From Hydrogenimonas cancrithermarum (lineage in GTDB: Bacteria > Campylobacterota > Campylobacteria > Campylobacterales > Hydrogenimonadaceae), in contig NZ_AP027370.1 in NCBI RefSeq assembly GCF_030296055.1, forward strand, positions 558,001 to 622,000: a stretch of DNA of 64,000 bases. The letters run 5' to 3'. Positions 1-64,000 of this stretch are shown here, one piece after another; position 1 is the first letter of the stretch, and each line of letters begins with the position of its first letter. The translations under genes and the position numbers were made by a program. The notes beneath the pieces were generated by a model. The model did not search any database. It saw nothing but the letters and a program-made list of their open reading frames with translations, and was not told where the DNA came from.

Positions 1-447
1 GAAGAGAACGCCCACATCAGACTCGACAACGAGATGCACGCCATCAAGAAAGCCTTTTTCGCCCGCAACCGGGACGACAATACCCTCGACAACCTCGTTG
101 CAGACTACCTGACCGATCTGCTCACGGCGAAAAAAGAGGAGCTCAAGATACGCTACAAAGACAAAACGGGCGTTTTGACTTTCGGCATTCCCAACATCTC
201 CGTCATCGGCAACGCTTTTCTGGTCGCAAATCCGGATATCGACTTCATCCTAAACATTTCCCCGAATGGGTCGATAAGTTTACGAAGCAACAACAAAGCC
301 GACGTCAGCGAAATCGCGGCGACGCTTGCCGGTGGCGGCGGGCATCCCAACGCGAGCGGCGGACGCATAGGCAATTTTAAAGAGGCTTACAGTTATACGG
401 ATGTAAAATCGTTCGTCGAATCGTTGATCGACGAAAAAACGAAATAG
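1..447 (+). CDS. DHH-family phosphoesterase, C-terminal part (5' end outside window)
   Basis: The reading frame is open from base 1, so the gene starts upstream of the window; 148 residues are visible. Near the end, at visible residues 111-121, is the glycine-rich motif GGGGHPNASGG, the hallmark of the DHHA1 domain that follows the catalytic DHH domain in oligoribonuclease/pAp-phosphatase (NrnA-like) and related enzymes. The metal-binding DHH motifs lie outside the window, so nuclease, pAp phosphatase or another DHH function cannot be told apart. The next gene begins 35 bases downstream on the same strand with its own ribosome binding site. Confidence 0.85.
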   Translation, partial: EENAHIRLDNEMHAIKKAFFARNRDDNTLDNLVADYLTDLLTAKKEELKIRYKDKTGVLTFGIPNISVIGNAFLVANPDIDFILNISPNGSISLRSNNKADVSEIAATLAGGGGHPNASGGRIGNFKEAYSYTDVKSFVESLIDEKTK

Positions 448-482
448 CCACTGCCCTTAAACCAAACAGAACAGGAGTCATT

Positions 483-992
483 ATGAGAAGGCCTGCCCCG
501 ACGGGAACGGAAAGGTTTTTAAAAGAAGAAGATTTTATCGTCTCGAAAACCGACCTTAAAGGCCGTATCACTTACGGCAACAAAATGTTTATCAAAATTT
601 CGGGCTACGCGGAGAGTGAACTGCTCGGAGCGCCCCACTCGATTCTACGCCATCCGGATATGCCGAAAATCGTCTTCAAGCTTCTTTGGGAGCGTATACA
701 GAACAAGCAGGAGATCTTCGCCTATGTCAAAAATCTCTGCAAAGACGGCGGTTTCTACTGGGTCATCGCCAACGTGACCGCGACGATCGCACCCGACGGA
801 TCGATCCGCGACTACCATTCGGTAAGAAGAAAACCGAGCGACAAAGCGATGGAGGTGATACCGCAGCTCTATTCCAAACTGCTTGCGGCCGAAAGAAGCG
901 GTGGCGTGGAAGCCTCCGGGCGTATACTCAACGACATTTTGAATGAAAAAGGAGTCACCTATGACGAGTTTGTCCTCGGCCTTCAGCAATAG
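483..992 (+). CDS. PAS-domain redox/energy sensor (CetB/Aer-like)
   Basis: This 169-residue soluble protein is mostly one PAS domain (about residues 15-120) with the Aer-type signature: [11 protein letters not shown], then HPDMP, then [14 protein letters not shown]. In Aer and Campylobacter CetB this fold binds FAD and reads the redox state. There is no transmembrane segment or signalling domain, so it must act through a partner. That partner is very likely the chemoreceptor encoded next, whose start codon lies 32 bases inside this gene, which suggests translational coupling. The start is ATG with AGGAG seven bases upstream. FAD binding is inferred from the family; the symbol is withheld because orthology to cetB was not tested. 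Confidence 0.85.
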
Positions 993-2436
993 GCAAAGCC
1001 TCGTTTTCCTGATCGCGGCATTGGGTGCCGCTGCCTACCTGCTGGCTACGGGCGGCTACATCGCCGGCGGCATCGTTCTCTTTCTCGCGATTATCGGCCT
1101 CTTCGTCCCTGCGGGTGGTGAAACGGCGTGCGAAAAGATCTTCAACGACCCACTCATCCGCCAGGTGCGCGACGTGCTCATCAAAGCGGGTCGCGGCGAA
1201 CTCTCCGAGCGTATCACGCACATTCCCGAAGAGCATGTCCTCCAGGGAGTCGCATGGGGTATCAACGACATGCTCGACCAGACCGAGCAGATGATGCGTG
1301 ACATCCGCGCCTCCATCGACGCCGCCAACGAAGGGAAATCTTTCCGTATCATTCCCCAACAGGGCTACAAGGGCGACTTCAAAGCCGCCGTACCGGAACT
1401 CAACCAGGCCATCGCCTCGATCGCCGACTCCTACAAGACCAAAATGCGTGGCGAACTGGCCAAAATGTTCGAAAAAACGACCGGCGGTGTCGGTGCTGGC
1501 TTGAAAATCATCCAGGAAGATATCAACCGAAATTCGAACATCATCGAAAAGATCGCGGAAAACACGGAGACGACGGCACAGGATGCCATCGAAAGCGAGC
1601 GGACCGTCAATGCGATCATCAGCAACCTCGACCAGCTTATCCAGCTCATCTCCCATACCAACGAAGCGATCGTTTCGCTCAACGAGCGAACCAACGAGAT
1701 CTCCGCCGTCGTCAACCTCATCAAAGATATCGCCGACCAGACGAACCTTCTCGCCCTCAATGCCGCAATAGAAGCCGCACGGGCAGGCGAACACGGCAGG
1801 GGGTTCGCCGTCGTTGCGGACGAGGTGAGAAAACTCGCCGAACGAACCCAGAAGGCGACACAGGAGATCGCCATTACGATCCAGACACTCCAGCAGGAGG
1901 CCAACGACATTCAGGGCAACTCGGAAGAGATCACGGAAATCGCCACCAATTCGCAAGAAGATGTCAACCGCTTCGAAGAGACGTTGCGACGTTTCGCACA
2001 AATGGCTGATCTCTCGGCGAAACAGGCGAAATATATCCACAACTCCCTCTTCGGAACACTCGCGAAAGTCGATCACATCATCTTCAAATCGCTCGCCTAT
2101 ACGACGGTCCTGAACGAAGATGCCGAAAAAGCGCAACTCTTCAGCGACCATCGCCACTGCCGTTTCGGCGAGTGGTACTACGAAGGCAAAGGGAAAGAGC
2201 TTTTCGGCCACACCAAAGCTTTCAAAGCGATCGAAACCCCGCATGCCACGGTTCACGAAATGGTTCTCAAGACGATTCCCTGCGCGGAGACGAAAACCTG
2301 CCTGACACCCGCCAGACGGCCGATGGTCGTAGAAAACTTTTCGAAAATGGAAGAGGCGAGCAACAGACTCTTTTCTCTTATCAGAGAGATGGTCGAAGAA
2401 GCCAATCCCGACGCCAAACTCGAAACCGTACGCTGA
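961..2436 (+). CDS. Methyl-accepting chemotaxis protein with C-terminal CZB zinc-binding domain
   Basis: 491 residues. The N-terminus is a tight hairpin of two membrane helices (about 12-52) with almost no periplasmic part, so the input must be cytoplasmic, as in CetA/Aer-type receptors. The methyl-accepting signalling tip starts at residue 259 ([19 protein letters not shown]). The C-terminal chemoreceptor zinc-binding (CZB) domain shows the expected 3-His/1-Cys ligands at His372, Cys400 (in HCRFGEWY), His428 and His432. I chose ATG 961, preceded by AAAAGGAG, over an in-frame ATG at 943. Together with the PAS protein this forms a split receptor. CZB domains respond to zinc and, in some homologues, to oxidants such as hypochlorite; which applies here is unknown. 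Confidence 0.93.
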
Positions 2437-2462
2437 TTTTTCAGCGGACGGCAGATATATCG

Positions 2463-3173
2463 CTACCTGAATGCCGCCATCGTCACGAAATTCCCCCACT
2501 GAAAGATCGTATCGACCGTTTTGAAGCCGCACGCTTTCATCATCGCACCGTTCTCTTCGATCGTATAGGGGATCAGAACATTTTCGAGCGCTTCTCGCTT
2601 GCGCATGATCTCCGTCTCGCTGTACCCCTGCCCTTTTTTGTAATCGTAATAGATATCGATGATCTGCTTGTTCAGCCACTTGCTCTGCATCAAAACTTTC
2701 TCGCTGCAGATAAAGAGACCTCCATCTTTCAAGGATTGGTAGATTTTGGCTACGACACTGTTTCGAACGAGGGGACGAATGAACTGAAGGGTATAATTGG
2801 CGATAACGATATCGGAACCACCGAAATCGTAACGCATCAGGTCGGCACAAACGAACGATACCGGCACTTCCAGTGCCTGAGCCTTTTTCTGCGCCAGCTC
2901 CACCATCGCCGGGGCATTGTCGACACCGATGAATTCCGCCTCGACTTCGCACCGGCTGGCGAGTTCGATCAACAGAGCACCCGTCGAAGACCCCAGGTCG
3001 ACGATACGCATCCCCGGTTTGATGCGCCGCAGCAGAAGTGCGACGATCAGCTCGAGGTTGTGCCGGTAAAAGGGGACCGAACGCTCTATCATGTCGTCGA
3101 AAACCGCCGCCACCCTTTCATCGAACTCGAACTGTTTCTCGATCGGAACTTCGAAAAGTCTATCTTTTTTCAC
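2463..3173 (-). CDS. cmoA: Carboxy-S-adenosyl-L-methionine synthase
   Basis: 236 residues, the usual CmoA length. CmoA converts S-adenosylmethionine and prephenate to carboxy-SAM, which CmoB uses to make 5-oxyacetyluridine at the tRNA wobble position. The SAM-binding loop VDLGSSTGAL is at residues 58-67 and the N-terminus (FDERVAAVFDDMIERSVPFY) is typical of the family. It is the last gene of a long minus-strand operon and overlaps ribF by 14 bases. It faces the chemoreceptor gene across a 26-base gap. Confidence 0.93.
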   Translation of the reverse strand: MKKDRLFEVPIEKQFEFDERVAAVFDDMIERSVPFYRHNLELIVALLLRRIKPGMRIVDLGSSTGALLIELASRCEVEAEFIGVDNAPAMVELAQKKAQALEVPVSFVCADLMRYDFGGSDIVIANYTLQFIRPLVRNSVVAKIYQSLKDGGLFICSEKVLMQSKWLNKQIIDIYYDYKKGQGYSETEIMRKREALENVLIPYTIEENGAMMKACGFKTVDTIFQWGNFVTMAAFR

Positions 3174-3949
3174 GGATTGCCTCGATATCTTTTTCGATCT
3201 GTCGTTTCAAGGCTGCAAGGGTATCGAACTTTCTGTTTTCCCGCAGACGGTGAAACCATTTGATGGAGATTTTCTCTTTCACTTCACCGATTTCGTGATC
3301 GATCAGGTGCGTCTCGAGAGCGAACGATCCATCCGTCGTTTCACGATGGCCGACAAATGTCACGGAAGGGTAGCACGTCGAACCGATGCAGGTCTGCGTT
3401 TCGTATACGCCTGCTTTCGGGAGCAAAAACCTGCTGGTTTCGAGGTTGATCGTAGGTACCAGTTTCTCTTTTCCGATCCCCTGTCCGGCAACTGCCTCGC
3501 CCCATATTTCATACGGGTGGCCGAGCATGGCGTTGGCGGTTTCGATTTCACCCTTTTCGATATGGAGGCGGATAAAACGCGAATGCACCGGGGCTTCCTT
3601 CAGCTTCACCTCCGGCACGGCGATCACTTCCCCGTCAAAAAGCCTCTCGAGCATTGCCACATTTCCGCTCCGTCCCGCACCGAAAAGAAAATCCTCCCCG
3701 ACGACGATGCGGCGAAGTGACGGAAAATCGAACCGGAGTTTTTCGAGAAAAACCTCCGGACTCATATCGCGGATTCGGTCGAAATCGTAGAAAAAAACCG
3801 GCAGATCCGTAAAGCGGGCCCGATAGATATGCGGTGTCAGTGTCGCGCGGTAGTGTTCGATGACGACGATGCCGCCCTCTGTTCCGGCCTGTTCGAAAAG
3901 AGCCTGATGTCCCAGATGCATCCCGTCGAAATTACCGATGGCGACCGCC

Positions 3950-7224
<3,275 letters not shown>

Positions 7225-7228
<4 letters not shown>

Positions 7229-8379
7229 AGTATCTCTCCCTCTTCGATCGCTTCGAAAACCCGTATCGCCTGGCGGTGCTCCTTTACATCGTGGCACCGC
7301 ACGATCGACGCCCCCCGCCGGATCGATTCCAGGTGAATCGCCAGTGTTCCGGGCAAACGCTCTTCCACCGGGGCCGGATCGATTTTGTGAATCATCGATT
7401 TGCGGCTCGCACCGATCAGCACTTCACATCCAAAGTGCGTAAAGTGCTTCATATGTTTGAGCAGCATCAGGTTGTGTTCGAGCGTTTTGCCGAAGCCGAT
7501 CCCCACATCGAGGATGATCTCTTCGCGCCCCAGACCGATCTTCTCCGCCCGTTCGATCCGCTCCATAAAGAAACGGTCGACATCGAGAACGACATGATCG
7601 TAGTGCGGATTCTTCTGCATCGTCTGCGGCGTGCCCTGCATATGCATGACGATATACGCCGCACCATACGACTTTGCCAGTACACCGAGACGCTCGTCCC
7701 GCAATCCGGTGATGTCGTTGACGATGGAAAAACCGTTTTCCAGCGCGTAGGCGACCACTTCGGGCGTGTAGGAGTCGATGCTGAAACGGGCACGCTCGAA
7801 CAGCTTTTCACGTCGGATCGTATCGACAATCGGGACGAGACGCTTCAGCTCCTCATCCGCACCGACAGGCTCGCTTCCAGGACGCGAGGAGACGCCCCCT
7901 ACATCGATGATGTCGGCACCCTCTTCGATCATCTTCCATATCGCTTCGACCGCCGTACGCTCTTTGTAGCGGCTACCAGGGTAGAAGCTGTCGTCATTGG
8001 CATTGACGACCCCCATAATTTTGGTCATGTGCCGCGATTCGTGCAGAAAACTTTCGAGTTCTTTCGCCAACTTTTTGAGACCGAACGGCTGCGCCTTCTC
8101 TTTGCGGACAAGATACCCGAGCTGCCGGGGCGTTCCCATCAAAACGGCATCGTAATGTGTTTGGCTGCAGGTGACGACACCTGTGGGAACCGCAAGTTCC
8201 GCACCCAATGCCAGGGCATCCTGCTTCAGGATGTTCGCGGCACCGACAGGCATATCTTTGATGACAAAAAGCAGTGTCTCCATCTTTTTGGACATGATCG
8301 CCACTCCGCTCTTGTCGCATTCGAGCTGCTTCAAAAGCTTCTTTTTCTCCAAAGGCGTGTCGATTCTGTAAATCTTCAC
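7225..8379 (-). CDS. folP: Dihydropteroate synthase with N-terminal extension
   Basis: 384 residues, about 110 longer than typical FolP. The TIM-barrel core starts near residue 120 with IMGVVNANDDSFYPGSR, the lineage version of the usual MGILNVTPDSF motif, followed by DVGGVSSRPGS and IDSY. It joins p-aminobenzoate to dihydropterin pyrophosphate in folate synthesis. The N-terminal 115 residues have no enzyme motif I recognise; such extensions are normal in Campylobacter and Helicobacter FolP. It overlaps holB and the lipoprotein gene by 4 bases each. Confidence 0.93.
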
Positions 8380-8996
8380 CGTTTTCTCTCCAACAGTTTC
8401 AGAGCCAGACGTGTCAGGACGAAGTTGGGCGGAGACCCCATATCCAAAAGGCGCAGACTCTGGGCGAACGTTTCGAGCATCGCATCGTCCAGGCGGTAGC
8501 GGCCGCTGTTCATCGCCTCTTTGCCCAGTGCTTCCGCAAGCATGGCACCCTTTTTCGCGTCGATTCGACGGTTGGACTGCAAAAATGCGAAGAGTCTCGC
8601 CAGATCGAGCCGCTCGAGATCGAGTCCGATCTCGACGCTCTCTTTCGCGCTGCCCCTATCGTCGATCGGAAGACGGGAGCGGATCGTCGTCAGAAGGCCG
8701 GACTTGGTCGGTGTCATCAGAATGAAATGGATTTTGGAGGGAGGTTCCTCGAGGATTTTGAGCAGTTTGTTCTGCGCGATCGGCGTGAACCGTTTCGCAC
8801 TCAATACAATAACCTTCTCCCTGTCACTTGTCAGATAGGCCTTTTCCACCGCCTCTTTCGCATGTTCGACGAGAAAGTCCTCCGTATCGATGCGATGAAA
8901 AATGGCGTCGTCAAACTCTTTTTTGAGTGTTTCGAAGGTTTCGTCGAAGCGGTCGGTCAGAATGATTTTGGAGCTTAAAAGCGCCATCTCATCCAC
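8376..8996 (-). CDS. holB: DNA polymerase III delta' subunit (short form)
   Basis: 206 residues, much shorter than the 330-residue E. coli delta'. The conserved AAA+ clamp-loader segment QNKLLKILEEPP is present and is followed by the equivalent of sensor 1; no P-loop is seen, as expected for delta', which does not hydrolyse ATP. The short form and its place between hobA and folP match Helicobacter and Campylobacter. It overlaps hobA by 8 bases and folP by 4. Confidence 0.88.
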   Translation of the reverse strand: MDEMALLSSKIILTDRFDETFETLKKEFDDAIFHRIDTEDFLVEHAKEAVEKAYLTSDREKVIVLSAKRFTPIAQNKLLKILEEPPSKIHFILMTPTKSGLLTTIRSRLPIDDRGSAKESVEIGLDLERLDLARLFAFLQSNRRIDAKKGAMLAEALGKEAMNSGRYRLDDAMLETFAQSLRLLDMGSPPNFVLTRLALKLLERKR

Positions 8997-9537
8997 CCAG
9001 ATCGACTTCGGCGAACAGTGCCGCGCTCAGCGTCTTGTCGAAGAGCCGAAAAAGCTGCAGAAGCTTGATGTCGATCAGTTCGTCATGGGAACGAAGCGTA
9101 AAGCTGTTGGTTACCTCTTCGTCCATCACCCAAAGAAGCGACTCGTCGTTTCGGAGCGCGATGCGGGCTTTCGGGTGGTCCGCCGTGCCGATATACCAGA
9201 AAAAAAAGCCTTGGGGATAGCTGAGGCTCAGCATATCGAAAAGCAGGTCGATATCCTGGTCATTCTTGATCGTGTCGGCAAACGGGTAGAGCGCGTCGAA
9301 CGAGAAAAAAGGAAGCAGCGGACGGTTCACCCCCGGGCGGTTGACGCGGCGAACGATGTACTCTTCGAACCAGCGGTTCTGCCCATCGGTGATGATGATG
9401 ACGCTCTGCCCTTCGAGAATTTTGGCGATGGCGTTACCGACGATCGGCGACCATTCGTAGCGCCGCTCCTCGAGCCAGCTCATCATCGTATCGTCGCTGC
9501 GGATCGCCTCGAGCGTCCAGGATAGCAGATCTTTCAA
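8989..9537 (-). CDS. hobA: HobA, DnaA-binding activator of replication initiation
   Basis: 182 residues, the size of Helicobacter pylori HobA, a phylum-specific protein whose tetramer binds DnaA domain I and helps form the orisome at oriC (functional analogue of DiaA). Recognised by sequence character (IIITDGQNRWFEEYIVRRVN, PFFSFDALYPF, FFFWYIGTADHPKARIALRN) and by its place between lysC and holB. The start is TTG at 9537 with AAAAGG seven bases upstream; no in-frame ATG lies near the conserved N-terminus MKDLLSWTLEAI. Both signals are inside a 16-bp perfect hairpin described separately. Confidence 0.92.
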   Translation of the reverse strand: MKDLLSWTLEAIRSDDTMMSWLEERRYEWSPIVGNAIAKILEGQSVIIITDGQNRWFEEYIVRRVNRPGVNRPLLPFFSFDALYPFADTIKNDQDIDLLFDMLSLSYPQGFFFWYIGTADHPKARIALRNDESLLWVMDEEVTNSFTLRSHDELIDIKLLQLFRLFDKTLSAALFAEVDLGG

Positions 9538-9560
9538 AAGAGACCTTTTGAAAGATCTGC
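9525..9560 (-). promoter_or_regulatory. Perfect 16-bp hairpin over the hobA start codon and ribosome binding site
   Basis: On the plus strand GCAGATCTTTCAAAAG (9525-9540) is followed by four bases and then its exact reverse complement (9545-9560). In the hobA message the 3' arm contains the TTG start codon and the first codons, while the AAAAGG ribosome binding site runs from the end of the 5' arm into the loop. Folding would hide the start codon. A true structure is visible; regulation is inferred. Confidence 0.75.
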
Positions 9561-9650
9561 AAGATGGATGATGAATGATGGATGGTGAATCGAATCATCG
9601 ACCCCTCTTCGGTCCCAATGACCTTGCATTCTTCTCACCCTCCAACCTTC
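9561..9650. repeat. Degenerate heptamer-repeat element (copy A) between lysC and hobA
   Basis: Right after the hobA hairpin come four degenerate heptamers (GATGGAT, GATGAAT, GATGGAT, GGTGAAT). About 35 bases later the reverse-complement type appears (TCACCCT, CCAACCT, TCCTACT at about 9637-9655, running into the lysC stop region). The layout, heptamers in opposite orientation around a short core, matches two other intergenic stretches in this window. No gene is seen here. Confidence 0.55.
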
Positions 9651-10856
9651 CTACTTGTCGAGTTCATACGCTTCATGCAATGCGCGGACCGCCAGTTCGG
9701 CGTACTTCTCGTCGATGACCATCGAGACTTTGATCTCGCTGGTACTGATCATTTCGATATTGATGTTCTCTTTCGCCATCGTACTGAAGGCTTTGGCTGC
9801 GACGCCGCTGTGGCTCTTCATACCGACGCCGACGATCGAGACTTTGGCGACATCCTCTTTGTATTCGATCTCGCCGATGCTCTCCTTGAAGCGTTCCATG
9901 ACGGTTTTGACGCGCTCGATTTCACTCTGCGGAACCGTGAAATCGATCTCTGTCTTGCCGTCGGCGCCAATTGTCTGGACGATCATGTCGACGTTGATCG
10001 ACTCGTCGGCGAGGGCATTGAAAATTTCAGAAGCGATACCGGGACGGTCTTCGACCCCTTTGAGGCTGACGCGTGACTGGTTTTTGTCGAGTGCGATACC
10101 GCTTACGAGTGGTTTTTCCATAATATTCTCTTCCTTTGTGATCAATGTTCCGGGATTGTCGTTGAAACTGCTTCGGGTCACGAGGTTGACCCCCATCTTC
10201 TTGGCCAGCTCGACGGAGCGGTTCTGAAGCACTTTGGCACCGAGCGACGCCAGCTCCAGCATCTCGTCGTAGCTGATCATATCCATCTTCTTCGCTTTGG
10301 GTTCGATGCGCGGATCGGTCGTATAGACACCGTCGACATCGGTGTAGATCTCACACAGGTCCGCCCCCATCGCGCCGGCGATCGCCACGGCCGTCAGGTC
10401 GCTGCCGCCACGGCCGAGCGTCGTGACGCGGCCGTCGGGATTGATCCCCTGAAATCCTGCGACGACAACGATCTTTCCGGCTTTGACGGCATCTCCCATC
10501 GGTATGGGGTCGATGTGGTCGATACGTGCAGATGTATGTCTCTTGTCGGTAAATATACCCGCTTGACGGCCTGTCATCGCCGTCGCGGGATACCCCATCT
10601 CGTTGAGCGCGATGCTCAGCAGTGCGCTCGTGACGCGTTCTCCGGAACTGAGCAGCAGGTCCATCGCCTCGCGCTCCGGTGTTTTCGAAAAGTAGTGGGC
10701 ATACTCGATCAGTTTGTTGGTCTCGCCACTCATCGCCGAGACGACGACGATCACGTCGTGTCCCTCGTCCCTGGTCTTCGCGACGCGTTTCGCGACATTG
10801 GCGATACGATCAAGATCACCGACGCTGGTTCCGCCGAACTTTTGTACGATTAGCAT
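9651..10856 (-). CDS. lysC: Aspartate kinase
   Basis: 401 residues. It phosphorylates aspartate, the first step toward lysine, threonine, methionine and diaminopimelate. The N-terminus MLIVQKFGGTSVGD is the kinase signature, and two ACT domains lie at the C-terminus (from about residue 265), the usual site of feedback inhibition by lysine and/or threonine. The start codon shares one base with the stop of rppH (TAATG), so the two are coupled. The 113-base gap to hobA, unusual in this operon, holds the heptamer element. Confidence 0.96.
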   Translation of the reverse strand: MLIVQKFGGTSVGDLDRIANVAKRVAKTRDEGHDVIVVVSAMSGETNKLIEYAHYFSKTPEREAMDLLLSSGERVTSALLSIALNEMGYPATAMTGRQAGIFTDKRHTSARIDHIDPIPMGDAVKAGKIVVVAGFQGINPDGRVTTLGRGGSDLTAVAIAGAMGADLCEIYTDVDGVYTTDPRIEPKAKKMDMISYDEMLELASLGAKVLQNRSVELAKKMGVNLVTRSSFNDNPGTLITKEENIMEKPLVSGIALDKNQSRVSLKGVEDRPGIASEIFNALADESINVDMIVQTIGADGKTEIDFTVPQSEIERVKTVMERFKESIGEIEYKEDVAKVSIVGVGMKSHSGVAAKAFSTMAKENINIEMISTSEIKVSMVIDEKYAELAVRALHEAYELDK

Positions 10857-11341
10857 TACAGGTAACCCTTCTTTCTGAAATAGTCAAGCACCCGTTTGTA
10901 GACCGGACGCTTAAAGTAGGTGATATAGTCGAAAATTTTGTTGTACGGCACAAACGTATAGTGGGAAAATTCCGGCTCCTCCGTATCGAGGTTGATCTTC
11001 GCCCCCGGTTTGAGTCGAACCAGAAAATATTTCTGCCGCTGACCGTCGAACGGATACATCTTTTTCGCGATCATCTCCGGAAAGTCGTAGCTCACCCATT
11101 CCGGAAATTCGGTAATGATCTCCACATCGTTGGTGCCTATCTCCTCTTTGAGCTCACGGAAGAGCGCCTCTTTCGGGCTCTCTCCCTTGTCGATACCCCC
11201 CTGCGGAAACTGCCACGCATCCTTTACATCGCTGCGTGACGCGATAAAAAACTCAACCTTTTCGGGATATTTGGACGAGAGAATGATCGCGGCGACATTG
11301 GGCCGGTATGTTTTTGTCTTCTTTTCGGTTTGATCATTCAT
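10856..11341 (-). CDS. rppH: RNA pyrophosphohydrolase (Nudix)
   Basis: 161 residues with a perfect Nudix box at 48-70 (GGIDKGESPKEALFREL, then KEEIG). The WQFPQGGID motif before it is typical of RppH, which strips pyrophosphate from 5' ends of mRNA or hydrolyses diadenosine polyphosphates. I chose ATG 11341 (MNDQTEKKTKTYRPNVAAI), since the upstream extension is not family-like and would run into the divergent hemW promoter. It is the first gene of the minus-strand operon that runs to cmoA. Confidence 0.92.
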   Translation of the reverse strand: MNDQTEKKTKTYRPNVAAIILSSKYPEKVEFFIASRSDVKDAWQFPQGGIDKGESPKEALFRELKEEIGTNDVEIITEFPEWVSYDFPEMIAKKMYPFDGQRQKYFLVRLKPGAKINLDTEEPEFSHYTFVPYNKIFDYITYFKRPVYKRVLDYFRKKGYL

Positions 11342-11392
11342 AAATTTTTCTTTTGTTTGCGTAACCGTATTTTTCGGCACGTTATTTTTTGG

Positions 11393-11398
11393 TATGAT
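11393..11398 (+). promoter_or_regulatory. Possible -10 box for hemW
   Basis: TATGAT in the AT-rich gap between divergent rppH and hemW, 37 bases before the hemW start. Based on similarity to the sigma-70 consensus only. Confidence 0.35.
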
Positions 11399-11435
11399 TG
11401 TAATAAAAAGTCGATTAAGGACTACTGAGAATTCG

Positions 11436-12497
11436 ATGCAGCACACTCTTTTATATATTCATATTCCCTTTTGTGACAGCAAATGCCACTACTGCAGTTT
11501 CAACTCCTACGTCGACAAGTTCGAGTTGAAAGAGGCTTACATGAAGGCACTTCACCGCCAGCTTCGTCACGACCTGGAACACTACGCCGTTTCGCCGAAT
11601 TCGATAGAAACGGTTTTTATCGGGGGCGGAACCCCTTCTACCATGCCGCCCGAACTCTACGAGCCTATCTTCGAAACCCTCGAGCCTTTTTTGCAGGCGG
11701 AGGCTGAAATCACCTCCGAAGCCAATCCCAACAGTGCGTCCGAGATGTGGCTGGGCGGCATGAAAAGTCTCGGTGTCAACCGCATGAGCTTCGGCGTGCA
11801 GAGCTTCTTCGACGATAAGCTGAAACTACTCGGTCGTGCCCATAAAACGGGCGAAGCGGTCGCAGCGGTGGAGCGTGCCGATGCCCTCGGTTACACCCGT
11901 CTCTCCATCGATCTTATCTATGCGACGATACTCGATACGCCGGAGCGTATCGAAACCGAACTCGAGCGGGCATTCGCCCTGCCGATCGAGCATCTCAGCG
12001 CCTATGAACTGACGATCGAGGAGGGAACCCCCTTTCAGCACCGGCCCGAAGTGCGAAAAGAGTCGATCGAGCAAGCCAAGACGATTCGACGGCAGATCGA
12101 ACGGAGGGGATGGAAGCAGTACGAAATCTCGAACTTCGGTACCCCCTGCCGCCACAATCTCGGATACTGGGAGTACAAACCTTACCTGGGCATCGGCAGC
12201 GGTGCAGTGGGTCGCATCGGTAACGAACGGCTCTATCCGCACAGAATATTGGAACACTATATCGAAGCACCCTTTTTTAAAGAGACGGAAACGCTTGCAC
12301 CGGACGAGATGGTGGAAGAGAAGATATTTCTTGGTCTTCGAAGTGTCATCGGCATCGACGAATCGATTCTTGGCGAAAGGATGAAGGAGAGGGCGCGTCT
12401 TCTAAGAGATGAAGGAAAACTAACCTATCGCGACGGCAGATACTACAATCCCGATTTCCTTCTCAGCGACGAAGTCTCTCTCTTTATCATCAGCTAA
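11436..12497 (+). CDS. hemW: HemW-like radical-SAM protein (HemN family)
   Basis: 353 residues. The radical-SAM cluster motif CxxxCxxC is at Cys13, Cys17 and Cys20 (CDSKCHYC), followed by IGGGTPSTMP and EANPNS, all typical of the HemN/HemW family. The length and lack of the HemN N-terminal extension favour HemW, a heme chaperone, over the oxygen-independent coproporphyrinogen oxidase; older annotations call it hemN. The start at 11436 places the cluster motif near the N-terminus as in the family. It is divergent from rppH. Confidence 0.88.
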   Translation: MQHTLLYIHIPFCDSKCHYCSFNSYVDKFELKEAYMKALHRQLRHDLEHYAVSPNSIETVFIGGGTPSTMPPELYEPIFETLEPFLQAEAEITSEANPNSASEMWLGGMKSLGVNRMSFGVQSFFDDKLKLLGRAHKTGEAVAAVERADALGYTRLSIDLIYATILDTPERIETELERAFALPIEHLSAYELTIEEGTPFQHRPEVRKESIEQAKTIRRQIERRGWKQYEISNFGTPCRHNLGYWEYKPYLGIGSGAVGRIGNERLYPHRILEHYIEAPFFKETETLAPDEMVEEKIFLGLRSVIGIDESILGERMKERARLLRDEGKLTYRDGRYYNPDFLLSDEVSLFIIS

Positions 12498-12553
12498 TCA
12501 CTTTTTTGATAGACTTTGAACCAAAAATTTATGTGTAACGAAAAGGACATGCG

Positions 12554-13003
12554 ATGTTCGGCATGGGACTGAGTGAAATATTTTTTATCGTTGTTATCGC
12601 CATCCTCTTTCTGGGGCCGGACAAACTGCCGGATGCCATGGTGCAAATCGCCAAGTTTTTCAGAAGCATCAAACGCACCGTCAACGATGCGAAGAGTTCG
12701 CTGGAAGAAGAACTCAAAGTGAGTGAACTCAAAGAAGAGGCCTTCAAATATAAAAAACAGCTGGATGAAGCAACACAGCAGCTCGAACGTGTCACGACGG
12801 CCGATCTGACAAGCCTCGACGATCTGACCGAAACGGTCGAAGAAGTCAAAAAATCGGAGGAGAAACTCGAAGCGGAAGCAAAAGAGGTCAAAGAGAAAAT
12901 CGAACCAAAACGCGAAGTGGTCACCTTCCCGAAAAAACAAAAAGAAGAGCAGGCATCGCTTCATCCGGTAGATGAAGCCCTGCAAAAGGATCCCAATGTT
13001 TGA
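12554..13003 (+). CDS. tatB: Sec-independent translocase subunit TatB
   Basis: 149 residues. It has a single N-terminal membrane helix (about 4-22) with the GLSEIFFIVVIAILFLGPDKLPD pattern (key residues E8 and the FLGPD hinge), then an amphipathic helix and a long charged tail, as in TatB. With TatC it forms the receptor for twin-arginine signal peptides. Its stop overlaps the tatC start by 8 bases. TatA is not in this window. Confidence 0.93.
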   Translation: MFGMGLSEIFFIVVIAILFLGPDKLPDAMVQIAKFFRSIKRTVNDAKSSLEEELKVSELKEEAFKYKKQLDEATQQLERVTTADLTSLDDLTETVEEVKKSEEKLEAEAKEVKEKIEPKREVVTFPKKQKEEQASLHPVDEALQKDPNV

Positions 13004-13736
13004 CGAACTCAAACCGCATATTGCAGAACTGAGAAAACGGCTGGCCTATTCTATCGGTGCGCTGATCGTCTGTTTTTTCATCGCTTTCTACTTCTACGAA
13101 CCGATTCTGGAGTGGATGACGAAACCTTTGAAGCAGGTGCTTCCGGAAACCTCGATGATGATCGCCACGGGCGTACCGGAAGTCTTTTTCACTGCGGTAA
13201 AAGTCTCTCTTTTCACCGGATTCCTGATGGCGCTGCCCTTCATTCTTTACCAATTCTGGCTCTTCATCGCACCGGGGCTCTACGAACATGAGAAAAAATA
13301 TATCTGGCCATTCGTTTTCTTCGCTTCAGGCATGTTCTTCATGGGTGCTGCTTTCGCCTACTATGTCGTCGTCCCCTACGGTTTCGCCTTTCTCGTAAAC
13401 TTCGCCGAGCAGATCGTCACCGTCGCGCCGAAAATCAACGAATATGTCGGCTTTTTCACGAAGATCATGATCGGCTTCGGTATCGCGTTCGAACTTCCCG
13501 TCCTCACCTTTTTCCTTGCATTGCTGGGGCTTGTAGACGACCAGACACTCAAAAGTTTCTTCAAGTACGCCATTATCCTCATTTTCGTACTGGCTGCCCT
13601 TTTGACACCCCCGGATGTCGTCACACAGCTGCTTATGGCGATTCCGCTCATTATCCTCTACGGCGTCTCGATCCTGATCGCAAGAATCGTCAACCCCTAC
13701 AGACCGCCTGAGGAAGAGGATGAAGAGATTGCCTGA
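12996..13736 (+). CDS. tatC: Sec-independent translocase subunit TatC
   Basis: 246 residues with six membrane helices and family motifs near the N-terminus (MFDELKPHIAELRKRLAYS) and after the second helix (LPFILYQFWLFIAPGLYEHEKK). It recognises twin-arginine signal peptides and exports folded proteins, such as periplasmic redox enzymes. I chose ATG 12996, which gives the family start and an 8-base overlap with tatB. queA begins inside its last codons. Confidence 0.96.
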   Translation: MFDELKPHIAELRKRLAYSIGALIVCFFIAFYFYEPILEWMTKPLKQVLPETSMMIATGVPEVFFTAVKVSLFTGFLMALPFILYQFWLFIAPGLYEHEKKYIWPFVFFASGMFFMGAAFAYYVVVPYGFAFLVNFAEQIVTVAPKINEYVGFFTKIMIGFGIAFELPVLTFFLALLGLVDDQTLKSFFKYAIILIFVLAALLTPPDVVTQLLMAIPLIILYGVSILIARIVNPYRPPEEEDEEIA

Positions 13737-14769
13737 AAACGGCACACCCGACACATTGAAGACCGATAGTTACGACTATCGGCTTCCGCCGGAGCTGATC
13801 GCGACCGAACCGGCCAGTCCCAAAGACAGTTCCCGCCTGATGGTCATCGACCGTGCAGCGGGAACCGTTACGCACACCGTTTTCAGCGAAATTCTCTCCC
13901 ACATCCCCAAAGGGTGCGCCATCGTCTACAACGACACGAAAGTGATCAAAGCGCGTCTTTTCGGCCGCAAAGAGAGTGGAGGAAAGATCGAACTGCTCAT
14001 CAACAGACAGCTCGACGCCGTCCGATACAGCGTCCTGATACGTGGCAAAGTGAAACCGGGGACGAAACTGGTTTTCGACGAACGGCTCAGAGCGGAAGTA
14101 CTCGAGCGCTGCCAAGACGGCAGCCGAATCGTCCACTTCACGGATGAGAGCGGCGGCATTCTCACCTTCGAGGCCCTTTTGCACCATCTCGAACGTCTCG
14201 GCCACGTCCCGCTTCCCCCCTACATGCAAAGAGAAGAAAGAGAAGAGGATGCCGAACTCTATCAGCCCGTTTTCGCAAAACATGAAGGGGCCGTCGCCGC
14301 CCCCACGGCGTCGCTCCATTTTACTGAGCCCCTCTTCGCAGCGATGAAAGAGAGGTTCGATACCTCTGCCATCACACTCCATGTGGGTGCCGGTACCTTC
14401 AAACCGGTCGAAGCCGACATCATCACGGAACATCCGATGCATAGCGAAATCTACGAGATTCCGCCACAGACACGGGAACTCATCGACTCCGAACGAAAAA
14501 TTCTTGCGCTAGGCACGACCGTCACCCGAACGGTCGAATACTACGTACGGACAAAAAAACCTTTCGGAGAGTGCAACCTCTTTTTGCATCCCGGCAACCC
14601 GCCGCGACGCATCGACCACCTGTTGACGAACTTTCACCTTCCGAAATCGACCCTCATTATGCTCGTCGCATCTTTTCTGGGTCTCGAAATGACGATGAAA
14701 GTGTATAATATCGCTATCGAAGAGCGTTACCGTTTCTACAGTTACGGTGATGCGATGCTGATTATATGA
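13720..14769 (+). CDS. queA: S-adenosylmethionine:tRNA ribosyltransferase-isomerase
   Basis: 349 residues. QueA transfers the ribosyl part of SAM to preQ1 in tRNA, making epoxyqueuosine. Family motifs seen are YDYRLPPELIATEP near the N-terminus, HVGAGTFKPV and LTNFHLPKSTLIMLV near the C-terminus. The start at 13720 overlaps tatC by 17 bases; a short N-terminal tail of about 17 residues precedes the conserved part, so a later start is possible but none is obvious. Confidence 0.94.
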   Translation: MKRLPENGTPDTLKTDSYDYRLPPELIATEPASPKDSSRLMVIDRAAGTVTHTVFSEILSHIPKGCAIVYNDTKVIKARLFGRKESGGKIELLINRQLDAVRYSVLIRGKVKPGTKLVFDERLRAEVLERCQDGSRIVHFTDESGGILTFEALLHHLERLGHVPLPPYMQREEREEDAELYQPVFAKHEGAVAAPTASLHFTEPLFAAMKERFDTSAITLHVGAGTFKPVEADIITEHPMHSEIYEIPPQTRELIDSERKILALGTTVTRTVEYYVRTKKPFGECNLFLHPGNPPRRIDHLLTNFHLPKSTLIMLVASFLGLEMTMKVYNIAIEERYRFYSYGDAMLII

Positions 14770-14837
14770 GAGTGGGCAGAAACCGCTTCGCGGTTCAATA
14801 ATACGCAAAGCGGCACACTGCCCACTACCCACTCTCC
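14768..14837. repeat. Heptamer-repeat element (copy B) after queA
   Basis: GAGAGTGGGCAG at 14768-14779 pairs with CTGCCCACT (14818-14826), which continues as the heptamers CTGCCCA, CTACCCA, CTCTCCG. Between the arms is a 6-bp hairpin (AACCGC-TTC-GCGGTT, 14781-14795). It fills the gap between queA and the next small gene. It could act as a terminator-like structure, but there is no T run. Confidence 0.55.
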
Positions 14838-14850
14838 GAAGGAGTCATAC

Positions 14851-15000
14851 ATGCCGACAGAATTCTGGTGGAAAATTACCGCGATCACCTTCATTGCGGT
14901 GGGACTTATCGCCACGCTCGTATGGGAGTTGCGCAGACCCAAGCAGGACCCCAACGACAACCCCGATACCAAACGTATGAACGATATGCTGAAAGATTGA
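14851..15000 (+). CDS. Small single-span membrane protein, unknown function
   Basis: A 49-residue frame, starting MPTEFWWKITAITFIAVG, preceded by a strong ribosome binding site (AAGGAG, six bases before ATG). It has one membrane helix (about residues 6-26), then a positively charged and Asp/Asn/Pro-rich cytoplasmic tail ending KRMNDMLKD. It ends two bases before exonuclease III begins. The spacing, the ribosome binding site and the helix make it a likely real gene, but I do not recognise the family. Confidence 0.7.
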   Translation: MPTEFWWKITAITFIAVGLIATLVWELRRPKQDPNDNPDTKRMNDMLKD

Positions 15001-15001
15001 G

Positions 15002-15790
15002 ATGTCTGTTTCCATATGTTCGTTCAACGTCAACTCGATCCGTTCCCGTGTCGACCTCATCAAGCGCTGGCTGACGGAAAAAAGAAGCGTCGATATCCTC
15101 TGCTTCCAGGAGATCAAATGCGAAGCGGAACAGTTTCCTTCCGAAACTTTCGAGCAGATGGGATACCAATGTGCCATCAACGGCCAAAAGAGGCTCAACG
15201 GTGTCGCGATCTGCTCCAAACTGCCGATGAAAGATGTCAAAACAGAATTCGGCATCGACCTGTTCGATCGCGAAAAGCGCCTCATCCAGGCGCTCATCGG
15301 CGATACGCTCGTTCTCAACTGCTACGTTCCAAGAGGGGGGCTGGAAGGGGAAGAGCGGCATACCTACAAGATGGCTTTTTTCGATGCACTCACCGATTAT
15401 TGCGAAACATTGCTCGAAAAATACGAAAAGGTGATAGTACTGGGTGATTTCAATGTCGCACTCACGGAACTGGATGTCTATGACGCCGAGGTTTTCGAAG
15501 GGGCCATCGGATTTCTTTCCAGCGAAAAAGAGAAATTGAACACACTGCTCTCAACGGCTCTTCACGACTGTTTCAGGAAACTGCATCCCGAAGAGAAGAG
15601 TTTTACATGGTGGGACTACCGAAGTGCAGGAATATGGCGTGACGAGGGGATGCGCATCGACTACATCCTCGCAAACGAACCGCTTTGCGCACAACTCGAT
15701 TCGATCGAGGTCGACCTTTGGACACGTCGCCGCCGTTCTCCCACGCCAAGCGACCATGCACCGCTTGTCGCCGAATTTAAAATGCTCTGA
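15002..15790 (+). CDS. xth: Exonuclease III / AP endonuclease
   Basis: 262 residues, full length for the ExoIII/APE1 family. Motifs: CSFNVNSIRSR at the N-terminus, CFQEIKCE with the metal-binding glutamate, GDFNVALTELDVYD, the W-W-DYRS segment, and RIDYILAN...SDHAPLVAEF at the C-terminus with the catalytic Asp-His. It cuts abasic sites in base-excision repair. It follows the 49-residue gene without a gap. Confidence 0.94.
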   Translation: MSVSICSFNVNSIRSRVDLIKRWLTEKRSVDILCFQEIKCEAEQFPSETFEQMGYQCAINGQKRLNGVAICSKLPMKDVKTEFGIDLFDREKRLIQALIGDTLVLNCYVPRGGLEGEERHTYKMAFFDALTDYCETLLEKYEKVIVLGDFNVALTELDVYDAEVFEGAIGFLSSEKEKLNTLLSTALHDCFRKLHPEEKSFTWWDYRSAGIWRDEGMRIDYILANEPLCAQLDSIEVDLWTRRRRSPTPSDHAPLVAEFKML

Positions 15791-15842
15791 AGTTCACTTC
15801 GCCGGTGATCGGAGATAGAAGAATCCATACAAAAGGAAAACC

Positions 15843-17684
15843 GTGGATACCAAGCGCAAACTCTTTCTCTTCACGTCGCTGCTGCTGATCCTCTTTTCGG
15901 TCGCTATCATGATCAATGCCGCCCTCAACTTCCGCAACTACGCCTACAAGAGTTCGATCGAGAAAGCGAAATTGACGGCGGAGATCGTCCGCGACGGCCT
16001 CACCGCACACATGGTCAACGGAATCATGGAAAAGAGGCGCGTTTTCCTCGACTCGATCGCCCGTACAAAGAATATCAAAAAACTCTGGATCGTCCGTTCC
16101 GAAAACGTCTCGAAACAGTATGGAAAAGGCCTCGAAAACGAAATGCCGCGAGACAATCTGGACAAAAGGGTCCTCGAGACAGGCCAAGCCGTCGAGAGGC
16201 TCAGCGAAAGTACGGCCGAAGCGCTTCTTCGCGTTACCATCCCCTACACCGCCTCCGCCTACAGCGACCCCAACTGCCTCGAATGCCACAATGTAAAAGA
16301 GAGGGATGTCCTCGGCGCGATCAGTCTGGAGTTCGACATCAGCGACATTCGGCGCGACGGTATCTTCACGCTGCTCAAAATCGCGGCGATCACGTTCGTT
16401 TTCATCGTTCTGGCACTCTTCGCCGTCAAAATCATCCTGCGCCCCTATCTCGCCTTTTTCGAAATGCTTCAGGAGTCACTGAAACGGGCGAGGTTGGGAG
16501 ATTTCAGCCGGAAGGTCGAAGCGAACGTGGCGAGCCGGGACATCCGTGCCGTCGCCGATCTCTACAATCTCTTGATCGAAAAGTTCCAAAACACGATCGG
16601 CACGATCGAACATAAACTCGCCATCCTCCTGAAGAATCCGGTCGTCGACTCCGCCGATCCGCTCGAAAACGCTTCTCGAACGATCGATTTGCTTTCAAAA
16701 ATCCACCGTTTCAAACTGACGATCGAACATGACGTCTCGCTTCCGGAAATCTACGACCGCATCGCGAACGTCGTCCGGGAGATCATGCAAACGGACCATT
16801 TCGTCATCTTCAGTGTCGAGTCGAAAGAGAATAGACGCGACATCCTATATACGACTGAACCGAAACCTCCGTGCTCGGAAGTTTCAATGGAACTCGCAAC
16901 GGAGTGTCGGGCCTACCGGACGGGCAACAGTGTCAATTCCGACCAGTTCCCCGATTTGTGCCCCCACTATCACGGCTCCTTCGCCTTCTACTACTGTATG
17001 CCCTTCTCGATCACCGAAAACTACTCTCTAATCATCATGCTCCTGGAAAATGACGCCGCCCGAAGCGCCCGCTTCCAAAAAAGCGCGCTCACACTGCAAA
17101 ACTATCTCGAAAATGCCAAACCGGTCATCGAAAGCAGGCTGTTAATGCAAAAGCTCCACGAGAAATCGATGCACGACGGTCTGACGGGAGTCTACAACCG
17201 GAAGTTTCTCGAGGAGTTCATCGACAAGGTCAACCAGCAGGCCGATCGCCACGCCACCCGATATGCGGTATTGATGCTGGATATCGACTTCTTCAAGAAA
17301 GTCAACGACACCTACGGACACGATGTGGGCGACCAGTTCATCAAGCTTCTTGCCGATACGATCGTACGCTCCGTCAGAAGTTCCGACATCGTCGCCCGGT
17401 ACGGTGGCGAAGAGTTCGTCGTCCTTCTTCACGAAAGTACGCCGGAGGGAGCGGAAAAAGTGGCCGAAACGATCCGGAAGCGGTTCGAAGAGCAGAGCCT
17501 GTTGGTCCAAGGAACCCACGTAAGCAAAACCGTATCGATCGGCCTGAGTCTCTTTCCCGAAGTGGCGAAAACCCTCCGAGAAGCGATCAAATACGCCGAT
17601 GTCGCCCTCTACCGGGCAAAAGAGGAGGGACGCAACCGTGTCGTCGTCTTCACGCCCGAGATGTTCGATAGCGAGAGTTACTGA
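15843..17684 (+). CDS. Diguanylate cyclase with periplasmic c-heme motif and cytoplasmic four-cysteine domain
   Basis: 613 residues, GTG start with AAAGGA upstream. Order: membrane helix 8-25; periplasmic domain of the DUF3365 (Tll0287-like) type with a heme-c motif CLECH at 145-149; second membrane helix about 177-200; HAMP-like linker; GAF-like domain about 290-430 with four cysteines at 344, 355, 373 and 385 and a CPHYH motif; GGDEF domain with active site GGEEF and an RxxD inhibitory site (RSSD) five residues before it. It should make c-di-GMP in response to periplasmic redox state or gas ligands. The heme attachment is inferred from the motif; the four cysteines may bind a metal or sense redox. 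Confidence 0.9.
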   Translation: MDTKRKLFLFTSLLLILFSVAIMINAALNFRNYAYKSSIEKAKLTAEIVRDGLTAHMVNGIMEKRRVFLDSIARTKNIKKLWIVRSENVSKQYGKGLENEMPRDNLDKRVLETGQAVERLSESTAEALLRVTIPYTASAYSDPNCLECHNVKERDVLGAISLEFDISDIRRDGIFTLLKIAAITFVFIVLALFAVKIILRPYLAFFEMLQESLKRARLGDFSRKVEANVASRDIRAVADLYNLLIEKFQNTIGTIEHKLAILLKNPVVDSADPLENASRTIDLLSKIHRFKLTIEHDVSLPEIYDRIANVVREIMQTDHFVIFSVESKENRRDILYTTEPKPPCSEVSMELATECRAYRTGNSVNSDQFPDLCPHYHGSFAFYYCMPFSITENYSLIIMLLENDAARSARFQKSALTLQNYLENAKPVIESRLLMQKLHEKSMHDGLTGVYNRKFLEEFIDKVNQQADRHATRYAVLMLDIDFFKKVNDTYGHDVGDQFIKLLADTIVRSVRSSDIVARYGGEEFVVLLHESTPEGAEKVAETIRKRFEEQSLLVQGTHVSKTVSIGLSLFPEVAKTLREAIKYADVALYRAKEEGRNRVVVFTPEMFDSESY

Positions 17685-18085
17685 GGGGCGCTCCGTGAGA
17701 GGTAGCGTTCGAGGATGAGCTGGGCCGCGATGGAATCGAGCCGGCCGTCGTGGCGCTGCCGCATCACCCCTTTCATCATCTCCGCCGCTTCCGCGCTGCT
17801 GTATGCTTCGTCCACAAATTCGATCGCGCCAGTAAAGTTCAAAAGCGAGACAAAGTGATGGATTCTCCGCTCCATCTCCTCTTCGCTGCCACCCCCTTTC
17901 GGCAAACCGACCACGAGCCGGTCGATCTTCCACGATTCGAGGAAAGCGTCCACATCCCGCGCCGCCTGATCACGGTTTTTGCGGAGAATAGGGGTTTGCG
18001 GCAGCACAGTCTTCCCATCCAGTGCGATCGCCGTACCGATACGCTTGAGGCCCACATCGATGGCCGCGACTCTTTCACGCTCCAC
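17678..18085 (-). CDS. ruvX: Putative pre-16S rRNA nuclease / Holliday junction resolvase RuvX
   Basis: 135 residues, the usual YqgF/RuvX length. The RNase H-like fold opens with AAIDVGLKRIGTAIA and has GLPKGG and FVDEAYSSAEAAEMM, which carry the conserved acidic residues. The family matures the 5' end of 16S rRNA in E. coli and has been linked to resolvase activity elsewhere. It converges on the diguanylate cyclase gene with a 7-base overlap and directly follows the small membrane protein gene. Confidence 0.92.
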   Translation of the reverse strand: MERERVAAIDVGLKRIGTAIALDGKTVLPQTPILRKNRDQAARDVDAFLESWKIDRLVVGLPKGGGSEEEMERRIHHFVSLLNFTGAIEFVDEAYSSAEAAEMMKGVMRQRHDGRLDSIAAQLILERYLSRSAPQ

Positions 18086-18403
18086 CTACGCCTCCTTGAA
18101 AAACCATGCGACGAAAAAGAAGGCGGCGATCGTGGCGGCCGGTGAAAGAAGAAGCCACAGGTTGAACCTTCGGTAAAGAAGATAGATCGCCACACCGTAC
18201 CAGCAAAGCAGCGTCAACGCGATATGCACGACCATGATGGGCTTGTAGACCAGCATCGTCCGCGTAAATGCCGTAAAGAACGAAGCTCCGAAAATCAGAA
18301 CGAGACCGATCGCGGTCGTTTCGATGCGACGATCGGTCAGATAGACGCGATAAAGGAGCGCTCCATAGAAAAGCAGCACGAGGGCCGCCGCCACATAGAG
18401 CAT
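18086..18403 (-). CDS. Small polytopic membrane protein, unknown function
   Basis: 105 residues with about four membrane helices (roughly 1-21, 33-52, 56-76, 83-102) and short loops. There are no motifs that I recognise. It lies between the PEBP protein (3 bases away) and ruvX (adjacent), so it is co-transcribed with them. It is likely a conserved hypothetical of this phylum. Confidence 0.75.
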   Translation of the reverse strand: MLYVAAALVLLFYGALLYRVYLTDRRIETTAIGLVLIFGASFFTAFTRTMLVYKPIMVVHIALTLLCWYGVAIYLLYRRFNLWLLLSPAATIAAFFFVAWFFKEA

Positions 18404-18406
18404 CCT

Positions 18407-18952
18407 CTACCGTCCGTAGTAGGCGACGAACGACGCTTTCGCCAGGGCATGTTTTTCGAGCGTCGATTCCACCATCGCTGGAGGCGTATCGAATGGAAGC
18501 CGAATGCTTTCCACATCGAGTGCGTAGACGGTGAAAACATATCGGTGGGGGCGGTCTCCGACTGGCGGACAGGCTCCGCCGTATCCGACGGTTCCGAAAT
18601 CGTTCACACTCTGGACCGTCCCTTTGGGAAGCGAACCTCTTTTCGGATCACCCGCTCCTTTGGGCAGGCGATGGACATCGGAAGGGATATTGAAAACGAT
18701 CCAGTGCCACCAACCGCTTCCCATCGGAGCATCCGGATCGTAGAGCGTCACGGCGAAACTCTTCGTTCCCTTCGGCTCGCCATGCCATCGCAGTAAGGGA
18801 GAGATGTTCCCGCCGTTGCATCCGAAACCGTCGTAGAGCTGTTCGACGGAGAGCTCTCCCGAAACATCGGGACTTTCGAGGGTGAATCCCTCCGCCATCA
18901 GCAGTGCTTGGATCCCCACGATGGCCAAAATCAGTTTTATGAGATTTTTCAA
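18407..18952 (-). CDS. YbhB/YbcL-family (PEBP / Raf-kinase-inhibitor-like) exported protein
   Basis: 181 residues with a signal peptide (about 1-20, ending LLMAEG). The mature part carries the PEBP ligand-site signature: YDGFGCNGGNISPLLRW, then LYDPDAPMGSGWWHWIVFNI, then GGACPPVGDRPHRYVFTVYA. The family binds anionic or phospholipid-like ligands; its bacterial role is unclear. It sits between dprA (42 bases upstream) and the small membrane protein. Confidence 0.9.
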   Translation of the reverse strand: MKNLIKLILAIVGIQALLMAEGFTLESPDVSGELSVEQLYDGFGCNGGNISPLLRWHGEPKGTKSFAVTLYDPDAPMGSGWWHWIVFNIPSDVHRLPKGAGDPKRGSLPKGTVQSVNDFGTVGYGGACPPVGDRPHRYVFTVYALDVESIRLPFDTPPAMVESTLEKHALAKASFVAYYGR

Positions 18953-18994
18953 CGCTTTTCTCCTTTTTCTTCCGGTCTCGGCCCAAGCGGTGTA

Positions 18995-19765
18995 TCAACG
19001 GAGCACGAGACGTCCGTCGCATACGGCGACCACCCCTTCGAGCTCCGCTTCGAAGACTCTTTGTCCGAATCGTTTCAACGCCTCTTCGTAACTCGGCGAG
19101 GTCCGGCAGAAAGCCATGAACTCATCCTCCTCCGAAGAGCCTCTTTCTCCGAACATGTCAGTGAACGACTCGATATCGAAAATTGCTTCCGCCCTCCCCT
19201 CTTTGAGAAGATCGTTGCTCCCCTCACTCTCTCCGAGCCGGTGGGGAAAGACATAGATCGGCTTCCCCATCGCTTTGGCGAACTCGACGCTACGCATCGT
19301 TCCGCTCTTTCTGTCGGCCTGCGCCACGACCAGTACCTCTCCCAACGCCACGACCATTTCGTTACGAACTACGAAACTCCAGGGAGCCGCCTTGAAACCG
19401 GGTTCGAACCGACTCAATACGAGGCCTTTACGCTCGATCTCTTCGATCAAAGAAGCGTTGACGGCAGGATAGCGGATATCGAGCCCACTGCCCATCACCG
19501 CGATCGTTCTTTCACTGCCAGCACCTCGGTGGGCAAGGGCGTCGACGCCCATCGCCGCACCGCTGACCACCACGACGCCGCGACGGCTCAAAGAAGCCGC
19601 AAGCTGCATCACCATGCGCTTTGTATAGCTGTTGGGTCTTCGCGTACCGACGATCGAAACCTTCCGAGCCTCCAACAAGCCGGTATTGCCAATGCAATAG
19701 AGTGTTTCGGGATACCGCTTCATCGCTTCGAGCGCTTCGATACGAAAATCGATCCGTTCTATCAT
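18995..19765 (-). CDS. dprA: DNA-processing protein DprA
   Basis: 256 residues. The Rossmann-like DprA domain has GTRRPNSYTKRMV, SGAAMGVDALAHRGA and the IAVMGSGLDIRYPAVN motif. It loads RecA on incoming single-stranded DNA during natural transformation. It is shorter than many DprA proteins; the last 50 residues probably form the C-terminal winged helix. The dprA-ruvX pair near ilvC is also the order I recall from Helicobacter and Campylobacter. Confidence 0.93.
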   Translation of the reverse strand: MIERIDFRIEALEAMKRYPETLYCIGNTGLLEARKVSIVGTRRPNSYTKRMVMQLAASLSRRGVVVVSGAAMGVDALAHRGAGSERTIAVMGSGLDIRYPAVNASLIEEIERKGLVLSRFEPGFKAAPWSFVVRNEMVVALGEVLVVAQADRKSGTMRSVEFAKAMGKPIYVFPHRLGESEGSNDLLKEGRAEAIFDIESFTDMFGERGSSEEDEFMAFCRTSPSYEEALKRFGQRVFEAELEGVVAVCDGRLVLR

Positions 19766-21100
19766 CTAAAGAACCCACTGCCATAGGAAATAGGCGGTAA
19801 CGGAAACGATGGCGACACCGGCGAGATCGATAAAAAAGCCGATCGTCGCCATCGTCTTGACTTCGATGACCCGCGAACTCATGACGATCGCGTTGGGCGG
19901 TGTCGCGATGGGAAGCATAAAGGCGTAACTCGCCGCGATGGTCGTTACCATGAGAATCAGCAGCGTTTCCGGACTCTGGATACCGTAAAGCTGGGCCATG
20001 ACCGGCAGGGCGATCGAGGTCAACGCCGTATTGCTCGTGATTTCGGTAGAAAAGCTGATAACCAGGGCGATAACCGCCAGCATCGACCAAAGCGGCAACA
20101 TATGGACAAACTGCAGTTTCATGGCAATCGCTTCGGCAAGGTGGGTCGAACCGAACGCTGCGGCGATACTGAAACCCGCTCCGAAAAGAAAGATGATCTC
20201 ATAGGGAATCGAACGGCTGTCCTCCCACTCCAGCAGATCGATCCCGGGCAGAAAAAGAATGAGCCCCGCTGCGAGCAGCAATCCTTTTTCATTCAACCCG
20301 AGTCCGGGGTACCACGGTTTGATCGGTGTATTGAGGATCAGAACGATCGAGAGAATCGCAAGAATCCACAGAAGCTTCTTCTGTGCTTTCGTAAAAGGCT
20401 CGATCGTCTCGACGAGCCGTCCGATGGGCTCATCCTTGAGGCCGATGCTTAAAAACCACGGCATCAGAAGCAGCATCGACACTACAACCGGTGCCGTCAT
20501 CGCCATCCATCCCGTGAATGTCGGTGCCTGCAATCCTATTGTATCGAGGTATCCGAGCAGAAGAAGGTTAGGAGGTGTGCCGATAGGTGTCAGAATGCCC
20601 CCGATGCTCGCACCGTAGGCGATCGCCAGGAGAATGCGCACCTTCAACCGTGCGTTGTTGCTGATAAAGAGGCCGATCGGCAGGAGCATCAACGTAATCG
20701 TCGTATTCGAAAGTATCGAACTCAAAGCGGCGGAGACGATCGCCATGGCATAGATGATGCCCCGTGCCGTATGGGGAAAAAGATGAAGCAGCCGGTTGGA
20801 GAGCTGCACATGGAGGTTGGACTTTTGCATCGCGATGGCGAGCATGAAACCGCCGAGAAAGAGAAAGATAATCGATTTGGCGTAGTTGGGCGTCACACTG
20901 CCGAGATCGATGATTCCAAAAGCCGGGAAAAGCAGAATCGGAAGGAGCGAAACCACACCGAGCGGCAAGGCGTTGTTGGTCCACATCACCACCAGAAGAG
21001 TGACGATACCGAGTAGCTGCGTCTGCTGAAGCGAAAAAAAAGGCGATACCGCAAAAGCCGTGATCAGAGCCATAAGAAGTGCCGTGACGATTTTTTTCAT
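19766..21100 (-). CDS. DASS/SLC13-family sodium-dependent dicarboxylate-type transporter
   Basis: 444 residues with about 11-12 membrane segments. Family features include LSNTTITLMLLPIG and the C-terminal STEITSNTALTSIALPV with the SNT motif that binds sodium and substrate carboxylates, and the FMLPIATPPNAIV motif. Members move succinate, malate, citrate or sulfate; the substrate cannot be read from the sequence. I chose ATG 21100 (MKKIVTALLMAL) over an upstream start. It abuts dprA and follows the polysaccharide deacetylase gene by 25 bases. Confidence 0.9.
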   Translation of the reverse strand: MKKIVTALLMALITAFAVSPFFSLQQTQLLGIVTLLVVMWTNNALPLGVVSLLPILLFPAFGIIDLGSVTPNYAKSIIFLFLGGFMLAIAMQKSNLHVQLSNRLLHLFPHTARGIIYAMAIVSAALSSILSNTTITLMLLPIGLFISNNARLKVRILLAIAYGASIGGILTPIGTPPNLLLLGYLDTIGLQAPTFTGWMAMTAPVVVSMLLLMPWFLSIGLKDEPIGRLVETIEPFTKAQKKLLWILAILSIVLILNTPIKPWYPGLGLNEKGLLLAAGLILFLPGIDLLEWEDSRSIPYEIIFLFGAGFSIAAAFGSTHLAEAIAMKLQFVHMLPLWSMLAVIALVISFSTEITSNTALTSIALPVMAQLYGIQSPETLLILMVTTIAASYAFMLPIATPPNAIVMSSRVIEVKTMATIGFFIDLAGVAIVSVTAYFLWQWVL

Positions 21101-21125
21101 CGACAACTCCCGTTTTTTCTTTATA

Positions 21126-22157
21126 CTACCGAATTTTTCTGTAAAGTTCGTCGATATAGACCACATCGACCCCTTTCAGAATCGATCCGGAGCCGGCAAG
21201 CGCTTTGAGCGTAACGGCATGGGGGTGGCCGATCGCGATGGCATAACCGTGTGACCTGGCGATACGTACCGCTTTTTTGAGCTGACCGCGGATATAATCG
21301 ATATCGGGCCTGTTGTCGAGAAAGATATCGCGTGCGACATAGGGGTCTTTGTACTGCTTGCAAATTTTCGGCACGACGGTCTTTGGCGTGGTACGGCTGT
21401 CGATGAATACGAACCCGTATCGTTTCGCAATCGGATAGAAACGCTGCATCGAAGCCATATCGGAGGTGAATCTGCTTCCGGTGTGGTTGTTGATGAAGTG
21501 GGCGTTGGAAAACCAGCGGCGGAGCTTTCGGAGACGAAGTTCGATCTCCTCGCTGCTGCTTGCCGTCGTGAGCGTCTCATCTTCCGGACGGTTGTAATTC
21601 ATCGCTTCCATCGGCAGGTGGATCATGTAGTGGTCGAGTTTTGAAGCGATCCTCGACGTATCCGGATGCCGCTTCGAAGGAGGAAAGAGCGAAGGTGTGA
21701 TATGCCACGGCAATGCGCGGATCGCCCGGACTTGTGAAGCGAATGCGACGTCGTCGATAATGATCGCGAGTTTCGGACGCTTCAGTTCGACCTCTTCTTT
21801 CGCAGCCGGCTTGCCTCTCTTCTCGCTTCCGCCCGCCTGAAGATAATCTTTTATTTCCGAGAGTTCTTCACTTTTTGCGGCTTTGGTTTTCGGTTCGGCA
21901 CGTACCGTACGGAGCTTTTTCCGAAGAGCCTGCAGATCTTCACGATAGTGCGCCACTTCACTTTTGCAGGCTTTGGCGGCACTCTCTTTCCCCGTTTCAT
22001 AACCGATCCATCCGGCGATACCCATGAGAATGGAGACGATCAAAAAACCGGTCAGTCCAATAAGAAGGTAGGTGATGAAATGGTTGGATTGAGCGCTTTT
22101 TTTGCGTTTGGCAGAAGGGGATTTTCTTCGTTTCGTAGGCTGTTTACGTTTTGTCAT
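21126..22157 (-). CDS. Divergent polysaccharide deacetylase, membrane-anchored
   Basis: 343 residues. A basic N-terminus (MTKRKQPTKRRKSPSAKRKK) and one membrane helix (about 28-52) anchor it, followed by a coiled segment and then a divergent polysaccharide deacetylase domain from about residue 128 (KLAIIIDDVAFASQVRAI; HLPMEAMN; FINNHTGSRFTSD; FIDSRTTPK; IGHPHAVT). The domain has the NodB-like fold; its substrate is unknown. It is encoded between ilvC and the transporter, and a Campylobacter homologue sits in a similar place as I recall. Confidence 0.88.
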   Translation of the reverse strand: MTKRKQPTKRRKSPSAKRKKSAQSNHFITYLLIGLTGFLIVSILMGIAGWIGYETGKESAAKACKSEVAHYREDLQALRKKLRTVRAEPKTKAAKSEELSEIKDYLQAGGSEKRGKPAAKEEVELKRPKLAIIIDDVAFASQVRAIRALPWHITPSLFPPSKRHPDTSRIASKLDHYMIHLPMEAMNYNRPEDETLTTASSSEEIELRLRKLRRWFSNAHFINNHTGSRFTSDMASMQRFYPIAKRYGFVFIDSRTTPKTVVPKICKQYKDPYVARDIFLDNRPDIDYIRGQLKKAVRIARSHGYAIAIGHPHAVTLKALAGSGSILKGVDVVYIDELYRKIR

Positions 22158-22166
22158 CGCTGATAC

Positions 22167-22188
22167 TTCCGCACCCGAAAGTGCGGAA
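22167..22188 (-). other. Intercistronic hairpin after ilvC
   Basis: TTCCGCAC and GTGCGGAA pair perfectly over a 6-base loop between the ilvC stop and the deacetylase start. No T run follows, so it may be an mRNA-stabilising or partial attenuation structure rather than a full terminator. Confidence 0.5.
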
Positions 22189-22196
22189 ATGATACC

Positions 22197-23342
<1,146 letters not shown>

Positions 23343-23397
23343 TTAAGTATCCATTATGTACAATATTTGCAAATCATTCCACTGCCGGAGATCCTAC

Positions 23398-24210
23398 ATG
23401 GTTGAAAAGATCATAAAAAAAATCAAATCCCTTCCTCCTCTGCCCGAGAGTGTCGTCAAGGTACGCGAAATCTGCGACGACCCGGAAAAAAGCATCAAAG
23501 AGCTCGTTCCCATTATCAAAGAAGATCCGATGTTCACAGCCGATATTCTCAAAGCCGCCAATTCACCACTGTATGGATTCAGCCGGCAAATCACCTCGAT
23601 CGACCAGGCGATCGCACTTTTCGGAATGGGCACGATTCAGGGATTCGCCATTTCATACGCCATTAGAAACAGTGTCTCGATCGATCTCGCTCCCTATGGT
23701 GTCGACCAGAGCCACTTGATGAAAGTCTCCTCGATGCAAAACGCCCTGACGCTCGCATGGGGGAAACCCATGGTGCAGGCCCATCAGCAGGAGATGATGA
23801 CAATCTCTCTTCTCATGGAACTCGGCAAAGTGATCGCTTCGATCGTACTTTCCGAGGATGGCAGCTCCGAAGCTTTCCGAAAAGCGCTCCAGTCAGCAGA
23901 AACAGCGGAAGAGATCGCAAATGTCGAGAAAGAGTTTCTCAGCATCACGAGCGAATGGATCGCGGCACTGATGTTCAAGCATTGGCAGTTCAGCGAAATC
24001 ATGATCGAAATGATGCGCCATCTTCAAAACCCTGCGGAAGCGAATGAATCGATTCGAAAACAGACGGAAATCCTCCATGTCATAAAAGAAGCCGTTCCCT
24101 TTTTGCACCCCTTTTGCGAGACATGTCTTCAAAGTGCATACGAAAAGGCGGACCGCTTCGGTCTTGAAAGCCAAAACCTGCAGGAAGCCGTCGAGAAGAT
24201 CGAAAAATGA
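23398..24210 (+). CDS. HDOD-domain signalling protein
   Basis: 270 residues. The HDOD domain covers about residues 5-205 (KIKSLPPLPESVVKVREICD, KEDPMFTADILKAANSPLYG, ITSIDQAIALFGMGTIQGF). HDOD proteins lack the full HD metal-binding set and act in signalling rather than catalysis. I chose ATG 23398 with GGAG seven bases upstream. The gene overlaps rnr by 4 bases. A paralogue with the same start pattern is encoded at 62452-63270. A TACAAT -10-like sequence lies near 23358. Confidence 0.88.
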   Translation: MVEKIIKKIKSLPPLPESVVKVREICDDPEKSIKELVPIIKEDPMFTADILKAANSPLYGFSRQITSIDQAIALFGMGTIQGFAISYAIRNSVSIDLAPYGVDQSHLMKVSSMQNALTLAWGKPMVQAHQQEMMTISLLMELGKVIASIVLSEDGSSEAFRKALQSAETAEEIANVEKEFLSITSEWIAALMFKHWQFSEIMIEMMRHLQNPAEANESIRKQTEILHVIKEAVPFLHPFCETCLQSAYEKADRFGLESQNLQEAVEKIEK

Positions 24211-26171
24211 GAGCCTTTCTCACCCGTATCGCCAAAGGCGCCTACAGAACCGACATCGAGAAAGAGTATCTTCCGCTGCTCGAGGAGCTGATTCGCGAGC
24301 ACATCGTCAAAGAGTCCGACGGCATGGTGAAGCTCGACGCCAAATACCGCGCCGGCACACTCGATGTACTCTCTTCCGGGACCGCTTTTCTGGAACTCAT
24401 CGGAGCCAAAGGTAAAGACCTTCTGATCGAACCGAAAAACCTCCATGGCGCGAAGAACGGCGATTATGTCATCGTCCGCCGGCTCTTCGCGAAAGCGGGC
24501 CGCCCTTCGGCCAAAGTGGTCAAAGTGGTACAGCCCGCATTCGTCTACGCGATCGGCTATATCAAACGCACCGAATCGGGGCTGGAAGCTTTCGATGTCA
24601 AAACCGATCTGCCGATGGAGCTCAAAAGCCCGACCGACCAGCTCGATGAACACACTGTCTTCCAGGTCGACAACCGTACCTCGCAGATTACGCAGATTCT
24701 GGGCAGCCTGACAGATCCGAAAGTGGACGAAAAGATTTCGCTCGCCCTCTTCAACAAACAAGAGCTCTTCAGCAAAGAGGCGGAGATAGAGGCGCACAGC
24801 TGGGGCGACAGGGTCGACGCTTCGCTCTATCCCGATCGAACCGACCTGCGCCACCTGCCTTTCTGCACGATCGACCCCGTCGACGCCAAAGATTTCGATG
24901 ACGCGATCTACTGGGATGAAAAGAGCCACACCCTCTATGTCGCCATCGCGGATGTCAGCAGTTACGTCACACCCGACTGTGCCATCGACAAAGAGGCGAG
25001 AAGCCGGGGATTTTCTATCTATTTCCCCCACAAATCGATCCCGATGCTTCCGCGTACGCTGAGTGAAAACATATGTTCGCTAAAACCCGACGTCGACCGC
25101 CTCGCCTACGTCTGCCGCCTCGAACTCGACGCCGAGACGCTCGAAGTGAAAAAACACCACTTTTTCGAAGCGATTATCCGCTCCAGGCGGCGCTACAACT
25201 ACGACGAGATCGACGCCTACCTGCAAAGCGGGCTCGAAAGCGCACCCGAAAGTGACAAAGAGACCCTCTCCTTTATCTTTCCGCTCAAAACGGTGACCGA
25301 CCGGCTCCGGGCCGAGCGGCTCAAAAAGGGGTACGATTTTCTCTCCACCGAAGTGCGGATGGTGCTGGACGAAAACCACAATCTCGTCTCGACGCGTCTC
25401 GAGGCTTCCACCCCATCCCACGGCCTGATCGAAGATTGTATGCTTTTGGCCAACAAAGCCGCCGCCGAACATTTCGACTACGGAATTTTCCGTATCCATG
25501 AACCGGTGACGCCCGAGCGGATCGAAAAGCTGGTCGACGAGCTCGGCAAAATCGGCATCTACGTCGAAGAGAGTGAAAAGGATTTCCATGCACTCGTTTT
25601 GGCGCTTCAGAAAGAGGCGCGCGCCAAAGGGGTCGAACCCTACGTCGACCAGCTCATTATCCAGGCCCAGAAGAAGGCGAGTTACAGCGCCGAAAACGTC
25701 GGCCACTTCGGATTGGGATTCGAGCGTTACACCCACTTCACTTCGCCGATCCGGCGCTACTCCGACCTGACACTCCACCGCCTGCTCAAAGCGCTCTTTT
25801 CGAACGACGAGAAAAAAAAGGAGTACATTCTACGCAACATCGAGCCGCTCTGCATCAAAATCAGCGAGCTCGAGCGGGAAGCGACGCGGGTCGAGTGGGA
25901 TTTCATGGCGCGAAAATACGCCCGCTGGGCCGAAGCGCACAAAGATGCCACACTGCATGCCGTCGTCATCGAAGCGGGGCAGATACCGGCAGCGACGACC
26001 GACCGCGACATTCTCGGCATGCGTATCTTCTGTGACAAGAGCGATCTTATGCTTTTCGACCGCATCGAAGCGAAGGTGAACATCGTCCACATGGCGCAGG
26101 CGAAAATCTTCGTTCTGGTCGAATCGGCGAAACACCTTCTGGAAGAACAGACGCAGGAAGAGAATGTATAA
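24207..26171 (+). CDS. rnr: Ribonuclease R
   Basis: 654 residues, shorter than E. coli RNase R. The RNB catalytic domain begins near residue 210 and shows FCTIDPVDAKDFDDAIYW with the clustered aspartates that bind magnesium, then YFPHKSIPMLPRTLSENICSL and HFTSPIRRYSDLTLHR. A cold-shock-like region precedes it and a weak S1-like region follows. It degrades structured RNA 3' to 5'. It overlaps the HDOD gene by 4 bases and holA by 8 bases; rnr-holA-rpsF-ssb-rpsR is the order that I recall from Helicobacter. Confidence 0.93.
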   Translation: MRAFLTRIAKGAYRTDIEKEYLPLLEELIREHIVKESDGMVKLDAKYRAGTLDVLSSGTAFLELIGAKGKDLLIEPKNLHGAKNGDYVIVRRLFAKAGRPSAKVVKVVQPAFVYAIGYIKRTESGLEAFDVKTDLPMELKSPTDQLDEHTVFQVDNRTSQITQILGSLTDPKVDEKISLALFNKQELFSKEAEIEAHSWGDRVDASLYPDRTDLRHLPFCTIDPVDAKDFDDAIYWDEKSHTLYVAIADVSSYVTPDCAIDKEARSRGFSIYFPHKSIPMLPRTLSENICSLKPDVDRLAYVCRLELDAETLEVKKHHFFEAIIRSRRRYNYDEIDAYLQSGLESAPESDKETLSFIFPLKTVTDRLRAERLKKGYDFLSTEVRMVLDENHNLVSTRLEASTPSHGLIEDCMLLANKAAAEHFDYGIFRIHEPVTPERIEKLVDELGKIGIYVEESEKDFHALVLALQKEARAKGVEPYVDQLIIQAQKKASYSAENVGHFGLGFERYTHFTSPIRRYSDLTLHRLLKALFSNDEKKKEYILRNIEPLCIKISELEREATRVEWDFMARKYARWAEAHKDATLHAVVIEAGQIPAATTDRDILGMRIFCDKSDLMLFDRIEAKVNIVHMAQAKIFVLVESAKHLLEEQTQEENV

Positions 26172-27144
26172 AAGAGAGTTCGACCAGCTGCTTTCAAGCG
26201 GTGACATGCCGAAATCGGTGATGCTTTACGGAGACAATGACTACTACATCGACACTACCGCCGAGCGGCTCATCGCCATGAGCGGCGGACGGGAATCAAT
26301 GCTGAAGCTCTACTACGACGAATACGACTTCGTGAATGCGAAGAACTATCTGGGGCAGAGTTCACTCTTTGGCGACATCAACCTGCTTTATGTCAAAAGC
26401 GACAAAAAGATCCCGAAAAAAGAGCTGACACAGCTTGTCGACCTGGCCTTTCGCAACCAAAACAACTTTTTCATCTACGCCTATACCGGCAGCGACTTCA
26501 AAACGATGACCTCCGCCTTTTCGAAAAAGATGAATGCCGAACATGTCCGTTTTTTCCCGCCAAGCCTGGGCGAAGCCGTCGCCGTCGTCCAACAACAGGC
26601 CCGGCAGCTCGGTCTTCAGATGGACCGTTACGCCATGGAACACCTTCTGGTCGCACTCAACCTCAATCTCTCGATGGCTGTCAACGAACTGCAGAAGCTG
26701 GCGATTCTGGAGGGTCCCATCGGCGCAAAAGAGATCGACGAACACATCTTCTCCTTGGCACCCATGGCGATGGAGACGTTCCTATTCTCCCTCTTTTCGA
26801 GAAAACCGCTGACCGAGGTGATCAGCCAGATGCACCAGCTTGGCGAAGACGAGTTCGCGGTCCTTCGTGCCATCCAGTATTTCGTCAGCCAGCTCTTTTT
26901 GTACCACACCTACATCAAACTCCACGGCGCACCCGACGCGAAGGCGATTCTGGGGTACAACCCACCCAGGCAACTCGTGGAGCAGCATGCACGACTCGCC
27001 GTCAAGATCCCACTACATCTTTTCGAGAAGATCTTCGACACACTGGCGGAAGGGGAACTCGCCATCAAGGCCGCAGGTGGTTTGAGTCAGAAAGAGACCA
27101 TTTTGTTCGGAATCTTAATAAAAATTAAATCTTTCTTAGGGTAA
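26164..27144 (+). CDS. holA: DNA polymerase III delta subunit
   Basis: 326 residues, normal for delta, which opens the beta clamp during loading. Features: MLYGDNDYYIDTTAERL near the N-terminus, the EALLV-like helix region, and a C-terminal clamp-loader collar. Identification rests on the overall fold pattern, length and its place between rnr and rpsF. It overlaps rnr by 8 bases. Its stop codon coincides with the probable -10 box of rpsF. Confidence 0.88.
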   Translation: MYKREFDQLLSSGDMPKSVMLYGDNDYYIDTTAERLIAMSGGRESMLKLYYDEYDFVNAKNYLGQSSLFGDINLLYVKSDKKIPKKELTQLVDLAFRNQNNFFIYAYTGSDFKTMTSAFSKKMNAEHVRFFPPSLGEAVAVVQQQARQLGLQMDRYAMEHLLVALNLNLSMAVNELQKLAILEGPIGAKEIDEHIFSLAPMAMETFLFSLFSRKPLTEVISQMHQLGEDEFAVLRAIQYFVSQLFLYHTYIKLHGAPDAKAILGYNPPRQLVEQHARLAVKIPLHLFEKIFDTLAEGELAIKAAGGLSQKETILFGILIKIKSFLG

Positions 27145-27151
27145 AATCGCG
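27136..27151 (+). promoter_or_regulatory. Promoter of rpsF-ssb-rpsR (-10 box TAAAAT)
   Basis: TTAGGGTAAAATCGCG at the end of holA contains the -10 box TAAAAT (27142-27147). The same 16 bases occur upstream of recR on the other strand, and a close version precedes dnaJ. It would give a leader of about 75 bases before rpsF. Confidence 0.6.
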
Positions 27152-27154
27152 ATG

Positions 27155-27228
27155 CTCTTTGCTCTTTCTTCTTGCAACCAGGCAAGAGGAGAAAACCAAG
27201 AGGGCTAATACCACAAGGAGAACACCTA
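27155..27228 (+). other. rpsF leader region with small hairpin
   Basis: The presumed untranslated leader of rpsF contains CTTGC-AACCAG-GCAAG, a 5-bp hairpin, and then a purine-rich stretch before the AAGGAG ribosome binding site. Many bacteria have an S6:S18-binding RNA motif here; I cannot confirm its conserved core by eye. Confidence 0.35.
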
Positions 27229-27627
27229 ATGACACGACATTACGAGACACTCTTCGTCGTCAAGCCGACGCTGACCGAAGAAGAGATCAAAGCACAAATC
27301 GACAACGTCAAGTCGATTCTGGAGAAAAACGGTGCCGAAATCGCGGCTACATTCGACTGGGGCATGCGCAAGCTCGCCTACGAAATCGAAAAAAATCCGC
27401 GTGGATACTACTATGTGATCTACTATACCGCTCCGAGCGCACTTATCAAAGAACTTGAAAGAAACTTCCGTTACAACGAAGATATCATTCGCTATATGAA
27501 TGTCAAATACGAAAACAAAAAAGAGATCAATGCATGGCAGAACCTCGTCAACAAAGCGGGCGCTGCAAGTGCGAAAAAAGAGGAAGCTGCTGCAAAAGCG
27601 GCGGAAACCGCAGGCGAGTCTGCATAA
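27229..27627 (+). CDS. rpsF: 30S ribosomal protein S6
   Basis: 132 residues. MTRHYETLFVVKPTLTEEEI is the classic S6 start, and the core ends near residue 100; an alanine/glutamate-rich tail follows (AGAASAKKEEAAAKAAETAG). I chose ATG 27229, seven bases after AAGGAG, over an upstream in-frame ATG. S6 binds 16S rRNA with S18, which is encoded two genes downstream. Confidence 0.97.
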   Translation: MTRHYETLFVVKPTLTEEEIKAQIDNVKSILEKNGAEIAATFDWGMRKLAYEIEKNPRGYYYVIYYTAPSALIKELERNFRYNEDIIRYMNVKYENKKEINAWQNLVNKAGAASAKKEEAAAKAAETAGESA

Positions 27628-27646
27628 CACTATTTAAGGCCATTCG

Positions 27647-28156
27647 ATGTTCAACAAGGTAATCCTGATCGGAAATCTGACACGTGATGTGGAGCTGCGC
27701 TACCTGCCAAGCGGCCAGGCGCTCGCAAAATGCGGTATCGCCACCAACCGCCGTTTCAAAGACGCCAGCGGCATGCAAAAAGATGAGACGATGTTCATCG
27801 ACTTCACCGTGTGGGGCCGGTCGGCGGAGGTTGCCAACCAGTACCTCAAAAAAGGAAGCCGCGTTCTTCTTGAAGGGCGTTTGACGCTCGAACAATGGAC
27901 CGATCAGAGCGGACAGAAGCGAAGCCGCCACTCCATCACCGTCGAGAACCTGAAAATGCTCGACCGAAAAGGCGACAACGAAGGATACGGCCAGCAGCCA
28001 CCAGCACAAGGCGGGTACAGCGAACCGACGGCACCGAGCTACAATCAGCAACAGCCGAGCCACTCCGCACCTGCACAGCCACAACAGCCGACTCAGCAGC
28101 AACCCGTTCAGGAACTGCCCAGCATCGACATCGATGAAGACGATATACCATTTTAA
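27647..28156 (+). CDS. ssb: Single-stranded DNA-binding protein
   Basis: 169 residues. The OB fold (1-110) has MFNKVILIGNLTRDVELRYL and WGRSAEVANQYLKKGSRVLLEGRL; a glutamine/proline-rich linker follows, and the acidic tip ends DIDEDDIPF, the peptide that recruits other replication and repair proteins. It sits between rpsF and rpsR as in many bacteria. Confidence 0.97.
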   Translation: MFNKVILIGNLTRDVELRYLPSGQALAKCGIATNRRFKDASGMQKDETMFIDFTVWGRSAEVANQYLKKGSRVLLEGRLTLEQWTDQSGQKRSRHSITVENLKMLDRKGDNEGYGQQPPAQGGYSEPTAPSYNQQQPSHSAPAQPQQPTQQQPVQELPSIDIDEDDIPF

Positions 28157-28187
28157 TTAAAGACGATACCAGAAAAGGAAAAACACT

Positions 28188-28451
28188 ATGGCAGAAAGAA
28201 GAAAATATTCAAAACGTTACTGCAAATATTGCGAAGCGAAAGTCGAGTTCATCGACTACAAAGATGTCAACAGCATCAAAGCCTCACTCTCCGAGCGCTA
28301 TAAAATCATGCCGCGCCGTTTGACAGGCAACTGCAAACGCCACCAGGAGATGGTTGAAAAAGCGATCAAACGTGCCCGTGCCGCGGCACTCGTACCGTAC
28401 GTCGTCGACCACAAGCGCGTCATCCCGAACCCGTTCGAAGAGATCAAGTAA
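28188..28451 (+). CDS. rpsR: 30S ribosomal protein S18, zinc-binding (C+) form
   Basis: 87 residues with [21 protein letters not shown], the S18 core. It keeps the possible zinc ligands Cys-x2-Cys (YCKYCEAK) and Cys-x2-His (NCKRH), i.e. the C+ form. It is the last gene of the rpsF-ssb-rpsR operon; its last 8 bases overlap the convergent endonuclease V gene. Confidence 0.97.
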
Positions 28452-28992
28452 CCTGGTTGCCGCCTTTTTCCGGCGGCAACGACTTCCCCTCCCCGCATTC
28501 ATACCTGCTCAATCTATCGACATATCTCAATATATCCGGAATCCTATAGGGTCCATGCATCTTCCCGATCGCCTCTTTTGCCTCTTCGATTTCGATGCCG
28601 GCTGCGGTGATGTACAATGGACGTCTGCTTCCGCCCCGGTAGAGTTCATGGAGTGAAGAGATCTTTCCAAACCTGCTTTTGGCTACGCCTATGACCGGTA
28701 CTCTCTGCTCGAAATATTCGTAAAGCGCGTACCCGAAGCCCGCCCTTCCGTTTTCATCGAGCGTAACGTAGCCGTCTACGATGAGAAGTTCGGGTTCAAG
28801 ACGGTATCTTTCGATGAGATGTACGACCGCAGGCAGCTCGCGTCTGTAAAACTCTCCCGGAATATAGTTGCAAGCTATATCGGAACGATCCGTATACTCG
28901 ATGCGCGGGGAACGCGCTTCGAACGACGAAAACCCCACTGCCGCGGAGAAGGCTTCGCCTCCCCTGTAACAGACATCCAATGCGAAGATCAC
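28444..28992 (-). CDS. nfi: Endonuclease V family protein
   Basis: 182 residues, shorter than E. coli EndoV (about 220). The three acidic catalytic positions appear conserved: Asp5 in ALDVCYRGG, the Glu in [14 protein letters not shown], and the Asp in [29 protein letters not shown] is also typical. The usual DGHG motif is replaced by [10 protein letters not shown]. Family members cut next to deoxyinosine in DNA or inosine in RNA. It overlaps the methyltransferase gene by 4 bases and its 3' end doubles as the rpsR hairpin. Confidence 0.82.
28456..28480 (+). terminator. Hairpin at the end of rpsF-ssb-rpsR, inside the endonuclease V gene
   Basis: GTTGCCGCC and GGCGGCAAC form a perfect 9-bp stem with a T-rich loop, five bases after the rpsR stop. 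No T run follows the stem, so its strength as an intrinsic terminator is uncertain. It encodes the C-terminal residues of the convergent gene. Confidence 0.6.
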
Positions 28993-29687
28993 GGAGTCTT
29001 TCTGAAAACCAAAATCTCTTTGTCCGCTTCGTCGCCATACATCTGCAACGGATAACTCTGGATCAGTTCGAGGCCGCTCATCCCGGCAATCGTATCAGGC
29101 GTATGGTAGTATTGAACAATCGTATCGGTTTCGCGCAGAAAACAACCGTTTCGAGATTTTTCAAAATAGTCTATTCTCGTTTTCAGAAGTCCCCCTTCGA
29201 ATACGGAATCGAGTGAGAGATGATACGCGTCGTCCGACCTGACGAGCGATCCCTGCGCCACCTCTTCGAAACCGTAGAGGGTATTGATATCGGCGACAAA
29301 TATACCGCCTGGCTTCAGCACATTGCCGACACACGCCATGAAACGCTTCAGCTCCCCTTCCGGAAGGTAGTTCAGCACATCGAAAATCGCCGTGGCGGCA
29401 TCGAAACTCTCTTTAACGTCACACACATCGAGCGCCTCGGCATCGATACCGAGAGCCCTTGCCTGCTCCACCATTCTCTCGCTCAAATCGACACCAAGCG
29501 CCTTTTCGAGGCCAAGCTCGCTTTGCGCTTTTTTTAAAAATTTCCCGCTTCCGCATCCGATATCGATGAGTGTATCGGGCTGCCAGCTTTTCAACAGACC
29601 GATATAGAAGTCATACAGTGCCTCGACCGCCTCTTCAAAGCCCAGAAGCGGCTCTATTTTCGCGTAAAGCTCAAGCCCCACACACAA
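28989..29687 (-). CDS. Class I SAM-dependent methyltransferase
   Basis: 232 residues. The SAM-binding loop DIGCGSGKFLKKA lies near residue 42, followed by GVDLSERMVEQARALGI and FDVLNYLPEGELKRF, a standard class I methyltransferase. The substrate is unknown. The start overlaps hisG by 17 bases; a slightly later start is possible. It lies between hisG and endonuclease V in a tightly overlapped operon. Confidence 0.88.
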   Translation of the reverse strand: MCVGLELYAKIEPLLGFEEAVEALYDFYIGLLKSWQPDTLIDIGCGSGKFLKKAQSELGLEKALGVDLSERMVEQARALGIDAEALDVCDVKESFDAATAIFDVLNYLPEGELKRFMACVGNVLKPGGIFVADINTLYGFEEVAQGSLVRSDDAYHLSLDSVFEGGLLKTRIDYFEKSRNGCFLRETDTIVQYYHTPDTIAGMSGLELIQSYPLQMYGDEADKEILVFRKTP

Positions 29688-30288
29688 CCTTTTCCATCTG
29701 CGTATAGAGATCCATTATTTCGCTTTTTTTTGCGAGGAAGCTGTGTTTGTTGGCGATCAGATGCGCACTCGATTCCATAATCGTCTCGGCTACCTTCAAG
29801 CCGTTCTCCTTCATCGTCGTTCCTGTCTCAACAATATCGACAATCGCATCGGCCAGACCGACGAGCGGTGCAAGCTCGATGGATCCATAGAGTTTGATCA
29901 CCTCGACGCCCATCGCTTTTTTACTGAAGTAGTTGCGGGTGATGTTGACCATTTTGGATGCCACTTTCATCTGTGGTTTGCTCCAATCCAGCTCATCTTC
30001 GTTTCTGATACCCACGGCCACTTTGCATCTTCCGATACCGAGATCGAGAAGACGCACGACATCGAGCCCCTGCTCTTCTATCACATCGAGCCCGACAACG
30101 CCGATATCGGCCGCCTGGTGGGCCACATAGGTCGGTACATCCTGGTTTCGTACGAGCAGGAATCGAAACGCTCCCATCTCCAGGATAAGTTTGCGTGACT
30201 CGAATTTGAACGCATTTCCGAAAATCGTCTCGAAAATATCAAGCGTCTCCTCGGCAATCCGCCCTTTCGGCAGTGCAATGGTCAACAT
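29671..30288 (-). CDS. hisG: ATP phosphoribosyltransferase, short form
   Basis: 205 residues, the short HisG that works with the regulatory subunit HisZ (not in this window). The start MLTIALPKGRIAEETLDIFE and the ADAIVDIVETGTTMKENGL motif are diagnostic. It catalyses the first step of histidine synthesis. It overlaps coaX by 7 bases. Confidence 0.95.
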   Translation of the reverse strand: MLTIALPKGRIAEETLDIFETIFGNAFKFESRKLILEMGAFRFLLVRNQDVPTYVAHQAADIGVVGLDVIEEQGLDVVRLLDLGIGRCKVAVGIRNEDELDWSKPQMKVASKMVNITRNYFSKKAMGVEVIKLYGSIELAPLVGLADAIVDIVETGTTMKENGLKVAETIMESSAHLIANKHSFLAKKSEIMDLYTQMEKVVCGA

Positions 30289-30905
30289 TCTTCTTCCTTT
30301 AGCATCAGTTTCATTCCTTTAAATATAACGGTCTCGTCGATCTCCGCCTCCGGTAGAAGGGGGGCGACGATCGGTGCATCACCACCCGTTACGACGATAC
30401 GCTTTCCTTTGGCAAACCGCTCTGTCACTCTTTTTATCGGTGCCAGAATCGCGAAGCTGATCGCATCACGCGTCTTCATCGGAAGCTTTTCCAAGTCGAC
30501 GTGCGGATTGAGATCGAACATCAGTTTCGGTGAAACCGCACGGTAGGCATCGAGCATGGCACGGATCCCCGGCCATATCCAGCCACCCAGATGGCGGCCC
30601 TCTTCCATCACATCGACGGTGACGGCACTTCCCGCATCGATGACCACTCCGTCCCATATGCCGAGGCACGCCGCCTCCCGATCGACTCCAAGCCCACGAT
30701 ACTGCGTATTCAGCAGATGCCGGCCGGAAAGATCGATCCATCGGGGTGCCGAAGCTTCGATCGTCCTTCTGACTTCGTCGTTGACGCAGATAAAAAAGAG
30801 CGCTTTCTCTTTATATCTCTCTATTCCCTCCGCGTGGGAAAGATGGAATATCTTTCCATTGTCGAAAAAGTGCATCCGGCTGTTGCCGACGTCACATAGT
30901 GTCAT
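30282..30905 (-). CDS. coaX: Type III pantothenate kinase
   Basis: 207 residues, slightly short for CoaX. ATG 30905 gives the expected MTLCDVGNSRMHFF start (DxGN phosphate motif); later come GVVIDAGSAVTVDVMEEGRHLGGWIWPG and VVTGGDAPIV, both typical. It phosphorylates pantothenate in coenzyme A synthesis. It overlaps the upstream hypothetical gene by 4 bases and hisG by 7. Confidence 0.92.
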   Translation of the reverse strand: MTLCDVGNSRMHFFDNGKIFHLSHAEGIERYKEKALFFICVNDEVRRTIEASAPRWIDLSGRHLLNTQYRGLGVDREAACLGIWDGVVIDAGSAVTVDVMEEGRHLGGWIWPGIRAMLDAYRAVSPKLMFDLNPHVDLEKLPMKTRDAISFAILAPIKRVTERFAKGKRIVVTGGDAPIVAPLLPEAEIDETVIFKGMKLMLKEEEC

Positions 30906-31234
30906 ACGGCAATGACCTTCCACCCTTCCGACTCGAGCAGTGCCTTCGCTTTGGAACATAGCGGTGCCCGTATCAAAACGATGTTCTGCAAAATTTTATA
31001 ACCATAATGGTTTTCGATCCTGCTCTTGAGGTCGAACCACTCGCGCACCTCTTTTTGCAATACCCTGCTCTTTTTGTCGACCACAAAGACGAGAACATAC
31101 CTGTTTTTCAGATCGATACCGTGATAGACCTCCATCCGTTTGCGGCTTCCTATCGTCTTCAGAGCAAACGGCTCGAACCGTTTGAAAAGATACCCTCTCG
31201 CCTGTAACGGCTCCAGAACCGATTTCATCGTCAT
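30902..31234 (-). CDS. Conserved hypothetical protein upstream of coaX
   Basis: 110 residues from ATG 31234 (MTMKSVLEPLQARGYLFK); ATG 31228 is an equal alternative and the ribosome binding site is weak. The protein is soluble, mixed alpha/beta and basic, with no motif that I recognise (YHGIDLKNRYVLVFVVDKKS; VREWFDLKSRIENHYGYKI). Its position in a chain of overlapping genes supports that it is real. A nuclease-like fold is conceivable but unsupported. Confidence 0.7.
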   Translation of the reverse strand: MTMKSVLEPLQARGYLFKRFEPFALKTIGSRKRMEVYHGIDLKNRYVLVFVVDKKSRVLQKEVREWFDLKSRIENHYGYKILQNIVLIRAPLCSKAKALLESEGWKVIAV

Positions 31235-31238
31235 GCCG

Positions 31239-32249
31239 CTACTGGTGAAGTTTGAAATAGTACTTCTCATAGTAGAGTGTATCCTTTGTCGCGAAAAACC
31301 AGTCGTCGATCTCGTCGGGAATCTCGAAGACATTTTCCGATGCAAGGACGGGATCGGTTGCGATGATATACCCCTGCTTTTCGATCAGATAGATAAACTC
31401 GCCGTAGATCGCGCCGACGAAGTGCGCGAATGGAAATTTTCTGCTCTGCAGAATTTTCAGATCGGTATCGCAGTGATAGATCGTCCCCTCTTTCGAGAGG
31501 ATATAGATACCGTCTTCCAGGAAAAGCACGTGGCTTATCTCCAGTGTCTGGGCATCCATCAGTTTGGGGCTGACGGAAATGATGCGATGCGGTGTCGCGG
31601 CAACGAGTCGGTTCCCGATAACGTCGAGAAAAATGATGTTGTTGAACTCCTCCCCTTTGCCGACGACGATTTCACGCACTTTCGCGCCATTGTTTTTGTT
31701 CAGGATCACCAGTTTTCCGTCGAGTGTCGGAATCAGCACGAGCTGCTCGAGCATCATCGGCGATGCGATGCGTATGTCGGCCGTCAGAGCGGGATCGGAC
31801 CCATACTTCACGATTGTCTTTTTCGCTTTGTAGTCATAGATTCCGTAACTGTTCCCTTCGATCAAAAAGGCGATGGCATCGGTTCCCGGAATGAAAAGCG
31901 CCGCGAGAAGCCGCCGGGGAAGATCGATCGTGTCGCTGCTGTTTGTCTCCGTATTGAAAATGATATTGGGCTTGCAGTCTCCGGCTGCGGCGACAAGGGG
32001 CCCCGACTGAGCGATGTAGCGATACCCCTTCGGCAGATGGTAGGACAAGAGCCCCTCTTCGGTAATAACCTGTCCGTTTGCGAGGGTCGCGGAATCGTAG
32101 CCGATCTCAACGATTTTGGCCGGCAGTTCGCCGTCGTAGTTGACGACCCCTTCGATCGTTTCGGGTTCGAAGTAGTTTTTTTCGCTGCATCCGGTGCCAA
32201 GAAGTGCAAAAAGGAGAAGCAGAAAGGAGAAAACGGACGATCGGATCAT
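31239..32249 (-). CDS. BamB-like beta-propeller lipoprotein
   Basis: 336 residues with a lipoprotein signal ending LLGTGC (Cys21). The rest is a series of short beta-rich repeats of the WD/PQQ-propeller style (e.g. EQLVLIPTLDGKLVILNKNN, then DVIGNRLVAATPHRIISV, then ISHVLFLEDGIYILSKEGTI), which suggests a beta-propeller. The upstream gene encodes a YfgM-like protein, and in gammaproteobacteria yfgM directly precedes bamB. I infer a BamB-like role in outer-membrane protein assembly; sequence identity is too low to assert it. Confidence 0.68.
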   Translation of the reverse strand: MIRSSVFSFLLLLFALLGTGCSEKNYFEPETIEGVVNYDGELPAKIVEIGYDSATLANGQVITEEGLLSYHLPKGYRYIAQSGPLVAAAGDCKPNIIFNTETNSSDTIDLPRRLLAALFIPGTDAIAFLIEGNSYGIYDYKAKKTIVKYGSDPALTADIRIASPMMLEQLVLIPTLDGKLVILNKNNGAKVREIVVGKGEEFNNIIFLDVIGNRLVAATPHRIISVSPKLMDAQTLEISHVLFLEDGIYILSKEGTIYHCDTDLKILQSRKFPFAHFVGAIYGEFIYLIEKQGYIIATDPVLASENVFEIPDEIDDWFFATKDTLYYEKYYFKLHQ

Positions 32250-32875
32250 CTGGACCCTTCTTTTTTGCCCGACGCGGCGATGCCGTAGTGGTTCAGCATC
32301 CGTGCAGCGGCTTTGAGCGGAGAGCTGTCGGCGATCATCGCCAGCCTCTCTTTGGCCTGCGAAACTTCACCCGCCTTCATCAGAAGATAAGCCTCATCGA
32401 ATATCGCAAAATCTTTCAAGAGTGCCTCGCTCTGCATCCGATAGTTCTTGATCGTTTCCGCACTCTTTTTCCAGACACCCAGATGATAGCGGGCCAAATC
32501 GGAAACAACCTCATCTTTGCTTTCCGCCAGCGTCTCGAGTGTGCTCACATCACCCGCCTGCGTCGCATGCTGGAGCAATACCAGCCGGGCCAATGGCGGG
32601 TTCTCCTTTTTCAGCGTCTCCAGCGCCCCTTTGTCCGAAGGATTTTTCTGCAGCTGTAAAAAAGCCGCATTGGCGCGCAGAAGCTGTTGCTCTTTCAGAT
32701 ATCCCATCACGCCATACCCAATACCGCCAACCACGACGAGAACCGCAACGGCCAGAATGGCCAACCTGTTACGCTTGTAAAAACGCTCCACTTTGATCAA
32801 TCCCGAAAGAAGCTTCTCATCCTGCGTCAGCTCCTCTTTCGCAAACTCCACCTGCTCTTTGATACTCACGTGCAC
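32246..32875 (-). CDS. YfgM-like membrane-anchored TPR-type protein
   Basis: 209 residues: a cytoplasmic N-terminus (KEQVEFAKEELTQDEKLLSG), a single membrane helix (about 36-59), then an all-helical periplasmic domain with tetratricopeptide-like pairs (ARLVLLQHATQAGDVSTLE; VVSDLARYHLGVWKKSAE; LMKAGEVSQAKERLAMIA). This is the layout of YfgM/AncA, a periplasmic chaperone linked to SecYEG and PpiD. It overlaps the BamB-like lipoprotein gene by 4 bases. It is the first gene of the operon that runs to endonuclease V. Confidence 0.68.
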   Translation of the reverse strand: MHVSIKEQVEFAKEELTQDEKLLSGLIKVERFYKRNRLAILAVAVLVVVGGIGYGVMGYLKEQQLLRANAAFLQLQKNPSDKGALETLKKENPPLARLVLLQHATQAGDVSTLETLAESKDEVVSDLARYHLGVWKKSAETIKNYRMQSEALLKDFAIFDEAYLLMKAGEVSQAKERLAMIADSSPLKAAARMLNHYGIAASGKKEGSR

Positions 32876-32896
32876 TCCTGAAAACTACGCTTAAAA

Positions 32897-32924
32897 TTTA
32901 GTGTGATATCATATCAAAACTAAA
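32897..32924. promoter_or_regulatory. Nested palindrome in the divergent yfgM-like/gatC promoter region
   Basis: TGATATCATATCA (32904-32916), a perfect 13-base palindrome, is nested between TTTAGT (32897-32902) and ACTAAA (32919-32924). It lies between two divergent operons, where an operator for either side would be expected. No regulator is assigned. Confidence 0.45.
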
Positions 32925-32951
32925 GTTAAAAAAAGTGAAGGATGCCGAAAC

Positions 32952-33242
32952 ATGAAATTTGATGATGCGATGCTGCAACGCCTGGAGAAACTTTCGATGC
33001 TCAAAATCGAAGAGGAAAAACGCGAAGAGATGATCGGGGAACTCGAAAAGATCGTCGGTTTCGTGGAGGTTTTGGGCGAACTCGACACCGAAGGGCTCGA
33101 CCCCTCCTTCAGTACCCTCGAAGGCGGCACCCCGATGCGCGAAGATACTCCCGACGAAGACCCTGAAATCCGAAGAATCATCCTCGAAAACGCACCCAAA
33201 ACCAAAGACGACTACTTTGTCGTACCGAACATTATCGAATAG
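32952..33242 (+). CDS. gatC: Aspartyl/glutamyl-tRNA amidotransferase subunit C
   Basis: 96 residues, the standard GatC size. MKFDDAMLQRLEKLSMLKIEEEKREEM and the LRED-like segment PMREDTPDEDP are typical, as is the DDYFVVPNIIE end. GatC stabilises GatAB, which converts Glu-tRNA(Gln) or Asp-tRNA(Asn) to Gln- or Asn-tRNA. GatA and GatB are not in this window. A GAAGGA ribosome binding site precedes the start. Confidence 0.93.
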   Translation: MKFDDAMLQRLEKLSMLKIEEEKREEMIGELEKIVGFVEVLGELDTEGLDPSFSTLEGGTPMREDTPDEDPEIRRIILENAPKTKDDYFVVPNIIE

Positions 33243-33245
33243 ACC

Positions 33246-33590
33246 ATGATCAGACTCTACGGTATCAAAACCTGCGACTCCGTCCGCAAAGCGGTCAAAT
33301 TTCTCAAAGCCCGTAACATCGATTTCGAAATGGTCGATTTTAGGAACACACCCGTCGGATGCGACACGATCGACCGTTGGCTGGAGCGGGTTCCCGTGGC
33401 GAAGCTTTTCAATACACGCGGAACCACCTACCGGACGCTGAATCTCAAATCGCTCGCGCTCGACGATGCAGCCAAACGCGCATGGCTCTGCAAGGAGAAC
33501 ATGCTTATCAAACGCCCGGTCGTCGAAACCGACGATGGCGAAGTGATCGTGGGCTATGACGAAAACCGCTACAAGGAAATTTTTAGATGA
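33246..33590 (+). CDS. ArsC/Spx-family (YffB-like) thioredoxin-fold protein
   Basis: 114 residues. IRLYGIKTCDSVRKAVKFL at the N-terminus is the ArsC/Spx fold start with a single cysteine (CDS instead of the Spx CxxC), like E. coli YffB. True arsenate reductases need extra conserved arginines; these are not evident, so I avoid the arsenate reductase label. It starts three bases after gatC and overlaps pilT by 4 bases. Confidence 0.83.
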   Translation: MIRLYGIKTCDSVRKAVKFLKARNIDFEMVDFRNTPVGCDTIDRWLERVPVAKLFNTRGTTYRTLNLKSLALDDAAKRAWLCKENMLIKRPVVETDDGEVIVGYDENRYKEIFR

Positions 33591-34660
33591 GCAATGTCGC
33601 AATCGATATCAGAAAACTTTTGAAAAATGTCGTCGCCTACAAAGCGAGCGACCTCCACCTCGTCAGCCGAAGCGAACCACAGATCCGCATCGACGGACGT
33701 CTCGTACCTCTCAATCTTCCGAAACTCGACGGTGAAGCGATCGAAGAGATGTGCTACTCGATCATTACCGAAAAACAGAAAAAAGCGTTCGAAGAGCACA
33801 AAGAGCTCGATTTCGCGATACAGATCCCCGAAGTCGGCCGTTTTCGTGCCAACTATTACCGCACGATGGGCGACGTCGCCGCGGCGTTTCGTGTCATTCC
33901 CACACATATTCCCAGCATCGACGACCTCGAGGCACCGCAGATCTACAAAAAGCTGATCCAGCGCGAAAAAGGCCTCATTCTCGTCACGGGACCTACGGGA
34001 AGCGGTAAATCGACGACACTCGCCGCGATGCTGAATGAAATCAACATGACCGAGCGAAAACACATCATCACGATCGAAGACCCGATCGAATTCGTCCATG
34101 AAAACAACCAATCGCTCTTTTCACACCGGAACATCGGGACCGATACCGACTCCTTCGCGCAGGCGCTGAAATACTCGCTTCGTGAAGACCCCGATGTCAT
34201 CCTGATCGGAGAGATGCGGGATAAAGAGACGATCGCGGCGGCGTTGACGGCAGCGGAAACCGGTCACCTCGTCTTCGGAACACTCCACACCAACTCCGCG
34301 GCCCAGACGGTCAACCGTATCATCGACGTCTTCAGTGGCGACGAACAGCCGCAGGTACGGGCACAGCTCTCCACGTCGCTCGTCGCCGTCATCGCCCAGG
34401 CGCTCCTGCCGAAAATCGGCGGAGGACGAATCGCCGTACCGGAGATTCTCATCACCAACCCGGCGATCGCCAACCTTATCCGGGAAGACAAGGTTCATCA
34501 GATCTACAGCCAGATGCAGCTTGGCCAGGGCGAAAGCGGGATGCAGACACAGACGCAGGTCATGGTCAAACTCGTCAAAAACCATATGATCGAAAAAAGC
34601 GAGGCCCTTCGTTTCTCTACCCGTCCCGACGAACTGCTCAAGGCGCTGCAGCACGCCTGA
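33587..34660 (+). CDS. pilT: Type IV pilus retraction ATPase PilT
   Basis: 357 residues, full length. N-terminal PAS-like domain with ASDLHL; Walker A GPTGSGKST from residue 135; Asp box (ITIEDPIEFVH), Walker B-type segment VILIGEMRD, His box (TGHLVFGTLHTNSA) and the AIRNLIRE-like C-terminus (AIANLIREDKVHQI). It powers pilus retraction, used in twitching and DNA uptake. No pilin or other pilus gene is in this window; dprA nearby also points to competence. Confidence 0.95.
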   Translation: MSNVAIDIRKLLKNVVAYKASDLHLVSRSEPQIRIDGRLVPLNLPKLDGEAIEEMCYSIITEKQKKAFEEHKELDFAIQIPEVGRFRANYYRTMGDVAAAFRVIPTHIPSIDDLEAPQIYKKLIQREKGLILVTGPTGSGKSTTLAAMLNEINMTERKHIITIEDPIEFVHENNQSLFSHRNIGTDTDSFAQALKYSLREDPDVILIGEMRDKETIAAALTAAETGHLVFGTLHTNSAAQTVNRIIDVFSGDEQPQVRAQLSTSLVAVIAQALLPKIGGGRIAVPEILITNPAIANLIREDKVHQIYSQMQLGQGESGMQTQTQVMVKLVKNHMIEKSEALRFSTRPDELLKALQHA

Positions 34661-34678
34661 TATCCGCTTCTCGATGCA

Positions 34679-34706
34679 CCGTTTGATTCACAAACGGCGC
34701 GTTTTT
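34679..34706 (+). terminator. Intrinsic terminator after pilT
   Basis: CCGTTTG-ATTCA-CAAACGG forms a perfect 7-bp stem, followed after four bases by TTTTT. It separates the gatC-pilT operon from the DAHP synthase gene. Confidence 0.7.
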
Positions 34707-34762
34707 CATCATCTTCCACGTTCCTGACGTTGCCTTTTTCCACTCTCTCACACGATTTATGG

Positions 34763-34768
34763 TATTAT
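34763..34768 (+). promoter_or_regulatory. -10 box for the DAHP synthase gene
   Basis: TATTAT, followed by TGCG, 29 bases before the start codon and after the pilT terminator. GAAGGA at 34783-34788 is the ribosome binding site. Confidence 0.5.
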
Positions 34769-34796
34769 TGCGCCAAATTTTTGAAGGATAGACGAG

Positions 34797-36149
34797 ATGA
34801 GCAGATGGAGCAAATCGAGCTGGCGAGATTTTCCGATCAAACAGCAGCCACACTACAAAGACCCCGAAGCGGTCAGACAGGTCGAGCAGGAACTTGAAAA
34901 GTTTCCTCCGCTGATCTTTGCGGAAGAGGCCCGCAGTCTGCAGGAGAAACTCGGCGATGTCAGCAAAGGGGAGGCGTTCTTGCTGCAAGGTGGCGACTGT
35001 GCCGAAAGTTTCAACGCCTTCAATGCCGATACGATCAAAAACCTTTTCAAAGTGATGATGCAGATGGCTGTGGTCATGACCTATTCGAGCGGAAAACCGG
35101 TCGTGAAAGTCGGCCGTATCGCTGGACAGTTCGCCAAACCGCGCAGCTCCGACGTCGAATCGAAAGGCGATGTCGAACTGCCGAGCTACCGCGGCGACAT
35201 CGTCAACGATGCCGACTTCGTTCCCGAAGCCCGCGAACCGAAGCCTGAAAAACTTGTCAAAGCCTACTACCAGTCCGCTGCCACACTCAACCTTCTTCGT
35301 GCATTCTCCCGTGGAGGAATGGCGGACCTGACCAAGGTACACAACTGGAATCTCGATTTCGTCAAGGACAAGGCACTCGGACAACGCTACGAAGAGCTGG
35401 CGGAGAAGATCACACAGGCGATGGATTTCATCAAAGCGTGTGGCATTACTCCCCAAAATACACCGCAGCTTCATGAAACGGTGCTCTATACCTCCCATGA
35501 AGCGCTTCTGCTCAATTACGAAGAGGCTCTGACACGCGTCGACTCGCTGACAGGCGACTGGTACGACTGCTCCGCGCATATGCTCTGGATTGGTGACAGA
35601 ACGCGCAATCTCGATGGCGCGCATATCGAATTTTTCCGAGGCATCAACAATCCCGTCGGCGTCAAAGTCGGCCCCACGATGAACGAGGACGAACTGATCG
35701 CGCTGATCGACAAGCTCAATCCGCAGAACGTTCCCGGCCGTCTGACGCTTATCGTTCGTATGGGTGCAGACAAAATTGGAGAACTCTTTCCTCCACTGCT
35801 CAGGCGCGTCAAAGCGGAAGGAAAACAGGTTGTCTGGAGCTGTGACCCGATGCATGGCAATACGTTCAAAACCGAAAGCGGTTTCAAGACACGCGAGTTC
35901 AACAACATTCTTTCGGAAGTGAAACAGTTCTTCCAGATCCACAAAGCCGAAGGAACCGTTGCCGGCGGCATCCACCTCGAAATGACGGGCGAAGATGTCA
36001 CGGAATGCACGGGAAGTCAGAGTTGCAACATCACCGTCGATGCACTCGGAAATCGCTACCACACCCAGTGCGATCCGAGGCTCAATGCGAATCAGGCGCT
36101 GGAGATGGCATTCATGATCTCCGAATTCTTCAAGGATCTCAAGAAATAG
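34797..36149 (+). CDS. 3-deoxy-7-phosphoheptulonate synthase, class II
   Basis: 450 residues, the plant/Mycobacterium-like class II (AroA-II) DAHP synthase. Motifs: [32 protein letters not shown] (part), WDLDFV-like [16 protein letters not shown], and [12 protein letters not shown] with metal-binding residues; the end [17 protein letters not shown] is typical. It joins PEP and erythrose 4-phosphate in the first shikimate step, feeding aroE and trpE, which are encoded downstream. It seems to be a single-gene transcription unit. Confidence 0.95.
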
Positions 36150-36157
36150 GTTCGAAC

Positions 36158-36183
36158 AACGGGGAAGAGAAATCTTTCCCGTT
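36158..36183 (+). terminator. Weak terminator-like hairpin after DAHP synthase
   Basis: AACGGGGAA pairs with TTTCCCGTT (one G-T pair) around an 8-base loop, eight bases after the stop codon. The T run is interrupted, so termination strength is uncertain. Confidence 0.45.
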
Positions 36184-36205
36184 TCCACTTCTCCTCTCCT
36201 CTTTG

Positions 36206-36225
36206 TATTATCTATTTTGATAATA
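36206..36225. promoter_or_regulatory. Fur-box-like inverted repeat upstream of the GGDEF-cvpA-fur operon
   Basis: TATTATC and GATAATA form a perfect 7-bp inverted repeat with a 6-base spacer, about 38 bases upstream of the -10 box. The ATTATC/GATAAT hexamers are those of Fur boxes, though in the tail-to-tail arrangement. fur is the third gene of the operon, so autoregulation is plausible but unproven. Confidence 0.4.
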
Positions 36226-36262
36226 TTCGCTGTATGTTCTATAACTTTCAGCTTTTTTGTTT

Positions 36263-36268
36263 TATAAT
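36263..36268 (+). promoter_or_regulatory. -10 box for the GGDEF-cvpA-fur operon
   Basis: A perfect TATAAT 27 bases before the GGDEF gene start; CTGGAGAA is the ribosome binding site. Confidence 0.6.
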
Positions 36269-36294
36269 CAGCAAACCATACACTGGAGAATTTT

Positions 36295-37230
36295 ATGCCA
36301 TCGATAGAAAATATCACCGACGTGGTAAAAAAAAGCTATGAAGAGATCGAAAAATCTATCGCTGAAAAAAAGAGAAGCGGTGCCAACACGACCGATGTGG
36401 TCTATGATATCGTCGATATTTTTTTCAGGCACCTGAAACAGTCCGGATTCTCCATGGACCTGGATGCCTATCTGGAAAAGGAGATGGAAAAAAAATCCAA
36501 AAAGTGTATCGATTTGGCACAAAAAAGTATCCACTCTTTTAAAGAATCGAACAACAATCTCCAGGAAATTACCGAGGCACACACGATCGAGATCGAGCGG
36601 ATCGTCGATGAATCGAACGAAATCGATGTCGGGACATTCAAAAAGCGTTTCGACTCGTTTCAGCACGATCTTCTCGAAGAGTTGAGCCGTGCCAATGCCG
36701 TGATCAAATCACTCGAAAACGAAATCGAAGATCTGCAGAGACAGTCCAACATCGATCCTCTGACCAAACTCAACAACCGAAAAGCGCTCGAGATCGACGG
36801 CAAGGAACTTCTCAAGCATTCCAGTGAGCGAAATCTGAACATCGTCGCGCTGATGATCGATGCCGACGATTTCAAAAAGGTCAATGACACATTCGGCCAC
36901 ATCGCCGGCGACAAAGTTCTGATACTGCTTTCGAAACTTTTCAAATCTTCCATCCGCGAATCTGACAAAGCCTACCGGTACGGGGGCGAAGAGTTTCTGA
37001 TTCTCTTCAACAGGGCGACCAAAGAGGAGGCCAAAAAAATCGCTGAGCGAATCATGAAAGCGGTCCGCACGAATAAACTGATCTATAAAAATCAGATTAT
37101 AAAAATCACCCTGAGCATGGGCATGACAGAACACCAAAGAGGCGATACGCTCGAAAGTATGATCGAACGGGCCGACGCGGCGGTCTATCAGGCCAAACAG
37201 GAGGGAAAAGACAGGTTGGTGGTACGCTGA
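36295..37230 (+). CDS. Soluble diguanylate cyclase (GGDEF)
   Basis: 311 residues without membrane segments. The N-terminal 150 residues are helical, with a coiled coil leading into the GGDEF domain (from about 160: NIDPLTKLNNRKALE). The active site is GGEEF at 230-234, with an RxxD inhibitory site (RESD) five residues before it, so an active, feedback-inhibited c-di-GMP synthase is expected. The N-terminal helical domain is of unknown type. Its stop shares bases with the cvpA-like start (TGATG). Confidence 0.92.
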   Translation: MPSIENITDVVKKSYEEIEKSIAEKKRSGANTTDVVYDIVDIFFRHLKQSGFSMDLDAYLEKEMEKKSKKCIDLAQKSIHSFKESNNNLQEITEAHTIEIERIVDESNEIDVGTFKKRFDSFQHDLLEELSRANAVIKSLENEIEDLQRQSNIDPLTKLNNRKALEIDGKELLKHSSERNLNIVALMIDADDFKKVNDTFGHIAGDKVLILLSKLFKSSIRESDKAYRYGGEEFLILFNRATKEEAKKIAERIMKAVRTNKLIYKNQIIKITLSMGMTEHQRGDTLESMIERADAAVYQAKQEGKDRLVVR

Positions 37231-37835
37231 TGGAAATGAACTGGTTCGACATCGTTACGGCTTCTTTGATTCTACTCATAGGAATCAAAGGTATTTTCAA
37301 CGGACTGATCAAAGAGTTGGCCGGTCTTGTCGGCATCGTACTGGGCGTATGGGTCGCATCGACATACGCTTCCGACTTCGGACAATGGATCGGAAAGAGC
37401 TTTTTGCCGCTCGACTCCCAGTCAGCTCTGGCCATGATCGGGTTTCTGGCGCTTTTGACACTGATTTGGCTTGCATGTATCGTTGCAGGCGTCCTTGTCT
37501 CCAAACTCGTTTCGCTTTCTGGACTCGGTATCATCGACAAACTTCTTGGCCTCCTTTTCGCATCGGCCAAAGTTTTCATCATCCTCTCCGTCATCGTCTT
37601 TGCGCTTTCCAACATCGAGATCGTCAAAAAAAATACGGAAAAATTCACGGCCAAAAGCCTACTCCACCCCCTCTTCGTCAAAACGGGCGAATTCATTGTA
37701 CATATCGATACGGATGATCTTCTCGAAAAAGCCGATGGGGTGAAAAAGCGCTCCGAAGAGGCGGTGAAAAAAGGAGAGAAAATCGTTTCGCAAAGGAGCG
37801 GCAACGCGACAAGGGAAGCAGATGAAACAAGATAA
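37230..37835 (+). CDS. CvpA-family membrane protein
   Basis: 201 residues. Four membrane helices (about 8-28, 30-48, 63-90, 102-125) with the family segment FDIVTASLILLIGIKGIFNG and GLIKELAGLVG, then a basic C-terminal tail. CvpA proteins relate to colicin V production and envelope homeostasis, with a poorly defined mechanism. It is coupled to the GGDEF gene and overlaps fur by 14 bases. Confidence 0.88.
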   Translation: MEMNWFDIVTASLILLIGIKGIFNGLIKELAGLVGIVLGVWVASTYASDFGQWIGKSFLPLDSQSALAMIGFLALLTLIWLACIVAGVLVSKLVSLSGLGIIDKLLGLLFASAKVFIILSVIVFALSNIEIVKKNTEKFTAKSLLHPLFVKTGEFIVHIDTDDLLEKADGVKKRSEEAVKKGEKIVSQRSGNATREADETR

Positions 37836-38307
37836 AAACGTCGAGACATCCCCTCTGATATCGTATGAAACACTGCTGACGCAGTTCAAGCAGCTTTTGC
37901 GTTCGGAAGGCCAAAAGTTCACGAAACAGCGCGAGGTGATACTCCATACGCTCTACAACCACAGCGGCCATTTCACGCCAGAAGAGCTCTACCGCCTCAT
38001 CAAGCAGGAAAATCCGGAACTCAGTACCGGTATCGCGACCATCTACCGCACCCTTTCGCTCCTTGAAAGAGCCGGCATCGTTACCTCGATCTCTTTCGGA
38101 ACCCAGGGCAAAAAGTACGAACTCGGCGTCAAAGCGCACCACGACCATATTATCTGCACAAAATGTGGTAAAATTCTGGAATTTTTCGACGAGGCGATCG
38201 AAAAGAAGCAGGAGCGAATCGCCAAAGAGTTCGGCTTCGAAATGGAAGACCACTCCCTGAAAATTTTCGGTATCTGCCCCGAATGCCAGAAAAAAACCGA
38301 CAAATAA
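37822..38307 (+). CDS. fur: Ferric uptake regulator
   Basis: 161 residues. The winged helix spans about 20-95 ([41 protein letters not shown]), and the metal/dimer domain carries [16 protein letters not shown] and a CPEC pair, i.e. the structural zinc cysteines. The N-terminal extension of about 20 residues is typical of Campylobacter and Helicobacter Fur. The fur-lysS-glyA order matches Campylobacter. The choice between Fur and PerR rests on this synteny. Confidence 0.9.
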
Positions 38308-38332
38308 ACCATACAGAAAAGGAAATACGAGA

Positions 38333-39871
38333 TTGATATTTGACAATCAGTATCAGCAGCAGCGTATCGAAAAAGCGCAAACGCTGCGGGAAATGGGCAT
38401 CAACCCCTACCAAAACCGCGTCGTCAAAGAGTGCACCAACAAAGAGTTCCTCGAAAAGTACGCCTACCTCAAAGAGAGCGAAGAGAAAGAGGCACTGAAC
38501 GAGAGCTGCACCGTCACCGGACGCATCAAATTCCTCCGTCTGATGGGCAAGGCCGCCTTCGCGAAGATCGAGGACGAGAGTGGTGTACTGCAGATCTACT
38601 TCAGCCGAGACGACCTGGGGGACGAATGGTTCAAAACGGTCAAAAAGATGATCGAAGTGGGCGACATCGTCGCCGCAACGGGCTACCCCTTCATTACGCG
38701 TACAGGAGAGCTGACGATGCATGTCAAGCGGCTCGAACTGGTCACCAAAGCGATCACCCCTCTGCCGGAGAAGTTCCACGGCCTGCAGGATATCGAGTTA
38801 CGCTACCGCCAGCGCTACCTCGACATGATCATGAACCCGGACGTGAAGCAGACATTCCTGATGCGCTCCAAAATCGTCAGCCTGATCCGCCGTTTCTTCG
38901 AAGATCACGGCTTTTTGGAAGTGGAAACCCCGATGATGCATCCGATCCCGGGGGGTGCCAACGCACGCCCCTTCGTGACGCACCACAACGCTCTCGGCGT
39001 CGACCGATATCTTCGTATCGCACCGGAGCTCTACCTCAAACGTCTCATCGTCGGTGGCTTCGAAGCGGTCTTCGAAATCAACCGGAACTTCCGCAACGAA
39101 GGGATGGATGCGACCCATAACCCGGAATTCACGATGATCGAGTTCTACTGGGCCTACCACCGCTACGAAGATCTGATGGAACTGACCGAAAAACTCTTCG
39201 AATACCTCTTCAAAGAGCTCGGCCTGCCGACCAAACTTCCATACGGTGAAGTCGAGATCGACTTCTCGACGCCATTCAAGCGCATCGCCTACAAAGAGGC
39301 TCTCGTCGAAATCGGCAACGTTCCGGAAGAGATTCTCGAAGATCGCGAAGCGATGCGCAGCTTCCTCGAAGAGAAGGGAATCGAAGTGGAAGAGCATTTG
39401 ACGAAAGGGCAGCTCTGGGGCGAACTGTTCGACGCTTTCGTCGAAGAGAAGCTGATCGACCCGACATTCGTCACCCACTTCCCGATCGACATCAGCCCGC
39501 TTGCACGGCGAAGCGACGACAATCCGGAAATCGCGGATCGTTTCGAGCTCTTCATCGCCGGCAAGGAGATCGCCAACGGCTTCAGCGAGCTCAACGACCC
39601 GCTCGACCAGTACGAGCGTTTCAAAGCACAAGCCGCACAAAAGGAGAGCGACGACGAAGCGATGCATATGGACGAAGACTACGTCAAAGCACTCGGCTAC
39701 GGCATGCCGCCGACAGCGGGAGAAGGGATCGGCATCGACCGTCTGGTGATGCTTCTGACAAATCAGCACACGATTCGCGACGTCATTCTCTTCCCGGCGA
39801 TGCGTCCGCAAAAATCCCAATCTGAATCCCAAGAGAAGAAATCTGAAGAAAAGAGAGAGGACAACAAATGA
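38333..39871 (+). CDS. lysS: Lysyl-tRNA synthetase, class II
   Basis: 512 residues, TTG start with AAAAGGAAA upstream. An N-terminal OB fold ([20 protein letters not shown]) precedes the class II catalytic core with motif 2 ([19 protein letters not shown]) and motif 3 ([17 protein letters not shown]). It charges lysine tRNA. It starts 25 bases after fur and overlaps glyA by 4 bases. Confidence 0.97.
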
Positions 39872-41115
39872 CCATTTTGCAGCGAAACGACCCGATCGTC
39901 TACGAAATCATCGAAAACGAGCTCAAGCGCCAGACCGACCATCTCGAGATGATCGCCAGCGAGAACTTCACCTTTCCGGAAGTGATGGAGGCTCAGGGCA
40001 GCGTCTTTACCAACAAGTACGCCGAAGGGTACCCCTACAAGCGCTACTACGGCGGATGCGAATATGCCGATGCTGTGGAGCAGCTCGCGATCGACCGTGC
40101 CAAACTTCTGTTCGGATGCGAATACGCCAACGTCCAGCCCCACTCCGGAAGCCAGGCCAACGGCGGCGTCTACGCAGCACTTCTGAAAGCCGGCGACAAG
40201 ATTCTGGGAATGGACCTCAGCCACGGCGGGCACCTCACCCATGGCGCGAAAGTGAGCTTTTCAGGCAAAAACTACCAGAGCTTCACCTATGGCGTCGAAA
40301 TGGACGGCCGCATCGACTACGACCGCGTCGCGGATATCGCGCAGATCGTCAAACCCAAGCTGATCATCTGCGGAGCGAGCGCCTACGCCCGTGAGATCGA
40401 CTTCGCGAAATTCCGGGAAATCGCCGACGGCGTGGGTGCACTTCTAATGGCTGACGTCGCCCATATCGCGGGGCTCGTCGTTGCCGGCGAACATCCGCAC
40501 CCGTTCCCGTACTGCGACGTCGTCACGACGACGACCCACAAGACGCTTCGCGGGCCGCGCGGCGGCCTCATCATGACCAACAACGAAGATCTCGCCAAAA
40601 AGATCAACAGTGCCATCTTCCCGGGCATCCAGGGCGGGCCTCTCGTCCATGTCATCGCGGCCAAAGCGGTCGGTTTCGGCAAAAACCTCACCGATGAGTG
40701 GAAAATGTACGCACGGCAGGTCAAAGCCAACGCCAAGATTCTGGCCGACGTTCTGATGGCACGCGGGTACGACGTCGTCAGCGGAGGCACCGACAACCAC
40801 CTCGTGCTCGTCTCGTTCCTCGACAAGGATTTCAGCGGAAAAGATGCCGACGCCGCCCTCGGACGCGCAGGCATCACCGTCAACAAAAACACGGTACCCG
40901 GCGAGACGCGCAGCCCGTTTGTGACCAGCGGTATTCGCATCGGTTCTCCGGCACTCACCGCACGCGGCATGAAAGAGGCGGAGTTCGAAATCATCGCCAA
41001 CGCGATCTGCGACGTACTCGACGATATCGGGAACGAAGAGAAACAGGCAAAGATCAAAGAGGAGATGACCCAACTGGCGCATCGCTTCGTCATCTACGAC
41101 CGTCCTACCTATTAA
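39868..41115 (+). CDS. glyA: Serine hydroxymethyltransferase
   Basis: 415 residues. The PLP lysine lies in [15 protein letters not shown], and [16 protein letters not shown] and [16 protein letters not shown] are family motifs. It interconverts serine and glycine with transfer of one carbon to folate, linking to folP elsewhere in the window. It overlaps lysS by 4 bases and is followed after 9 bases by the DUF1882 gene. Confidence 0.97.
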
Positions 41116-41124
41116 AGGATAAAA

Positions 41125-41667
41125 ATGTACAACGTCGATACGCAGCTCATCAAATTTGTCACGGATCACTACTATATCCAGCGGCCCAACATCGTGAACA
41201 AGATCATCCATAACGGGCGGACTTTCTACAACAAATTCGAGCGTATCGACGAGCCTTTGACACGCCAAGTGATGAACGACCACGCCGATGGAAAAATCGT
41301 CGTTGCGCACGACCTCATCAATCGCTTCGACAAAGTCGAAAATATCGTTTTCGACTACAACGGGCGCAATCCGGAACGATTCTGGCACAGAGCGCAGCTT
41401 CTACTGCGAGAGGAGGGGTTTATCAACTTCACGGCGTATGAGACCAAGACAACGGGCCATCTTCACCTCTATGTCCACAAAGGGCATACCACTTTGCAGG
41501 AAGCGTATCAGCTCGGACGTCTCCTCTCTATGAAGCTCGCAACAAAACTCCCGAAAGAGTGGCGTATGTTTCCGACCTCCGAACTTCCCAGAGAATACAA
41601 CATCCTGATACTCCCGTACAGACTTTATGCGAAAGAGAGAGGCGCCTCCTGGTCGAAGCATATGTAA
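41125..41667 (+). CDS. DUF1882 conserved protein of Campylobacterota
   Basis: 180 residues, soluble. I recognise it by position (directly after glyA, before the SPOR protein, as I recall from Campylobacter jejuni) and by sequence style: [27 protein letters not shown], then a second half with [27 protein letters not shown]. The function is unknown. The half rich in His and Lys may bind nucleic acid or nucleotide; that is a guess. Confidence 0.85.
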
Positions 41668-41730
41668 TGGTTCCGTCGGTGGGTTCTGCGATACACCTTT
41701 CGATGGGACGGCCCCGATTTGAAGGTTTGC

Positions 41731-41736
41731 TATAAT
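41731..41736 (+). promoter_or_regulatory. Internal -10 box for the SPOR gene
   Basis: A perfect TATAAT after a GGTTTGC extension, 38 bases before ATG 41774. It suggests that the SPOR-trpE part of the cluster has its own promoter. Confidence 0.5.
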
Positions 41737-41773
41737 GCCTAAATATTATAAATATCCGAAAGGAGTACCACCG

Positions 41774-42463
41774 ATGGAAGAGAAACAAGATGACCTCGAT
41801 CTAATCATAAAGACAAAAAAACCTTCGGGGTTGAAGAAACTGCTGCTCGCAGCTGCCATTCTTCTGCTTGTACTGATCTTTATCATCCTTGTCACAAAAA
41901 GCCTGATTCAGAGTGACAACAAAACACAATCTTCTGTCATACTCCCTCCCGAGCCTGTCGCACACTCGCAAAGCCCTTCCAAAGAGCCTCTTTTCGAGCA
42001 GGTTCCCATCGAAGAGGAAGCTTCCGGTGAAAAGAAGATCGAACAGGTGATCGACAAACTCAAAAAGAGTGCGCCGGCACCGCAAAAAAGAGCGGTGGAG
42101 AGAGAACCTGTCACCGAAACCACACCTGCGAAAAGATCGGTCGAACCGACGAAGAAAGCGGAACGGGAAAAGGCGGCCGTATCTCCTGCGCCAAAACCGC
42201 TCCAGCCAAAACCGAAACCCGTAGCGACAGGAAGCTACTTCATTCAAGTCGGTGCCTTTTTCCGTTATCCTCCCAACAAAAAATTTCTCGATTCTATCGA
42301 AAAGGCGGGACTCCATTACGTTATCGCCGAAGGGATGAAGAACGGAAAACCCTACAAAAAGGTGATGGTGGGCCCCTACCCGACCAGAGCAGCGGCACAA
42401 AAAGATCTTGACCGTGTCAAAAAACATATCAACCAAAACGCCTATATCACAAAAAAGAGATAG
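41774..42463 (+). CDS. SPOR-domain protein (septal peptidoglycan binding)
   Basis: 229 residues: short cytoplasmic N-terminus, one membrane helix (22-44), a proline/lysine/glutamate-rich linker, and a C-terminal SPOR domain over the last 75 residues (GSYFIQVGAFFRYPPNKKFL; GKPYKKVMVGPYPTRAAAQ). SPOR domains bind denuded glycan strands at the division site. I chose ATG 41774 with AAAGGAG eight bases upstream; ATG 41735 lies inside the -10 box. It is followed two bases later by trpE. Confidence 0.9.
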   Translation: MEEKQDDLDLIIKTKKPSGLKKLLLAAAILLLVLIFIILVTKSLIQSDNKTQSSVILPPEPVAHSQSPSKEPLFEQVPIEEEASGEKKIEQVIDKLKKSAPAPQKRAVEREPVTETTPAKRSVEPTKKAEREKAAVSPAPKPLQPKPKPVATGSYFIQVGAFFRYPPNKKFLDSIEKAGLHYVIAEGMKNGKPYKKVMVGPYPTRAAAQKDLDRVKKHINQNAYITKKR

Positions 42464-42465
42464 AG

Positions 42466-43875
42466 ATGGTTTTTGTCAAAAAGATACTCTTCGACCAGTT
42501 CGCACCGCCGGCGCTTTACGCTAAAATCAGAGAACACTTCAACAACGATGTCACGATGCTCTTCGAGAGTGTCGGAGGGAACGATGAAGGAAATTTCAGC
42601 TTCATCTTCATCGGTGCGAAAGAGCGGCTGATCTATAAAGAGAATACGACGACCTATATCGACGAGATCGGTAATCGCCACACGCCGGAAACCGACCCCT
42701 TCTCCTTTCTGAAATCCTACTATGCCAATATCGATCAGGATGCCTACAAAACGAAACGCCTGGAGACCGGCCTCGGTTTTCTCGACGGCTTCATCGGCTA
42801 TATCGGCTACGACATGGTGAAAGTCTTCGAACCGGTGCTCAAACCCTACATGGATGCACTCGAAGACCGCGACGGCATCCCCGACTTCGACATGATCCGG
42901 CCGAAACTCGTTCTCGCATTTTCGCACAAAACCAGCGAACTGAGTCTCATTACATCGGATGAATCGACCTTTAAGACTTTCGATGCACTGATCGAACTGA
43001 TCGAATCGCCCTACGAATATATGACGATGAAACCGATCGAGAAAAGCGAAGGAGGCGAGTTCGCCTTCGACGAAGCGAAATTTCACAAAATGGTCGACGA
43101 CTCGAAAGAGATGATCCGAAGCGGCGACGTTTTTCAGATATTGATGTCCAACCGCTATGTGGAGAGAGCGAAAGTCGATCCTTTCAGTTTCTACCGGATT
43201 CTTCGTTCCAAAAACCCCTCCCCCTACCTCTTTCTTCTGGAATTCGAAGATTTCTCCATCGCCGGAAGTTCTCCGGAAGTGATGGTGCGGCTGACGGACG
43301 GAAACATTCTTCTGCGCCCCATCGCCGGAACGAGAAAGCGCGGAAAAACCATCGACCGCGACAAGGAGATGGAAGAGGAGATGCTAAGCGACCCGAAAGA
43401 GCGTGCCGAGCACATCATGCTCGTCGATCTCGGGCGAAACGACGTCGGACGCGTCGCCAAAGCGGGAACGGTCAAAGTCACGGCACTGATGCGTGTGGAA
43501 CGCTATTCCCATGTCATGCACATGGTCAGCGACGTCGAAGCGAAGCTGGACGATGGCAAAGATATGTTCGACCTCTTCGCCGCCACCTTTACCGCCGGAA
43601 CGATGACGGGAGCTCCGAAGATCCGCGCGATGGAGCTGATCGCCGAATTTGAAGGAATCAAGCGGGGCTTTTACAGCGGAAGCGTCGGGTACTTCGGCTT
43701 CGACGGCAACATGGACAGCTCCATCACGATCCGGACGGCCCTGGTAAAACCGGAGGAAATCGTCCTGCAAGCAGGTGCCGGCGTCGTCGCAGACAGCAAA
43801 CCGGAACTCGAATATCTCGAAGTGAAAAACAAACTGGCGGCGCTGCGCAGTACGCTGGACGATCTACGCGCATAA
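42466..43875 (+). CDS. trpE: Anthranilate synthase component I
   Basis: 469 residues. Chorismate-binding core motifs: LRPIAGTRKRGKTIDRD, LVDLGRNDVGRVA, SHVMHMVSDVEA, TMTGAPKIRAMELI and QAGAGVVADSKPELEY. The N-terminal FESVGG segment resembles the LLES site of tryptophan feedback inhibition, favouring TrpE over PabB. It forms anthranilate from chorismate with a glutamine amidotransferase (TrpG), which is not encoded here. It stands between the SPOR gene and aroE, an interruption of the Campylobacter order. Confidence 0.9.
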   Translation: MVFVKKILFDQFAPPALYAKIREHFNNDVTMLFESVGGNDEGNFSFIFIGAKERLIYKENTTTYIDEIGNRHTPETDPFSFLKSYYANIDQDAYKTKRLETGLGFLDGFIGYIGYDMVKVFEPVLKPYMDALEDRDGIPDFDMIRPKLVLAFSHKTSELSLITSDESTFKTFDALIELIESPYEYMTMKPIEKSEGGEFAFDEAKFHKMVDDSKEMIRSGDVFQILMSNRYVERAKVDPFSFYRILRSKNPSPYLFLLEFEDFSIAGSSPEVMVRLTDGNILLRPIAGTRKRGKTIDRDKEMEEEMLSDPKERAEHIMLVDLGRNDVGRVAKAGTVKVTALMRVERYSHVMHMVSDVEAKLDDGKDMFDLFAATFTAGTMTGAPKIRAMELIAEFEGIKRGFYSGSVGYFGFDGNMDSSITIRTALVKPEEIVLQAGAGVVADSKPELEYLEVKNKLAALRSTLDDLRA

Positions 43876-43878
43876 CGC

Positions 43879-43982
43879 GAGTGTTGAGTGTTGAGAAAGC
43901 TGGCTTGAGCCAGCTTCAAACAAAACAAAAAGTGGCAAAGCCACATCCTCAACTTTTCACTTTTAGTTTTTAACTTTTCACT
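43879..43982. repeat. Heptamer-repeat element (copy C) between trpE and aroE
   Basis: Left arm: GAGTGTT twice plus GAG (43879-43895). Core: an 8-bp hairpin AAGCTGGC/GCCAGCTT (43897-43916) and a 5-bp hairpin GTGGC/GCCAC (43932-43944). Right arm: five heptamers CTCAACT, TTTCACT, TTTAGTT, TTTAACT, TTTCACT (43948-43982), which are the opposite-strand type of the left arm. This is the clearest of the three copies. Confidence 0.65.
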
Positions 43983-43999
43983 AAAAAAACGGAGTTTTC

Positions 44000-44794
44000 A
44001 TGAAGTCACTTTTCGCACTCTTCGGCAATCCCGTCCACCACTCCAAATCGCCGCTGATGCACAACCTGGCGTTTCAAAAACTGGGATACGACGGCTGCTA
44101 TACACGGTGGCTTCTAAAAGAGGGTGCCAGGCTGCGGGAAACTTTTCTCGCGCTCGACCTCAAAGGGGCCAACATCACGGTCCCCCATAAAGAGGCAGCC
44201 TTCGAAGCGGCCGATATCGTCGAAGATTTCGCCGCCGAAGTCCGCGCCGTCAATACCCTCGTCCTGAAAGAGGGCAAACTTTACGGCTACAACACCGACG
44301 CCCCCGGCTTCTACCGCGCCCTTCAAAAACTCGGAGAGGTCAAAACCGCTCTCATCATGGGTGCCGGCGGCACGGCACGTGCCCTCTCCCTCTACCTGCG
44401 AAGTCAAGGCATCGACGTCGAGGTCGTCAACCGTTCGGCAGGCCGGCTTGAGTGGTTCAAAGCGGAGGGGTTTGTCTGCCACACCTGGGAGGGGTTCGAC
44501 GCGACACCCAAAGATGTCGTCATCAACACCACCTCCGCCGGCCTCGAAGACAATAGCCTTCCAATGCCCAAAGCGCTGCTCGACGCCGCTCTCGCACAGG
44601 CCAAATACGCCGTCGACGTCATCTACGGCAAAGAGACGCCGTTTCTCGAAGAGGCGAAAAGACTGAATCTTCCCCATTTCGACGGTTCGGAGATGCTCCT
44701 GCAGCAAGGCATCATCGCATTCGACTACTTCACCGACCACCGCTACACACTCGACGAGATCGAAAAGGCGATGCGGCCGTTTTTGAATCTCTAA
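44000..44794 (+). CDS. aroE: Shikimate dehydrogenase
   Basis: 264 residues. Substrate site GNPVHHSKSPLMHN at the N-terminus, GANITVPHKEAAFEAAD with the catalytic lysine, the NADP loop MGAGGTARAL and the end motif GSEMLLQQGIIAFDYFT. It reduces dehydroshikimate in the aromatic pathway, linked to the DAHP synthase and trpE nearby. A GGAG ribosome binding site precedes ATG. It converges with recR, with a 4-base overlap. Confidence 0.95.
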   Translation: MKSLFALFGNPVHHSKSPLMHNLAFQKLGYDGCYTRWLLKEGARLRETFLALDLKGANITVPHKEAAFEAADIVEDFAAEVRAVNTLVLKEGKLYGYNTDAPGFYRALQKLGEVKTALIMGAGGTARALSLYLRSQGIDVEVVNRSAGRLEWFKAEGFVCHTWEGFDATPKDVVINTTSAGLEDNSLPMPKALLDAALAQAKYAVDVIYGKETPFLEEAKRLNLPHFDGSEMLLQQGIIAFDYFTDHRYTLDEIEKAMRPFLNL

Positions 44795-45360
44795 ACCTTC
44801 ACCCGGTCCTGCAGGGCACGTGACAGCGAAAGCATATCGATGTTTTCGAGGCTCACTCCGGTCGGTACGCCCTGTGCGATCTTCGTAAAGACCAGATCGT
44901 AATCTTTGAGCTTCTCTTCGATGAAAAGAATCATCGCATCGGTGGCGATACTCGGCGTAAAGGCGAAGATCACCTCTTCTACCCCCTCTTCGATGCGGTC
45001 GGTCAGCTTCCCGCCATCGAGATGCTCCACCGATGCGATGACGAAGTAGGTGCCGTCGTAATCTCCACCCGCTTCGATCTGCAGAATATCCTTCGCGTGC
45101 TCGACGATGCAGAGTTTGGAGTGGTCGCGCGTAATGTCCGCACAGACGGGACAGAGCTCGTCTTCGCTCATGGCACCGCACCGTTCGCACTGCTGAATGT
45201 CTTGTACCGCCTTCTCGATCGCATGGGCGATCTTCATCGCGCCGAAGTGGTCGTCCATCACCATATGGTAGGCCATTCGCTGTGCCGATTTCTTCCCGAT
45301 GGAAGGCAGCGCCTCCAGGGCGTCGACAAGGTTTTCGAAACTCTCTATCTTGTTTTTCAT
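44791..45360 (-). CDS. recR: Recombination protein RecR
   Basis: 189 residues. Helix-hairpin-helix (LEALPSIGKKSAQRMAYHM), zinc finger CERCGAMSEDELCPVC and a Toprim domain (CIVEHAKDILQIEAGG) in the standard order. RecR acts with RecO and RecF in single-strand gap repair. The -10 box TAAAAT ends only seven bases before the ATG and no ribosome binding site is seen, so the message may be leaderless. Immediately upstream lies the scarred accessory region. Confidence 0.95.
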   Translation of the reverse strand: MKNKIESFENLVDALEALPSIGKKSAQRMAYHMVMDDHFGAMKIAHAIEKAVQDIQQCERCGAMSEDELCPVCADITRDHSKLCIVEHAKDILQIEAGGDYDGTYFVIASVEHLDGGKLTDRIEEGVEEVIFAFTPSIATDAMILFIEEKLKDYDLVFTKIAQGVPTGVSLENIDMLSLSRALQDRVKV

Positions 45361-45363
45361 ACC

Positions 45364-45379
45364 CGCGATTTTACCCTAA
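45364..45379 (-). promoter_or_regulatory. recR promoter, identical to the rpsF promoter core
   Basis: TTAGGGTAAAATCGCG on the minus strand, the same 16 bases as at 27136-27151. The -10 box is at 45368-45373. Transcription would start at or next to the recR start codon. Confidence 0.55.
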
Positions 45380-45429
45380 AAACGGCTGATTTCCCAGTCG
45401 TGTCTCTCCATCTTTTCTTTTTGAAAACC

Positions 45430-45555
45430 TTTCCCCTCTCCACTCGAAAATCCAAGGGACTCTTGATTTCTCCACGACCCAGTTCACGAACGACATTGGG
45501 TATAGATCATCGTCGTTTCGAGGTTTTTGTGCCCGAGCAGTTCTTAAATATGTTC
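45430..45555 (-). pseudogene. Remnant of an integron-integrase-like tyrosine recombinase (C-terminus)
   Basis: Read on the minus strand, this stretch encodes ELLGHKNLETTMIYT directly after a stop codon (TAA at 45544-45546), then, after a +1 shift (an extra A in ACCCAATGTC), HVVRELGRGEIKSPLDFRVE. This is the conserved C-terminal block of IntI-like tyrosine recombinases, with the LLGH box, the catalytic Tyr in MIYTH and the SPLD ending. Nothing upstream of the LLGH box is present; it is fused to a truncated membrane-fusion gene. It is a dead remnant that marks an old recombination event. Confidence 0.75.
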
Positions 45556-45750
45556 CATAGTCGCCTCGACTACCCCGCTTGCATGTGTTTCTATGGGAAT
45601 GTCGGCGGCTTTTGGTTTGACAACACTCACTTTGACGTGACGCTGTGCTTTGGGCACCTGCAATGTTTTGGCGACCGTATCTTCATCCTCCTCAAAAAAA
45701 GCAAAAAGCATACTGTAGAGCAGGAGTATCAAGAGAATGGATCTATTCAT
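45544..45750 (-). pseudogene. Truncated membrane-fusion (periplasmic adaptor) protein
   Basis: 68 residues: signal peptide/membrane helix (MNRSILLILLLYSMLFAFFE), then VKVSVVKPKAADIPIETHASGVVEA, the first beta strand of an RND/HlyD-type adaptor. The frame then runs into integrase-derived sequence (TMEHI) and stops. The lipoyl, hairpin and barrel domains are missing, as is any pump gene after it. It overlaps tolC by 8 bases, so it was once the next gene of that operon. Confidence 0.75.
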
Positions 45751-46939
45751 AGATTGCTCCCGAGCTAAGCATGTTGAGAATCAAGATATTTTTTTGTTTC
45801 ATTATGGCTACCTCGATACTTTTCTCCCGGAGGGCAAGATATGATTGAAATGCCTGAAGATAACTATTGAAATCGGTATAGTGCTTGAGGTATGCCGTTT
45901 TGATGCTTTTAAGCGTGGACTTGGCCTGACGAAGGGCAGGTTCTAGTATCTTGGCCTGTTTTTCAGCACTGCGGATCGATCCAAGATAGTTCAGATAATG
46001 TTCTGAAACTTCTATTTTTGCGGCTATGGCCTGGCTTTTGCTTCGAATGGCGTGGACTCTTGCCGCTTCCGCTTTTTTGCCAATACCAGCATCCAACGAA
46101 ATATGCACACCCGCAAAAACCGAATAGTTGTCACCATTAGCTGTTGGATCGCTGTTTTGCTGATATGCAGTACCTACAATCGCCTCCGGCAGCCAACTCT
46201 TTTGGATCGCTTCGGCCTCTTTTTGTGCCAATTCACTTTCTACATATTTGAGACGAAGTGAAGTTGCATGAAGCAAAAAGCCATTCATGTCCGCTTGCAA
46301 TCTCTCAACTTTCAGTGAGGGTATTGTCCGTTTTGGCACATAGAGTTTCAGGCGTGCACCCATTGTTTCCAGCATCGTCTGCTCGTCAATAATCTTGGCG
46401 TGAAAAAGAGACAATGTGTTGGCAAACCGTTCGCTTTCGATCTTTGGCATGGCACCGGCATTGACCGCCTTTTTGAGTTGTTTTAAAACAGACTCCTGCT
46501 CATGGTATAGCTTGCGATGCAGCTGCAGCACTTCGCGTGTACGGTGCCATGAAGCGATCATTTCGATCAGGGAAAGAAAAAGCTGTCTTTTTTGGCTCTC
46601 AAGCAGATAACGGTTCTGCTTGGCTTGTAGACGAATTTTTTCAATTGCAATGCCACTTTTGTTGAAAATATCGATGGTGTCGCTCAGAGAAATGTCAGTG
46701 GTGTTAAACCGTTTTGGGAGCAAATCGGCCTTGGTGTCCGTATAGAAGGCATCTACCGAAAACGAGGTGAAGCGGTTGATCTTCTTGGCAGATATTCCTA
46801 GCTGCTGTTGTTGCTCGATCATCTGAAGTTGACGGTCCATCTGCAGCCGTTTTTGCGCTGCTTTGATGTAGTCCAGAACAGCATTAGACGCCATGAGTAT
46901 CGCTGAAAATGTTGCCAAAAGCATAAGCTGCCTAATCAT
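45743..46939 (-). CDS. TolC-family outer membrane efflux protein
   Basis: 398 residues with a signal peptide (1-18) and long helical repeats typical of outer-membrane efflux proteins (RTREVLQLHRKLYHEQESVLKQ; LRLKYVESELAQKEAEAIQKSWLPE). TolC trimers form the outer-membrane duct for RND, ABC or MFS pumps. The gene appears intact, but its adaptor partner is truncated and its pump is lost; it could now serve the divergent ABC exporter. It follows the small lipoprotein gene after 82 bases. Confidence 0.88.
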   Translation of the reverse strand: MIRQLMLLATFSAILMASNAVLDYIKAAQKRLQMDRQLQMIEQQQQLGISAKKINRFTSFSVDAFYTDTKADLLPKRFNTTDISLSDTIDIFNKSGIAIEKIRLQAKQNRYLLESQKRQLFLSLIEMIASWHRTREVLQLHRKLYHEQESVLKQLKKAVNAGAMPKIESERFANTLSLFHAKIIDEQTMLETMGARLKLYVPKRTIPSLKVERLQADMNGFLLHATSLRLKYVESELAQKEAEAIQKSWLPEAIVGTAYQQNSDPTANGDNYSVFAGVHISLDAGIGKKAEAARVHAIRSKSQAIAAKIEVSEHYLNYLGSIRSAEKQAKILEPALRQAKSTLKSIKTAYLKHYTDFNSYLQAFQSYLALREKSIEVAIMKQKNILILNMLSSGAIYE

Positions 46940-47021
46940 GCCGCCTCCACATCATCGATGAGTGAATCGGAGCCCGCCCAAGGAATCATAGAAAACCATC
47001 TTCTCAACGATAAATACTTCA

Positions 47022-47234
47022 TTATTGCGATTCCAGGCGCTCTTCTTCCTCTTCTTGCATACGCAAAATGAAACGTGGACTCTGCCAAAGCTCCCCTTCA
47101 TGAGCTTCTTCTTGCCGGTGGTTTTCTTTTTTTGCAGCTTGGGAAGGAGGGATATCCGCGGTTGATGAACAGCCGGCAATGCAAAAGAGCAGGAAAGAGG
47201 CTATGTAGAAAAAGGGTACTCTTGAGGACATCAA
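47022..47234 (-). CDS. Tiny lipoprotein in the TolC operon
   Basis: 70 residues. The signal ends with the lipobox IAGC (Cys22); the mature part of about 48 residues is hydrophilic and rich in Glu and Gln (KKENHRQEEAHEGELW; LRMQEEEEERLES). The ATG overlaps the PepSY stop by 4 bases. I do not recognise a family; its place between PepSY and TolC suggests an envelope role with them. Confidence 0.65.
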   Translation of the reverse strand: MMSSRVPFFYIASFLLFCIAGCSSTADIPPSQAAKKENHRQEEAHEGELWQSPRFILRMQEEEEERLESQ

Positions 47235-47551
47235 TCCTCCTCTTCCATTTCAAGAATCTTTCCCGTTATCGGATCGATCAGGAGTTTCTTTTCTCGGCCG
47301 TCGGGTGTAAGGATTTCGATTTTATAAACCAGGTAATCATCCTCTTCATCCAATTTGGCTTTTATGACCTGGCCGGGTGCTTTTGTTTTCGCCGTTTTTA
47401 TGGCCTGAATCATCGAGATCCGTACCTTTTTAATGACAGATTTTTCGGATTTGAAAAATGGAATTTTGATACTGCCATGCAGTTCATCGCAAAATGCACC
47501 ATTCGCACCGAGAGTAGCAAGAATTACCACCATGGAAAGTTTTGTTTTCAC
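47231..47551 (-). CDS. Exported PepSY-domain protein
   Basis: 106 residues, GTG start with AGGAG six bases upstream. A signal peptide (about 1-21) is followed by a single PepSY domain (SMIQAIKTAKTKAPGQVIKA; VYKIEILTPDGREKKLLIDP; TGKILEMEEED). Small PepSY proteins often accompany CusS/CusR-type two-component genes. It is 98 bases downstream of the sensor kinase and 4-base coupled to the lipoprotein gene. Confidence 0.88.
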   Translation of the reverse strand: MKTKLSMVVILATLGANGAFCDELHGSIKIPFFKSEKSVIKKVRISMIQAIKTAKTKAPGQVIKAKLDEEDDYLVYKIEILTPDGREKKLLIDPITGKILEMEEED

Positions 47552-47649
47552 TGTCGCTCCTCTTGTTTGGGATTTACAGTGATTCTAAGAGATCAAAATG
47601 ATGGAGAAATGAAAAGAGTATGAAAGATTTTTAATTATTTGTACAGGAT

Positions 47650-49014
47650 TTATTGAGAAAAACGAATAACGAATTCACTTCCCTCTTCGCCACTTGTTAC
47701 GTAGATGTTCCCATTATGCAGCTGTGCTATCCAACGGGCAATTGAAAGCCCCAGTCCAGAGCCGGATGTTGTAGTTTCCCATTTCTTTTCAATCCGATAG
47801 AAAGGTTCAAAAATTTTCTCCTTCAAGTTTTCGGGTATTCCCGGGCCCTGGTCTACGATCTTGAGCTCGACACCCTTTCTTGTTTTTTGAAGTACAACCT
47901 TGATCACACTGCCGTCAGGAGAAAATTTGACAGCGTTATCCAGGAGGTTGACAATGGCTCGGCGCAACAGCGTGGGCTCTGCATCGACGGTCACCTTGTC
48001 GCATCGTAATTCGAATTCGATGTTTTTGGCTACCGCCGAAGGTCGCATCTGATCGATGGCTTCACCCACCAATTTGTCTAGCGAAACCAACCTGAACCGC
48101 TTTTTCAATGCCCTGGTGTCTGACTTGCTCAGCAGCAGCATCGTCTCGATTATCGACTGAAGCTTGTCGGTCTCTTCCAGCACGCTGTGCAACACTTCGG
48201 CGTACTCCTTTGAGCTGCGTTCACGTATCAGTGCCACGTCGATTTCACCGCGAATGATCGTAAGGGGCGTTTTGAGCTCATGGGAGACGCTGGCATTGAA
48301 ACGCCGTGCCTGGTTGAATGCATTTTCGAGTCGATCCAGCATCGTGTTGAACGTGTAGGCCAGTTCGAAAAACTCATCTTTTTCTTTTGGAAGTTCTATC
48401 CGCTTGGAGAGATTGCTCTGGGAAATGGTTGCTGCCGTTTCTGTTATGTTGCGCATTGGGGAGAGAACACGTTCGATGGCTCTGTATCCCAAGTAGAGTG
48501 CGACCAGAAAGATGACAAATCCAAAAAATACCAGTAATGCAGTAAAAGTTTCGAGTGTATCATCGATTTTATTGATTGGTACAGCCACTTTGATCAGATA
48601 ATCGATTCCATTTTTTTGCGCACGGTAGACAAGCAGACCCGATTCGTCTTCTTTGCTTACGAAGGGGATCTCTTCAATATAAAATCCAGGATCCGAATGC
48701 CCAAATCGGTGGTCCTGCATATTTTTCGTGAATAGTATTCGTTCGGGCTTGCCTGCTGTAAAGCGATAAACTTCTATAGAAACGGGGGAGAGAGGAAACT
48801 CCTCTTTCGGATCGATCACAGAACTTTTTTGTTGCGGATGGGCGAGTTCGTCATTTTTCAGATCCAGGGCAATACTTTCCAGCGAACTGTGCAAAGAGTT
48901 TTCAAAACTCAGGTTAAGTCCCGTATAAAAGAGTATGCCCAGAAACAGGAGCACCACTCCCAGCAAAACCGCATACCCTTTCAGAAGCCTTCCCGAAGCA
49001 CTTTGGGCACGCAT
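47650..49014 (-). CDS. Sensor histidine kinase (CusS/heavy-metal type layout)
   Basis: 454 residues: membrane helix 13-34, periplasmic domain of about 120 residues, membrane helix about 158-182, HAMP, then HisKA with the phospho-His in SVSHELKTPLTIIRGE and HATPase with NLLDNAVKFSPDGS, DQGPGIPE and GSGLGLSIA. The periplasmic sensor has no Cys or Met/His-rich metal-binding cluster that I can see, so a metal signal is only suggested by architecture. It follows the response regulator after 4 bases. Confidence 0.92.
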   Translation of the reverse strand: MRAQSASGRLLKGYAVLLGVVLLFLGILFYTGLNLSFENSLHSSLESIALDLKNDELAHPQQKSSVIDPKEEFPLSPVSIEVYRFTAGKPERILFTKNMQDHRFGHSDPGFYIEEIPFVSKEDESGLLVYRAQKNGIDYLIKVAVPINKIDDTLETFTALLVFFGFVIFLVALYLGYRAIERVLSPMRNITETAATISQSNLSKRIELPKEKDEFFELAYTFNTMLDRLENAFNQARRFNASVSHELKTPLTIIRGEIDVALIRERSSKEYAEVLHSVLEETDKLQSIIETMLLLSKSDTRALKKRFRLVSLDKLVGEAIDQMRPSAVAKNIEFELRCDKVTVDAEPTLLRRAIVNLLDNAVKFSPDGSVIKVVLQKTRKGVELKIVDQGPGIPENLKEKIFEPFYRIEKKWETTTSGSGLGLSIARWIAQLHNGNIYVTSGEEGSEFVIRFSQ

Positions 49015-49018
49015 CTTC

Positions 49019-49690
49019 TTATCTGTCCTTGATTTTATAGCCCGATCCTCGAACCGTCTCGATCAATTTTTCCTCGAAAGGTTTGTCGATTTTGTTGCGC
49101 AGATGATAGATAGTGACATTGACCACATTACTTTCGATACGCTCCTGTGTGCCCCAGATGTTATCGAGTATCGTGGTATGAGTGACCACGTGCCCCTTGC
49201 GGCGCAACAGCAGCTCCAGCAATTCGAACTCTTTGATCCCCAGCTCGATCACCTGGTCCCCCCGTCGGACTTCACGTTTCAAGGGGTCCAGTACCAGATC
49301 GCCCGTCTGAAGTAGATTGGATCCCCCATAACCGTTGCGCCGATGCAATGCCCGCAGACGGGCAACCAGTTCGCTGAACGCAAAAGGTTTCCCAAGGTAA
49401 TCATCGGCACCACTTTGCAGGCCTTCCACACGATCTTCCACCTCCGAACGTGCCGTCAGCATCAACACAGGAGATATATTGCCATCCCTGCGCATTCGCT
49501 CAACAACCTCGGGACCGCTGATACCAGGCAGCATCCAGTCGACCACCACGACATCGTAGTGATTGACCTGAGCCATATAAAGTCCCTCTTCGCCGTCTGC
49601 AGCCCGTTCGACTCGCATTCTCTCTTCCTTGAGGCCGCGTTCTATGAATGAGGCGATCTTTTCGTCATCTTCGATCAGTAAGATTTTCAT
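49019..49690 (-). CDS. OmpR-family response regulator
   Basis: 223 residues. Receiver domain with acidic pocket IEDDE and phospho-Asp in VVVVDWMLPG, then a winged helix with SNVVNVTIYHLRNKID and ETVRGSGYKIKD. I chose ATG 49690 (MKILLIEDD). It is the first gene of the minus-strand operon and likely controls it and perhaps the divergent ABC operon, through the palindrome between them. Confidence 0.93.
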   Translation of the reverse strand: MKILLIEDDEKIASFIERGLKEERMRVERAADGEEGLYMAQVNHYDVVVVDWMLPGISGPEVVERMRRDGNISPVLMLTARSEVEDRVEGLQSGADDYLGKPFAFSELVARLRALHRRNGYGGSNLLQTGDLVLDPLKREVRRGDQVIELGIKEFELLELLLRRKGHVVTHTTILDNIWGTQERIESNVVNVTIYHLRNKIDKPFEEKLIETVRGSGYKIKDR

Positions 49691-49732
49691 AAGAACTATT
49701 GTAGCGTACCACCATGACAATATGATAAAGTG

Positions 49733-49754
49733 GAGATGAAAATTTTTTCATCTC
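49733..49754. promoter_or_regulatory. 22-bp perfect palindrome between the regulator and ABC exporter operons
   Basis: Arms GAGATGAAAA (49733-49742) and TTTTCATCTC (49745-49754) around a TT centre. It lies in the divergent promoter region, 43 bases from the response regulator start and 42 bases from the ABC ATPase start. It fits an operator for the adjacent regulator; a terminator role is less likely here. Confidence 0.5.
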
Positions 49755-49795
49755 TTTTTCATAGATATCTCATTTATGTCCGAGATAATCGCATT

Positions 49796-50527
49796 ATGAT
49801 TACTGGAAAAGATGCCAGTGTTGCAGGCTTTGCCGTCCACTGCAGGAATATCACGAAAACATATGGTAAGGGTAGTGCAAAAGTCCATGCATTGAGAGGG
49901 GTCGACCTGGACATCAGAAAAGGTGAAATGATGATAATCGCAGGGCCTTCCGGATGCGGAAAGACGACATTCGTCTCCATCATTTCCACATTATTGGAGC
50001 CAGACAGCGGCACCTGCAGAGTGTTTGGACGGGACGTATTTCACTTTTCCAAAGAACAGAAAATCCTTTACCGGCGGCAAACGATCGGTTTTGTTTTCCA
50101 GGCTTTCAATCTGCTTCCCGCATTGACCGCACAGGAAAATGCGGCCCTTCCACTGCTCATCAAAGGTGTGGAACGGAAAAAAGCGATGAGATTGGCGGCC
50201 GAAACGTTGAGAGATGTAGGCTTGAGTGTCCGCCACAATGCTCTGCCATCGCAGATGAGTGGTGGAGAAAAACAACGCGTTGCCGTCGCCAGAGCGCTGA
50301 TCCATAATCCTCGACTTGTCGTATGTGACGAACCGACAAGCAACCTCGACCATGTAACCGGACAGAAAATCATGGAACTCCTGCAGGGTTTGGCCCGGAC
50401 GCACGGCACTACACTGCTTGTCGTGACGCACGATAACCGAATATACAACTATGCGGACCGGATCGCCCACATGGATGATGGAAGAATCATGGATATTGAA
50501 ATAATCAAAAGCAGAGATTTTTCATGA
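49796..50527 (+). CDS. ABC exporter ATPase (LolD/MacB/DevA type)
   Basis: 243 residues from ATG 49796; an upstream in-frame ATG at 49730 would cover the palindrome and lacks a ribosome binding site. Walker A GPSGCGKTT, Q-loop, signature SQMSGGEKQRVAVARAL and Walker B RLVVCDEPTSNLD are all intact. It powers the adjacent FtsX-type permease. It overlaps the membrane-fusion gene by 4 bases. The ATPase-adaptor-permease set resembles DevBCA/MacAB exporters. Confidence 0.93.
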   Translation: MITGKDASVAGFAVHCRNITKTYGKGSAKVHALRGVDLDIRKGEMMIIAGPSGCGKTTFVSIISTLLEPDSGTCRVFGRDVFHFSKEQKILYRRQTIGFVFQAFNLLPALTAQENAALPLLIKGVERKKAMRLAAETLRDVGLSVRHNALPSQMSGGEKQRVAVARALIHNPRLVVCDEPTSNLDHVTGQKIMELLQGLARTHGTTLLVVTHDNRIYNYADRIAHMDDGRIMDIEIIKSRDFS

Positions 50528-51423
50528 AGCGTCTTTATCTGATTGTCGCAATCGCTATGTTGGGACTGGTATTCACCGGATTGCTTGTCTATAAAGATTC
50601 CGCCCCTTTGCGCGGTCGAAGCAAGCCTATCCCGACCTGGCATCCACCCTTTGCTTCGTTTGTGGCTGGGACCGGTATCGTTGAAGCATCTTCTACCAAT
50701 ATTTCTGTCGGTTCGCCAGTATCGGGTATCGTGGAAAAGCTCTATGTCAAACCAGGCAGTTTGGTGAGGCGTGGAGAACCACTTTTTAAACTTGATGATA
50801 GAAAATTAAGAGCAAAACTTCCTCTTCTGGAATCCGAGGTAACCGCGGCCAAAAGTGAAATGAAAAAATATCGTGATATTTTTGAAATCGATGAAAAACT
50901 CTATCGAGAGGCCCCGGGTACTATCAGCCAAAAAGATTATGAAATCTCACGAAACAACTATCGTCACGCCATGGATCTTTGGAAAAAGGCAAAGGCAAAT
51001 TTGAAGGTATTAAAAGATGAGATTGCTCTTTATACAGTCATGTCGCCCATTAAAGGGAGAGTGCTTCAGTGCAGAATGCGGGAGGGAACCTACATGCAAG
51101 CCTCTGGCGGTATTCCGCCGCTACTGATACTAGGAAGCCGTGATCTTCATCTACGCGTTGAAGTCGATGAGTATGAGGCATGGCGCATCAAAGCAAAGGC
51201 CAAAGCCGTAGCCTTTGTTCGTGGCCATCCGGACATGAAACTTACGCTGAAATACCTCTACACTGAACCATTAATAGTTCCCAAGTCCATTATTCAGGAA
51301 AGGCCGACGGAGCGGACAGACACACGGGTTTTGCAGGTCATCTATCGTTTCGAACATCCGGATTTTCCCATCTACCCGGGTCAAACGCTGGACGTATTTA
51401 TCGAAACGGCAGGGAATAGCTGA
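50524..51423 (+). CDS. Membrane-fusion protein of the ABC exporter (HlyD family)
   Basis: 299 residues. One N-terminal membrane helix (about 5-23), a split biotinyl-lipoyl domain (VGSPVSGIVEKLYVKPGSLV; then YTVMSPIKGRVLQCRMREG), a helical hairpin between them (about 90-165) and a C-terminal barrel. It bridges the inner-membrane permease and an outer-membrane channel such as TolC. It is coupled to the ATPase (4-base overlap) and abuts the permease gene. Codons here look more A/T-rich than in backbone genes. Confidence 0.9.
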   Translation: MKRLYLIVAIAMLGLVFTGLLVYKDSAPLRGRSKPIPTWHPPFASFVAGTGIVEASSTNISVGSPVSGIVEKLYVKPGSLVRRGEPLFKLDDRKLRAKLPLLESEVTAAKSEMKKYRDIFEIDEKLYREAPGTISQKDYEISRNNYRHAMDLWKKAKANLKVLKDEIALYTVMSPIKGRVLQCRMREGTYMQASGGIPPLLILGSRDLHLRVEVDEYEAWRIKAKAKAVAFVRGHPDMKLTLKYLYTEPLIVPKSIIQERPTERTDTRVLQVIYRFEHPDFPIYPGQTLDVFIETAGNS

Positions 51424-52623
51424 ATGTTTCGGATTGCGATTCAGATGCTTTTGGCGGATAGAGCCAAGTTTTACGGATTGCTTTTTGGCATCTCTTTTAC
51501 CGCATTTCTGGTCAGTTTTGCCCTGTCATACTTTGCGGGCTTCATGACTCGCGGGTTTGCGCTGATCTCCGAAAATCCTACCGCAAATGTCTGGGTGATG
51601 GATCCTGCCGTCCGTTCTACGGAGATGACGATCAATCTGAGCGATTCCACACTGGATCGCGTCAAGAGTGTTGCCGGCGTCAATTATGCTGTCCCGCTGG
51701 CAATCAAGGATGCGGAAGTCCGTTTTCCAAACGGTCATTTCCAGCGCTTTCAGTTTATCGGGGTTGACGATGCAACTTTGGTCGGGGTGCCCAAATTTTT
51801 GGATAACACACCCGTTTCGTTGCTGCACATACCCGATGCGGTTTCCGTCGATCCGGGAGGCACGGAAGGCAAATTGCTTACGCCGCGGTTTAAAAAGGAT
51901 CAATGGCCGTATGACGGTGTCCACCTGGGAGTGCCTATGCGCCCTCTGCAACCGAGGGATGAGCTGCTTGTTAACGATCATCGGATTGTTGTCACCGGCC
52001 TGTCAAAAACGATTCCTCGTTTTCCTCCCAGGCCGCTTTTGTATACAACGCTTTCAAACCTCAAACTAATTTTCCCGGGTGAAAGCCGTATCATAACTTT
52101 TATTCTCGTCTCAGTATCCAAAGATCTCCCTCCCCGAGTGTTGGCCAGGCGAATTGAAAAGGAAACGGGGCTGCGTGCCCGAAGCAGTGAGGATTTCAAA
52201 ATCGATACACTCCGGTGGTATTTGGTGAATTCGGAAGATGTGGGAGACATGACGGCCATGTTGATTTTGGCTATGGTGGTGGGTTTCGGTGTCACAGGTA
52301 TCATGCTCTACATGTTTACAATTGAAAATATCCGGCAATATGCAGTGCTGACCGCTCTTGGCACTTCGGATGAAACACTCCTGGAAATGGTGTTTGTCCA
52401 GGCAGCAGTTGTGGCCTTGCTGGGTGCTGCGATAGGGATAGGTGCTTGTGCGTTTACCGATATGGCGATGAAACTGGCAGGAATCGATTATCCATTTCGT
52501 CTAATGTTGTGGGCGCCCATCATTGGAGTTTTAGGTGTCTTGACTGTCAGCTTCACTGCGGCAATCCTGAGTATCCGGCCCGTATTGAAACTGGACCCGG
52601 GTATCGTGTTTTCTGGCAGATAA
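51424..52623 (+). CDS. ABC exporter permease (FtsX/DevC-like)
   Basis: 399 residues, four membrane helices: one at 18-42, then a large periplasmic domain (about 45-270), then three near the C-terminus (about 280-300, 322-350, 360-385). This is the MacB/FtsX/DevC fold. The substrate is unknown; DevC-type systems export glycolipids, MacB-type export peptides, enterotoxin or macrolides. The start directly follows the adaptor stop. Its stop overlaps a further ATG (TAATG). Confidence 0.9.
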   Translation: MFRIAIQMLLADRAKFYGLLFGISFTAFLVSFALSYFAGFMTRGFALISENPTANVWVMDPAVRSTEMTINLSDSTLDRVKSVAGVNYAVPLAIKDAEVRFPNGHFQRFQFIGVDDATLVGVPKFLDNTPVSLLHIPDAVSVDPGGTEGKLLTPRFKKDQWPYDGVHLGVPMRPLQPRDELLVNDHRIVVTGLSKTIPRFPPRPLLYTTLSNLKLIFPGESRIITFILVSVSKDLPPRVLARRIEKETGLRARSSEDFKIDTLRWYLVNSEDVGDMTAMLILAMVVGFGVTGIMLYMFTIENIRQYAVLTALGTSDETLLEMVFVQAAVVALLGAAIGIGACAFTDMAMKLAGIDYPFRLMLWAPIIGVLGVLTVSFTAAILSIRPVLKLDPGIVFSGR

Positions 52624-52901
52624 TGTATGTTGAAAATTTGAAACACAGTTTTGTAAGAGAGAAAAACTCATCATGTTTTTGGACGAAAGCGTATAGATCG
52701 TTGTGGTGTCGACACAATAGAGAGCAGATTAGATTTATTGATTTCGACAACCAGGTCAAAGTGCAAATTTCGAAAAGATCAAAACTCAAAAGTTGGCTGG
52801 ATGGTTTGTTTTTTTCCTTTGCTTTTTTGCGAATTCACCGGGGCTGTGGAATGAATATTTTCATGACCTTTGAGCATATTGTTTTTACACTTCTCCTCTA
52901 G
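52623..52901 (+). CDS. Doubtful 92-residue frame after the permease
   Basis: The ATG overlaps the permease stop (TAATG), a classic coupling signal. The first residues MYVENLKHSF resemble the start of an ABC ATPase, but the remainder (from about residue 15) has no ATPase motif and looks like random, A/T-rich coding. It may be a disrupted gene whose body was lost when the nitrilase region joined it. The stretch 52902-52960 shows nothing recognisable. Confidence 0.3.
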   Translation: MYVENLKHSFVREKNSSCFWTKAYRSLWCRHNREQIRFIDFDNQVKVQISKRSKLKSWLDGLFFSFAFLRIHRGCGMNIFMTFEHIVFTLLL

Positions 52902-52959
52902 CGTGGGGGCGTAAATCCATTCAACGAAAGCACCGGTTTGTACTTTTTCCAACTTCTGA

Positions 52960-53454
52960 CATCTAATTGGCAAAAGGCGGCAAAGAAAGGTGCGCATCTG
53001 GCTCTCTTCCCCGAAGTATTCGTTCCCGGCTATCCCGACTGGATCTGGCATCTCTCCCCCGGTAAGATCGCATTTCAGCAGGAACTTTATGCAAGATTGC
53101 TGGAACAATCCGTGATCGTAGGCAGTCCGCAAACAGACCGCCTTTGCAAAGCCGCCAAAGATGCCGGGATCTATGTAGTGATAGGCATCAACGAAAAAAT
53201 GCGGACACGGGCGGCGGAAGTATCCACGATACGTTGCTCTTCATCGATTCCGATGGGCGCCTGTTCGGCCGGCACCAAAAGCTCATCCCAACCGCACCGG
53301 AGCGGACGATATGGCGACACTTCTCGCCGAGATCGACCTGCACAAACTTCGTGCCACCAAGTGGAACCTCGATGTCACAGGACATTATGCCCGCCCGGAC
53401 GCAGTTGAACTGGTTGTACATCGCAACGTTTCAACAAAACCCGAGAGAAAGTGA
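52960..53454 (+). pseudogene. Decayed nitrilase (carbon-nitrogen hydrolase)
   Basis: Three frames together read as a nitrilase. Frame 1 (to about 53200) has NWQKAAKKGAHLALFPEVFV with the catalytic Glu, and [16 protein letters not shown] one-base loss in an A run (53194-53199) shifts to [16 protein letters not shown] and [14 protein letters not shown] with the catalytic Lys. A deletion near 53310 then jumps to the C-terminal [18 protein letters not shown] and [15 protein letters not shown], ending at 53454. The segment with the catalytic Cys (CWENYMPL-type) is absent and the 5' start is missing, so it is non-functional. Confidence 0.82.
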
Positions 53455-53461
53455 GCTCATA

Positions 53462-55162
53462 TCAGATTTTGAAACAACTGCGCTCCAAGTAGATGATCGC
53501 TTCCCTGAAGGGAAAGGCTTCCTGGCATTGTAGGTATTCGACGATGCTTCGGTCGTGTGCCGTACCCGATGCCAGAAGGCGGCCGATAAAATAGCTTTTT
53601 TCATCCTCGTGTTCCATACCTTCCGGAAGCAGGAGGTCGTTCTCTTTCAGCACATGACGGCGGTAGTGGTTCAGCAGTAGCCAGAAGGCGAGTGCGGGTT
53701 CGCTGTAGCGGTTCAGGATCTCTTTCGAGAAATCCTCGAAGTCCCTGTAGCCGCTTTGGGCGAAGAGGTCGGCGATCAGGTCGATCATCGCGTTCAGGTG
53801 GCGCATCGGAACCGAATAGAGTATGAGCCGTGCCGCTCTTTTACCGTGAGTGTACTCCGAACCGAGGTAGAGGCGCACGCCACGCTCCACCTCTTCGGCG
53901 AAAAGCTTGGTCCGGATGCCGACGAGGCCGATATCGCTGAAAGCGTGGCGGGCGCACCCTTTCAGGCACCCGCTGAAGCCGAGAGAGATACCGAGCCTTC
54001 GGCACTTTTCCAGAGCGAGCGTGTCACTCTCTTTTTTTGTATCCATCAGAGAGTAGACGCAGTATTTCGAACCGGCACAGGCGACGATACCGCCATAGCG
54101 CTCCGTACTCTTCGCAAACGCCACCTTTTCCGGCAAACCGGGAATGTAGAAATTCTGGTCACAGCCTATACGAAGTTCTTTCACCCCGTACGTTCCACAC
54201 AGATGCAGTATCTCGTCGAACTGATCGAAAGAGAGCTCACCGAAACGGGTCGTGTACCGGTGGGCGAAGGTCCCGTTTTTCAGCGCCGTACGCGTTTCTA
54301 ACGGGGCTTTTTCAATAAGCAATTCTCCGGCCGACGGCAGCGTTTTGCCAAGACGTTCGGCGATCTTCGCCCTCAACCCGTCGATGCCGACGGCTTCGAT
54401 CATATGAAACAACCGCGCTTTCGAGCGGCTCGCCCTGGGGCCCTCCTCCCGGTAGACCTCCGCCACCGCCCTAAAAAGTACCGGCACTTGTGAAGCTTCG
54501 GCGAAAATATCGAGTGAGCGTGCCGTTTCCGAGTTTTTACCGCCCGCGTAGAGGTTGAACCCTACTCTGCCATCTTTTCTCGCCAACGCGAAATAGAGGT
54601 CGTTCCCGAAAAAGGAGGTGCGCTGCTTTTTCGTACCGCTGATCGCGACGTTGAATTTCCGGGGAATCATCCCCACGTAGTCGGGATTTTTCAAAAAGTA
54701 TCGCTGCATGGCGAGCACGAGGTCGTAGACCTCCACGAGATTCGCCGCCTCCAGCCCATCGAGAGGGTCGGTGACGATGTTTCGGAAATTGTCGCTGTAG
54801 GTCTGCCACGATGTGAGGCCGAAGCTCTCGATCCGGTGCGACATCCGCAGAGCCGACGGAAAGTCGAGACCGTGTACCTCCAGCTGCGCCCGCGAGGTCA
54901 CGATGATCTTTCCGCCGGCAGTGCAAGCCAGGTCCCGCACACCTTTCAGGGCCGCCGTGGCGATTCGTCCCGCCGGAATGCGGATACGGAGGGTGAAAGT
55001 CTCCGGTGCCAGTTTGTGGTTGTAGATACCGAAATTCTTCAGATAGAAGCGATCGGCTTCATCCAGCGCTTCCGCATGGATGAACGGAAGTTTTTCAAAA
55101 AAGTCGGCCGGCTTCATCTGTCGTTTCAGTTTTTCGATTTTGTTGATTTTCTGTTCTTTCAT
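53462..55162 (-). CDS. Siroheme nitrite/sulfite reductase
   Basis: 566 residues of the ferredoxin-nitrite / sulfite reductase beta family. Two ferredoxin-like repeats surround the siroheme domain; the 4Fe-4S/siroheme cysteines are Cys362 and Cys368 (ACAGSKYC) and Cys399 and Cys403 ([10 protein letters not shown]). Six-electron reduction of nitrite to ammonia or sulfite to sulfide is expected; the sequence alone does not decide between them. GGAGAG precedes the ATG. The C-terminal 70 residues are an extension. It lies between the nitrilase remnant and dnaJ (divergent). Confidence 0.88.
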
Positions 55163-55233
55163 ATTCTCTCCGATTATACTTCACCTAAACCGCCATCTGG
55201 CTGAAAAGATTTTTAATTTACTCCAAATTATGT

Positions 55234-55239
55234 TAAAAT
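55234..55239 (+). promoter_or_regulatory. -10 box for dnaJ
   Basis: TAAAAT followed by CGCGCG, matching the promoter cores of rpsF and recR. It gives a leader of about 50 bases before the TTG start. Confidence 0.55.
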
Positions 55240-55296
55240 CGCGCGCATAAAACAGATACTTCCACATCTTCATTTCAGAAATATCAGGAGAATTTT

Positions 55297-56427
55297 TTGG
55301 CTGAACTGGATTACTACGAAATACTCGAAATCGAACGCACATCGTCGCAGGACGAGATAAAGAAAGCTTACCGAAAAATGGCACTCAAATACCATCCGGA
55401 CCGCAATCCGGACGACAAAGAGGCCGAAGAGAAGTTCAAACTCGTCAACGAAGCCTACCAAGTTCTCAGCGACGAAGAGAAACGCGCCGTCTACGACCGT
55501 TACGGCAAAGCCGGACTCGAAGGCCAGGGGTTCCACGGCTTCGAAGGACAGAGCTACGAAGATATCATGGACGACCTGAGCGCCATCTTCGAATCGGTCT
55601 TCGGCGGCGGGTTTACCGGCCGCCGCGCCTCACGAGGCTCGGGAGAGAAGTACAACCTCGACCTCTCGGCCCAAATGGAGATCAGTTTCAAAGAGGCCGT
55701 CTTCGGTGCAAAAAAAGAGCTCCGATACCGCTATAAAAAGCCATGCGAACCCTGCAAAGGAACCGGAGCCAAAGATGGTGCCGTCAGCACCTGCGAATAC
55801 TGCAACGGGCAGGGCCAGGTCTATATGCGACAGGGTTTCATGACCTTCGCACAAACCTGCCCGCAGTGCCACGGCAGCGGCCAGAGCATCAAGGAGAAGT
55901 GCCCAAAATGCGCCGGACGCGGCTACGAAGAGGTCGAAACGACGATCACCGTCGAAATTCCCGAGGGGGTCGACGACGGCAACCGCCTTCGCGTACCCCA
56001 TGCCGGCAACGTGAGCGCCGACGGCCGCCGCGGCGACCTCTACATCACGTTCTACGTCGAAGAGGATGAACACTTCATCCGCCATGGCGACGACATCTAC
56101 CTCGAAGTGCCGGTCTTCTTTACCCAGGCGGTACTGGGCGAAACGATCGAAATCCCGACACTTCGGGGCAAAAAAGAGCTCAAACTCCCTCAGGGCGCCA
56201 AGGACAAGCAGCAGTTCATCTTCCGCGGCGAAGGTGTGAGAAACGTCCACAGCGGCCAGCTTGGCAACCTGATCGCGCAAATTACAATCGTCTATCCGAA
56301 ATCTCTGAACGAGAAGCAAAAAGAGCTTCTCAAAGAGCTGCAAGAGAGTTTCGGCATCGAGTCAAAGCCCCATGAGAGTATCTTCGAGTCGGCTTTCGAG
56401 AAAATCAAGGGATGGTTTAAAAAGTAG
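55297..56427 (+). CDS. dnaJ: Chaperone DnaJ
   Basis: 376 residues, TTG start six bases after AGGAG. J domain with HPD ([16 protein letters not shown]), G/F region (about 75-110), four zinc-finger CxxCxGxG repeats ([32 protein letters not shown]) and the C-terminal substrate domain. It is the DnaK co-chaperone. No neighbouring dnaK or grpE. It converges on ccsBA. Confidence 0.97.
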
Positions 56428-56469
56428 ATTTTTTTCCATTCCGCCTGGGATGGAAGCTTCATTCTCATC

Positions 56470-56494
56470 GGACCGGAACCCACTCCTCCGGTCC
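56470..56494. terminator. Shared hairpin between dnaJ and ccsBA
   Basis: GGACCGGA and TCCGGTCC form a perfect 8-bp stem over a 9-base loop; a second weaker stem (CCATTCC/GGGATGG, 56438-56455) precedes it. They lie between convergent genes. There is no long T run on either side, so it may be a weak bidirectional terminator. Confidence 0.5.
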
Positions 56495-56503
56495 TTCACG
56501 ATT

Positions 56504-59500
56504 CTATTTGTTCGCTTTGTTCAGCGGCAGCAGTTCACGTTTTCGGTACGCCAGCACGATCGTAACGACCACCACACCAATCACATAATAGACAAACGTC
56601 GGGATCGGCACCGGGTCGCCTTTGGCGTAAGAGTGCATTCCCGAGAGATAGTAGTTGACGCCGAAGTAGGTCATGACGACAGAGCTGAATGCCAGCAAAG
56701 ATGCGACATTGAAAGCGAAGACGCCGCGCATCGACTTGACGAAGCGGATATGGATAACGACGGCGTAGACAAGAATCGTCACGAGGGCCCATGTCTCTTT
56801 CGGATCCCATCCCCAGTAGCGCCCCCAGCTTTCGTTCGCCCAGACCCCACCCAGGAAGTTACCGACCGTCAGCAAGGCGAGGCCGAAGATAAGGCTCATT
56901 TCGTTGATATGGGTCAGTTCACGAATCGAGTATTCGATGTCGGCACGGTTTTCGCCGTGCTTGATGATATAGAGCCAGAGCGTAATGAAAGCCAGAAGGG
57001 CACCAAGGCCCAAAAAGCCGTAACTGGCGGTAATCAGCGATACATGGATCATCAGCCAGTAGGATTTGAGCACAGGCACGAGGTTGGTGATCTCCGGGTC
57101 GAGCCAGTTCAGATGTGCGACAAAAAGGATGAGACCGGAAAGGATTCCCGTCGCAGCCAACGTAATCGGTGACTTTTTGGAGAAGATAAACCCGGCCAGC
57201 AGTGTCGCCCATGCGATGTAGAGCATCGACTCATATCCGTTGCTCCATGGGGCATGGCCGGAGATATACCATCGCAGTCCCAATCCGAACGTATGCACGA
57301 AAAATCCGAAAATCAGCAGCGCCATCGCAATGCGCACCGGCCATTTGAGGTTGAATTTCGGCTTGATGATGTGGTAGATCGAAAGCATCAGAAGTATGAA
57401 GCCGATACCGAGATAAAGAGGTATGAGCTTCTGGAACGGCTTGTTTTTGTTCATCCAGAGTTCCGCTTCGATCCGTCCTTCCGTGGGGATTATCGCCGCA
57501 CCGTAAAACTGCTGATACTGTTTGATCACCTCGAGTGCTTTGTCCGCTTTCTTCCAGTCGCCGTCCTTCAATGCGCTGTCGATATTGCTGAAATAGCTCG
57601 CCAGAATCGCCTGAACGAACTGGCCACTCTTCTCGTCGAAGTGCTTGATCGCATCGAGCGGAGCGTACCAACGGCCTGTCTTGTCTTTGGGGTTTGGAAA
57701 AATTCTCAAAAGCGATCCGGTAAAAGTCATATACATGACATTGACCCGCTCATCCACTTTCAGGATCTCCTTGTCGAGCGTACTACGCTCTGCCGGCCGC
57801 TTACGCGTGATCTCTTCAACCATTTTCCCGAGCTTGTAACTCTCCTTTTTCGAAAAATCGAAAAAATCATCGAATGCGGCATATTTGGCTTTCGAATCGA
57901 TACCGAGAATCTTGTTAATCCCCGGAAGCGAAATCTTGACCATAGGAACTTTCTGCCACTGTTCCGGGCGGATAATCATTCCCAGGAATATCTGGTCCGC
58001 ATCCAGACCGAAACGCTCCTCTTTGCGCGTCACCTTGCGCAGCACTTCACGCGCCAGTGTATCGATCGGTTCGATACGTCCCCCATTGTCCTGTACGAGC
58101 AAGCCGCCGAATTGCTCGGCGTGCGCTTTTTGAATAACCGGAAGATTGTACTTCTGGGCGGTTTCATCGGCATGCATCGGTGTCGGAAGCATCCATCCAA
58201 AGGCAAACACCGCGAAAAGCGGGGCACATTTTCTGGCAAGTTTCTGAAGGTCGCGAGCCCGGCGCATAAGCGTCTGGAATCGGCTCGAATAGGTGAGCAT
58301 CGAACCGAACATACCGATTGCGAGCATCAGATAGCCAAGATAGGTCGGCCAGGTGCCGGGATCGTGATTGACGGACAAGATGGTTCCTTTTTCGTCCATG
58401 TCGTAAGAGGACTGGAAAAATCGATAACCGCGATAGTCGAGGACATGGTTCATATAGATTCTAAACGGCATCTCGACCTTTTTTTCCGGATCGACGACAA
58501 CCACTTCGCTCGCATACGAGGAGGGGCTCATCGAACCGGGATAGCGTTCGAGCTGAAAATCGACCAGTTTGAGGGAAAAAGGGAGTTTGATGATTCTGGA
58601 ACCGTAACTGACGGCGATATCCCATCCATCGAGCGAAACGTGCACCTCTTCTCCCGGTTGGCCTTTGCTGCCGTAAACGGTCACGATTTTTGAATCTTTG
58701 CCGAGCTTCAGTTTCAACTCCACCGCATCGAGCGAACTGCGCATCATCGGAGCGCCCGCCTTGGCTTCACTGCTGGCGATAATCACTTTTGCGTGCGGAA
58801 GCGCCTCTTTGATGACAAAATTGACACCGGAACCGCTGTAGAGATGGCGGGTCTGCAGTTCATGTTCTCCCTGGCTCACCATGCCGGAACTTCGGTCACT
58901 CATCTTCAGATACTGCAGTGCGAAGGGGAGTTTGGCTTTGAGTTCTCCCTTTTCCATTCGAATTTCGATAACGGGCTTGTCGCTCTGAACAGCCGCTTCG
59001 AAGGCGATGACGAACGCCGGAGTCTCATAGCTCTCTCCCGCCTTGAGTATCACCTGCTGCGGCTTCTCTCCCGATGCGATCATCATGGAAATGACCGGGC
59101 CGCCCTTCTCGTCCACGACAATCTTTTCAGCCGCGTTGGGAATGTATCGCAGCACTTCGAGCGTCAATGTCTCTTTGTCGAGCCGTATATCCTGAAGCAT
59201 CCGGTTGCTTCCGATTTTCGAAAAGAGTACCGGTTTGGCGTAAACGAGGTGTTTTCCCTCTTTGGCCGCATCGATCTGGAGGTAGGTCCGGTCACTTATG
59301 ATTTCGTTGCTTGCCGCACCTTCACGGATATGCATAATCCCTTCGAAACCGAAATAGCGGGTAATTCCGGCACCGACCAGTATGACGATGAAGGCGGCAT
59401 GAAAGAGAAAGACAAGGCGTTTGCCGGGTCGCCACATACGGTAGCGGACGATATTGGAGACAAGGTTGACCGTGAGCAGAAGCAGAAGAAACTCGAACCA

Positions 59501-59644
59501 TCGGGCGTTATAAACCAGTGCTTTGGCCGTTTGGGTTCCATAATCGTTTTCGATGAAGGTAGCGGTGCCGATCGAAAAGGCGAATATCAGCATCATTACG
59601 ATGGCGCTATGCATCGAGAGAATGTAATCAGAGAGTTTTTTCAT
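56504..59644 (-). CDS. ccsBA: Fused cytochrome c biogenesis protein CcsBA (ResB-CcsA)
   Basis: 1046 residues. The N-terminal half is ResB-like (membrane helices with a long periplasmic domain); the C-terminal half is CcsA-like, with the tryptophan-rich heme-handling motif WGRYWGWDPKETW near residue 940 and flanking histidines. It exports heme and joins it to CxxCH motifs, such as that of the diguanylate cyclase at 15843. The fusion is typical of Campylobacterota. I chose ATG 59644, with GGAG eight bases upstream. Confidence 0.95.
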   Translation of the reverse strand: MKKLSDYILSMHSAIVMMLIFAFSIGTATFIENDYGTQTAKALVYNARWFEFLLLLLTVNLVSNIVRYRMWRPGKRLVFLFHAAFIVILVGAGITRYFGFEGIMHIREGAASNEIISDRTYLQIDAAKEGKHLVYAKPVLFSKIGSNRMLQDIRLDKETLTLEVLRYIPNAAEKIVVDEKGGPVISMMIASGEKPQQVILKAGESYETPAFVIAFEAAVQSDKPVIEIRMEKGELKAKLPFALQYLKMSDRSSGMVSQGEHELQTRHLYSGSGVNFVIKEALPHAKVIIASSEAKAGAPMMRSSLDAVELKLKLGKDSKIVTVYGSKGQPGEEVHVSLDGWDIAVSYGSRIIKLPFSLKLVDFQLERYPGSMSPSSYASEVVVVDPEKKVEMPFRIYMNHVLDYRGYRFFQSSYDMDEKGTILSVNHDPGTWPTYLGYLMLAIGMFGSMLTYSSRFQTLMRRARDLQKLARKCAPLFAVFAFGWMLPTPMHADETAQKYNLPVIQKAHAEQFGGLLVQDNGGRIEPIDTLAREVLRKVTRKEERFGLDADQIFLGMIIRPEQWQKVPMVKISLPGINKILGIDSKAKYAAFDDFFDFSKKESYKLGKMVEEITRKRPAERSTLDKEILKVDERVNVMYMTFTGSLLRIFPNPKDKTGRWYAPLDAIKHFDEKSGQFVQAILASYFSNIDSALKDGDWKKADKALEVIKQYQQFYGAAIIPTEGRIEAELWMNKNKPFQKLIPLYLGIGFILLMLSIYHIIKPKFNLKWPVRIAMALLIFGFFVHTFGLGLRWYISGHAPWSNGYESMLYIAWATLLAGFIFSKKSPITLAATGILSGLILFVAHLNWLDPEITNLVPVLKSYWLMIHVSLITASYGFLGLGALLAFITLWLYIIKHGENRADIEYSIRELTHINEMSLIFGLALLTVGNFLGGVWANESWGRYWGWDPKETWALVTILVYAVVIHIRFVKSMRGVFAFNVASLLAFSSVVMTYFGVNYYLSGMHSYAKGDPVPIPTFVYYVIGVVVVTIVLAYRKRELLPLNKANK

Positions 59645-59765
59645 AAGCGGACTCCGGCATTTGGACACCCTTCAAAGCGTGGGATATCCATTAATAATGC
59701 CGTTATAGTAGCGTAATTGAAGAGGTTGTCGGGTAAAGTGTGTATTTAAACTGTCGAAACAAGTT

Positions 59766-62447
59766 TCACTTCAGCTCACTCCAACGGTACCCGATGTTGA
59801 TACTCGTTTTCAAGGGCACATCGAGGGTTACCGTCTCCTCCATCATTTTGGAAAATCTGCCGGCCAACGCTTCCGCATCATCCGATTTTATCTCGAAAAT
59901 TAATTCATCATGAATCTGGAGCAGAATCGCGGCATCGAGCGATTCCTCTTTGATTACCCGATGGATATTCAGCATTGCCATTTTGATCAGGTCGGCTGTA
60001 CTCCCCTGAAAAACGGTATTTCCCGCTTCGCGAAGATAGGCGGCCAGCTGCATGGCGTTTGCATGTTCGAAATCGAAATATCGCCGGCGTCCCAGAAGGG
60101 TTTCGACATACCCCTGCTCCTTCGCCTTCGCTTCGATCGATTCGAGATATGCCTTGACGGTCGGGAACGACGCGAAGTAGTTTTCGATGATCGCTTTGGC
60201 CTCCTTGGTGGAAATACCCAGCGTCTGGGCCAGTTTGCGGCTTCCCATTCCATAGAGCAGGCCGAAGTTGACCGTTTTGGCGATATTTCGCTTCGCTTGC
60301 GCCTCTTCTGCCCCGAAAAGTTTGACCGCCGTCTCCATATGGATATCTTTGTTCTGCCGAAACGCTTCCGTCAAGACCGGGTCACCGGAAAAGTGCGCCA
60401 GAAAACGGAGTTCGATCTGCGAATAGTCGATGCCTGCCAGCAGATACCCCTCACTGGCGACAAACCCCTCGCGAATGCGCCTGCCCTCTTCCGTCTTCAC
60501 CGGAATGTTCTGAAGATTCGGATTTTTGCTGCTCAGACGCCCGGTCGCCGTACCCGTCTGGATGAACGAAGTGTAGATCCGGTGTTTCGGATCTTTCCGT
60601 CCCAGTTTCAACAGCGGATCGATGTAGGTGCTCATCAGTTTGTGAAGTTCGCGATAGTCGAGAATTTTCTCGATGATCGGGTGTTCCCCTTTGAGCGTAT
60701 CAAGGACCTTCTCGTTGGTGCTGTAACCGCCGGATTTGGTCTTTTTCCCGCCCGGAAGCCCAAGATGGGCGAAGAGAATCTCTCCCAGCTGTTTGGGAGA
60801 GTTGATGTTGAACTCGCGGCCCGCCAGAAGGTAGATCTGTGACGTCAGGCTCCCGAGACGCTCGGATATCTCCTCTTTCAGTTCTTCGAACCTTGCGATG
60901 TCGATCGCGATGCCGTGCCGCTCCATGCAGATGAGAAGGTTGACGAAGGGATACTCCACTTTGTGCGCCTCTTCGATCAGATGTTCCGCTCCCTGGAGTC
61001 GAAGCATTTCGGTCAGTTTGAAGTAGAGCCTGTAACTCATCCAGGCATCTTCAGCTGCATATTCCGTCGCCGACTCGATCGGAACGGTGCTGAAGTTCTC
61101 TCCCTTTTTAACCGTATCTTTGAATGCGACCATGTCGTGGTCGAAATAACGCAGCGCCAGACGATCGAGTCCGACGGCACCTTCCGGATCGACAAGCCAC
61201 GCCAGCAGCATCGTGTCGGCGAACGGCTCCACTTCATCGAATCCGAAAACCTGATACACAAGTCCCAGGTCGAACTTCATATTGTGGCCGAAAAAACGCT
61301 TTTTCAGGAGGATTTCGAACGCTCTTTTCGCATCGCTCAGTGCGATCTGCCGACCGACGCCGAGATAATTGTGTGCGATCGGAACGTAGTAGGCTTTCGA
61401 TTCGTCGAAACAGAAGCTGAAGCCGACCAGTGCGGCGCTTTTGGTGTCGAGCGCATCCGTTTCGGTATCGATCGCCACGGGAGTTTCGTCGTCGATCCCC
61501 TCCAGAATTTCGAAAAGCTTCCCGGCATCGTCGATCAAAACGGCCTCGAAGCTCTGCCTTTCCCTCTTCACCGGTGCCGAAGTTTCCCCCGTCTCTTTCC
61601 CGAGACGCCGCAGAATATTGCGAAGTTCATACCGCTTTAGTTCATCCCTGATCTTGAGCAGCGGATCGCTCGGTGGCATTCTGAACGCAGTCAGATCGCA
61701 GTTATCGAAAATGTCGTCCCGAAGCGTCACCAGCTCCCTGCTGCGGTAGGCGTCCGCTTTGTGCTCGATCAGAAGATTTCTGATCCGATCCGGCTTCACC
61801 TCATCGATATGGTCGTAGATCCCGTCGAGCGTGCCAAACTGCGTCAGCAGCTTGACGGCTGTTTTCGGACCGATCCCCGGTACACCCGGTACATTGTCCG
61901 AACTGTCCCCGATCAGCGCCTGGTAATCGGTGAACTGTTTCGGATGGATTCCATATTTCTGCACACAGGCATCTTCGTCGATCTCCACTTTTTTTATCGG
62001 GTCGAAGAGAACGACACGCCCGTCGTCGATGAGCTGGTAGAGATCTTTGTCGTGGCTTACGATGCGCACTCTGATCCCCTGTTCTTTGGCACACTTGACC
62101 ATCGAAGCGATAACGTCATCCGCTTCGTAACCTTCCAGGCTCAGTTTGCTCAGCCCCATTTTCTCGATCCACTCGATCGCCACGGGAAGCTGCTGTTTCA
62201 GCTCAGGCGGCGCTTCGGGACGCTGCGCTTTGTAGTTCGGGTCGATCTTTTGACGGAAACTGGGGCCCGGTGCATCGAGCGCGAAAAGCAGATAGTCGGT
62301 CGGGTACTCTTTTTCGAGATTGTGGATCAGATTTGCGAAACCGGTCAACAGGCCGGTGGGAAAACCTTCGGAGTTTTTGAGTGGAGGAAGGGCGTAGAAG
62401 CTTCTGAAAAAGAAGCCAAAGGTATCGATAACGGTCAGTGTCTTCAT
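59766..62447 (-). CDS. polA: DNA polymerase I
   Basis: 893 residues. 5'-3' exonuclease (TVIDTFGFFFRSFYALP; LIGDSSDNVPGVPGIGPKTA), 3'-5' exonuclease with its DTETDALD metal motif (so proofreading is probably active), and polymerase with motif A DYSQIELR, motif B KTVNFGLLYGMG and motif C QIHDELIFE. It fills gaps in repair and replaces primers. ATG 62447 gives the family start; it follows the HDOD gene after 4 bases. Confidence 0.97.
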   Translation of the reverse strand: MKTLTVIDTFGFFFRSFYALPPLKNSEGFPTGLLTGFANLIHNLEKEYPTDYLLFALDAPGPSFRQKIDPNYKAQRPEAPPELKQQLPVAIEWIEKMGLSKLSLEGYEADDVIASMVKCAKEQGIRVRIVSHDKDLYQLIDDGRVVLFDPIKKVEIDEDACVQKYGIHPKQFTDYQALIGDSSDNVPGVPGIGPKTAVKLLTQFGTLDGIYDHIDEVKPDRIRNLLIEHKADAYRSRELVTLRDDIFDNCDLTAFRMPPSDPLLKIRDELKRYELRNILRRLGKETGETSAPVKRERQSFEAVLIDDAGKLFEILEGIDDETPVAIDTETDALDTKSAALVGFSFCFDESKAYYVPIAHNYLGVGRQIALSDAKRAFEILLKKRFFGHNMKFDLGLVYQVFGFDEVEPFADTMLLAWLVDPEGAVGLDRLALRYFDHDMVAFKDTVKKGENFSTVPIESATEYAAEDAWMSYRLYFKLTEMLRLQGAEHLIEEAHKVEYPFVNLLICMERHGIAIDIARFEELKEEISERLGSLTSQIYLLAGREFNINSPKQLGEILFAHLGLPGGKKTKSGGYSTNEKVLDTLKGEHPIIEKILDYRELHKLMSTYIDPLLKLGRKDPKHRIYTSFIQTGTATGRLSSKNPNLQNIPVKTEEGRRIREGFVASEGYLLAGIDYSQIELRFLAHFSGDPVLTEAFRQNKDIHMETAVKLFGAEEAQAKRNIAKTVNFGLLYGMGSRKLAQTLGISTKEAKAIIENYFASFPTVKAYLESIEAKAKEQGYVETLLGRRRYFDFEHANAMQLAAYLREAGNTVFQGSTADLIKMAMLNIHRVIKEESLDAAILLQIHDELIFEIKSDDAEALAGRFSKMMEETVTLDVPLKTSINIGYRWSELK

Positions 62448-62451
62448 ACGG

Positions 62452-63270
62452 CTATCGGTTCCACCATTCATTCAAGTCGTTCAGTATGGAAGCGAGTTCC
62501 GCTTCGGGCAATCCCGCCTTGAGCGCCAGGTTCAAAGCCCGCTTTCGGCTTTTCTCACCCAGCGGATCCCGTACATTGACAGCTTCCGATGCGATCCGCA
62601 ATACCCACGTGTCCTCTTTCGCATCCCCATCGGCCTGGTTCGGCATATCGGACCACCGGATAAGATCGGAGAAGTACGGATCGAAATCCCAATGCAGAAG
62701 CATCGCCGCACTCACTTCGGCAGTCGTCGCATCGATATAGTTTCTTTCGATTTCGCGAATATCCCAACCCGCTTCCAGTTCGGCCTTGAATGGGGCATCT
62801 TCCCCTTCTCTGAGCAATTCGTCGGAAATGACGATCTTCCCGATCTCCTGCAAAAGCGCCAGGAGTCTGATACGTTCCGCTTTGGAAGGATTGATCCGGG
62901 TCATCCATCGTTCCGCCAGCATGCTTTGGAACTGCGAAATTTTCGCAAACGTTTCGCTGCTCATACCATAGGGGTCGAGATTGGTACGCAGCATATTCCG
63001 TACCGAAAGGTTGATGACGAGATCTTTGACGCTCCGCATGCCCAGAAGAGAGACCGCCTGTTCTACACTGGTGATCTCTTTGCGTAGGCCGTAAAACGCA
63101 GAATTGAGAAGTTTCAACAGATCGGCGACGACCATCGGATCTTTTTCGACGATCGTGGCGATCTTTTTACTGCTTACATTGGGATCGAGATAGGCCTTTT
63201 CGATCTCCACAACCGTCTGGGGAAGCGGAGGAAGCGAACTTATCCGTTGAACCAATTGAGAATTCATCAT
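62452..63270 (-). CDS. HDOD-domain signalling protein (second copy)
   Basis: 272 residues, a paralogue of the HDOD protein at 23398. Shared pattern: SLPPLPQTVVEIEKAYLDPN, KDPMVVADLLKLLNSAFYG, ITSVEQAVSLLGMRSVKDL and RTNLDPYGM. As in other HDOD proteins, the HD metal site is incomplete. It is encoded just upstream of polA. The 74 bases upstream contain only AT-rich sequence, presumably its promoter. Confidence 0.88.
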   Translation of the reverse strand: MMNSQLVQRISSLPPLPQTVVEIEKAYLDPNVSSKKIATIVEKDPMVVADLLKLLNSAFYGLRKEITSVEQAVSLLGMRSVKDLVINLSVRNMLRTNLDPYGMSSETFAKISQFQSMLAERWMTRINPSKAERIRLLALLQEIGKIVISDELLREGEDAPFKAELEAGWDIREIERNYIDATTAEVSAAMLLHWDFDPYFSDLIRWSDMPNQADGDAKEDTWVLRIASEAVNVRDPLGEKSRKRALNLALKAGLPEAELASILNDLNEWWNR

Positions 63271-63344
63271 AGATCTGCCTTAAAAAATTGGGATGTTTTT
63301 GGAAGTGGTTCAGTATAACAAATCGGAGTTTAAACGCCTCCCCC

Positions 63345-63755
63345 TCAGGAGCCGAATTTGACACTTTCCGAACGTGAGCGGCGCTTGGCCTTCTTTTTGG
63401 CCTGTTCACGGTTGAAGGAGAAAATGGCATAGATCGCCCAGGCAAGAAACATCGAAGCGAGTACTTCGTAACCGATCGCCCACATCATGAAAAACCCGAT
63501 CACGTCGCCTTTTGCGATCACGGTGAAAAGATCGCTCAAACTCCCCTTCGCCGTAATTGCAAGCATGACGATCGTCCCGGTGACATAGGGTGCGAAGGTA
63601 AAATAGATTGCGGCTTTGATATAGGCGTATTTCGGATCACCGCCGACAAGATCGGCAACCGTGAGCTGTTGATGCAGAAAATCTCCGTGATTTTCATACA
63701 TCAGCTCTTTGTATTTGGGCATCGATTTGTAAAATTTCGTTCTTTTTGCAGCCAT
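63345..63755 (-). CDS. Conserved membrane protein, unknown function
   Basis: 136 residues from ATG 63755; a GTG at 63764 is the alternative. A basic N-terminus of about 45 residues (KFYKSMPKYKELMYENHGDF) is followed by two to three membrane helices (about 45-70, 82-112) and a very basic C-terminal tail (AKKKAKRRSRSESVKFGS). It is probably specific to this phylum; I do not recognise it. Confidence 0.75.
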   Translation of the reverse strand: MAAKRTKFYKSMPKYKELMYENHGDFLHQQLTVADLVGGDPKYAYIKAAIYFTFAPYVTGTIVMLAITAKGSLSDLFTVIAKGDVIGFFMMWAIGYEVLASMFLAWAIYAIFSFNREQAKKKAKRRSRSESVKFGS

Positions 63756-63909
63756 AACTTTCACTTTCGTAAGGGTTGACCGGCCCGGAACCCGAAAATT
63801 TTAAATTCTGTATTGTCTTGTTATTGTAGCATAAACAACCAAGATGCCATTGAAACTGTCGCCCGAAAACCATGCTTTGAGGAAAAAACCTCGCCGCTCC
63901 AGTGAATTT

Positions 63910-64000
63910 TCACGATCGCTTCGTCGAGCCGGCTCGAAGCCCAAGCTCCTTGGCGAGAAACTCTCCGGTATAACTACCGCTTTTTTTATGGTTTTTCGCA
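63910..64000 (-). CDS. uvrA: Excinuclease ABC subunit A, last 29 codons (5' part outside window)
   Basis: The minus strand reads AKNHKKSGSYTGEFLAKELG, then LRAGSTKRS and a stop at 63910-63912. The SGSYTGEFLAKEL pattern is the typical UvrA C-terminus. Only this tail is inside the window. The 154 bases between it and the membrane protein gene hold a short GAGG/CCTC hairpin around 63880-63893 and nothing else that I recognise. Confidence 0.8.
   Translation of the reverse strand, partial: AKNHKKSGSYTGEFLAKELGLRAGSTKRS

Follow-up and report, generated by a model that had tools for sequence, protein, structure and literature searches.

The question raised by this locus is whether a short piece of minus-strand sequence beside recR is what remains of an integron integrase gene and, if so, how it came to lie there. 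The window, by which we mean the whole stretch of 64,000 nucleotides of Hydrogenimonas cancrithermarum DNA that was analysed, had been predicted from its letters to carry at this point the C-terminal scar of an IntI-like recombinase, hinting either at an integrase-mediated insertion or at an integron that once stood here. Since such intI wrecks are common among the relatives (see below), the tail is an ordinary integron fossil, and this reading is well supported. A possible integron sighting is thereby settled as a fossil, and the tail changes nothing about function.

Identity of the integrase tail

What remains is the end of an integron integrase (IntI) gene, approximately its last 34 codons out of some 321, read in two frames. 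Minus-strand positions 45543-45499 translate as ELLGHKNLETTMIYT, and positions 45497-45447, one base out of frame, as NVVRELGRGEIKSPLDF. The second block sequence had been predicted to begin with H (HVV); its first residue is N (NVV), while the rest of it is present. When a panel of 15 IntI proteins was compared with the whole window by tblastn, every one of them found its best match in the tail region. For seven proteins the program combined the two frames (summed E 6.9e-7 to 6.6e-6), eight matched one frame alone (E 1.7e-4 to 1e-3), and outside the tail the panel gave matches of E 0.057 or worse. The two-frame IntI-like block is therefore where it had been predicted, and the recombinase matches that had been proposed as a check were obtained in both frames. 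At the DNA level the tail matched 10 of the 30 intI genes in a small local set (E 9e-9 to 7e-4), with identities of 75-81% over 49-70 bases and in one case 96% over 23 bases. A profile of 14 IntI proteins recovered the tail from the whole host genome at E 9e-4, the match covering profile residues 285-307 and containing one TAA.

A tail of this length might also derive from another tyrosine recombinase, of the Xer or phage type. The XerC and XerA models do match the stitched tail (E 7.5e-5 and 1e-4), although more weakly than TIGR02249 (E 3.3e-6), and the Pfam match of the tail lies below its cut-off (17 versus 27.1 bits). However, the two integron models alone align to 31 of the 32 residues of the stitched tail, the C-terminal block of the IntI family is present with its end ..VVKEL....SPLDF in the alignments, and at the DNA level it is intI genes that the tail resembles, which makes a source outside the IntI family highly improbable. 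The tail is confirmed as the remnant of a Campylobacterota integron integrase gene.

The stop codon and frame shift that were thought to have killed the gene are both real. The TAA, at 45546-45544, stands directly before ELLGH in a position that reads IQE in all 29 relatives extending that far; the thirtieth relative listed (L077) is itself cut short before this position. The frame change amounts to one base extra relative to all 15 aligned intI genes. A full-length open gene with all catalytic residues is absent. The stretch that precedes the HxxRH block (..ETKWQY.FP...DPRSG..RRHH..), which we take to be an IntI-specific addition, is kept in 14 aligned relatives and deleted in the window; its deletion means that there can be no working IntI, while the status of the tail as a remnant is unaffected. 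The tail (GC 44%) encodes no working recombinase.

A dead chimera at the end of an accessory block

The tail was expected to survive alone, joined to a foreign gene, and this is what we observe. A 68-codon open reading frame follows the outer-membrane efflux protein (OEP) gene and ends at the TAA that lies within the intI remnant (Table 1). It aligns with the starts of HlyD-type proteins that adjoin OEP genes, as illustrated by HVKVSVVKPKAADIPIETHASGVVEATM of the window against HVKVSVVEPKKAELPIEVKVRGIVEAEM of the related genome G016. The membrane-fusion homology ends at about codon 65 and the intI homology starts within a few bases, near 45550, which bears out the predicted deletion or recombination at the tail. 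In G016 the same operon extends through a complete membrane-fusion gene into an RND pump gene that is likewise complete (PF00873), and reading of the flanks placed a membrane-fusion homologue beside OEP in 5 of the 17 non-host OEP genomes; G015, the genome closest in cargo, is without the membrane-fusion/RND pair. Nothing in the host matched the G016 membrane-fusion protein at E<=1e-5, a weak negative since the query also missed the window's own truncated head at the same threshold, and the host RND paralogues are 20-26% identical, none being closer.

In G016 (L117 5443-12234) the intact OEP/membrane-fusion/RND operon adjoins a tyrosine-recombinase-like gene (L117 11134-12234) that weakly matches the IntI query, and the operon may therefore travel on a mobile element.

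We propose, with a probability of roughly 0.8, that one illegitimate deletion joined the efflux membrane-fusion gene to intI and left the tail as a dead fossil. Such a non-homologous deletion would have fused membrane-fusion codon ~65 to intI codon ~288 (of ~321 in total), removing the rest of the efflux operon, including any RND gene, together with about nine tenths of intI and most of its catalytic residues. Since attI and the cassette promoter would sit 5' of intI, in the deleted part, attI and any cassettes would have been lost in the same deletion. The point decay (stop and frame change) could have come before or after the deletion, which itself may have taken place here or before the block arrived. 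We infer the singleness of the deletion, the loss of the RND gene and cassettes in it, and its timing relative to the arrival of the block; since the window is silent on what lay between the two pieces, the RND and cassette losses rest on the relatives. Alternatively, there may have been two accidents, with a loose intI fragment inserted or translocated and the efflux gene cut independently. The window sequence does not separate one event from two, and intI fragments of many sizes are scattered in genomes of the order, but the two homologies meet so closely that a single joining event is the simplest account, and we consider two accidents unlikely.

The chimera of intI tail and efflux head, both dead, lies at one end of an accessory block of approximately 8 kb (about 45397-53461), the tail being at the recR end. 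These limits were drawn because the block genes are missing at recR in 14 same-genus neighbourhoods; the queries were OEP, PepSY, kinase, regulator, second membrane-fusion, FtsX and nitrilase, and the ABC query matches in the genus are 28-29% paralogues located elsewhere. The GC content of the block is 47% versus 52% for the window. When compared with the regions 3' of 15 intI genes, the roughly 50 bases between the end of intI and the native DNA upstream of recR did not align clearly. The closest models to the sensor kinase are those of heavy-metal sensors, below cut-off (TIGR01386, 265.5 versus 292.55 bits). At the far end, the broken nitrilase-like gene, whose related residues go on in other frames as judged by eye, abuts the reductase gene. 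Relatives of seven block genes, at 48-70% identity, are found together on one G015 contig.

Table 1. Features in and beside the accessory block, in window coordinates
Feature	Positions	Strand	Evidence and remarks
recR, native neighbour	44791..45360	-	TIGR00615, 183.9 bits, cut-off 162.55
Native DNA upstream of recR	45361..45396	-	common to G013, 87% identity up to 45396
About 50 bases between intI end and native recR upstream DNA	45397..45446	not assigned	
intI C-terminal remnant	45447..45549	-	TAA and one-base shift; integrase panel, DNA, TIGR02249 and profile matches
Truncated efflux membrane-fusion gene head, ~65 codons	45544..45750	-	aligned with HlyD-type OEP neighbours, five genomes
Outer-membrane efflux protein (OEP) gene, reading frame complete	45743..46939	-	PF02321, E 1.1e-14
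PepSY-domain protein	47231..47551	-	PF03413, E 1.2e-15
Sensor histidine kinase	47650..49014	-	HATPase_c, HisKA, HAMP
Response regulator	49019..49720	-	PF00072, PF00486
ABC exporter: ATPase, second membrane-fusion protein, FtsX-type permease	49730..52623	+	PF00005, PF16576/PF13437, PF02687
Broken nitrilase-like gene, far block end	52938..53408	+	PF00795, first 87 of 156 residues, E 3.3e-9
Nitrite/sulfite-reductase-like gene, native, outside block	53462..55162	-	PF01077, PF03460; same place in relatives

The region upstream of recR is a variable spot in the genus, with or without the reductase gene, with 1.0-1.4 kb of other DNA, or with the 8-kb block. The reductase gene lies about 11-116 bp upstream of recR in 7 of the 14 neighbourhoods (one of these, G013, was judged by eye from sequence at a contig start), dnaJ is next to recR in four, and 1.0 and 1.4 kb of other DNA precede the reductase gene in two (G001 and G011). 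In the remaining one (G004) the contig ends 1.4 kb from recR, and the recR query had no match in three further genomes of the genus.

Source integron family and the origin of the block

The tail derives from a genuine integron integrase family. A relative of the G001 integrase was found at E<=1e-30 in 75 of 398 sampled genomes of the order, the query being a 226-residue C-terminal part of that protein. Thirteen aligned proteins share 70-86% identity with the first sequence in the alignment, and the stretch described above precedes the ..FRHSYATH.. block in all of them. When named genomes were scanned, 456 relatives were obtained, and among the 80 that were kept 78 are titled Campylobacterota and two just "bacterium"; this set overlaps the order sample (L093 and L122 are 100% alike). 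In one of these loci, L169, the 5' side of intI has irregularly spaced repeats of ~66-73 bases with the shape of attC sites. A covariance model was built from seven L169 repeats of one array and later widened to 44 sites. It replaced two hand-written attC scans, which were left unused because they were too strict on the inner arms and found little or nothing above shuffles even in the attC-bearing L169 and L127. Across 44 sources the seven-repeat model found 59 matches at E<=0.1, a few of the weaker ones being the opposite strand of a listed site; 46 of the 59 reached E<=1e-3 and came from 19 sources. Every one of the 46 is located 5' of intI, on the cassette side, and oriented away from the gene; seven of them are training copies from L169, and 39 lie outside the training set. 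The other 25 sources, the window included, had no attC match at E<=1e-3. Since the family has attC arrays in the canonical orientation, the tail comes from a real integron integrase. In 40 of the 80 named loci the contig breaks off on the 5' side of intI, no more than 500 bases away, as compared with three loci in which it does so on the 3' side. First cassettes that are mixed within populations would produce such 5' breaks, which would fit active integrons.

The attC of these Campylobacterota is about 66 bases long and has a common form, with ATAACAAAACG...CGTTAT ends and a central CAATA../..TATTG stem; it was found in L169 751-9112 and at other loci. The genomes with OEP relatives often also have intI (12 of 17 non-host genomes versus 75 of 398 overall), a link that we dropped because the OEP and intI genes are on separate contigs or, in G133 and G156, at distances of 220 and 364 kb, and because few genera are involved.

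The integron origin that had been suspected therefore holds for the gene, which belongs to an IntI family with attC arrays; as for the site, no intI was present at recR in any relative's recR neighbourhood that was read. An integron may have stood at recR, or the chimera may have formed elsewhere and arrived with the block. It had been suggested to look for attC sites downstream of recR, which is the wrong direction. Since the tail lies 5' of recR, the cassette side of a lost integron would be at coordinates above 45550.

It had further been suggested that the block came by integrase-mediated insertion, that is, that an integrase placed the whole block at recR. The remnant is indeed at the very edge of the block, and an attC-model match at chance level (E 2, 53431-53472) covers the opposite border. 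However, this is one of six chance-level matches in the 43-56 kb region with filters off (E 1.4 to 8.1), none of them better than E 1.4. Direct repeats or att sites at both block ends were not found: the ends share no repeat of 14 bases or more, and their longest common word, of 8 bases, is at shuffle level (reached in 29 of 500 shuffles), one copy of it sitting inside the reductase gene. The organisation of the block genes, in multi-gene operons on both strands, does not resemble that of cassettes, and the known substrates of IntI are attC cassettes rather than islands. An insertion of the block by an integrase is accordingly very hard to credit. In the host genome there was no attC at E<=1 (covariance model R2, with up to 150 candidates scored per genome) and no IntI besides the tail in IntI searches that included the 14-protein profile, and a plasmid collection queried with the tail region gave no match.

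A second lone C-terminal stub of a tyrosine recombinase lies elsewhere in the host (L005 1453-1656, contig C1, about 771.6 kb). It has 67-82 aa, matches PF00589 at E 6.3e-7 and is of non-IntI type.

Integrase remnants among relatives

Remnants of intI, counted apart from ordinary recombinase genes, were found with the IntI profile in 8 of 18 genomes of the genus, and an intact gene in none of the 18, several of which are drafts. The tail in the host is one of the eight. The intI of G001 is full length but carries one stop; G015 retains residues 2-208 together with a stub of 22 residues, G009 retains residues 2-163, interrupted by a stop, and a second piece, and G005 has residues 2-91 plus a piece at a contig end. 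Shorter remnants are present in G016 (residues 6-65, three stops), G012 (23-57, two stops, E 3e-6) and G017 (41-71, a weak match at E 9e-5, about 1.4 kb from an attC). Sites of attC were found in 7 of the 18 genomes with model R2 (best E per genome 2.3e-5 or better, again with up to 150 candidates scored in each); one match (G001:C1:317419) was in the R2 training set as L037:17419, and G001 has two more. For comparison, a second genus has a full-length open intI in 12 of 41 genomes, counted by eye as matches from residue 2 or 3 to 322 without a stop (G408, at 41-322, was left out), and fragments are common there too. The contrast of 0 of 18 with 12 of 41 gives p 0.012 with kinship and draft quality ignored, and it leans upward because the second genus was picked after it had been seen to be rich in intI. 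In a comparison with other genomes of the order (0 of 18 versus 48 of 380, counted by eye as open frames of 310 aa or more, without a stop and with a match reaching residue 225) the difference is not significant (p 0.15, kinship and drafts ignored). We suggest only tentatively that integrons are being lost from the genus as a whole lineage, with a different intI wreck in each genome, attC relics, and the window as the last stage; the odds are somewhat against it. If this were true, the genus would offer a natural series for watching integron death.

In the accessible text of PMC8618304, Campylobacterota are among the phyla with integrons, and a proposal is reported that CALINs are left behind when intI is lost through mutation, insertion or deletion. 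The integron-bearing vent microbes in Table 1 of PMC10295459, as far as it was available, include Sulfurimonas autotrophica (In0 and CALIN) and Sulfurovum sp. NBC37-1. The main text of PMC9024848 has no word starting with "Campylobacter" or "Epsilon", and PMC9668308 has none starting with "Campylobacter". In the portions of the literature covered, Campylobacterota integrons get brief mention, and a search of a collection with few subscription journals returned no paper on the tail remnant or the ~66-base attC form. The present follow-up has provided a set of attC-bearing integrons that can be modelled and searched, from genomes labelled Sulfurimonas, Sulfurovum, Arcobacter, Sulfurospirillum and other Campylobacterota, with the ~66-base attC in common.

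The remnants in the seven genus genomes G001, G005, G009, G012, G015, G016 and G017 are broken intI genes like that of the window, some of them near attC, but what survives in them is N-terminal or full-length and lies at other loci, whereas the window keeps the C-terminal end alone. In three C-terminal stubs of the other genus (G412:C146, G429:C18 and G406:C5, with residues 287-322, 280-322 and 252-322) only the last 36-71 profile residues are left, as in the tail-only remnant of the window; none of the three is known to be fused to an efflux gene. The integrons of the Campylobacterota A1 family (e.g. L169, Sulfurimonas sp. N3M-Bin_6) have a C-terminus that is nearly letter for letter the same as that of the tail; they possess a whole intI together with attC, whereas the window has ~34 broken codons and no attC.
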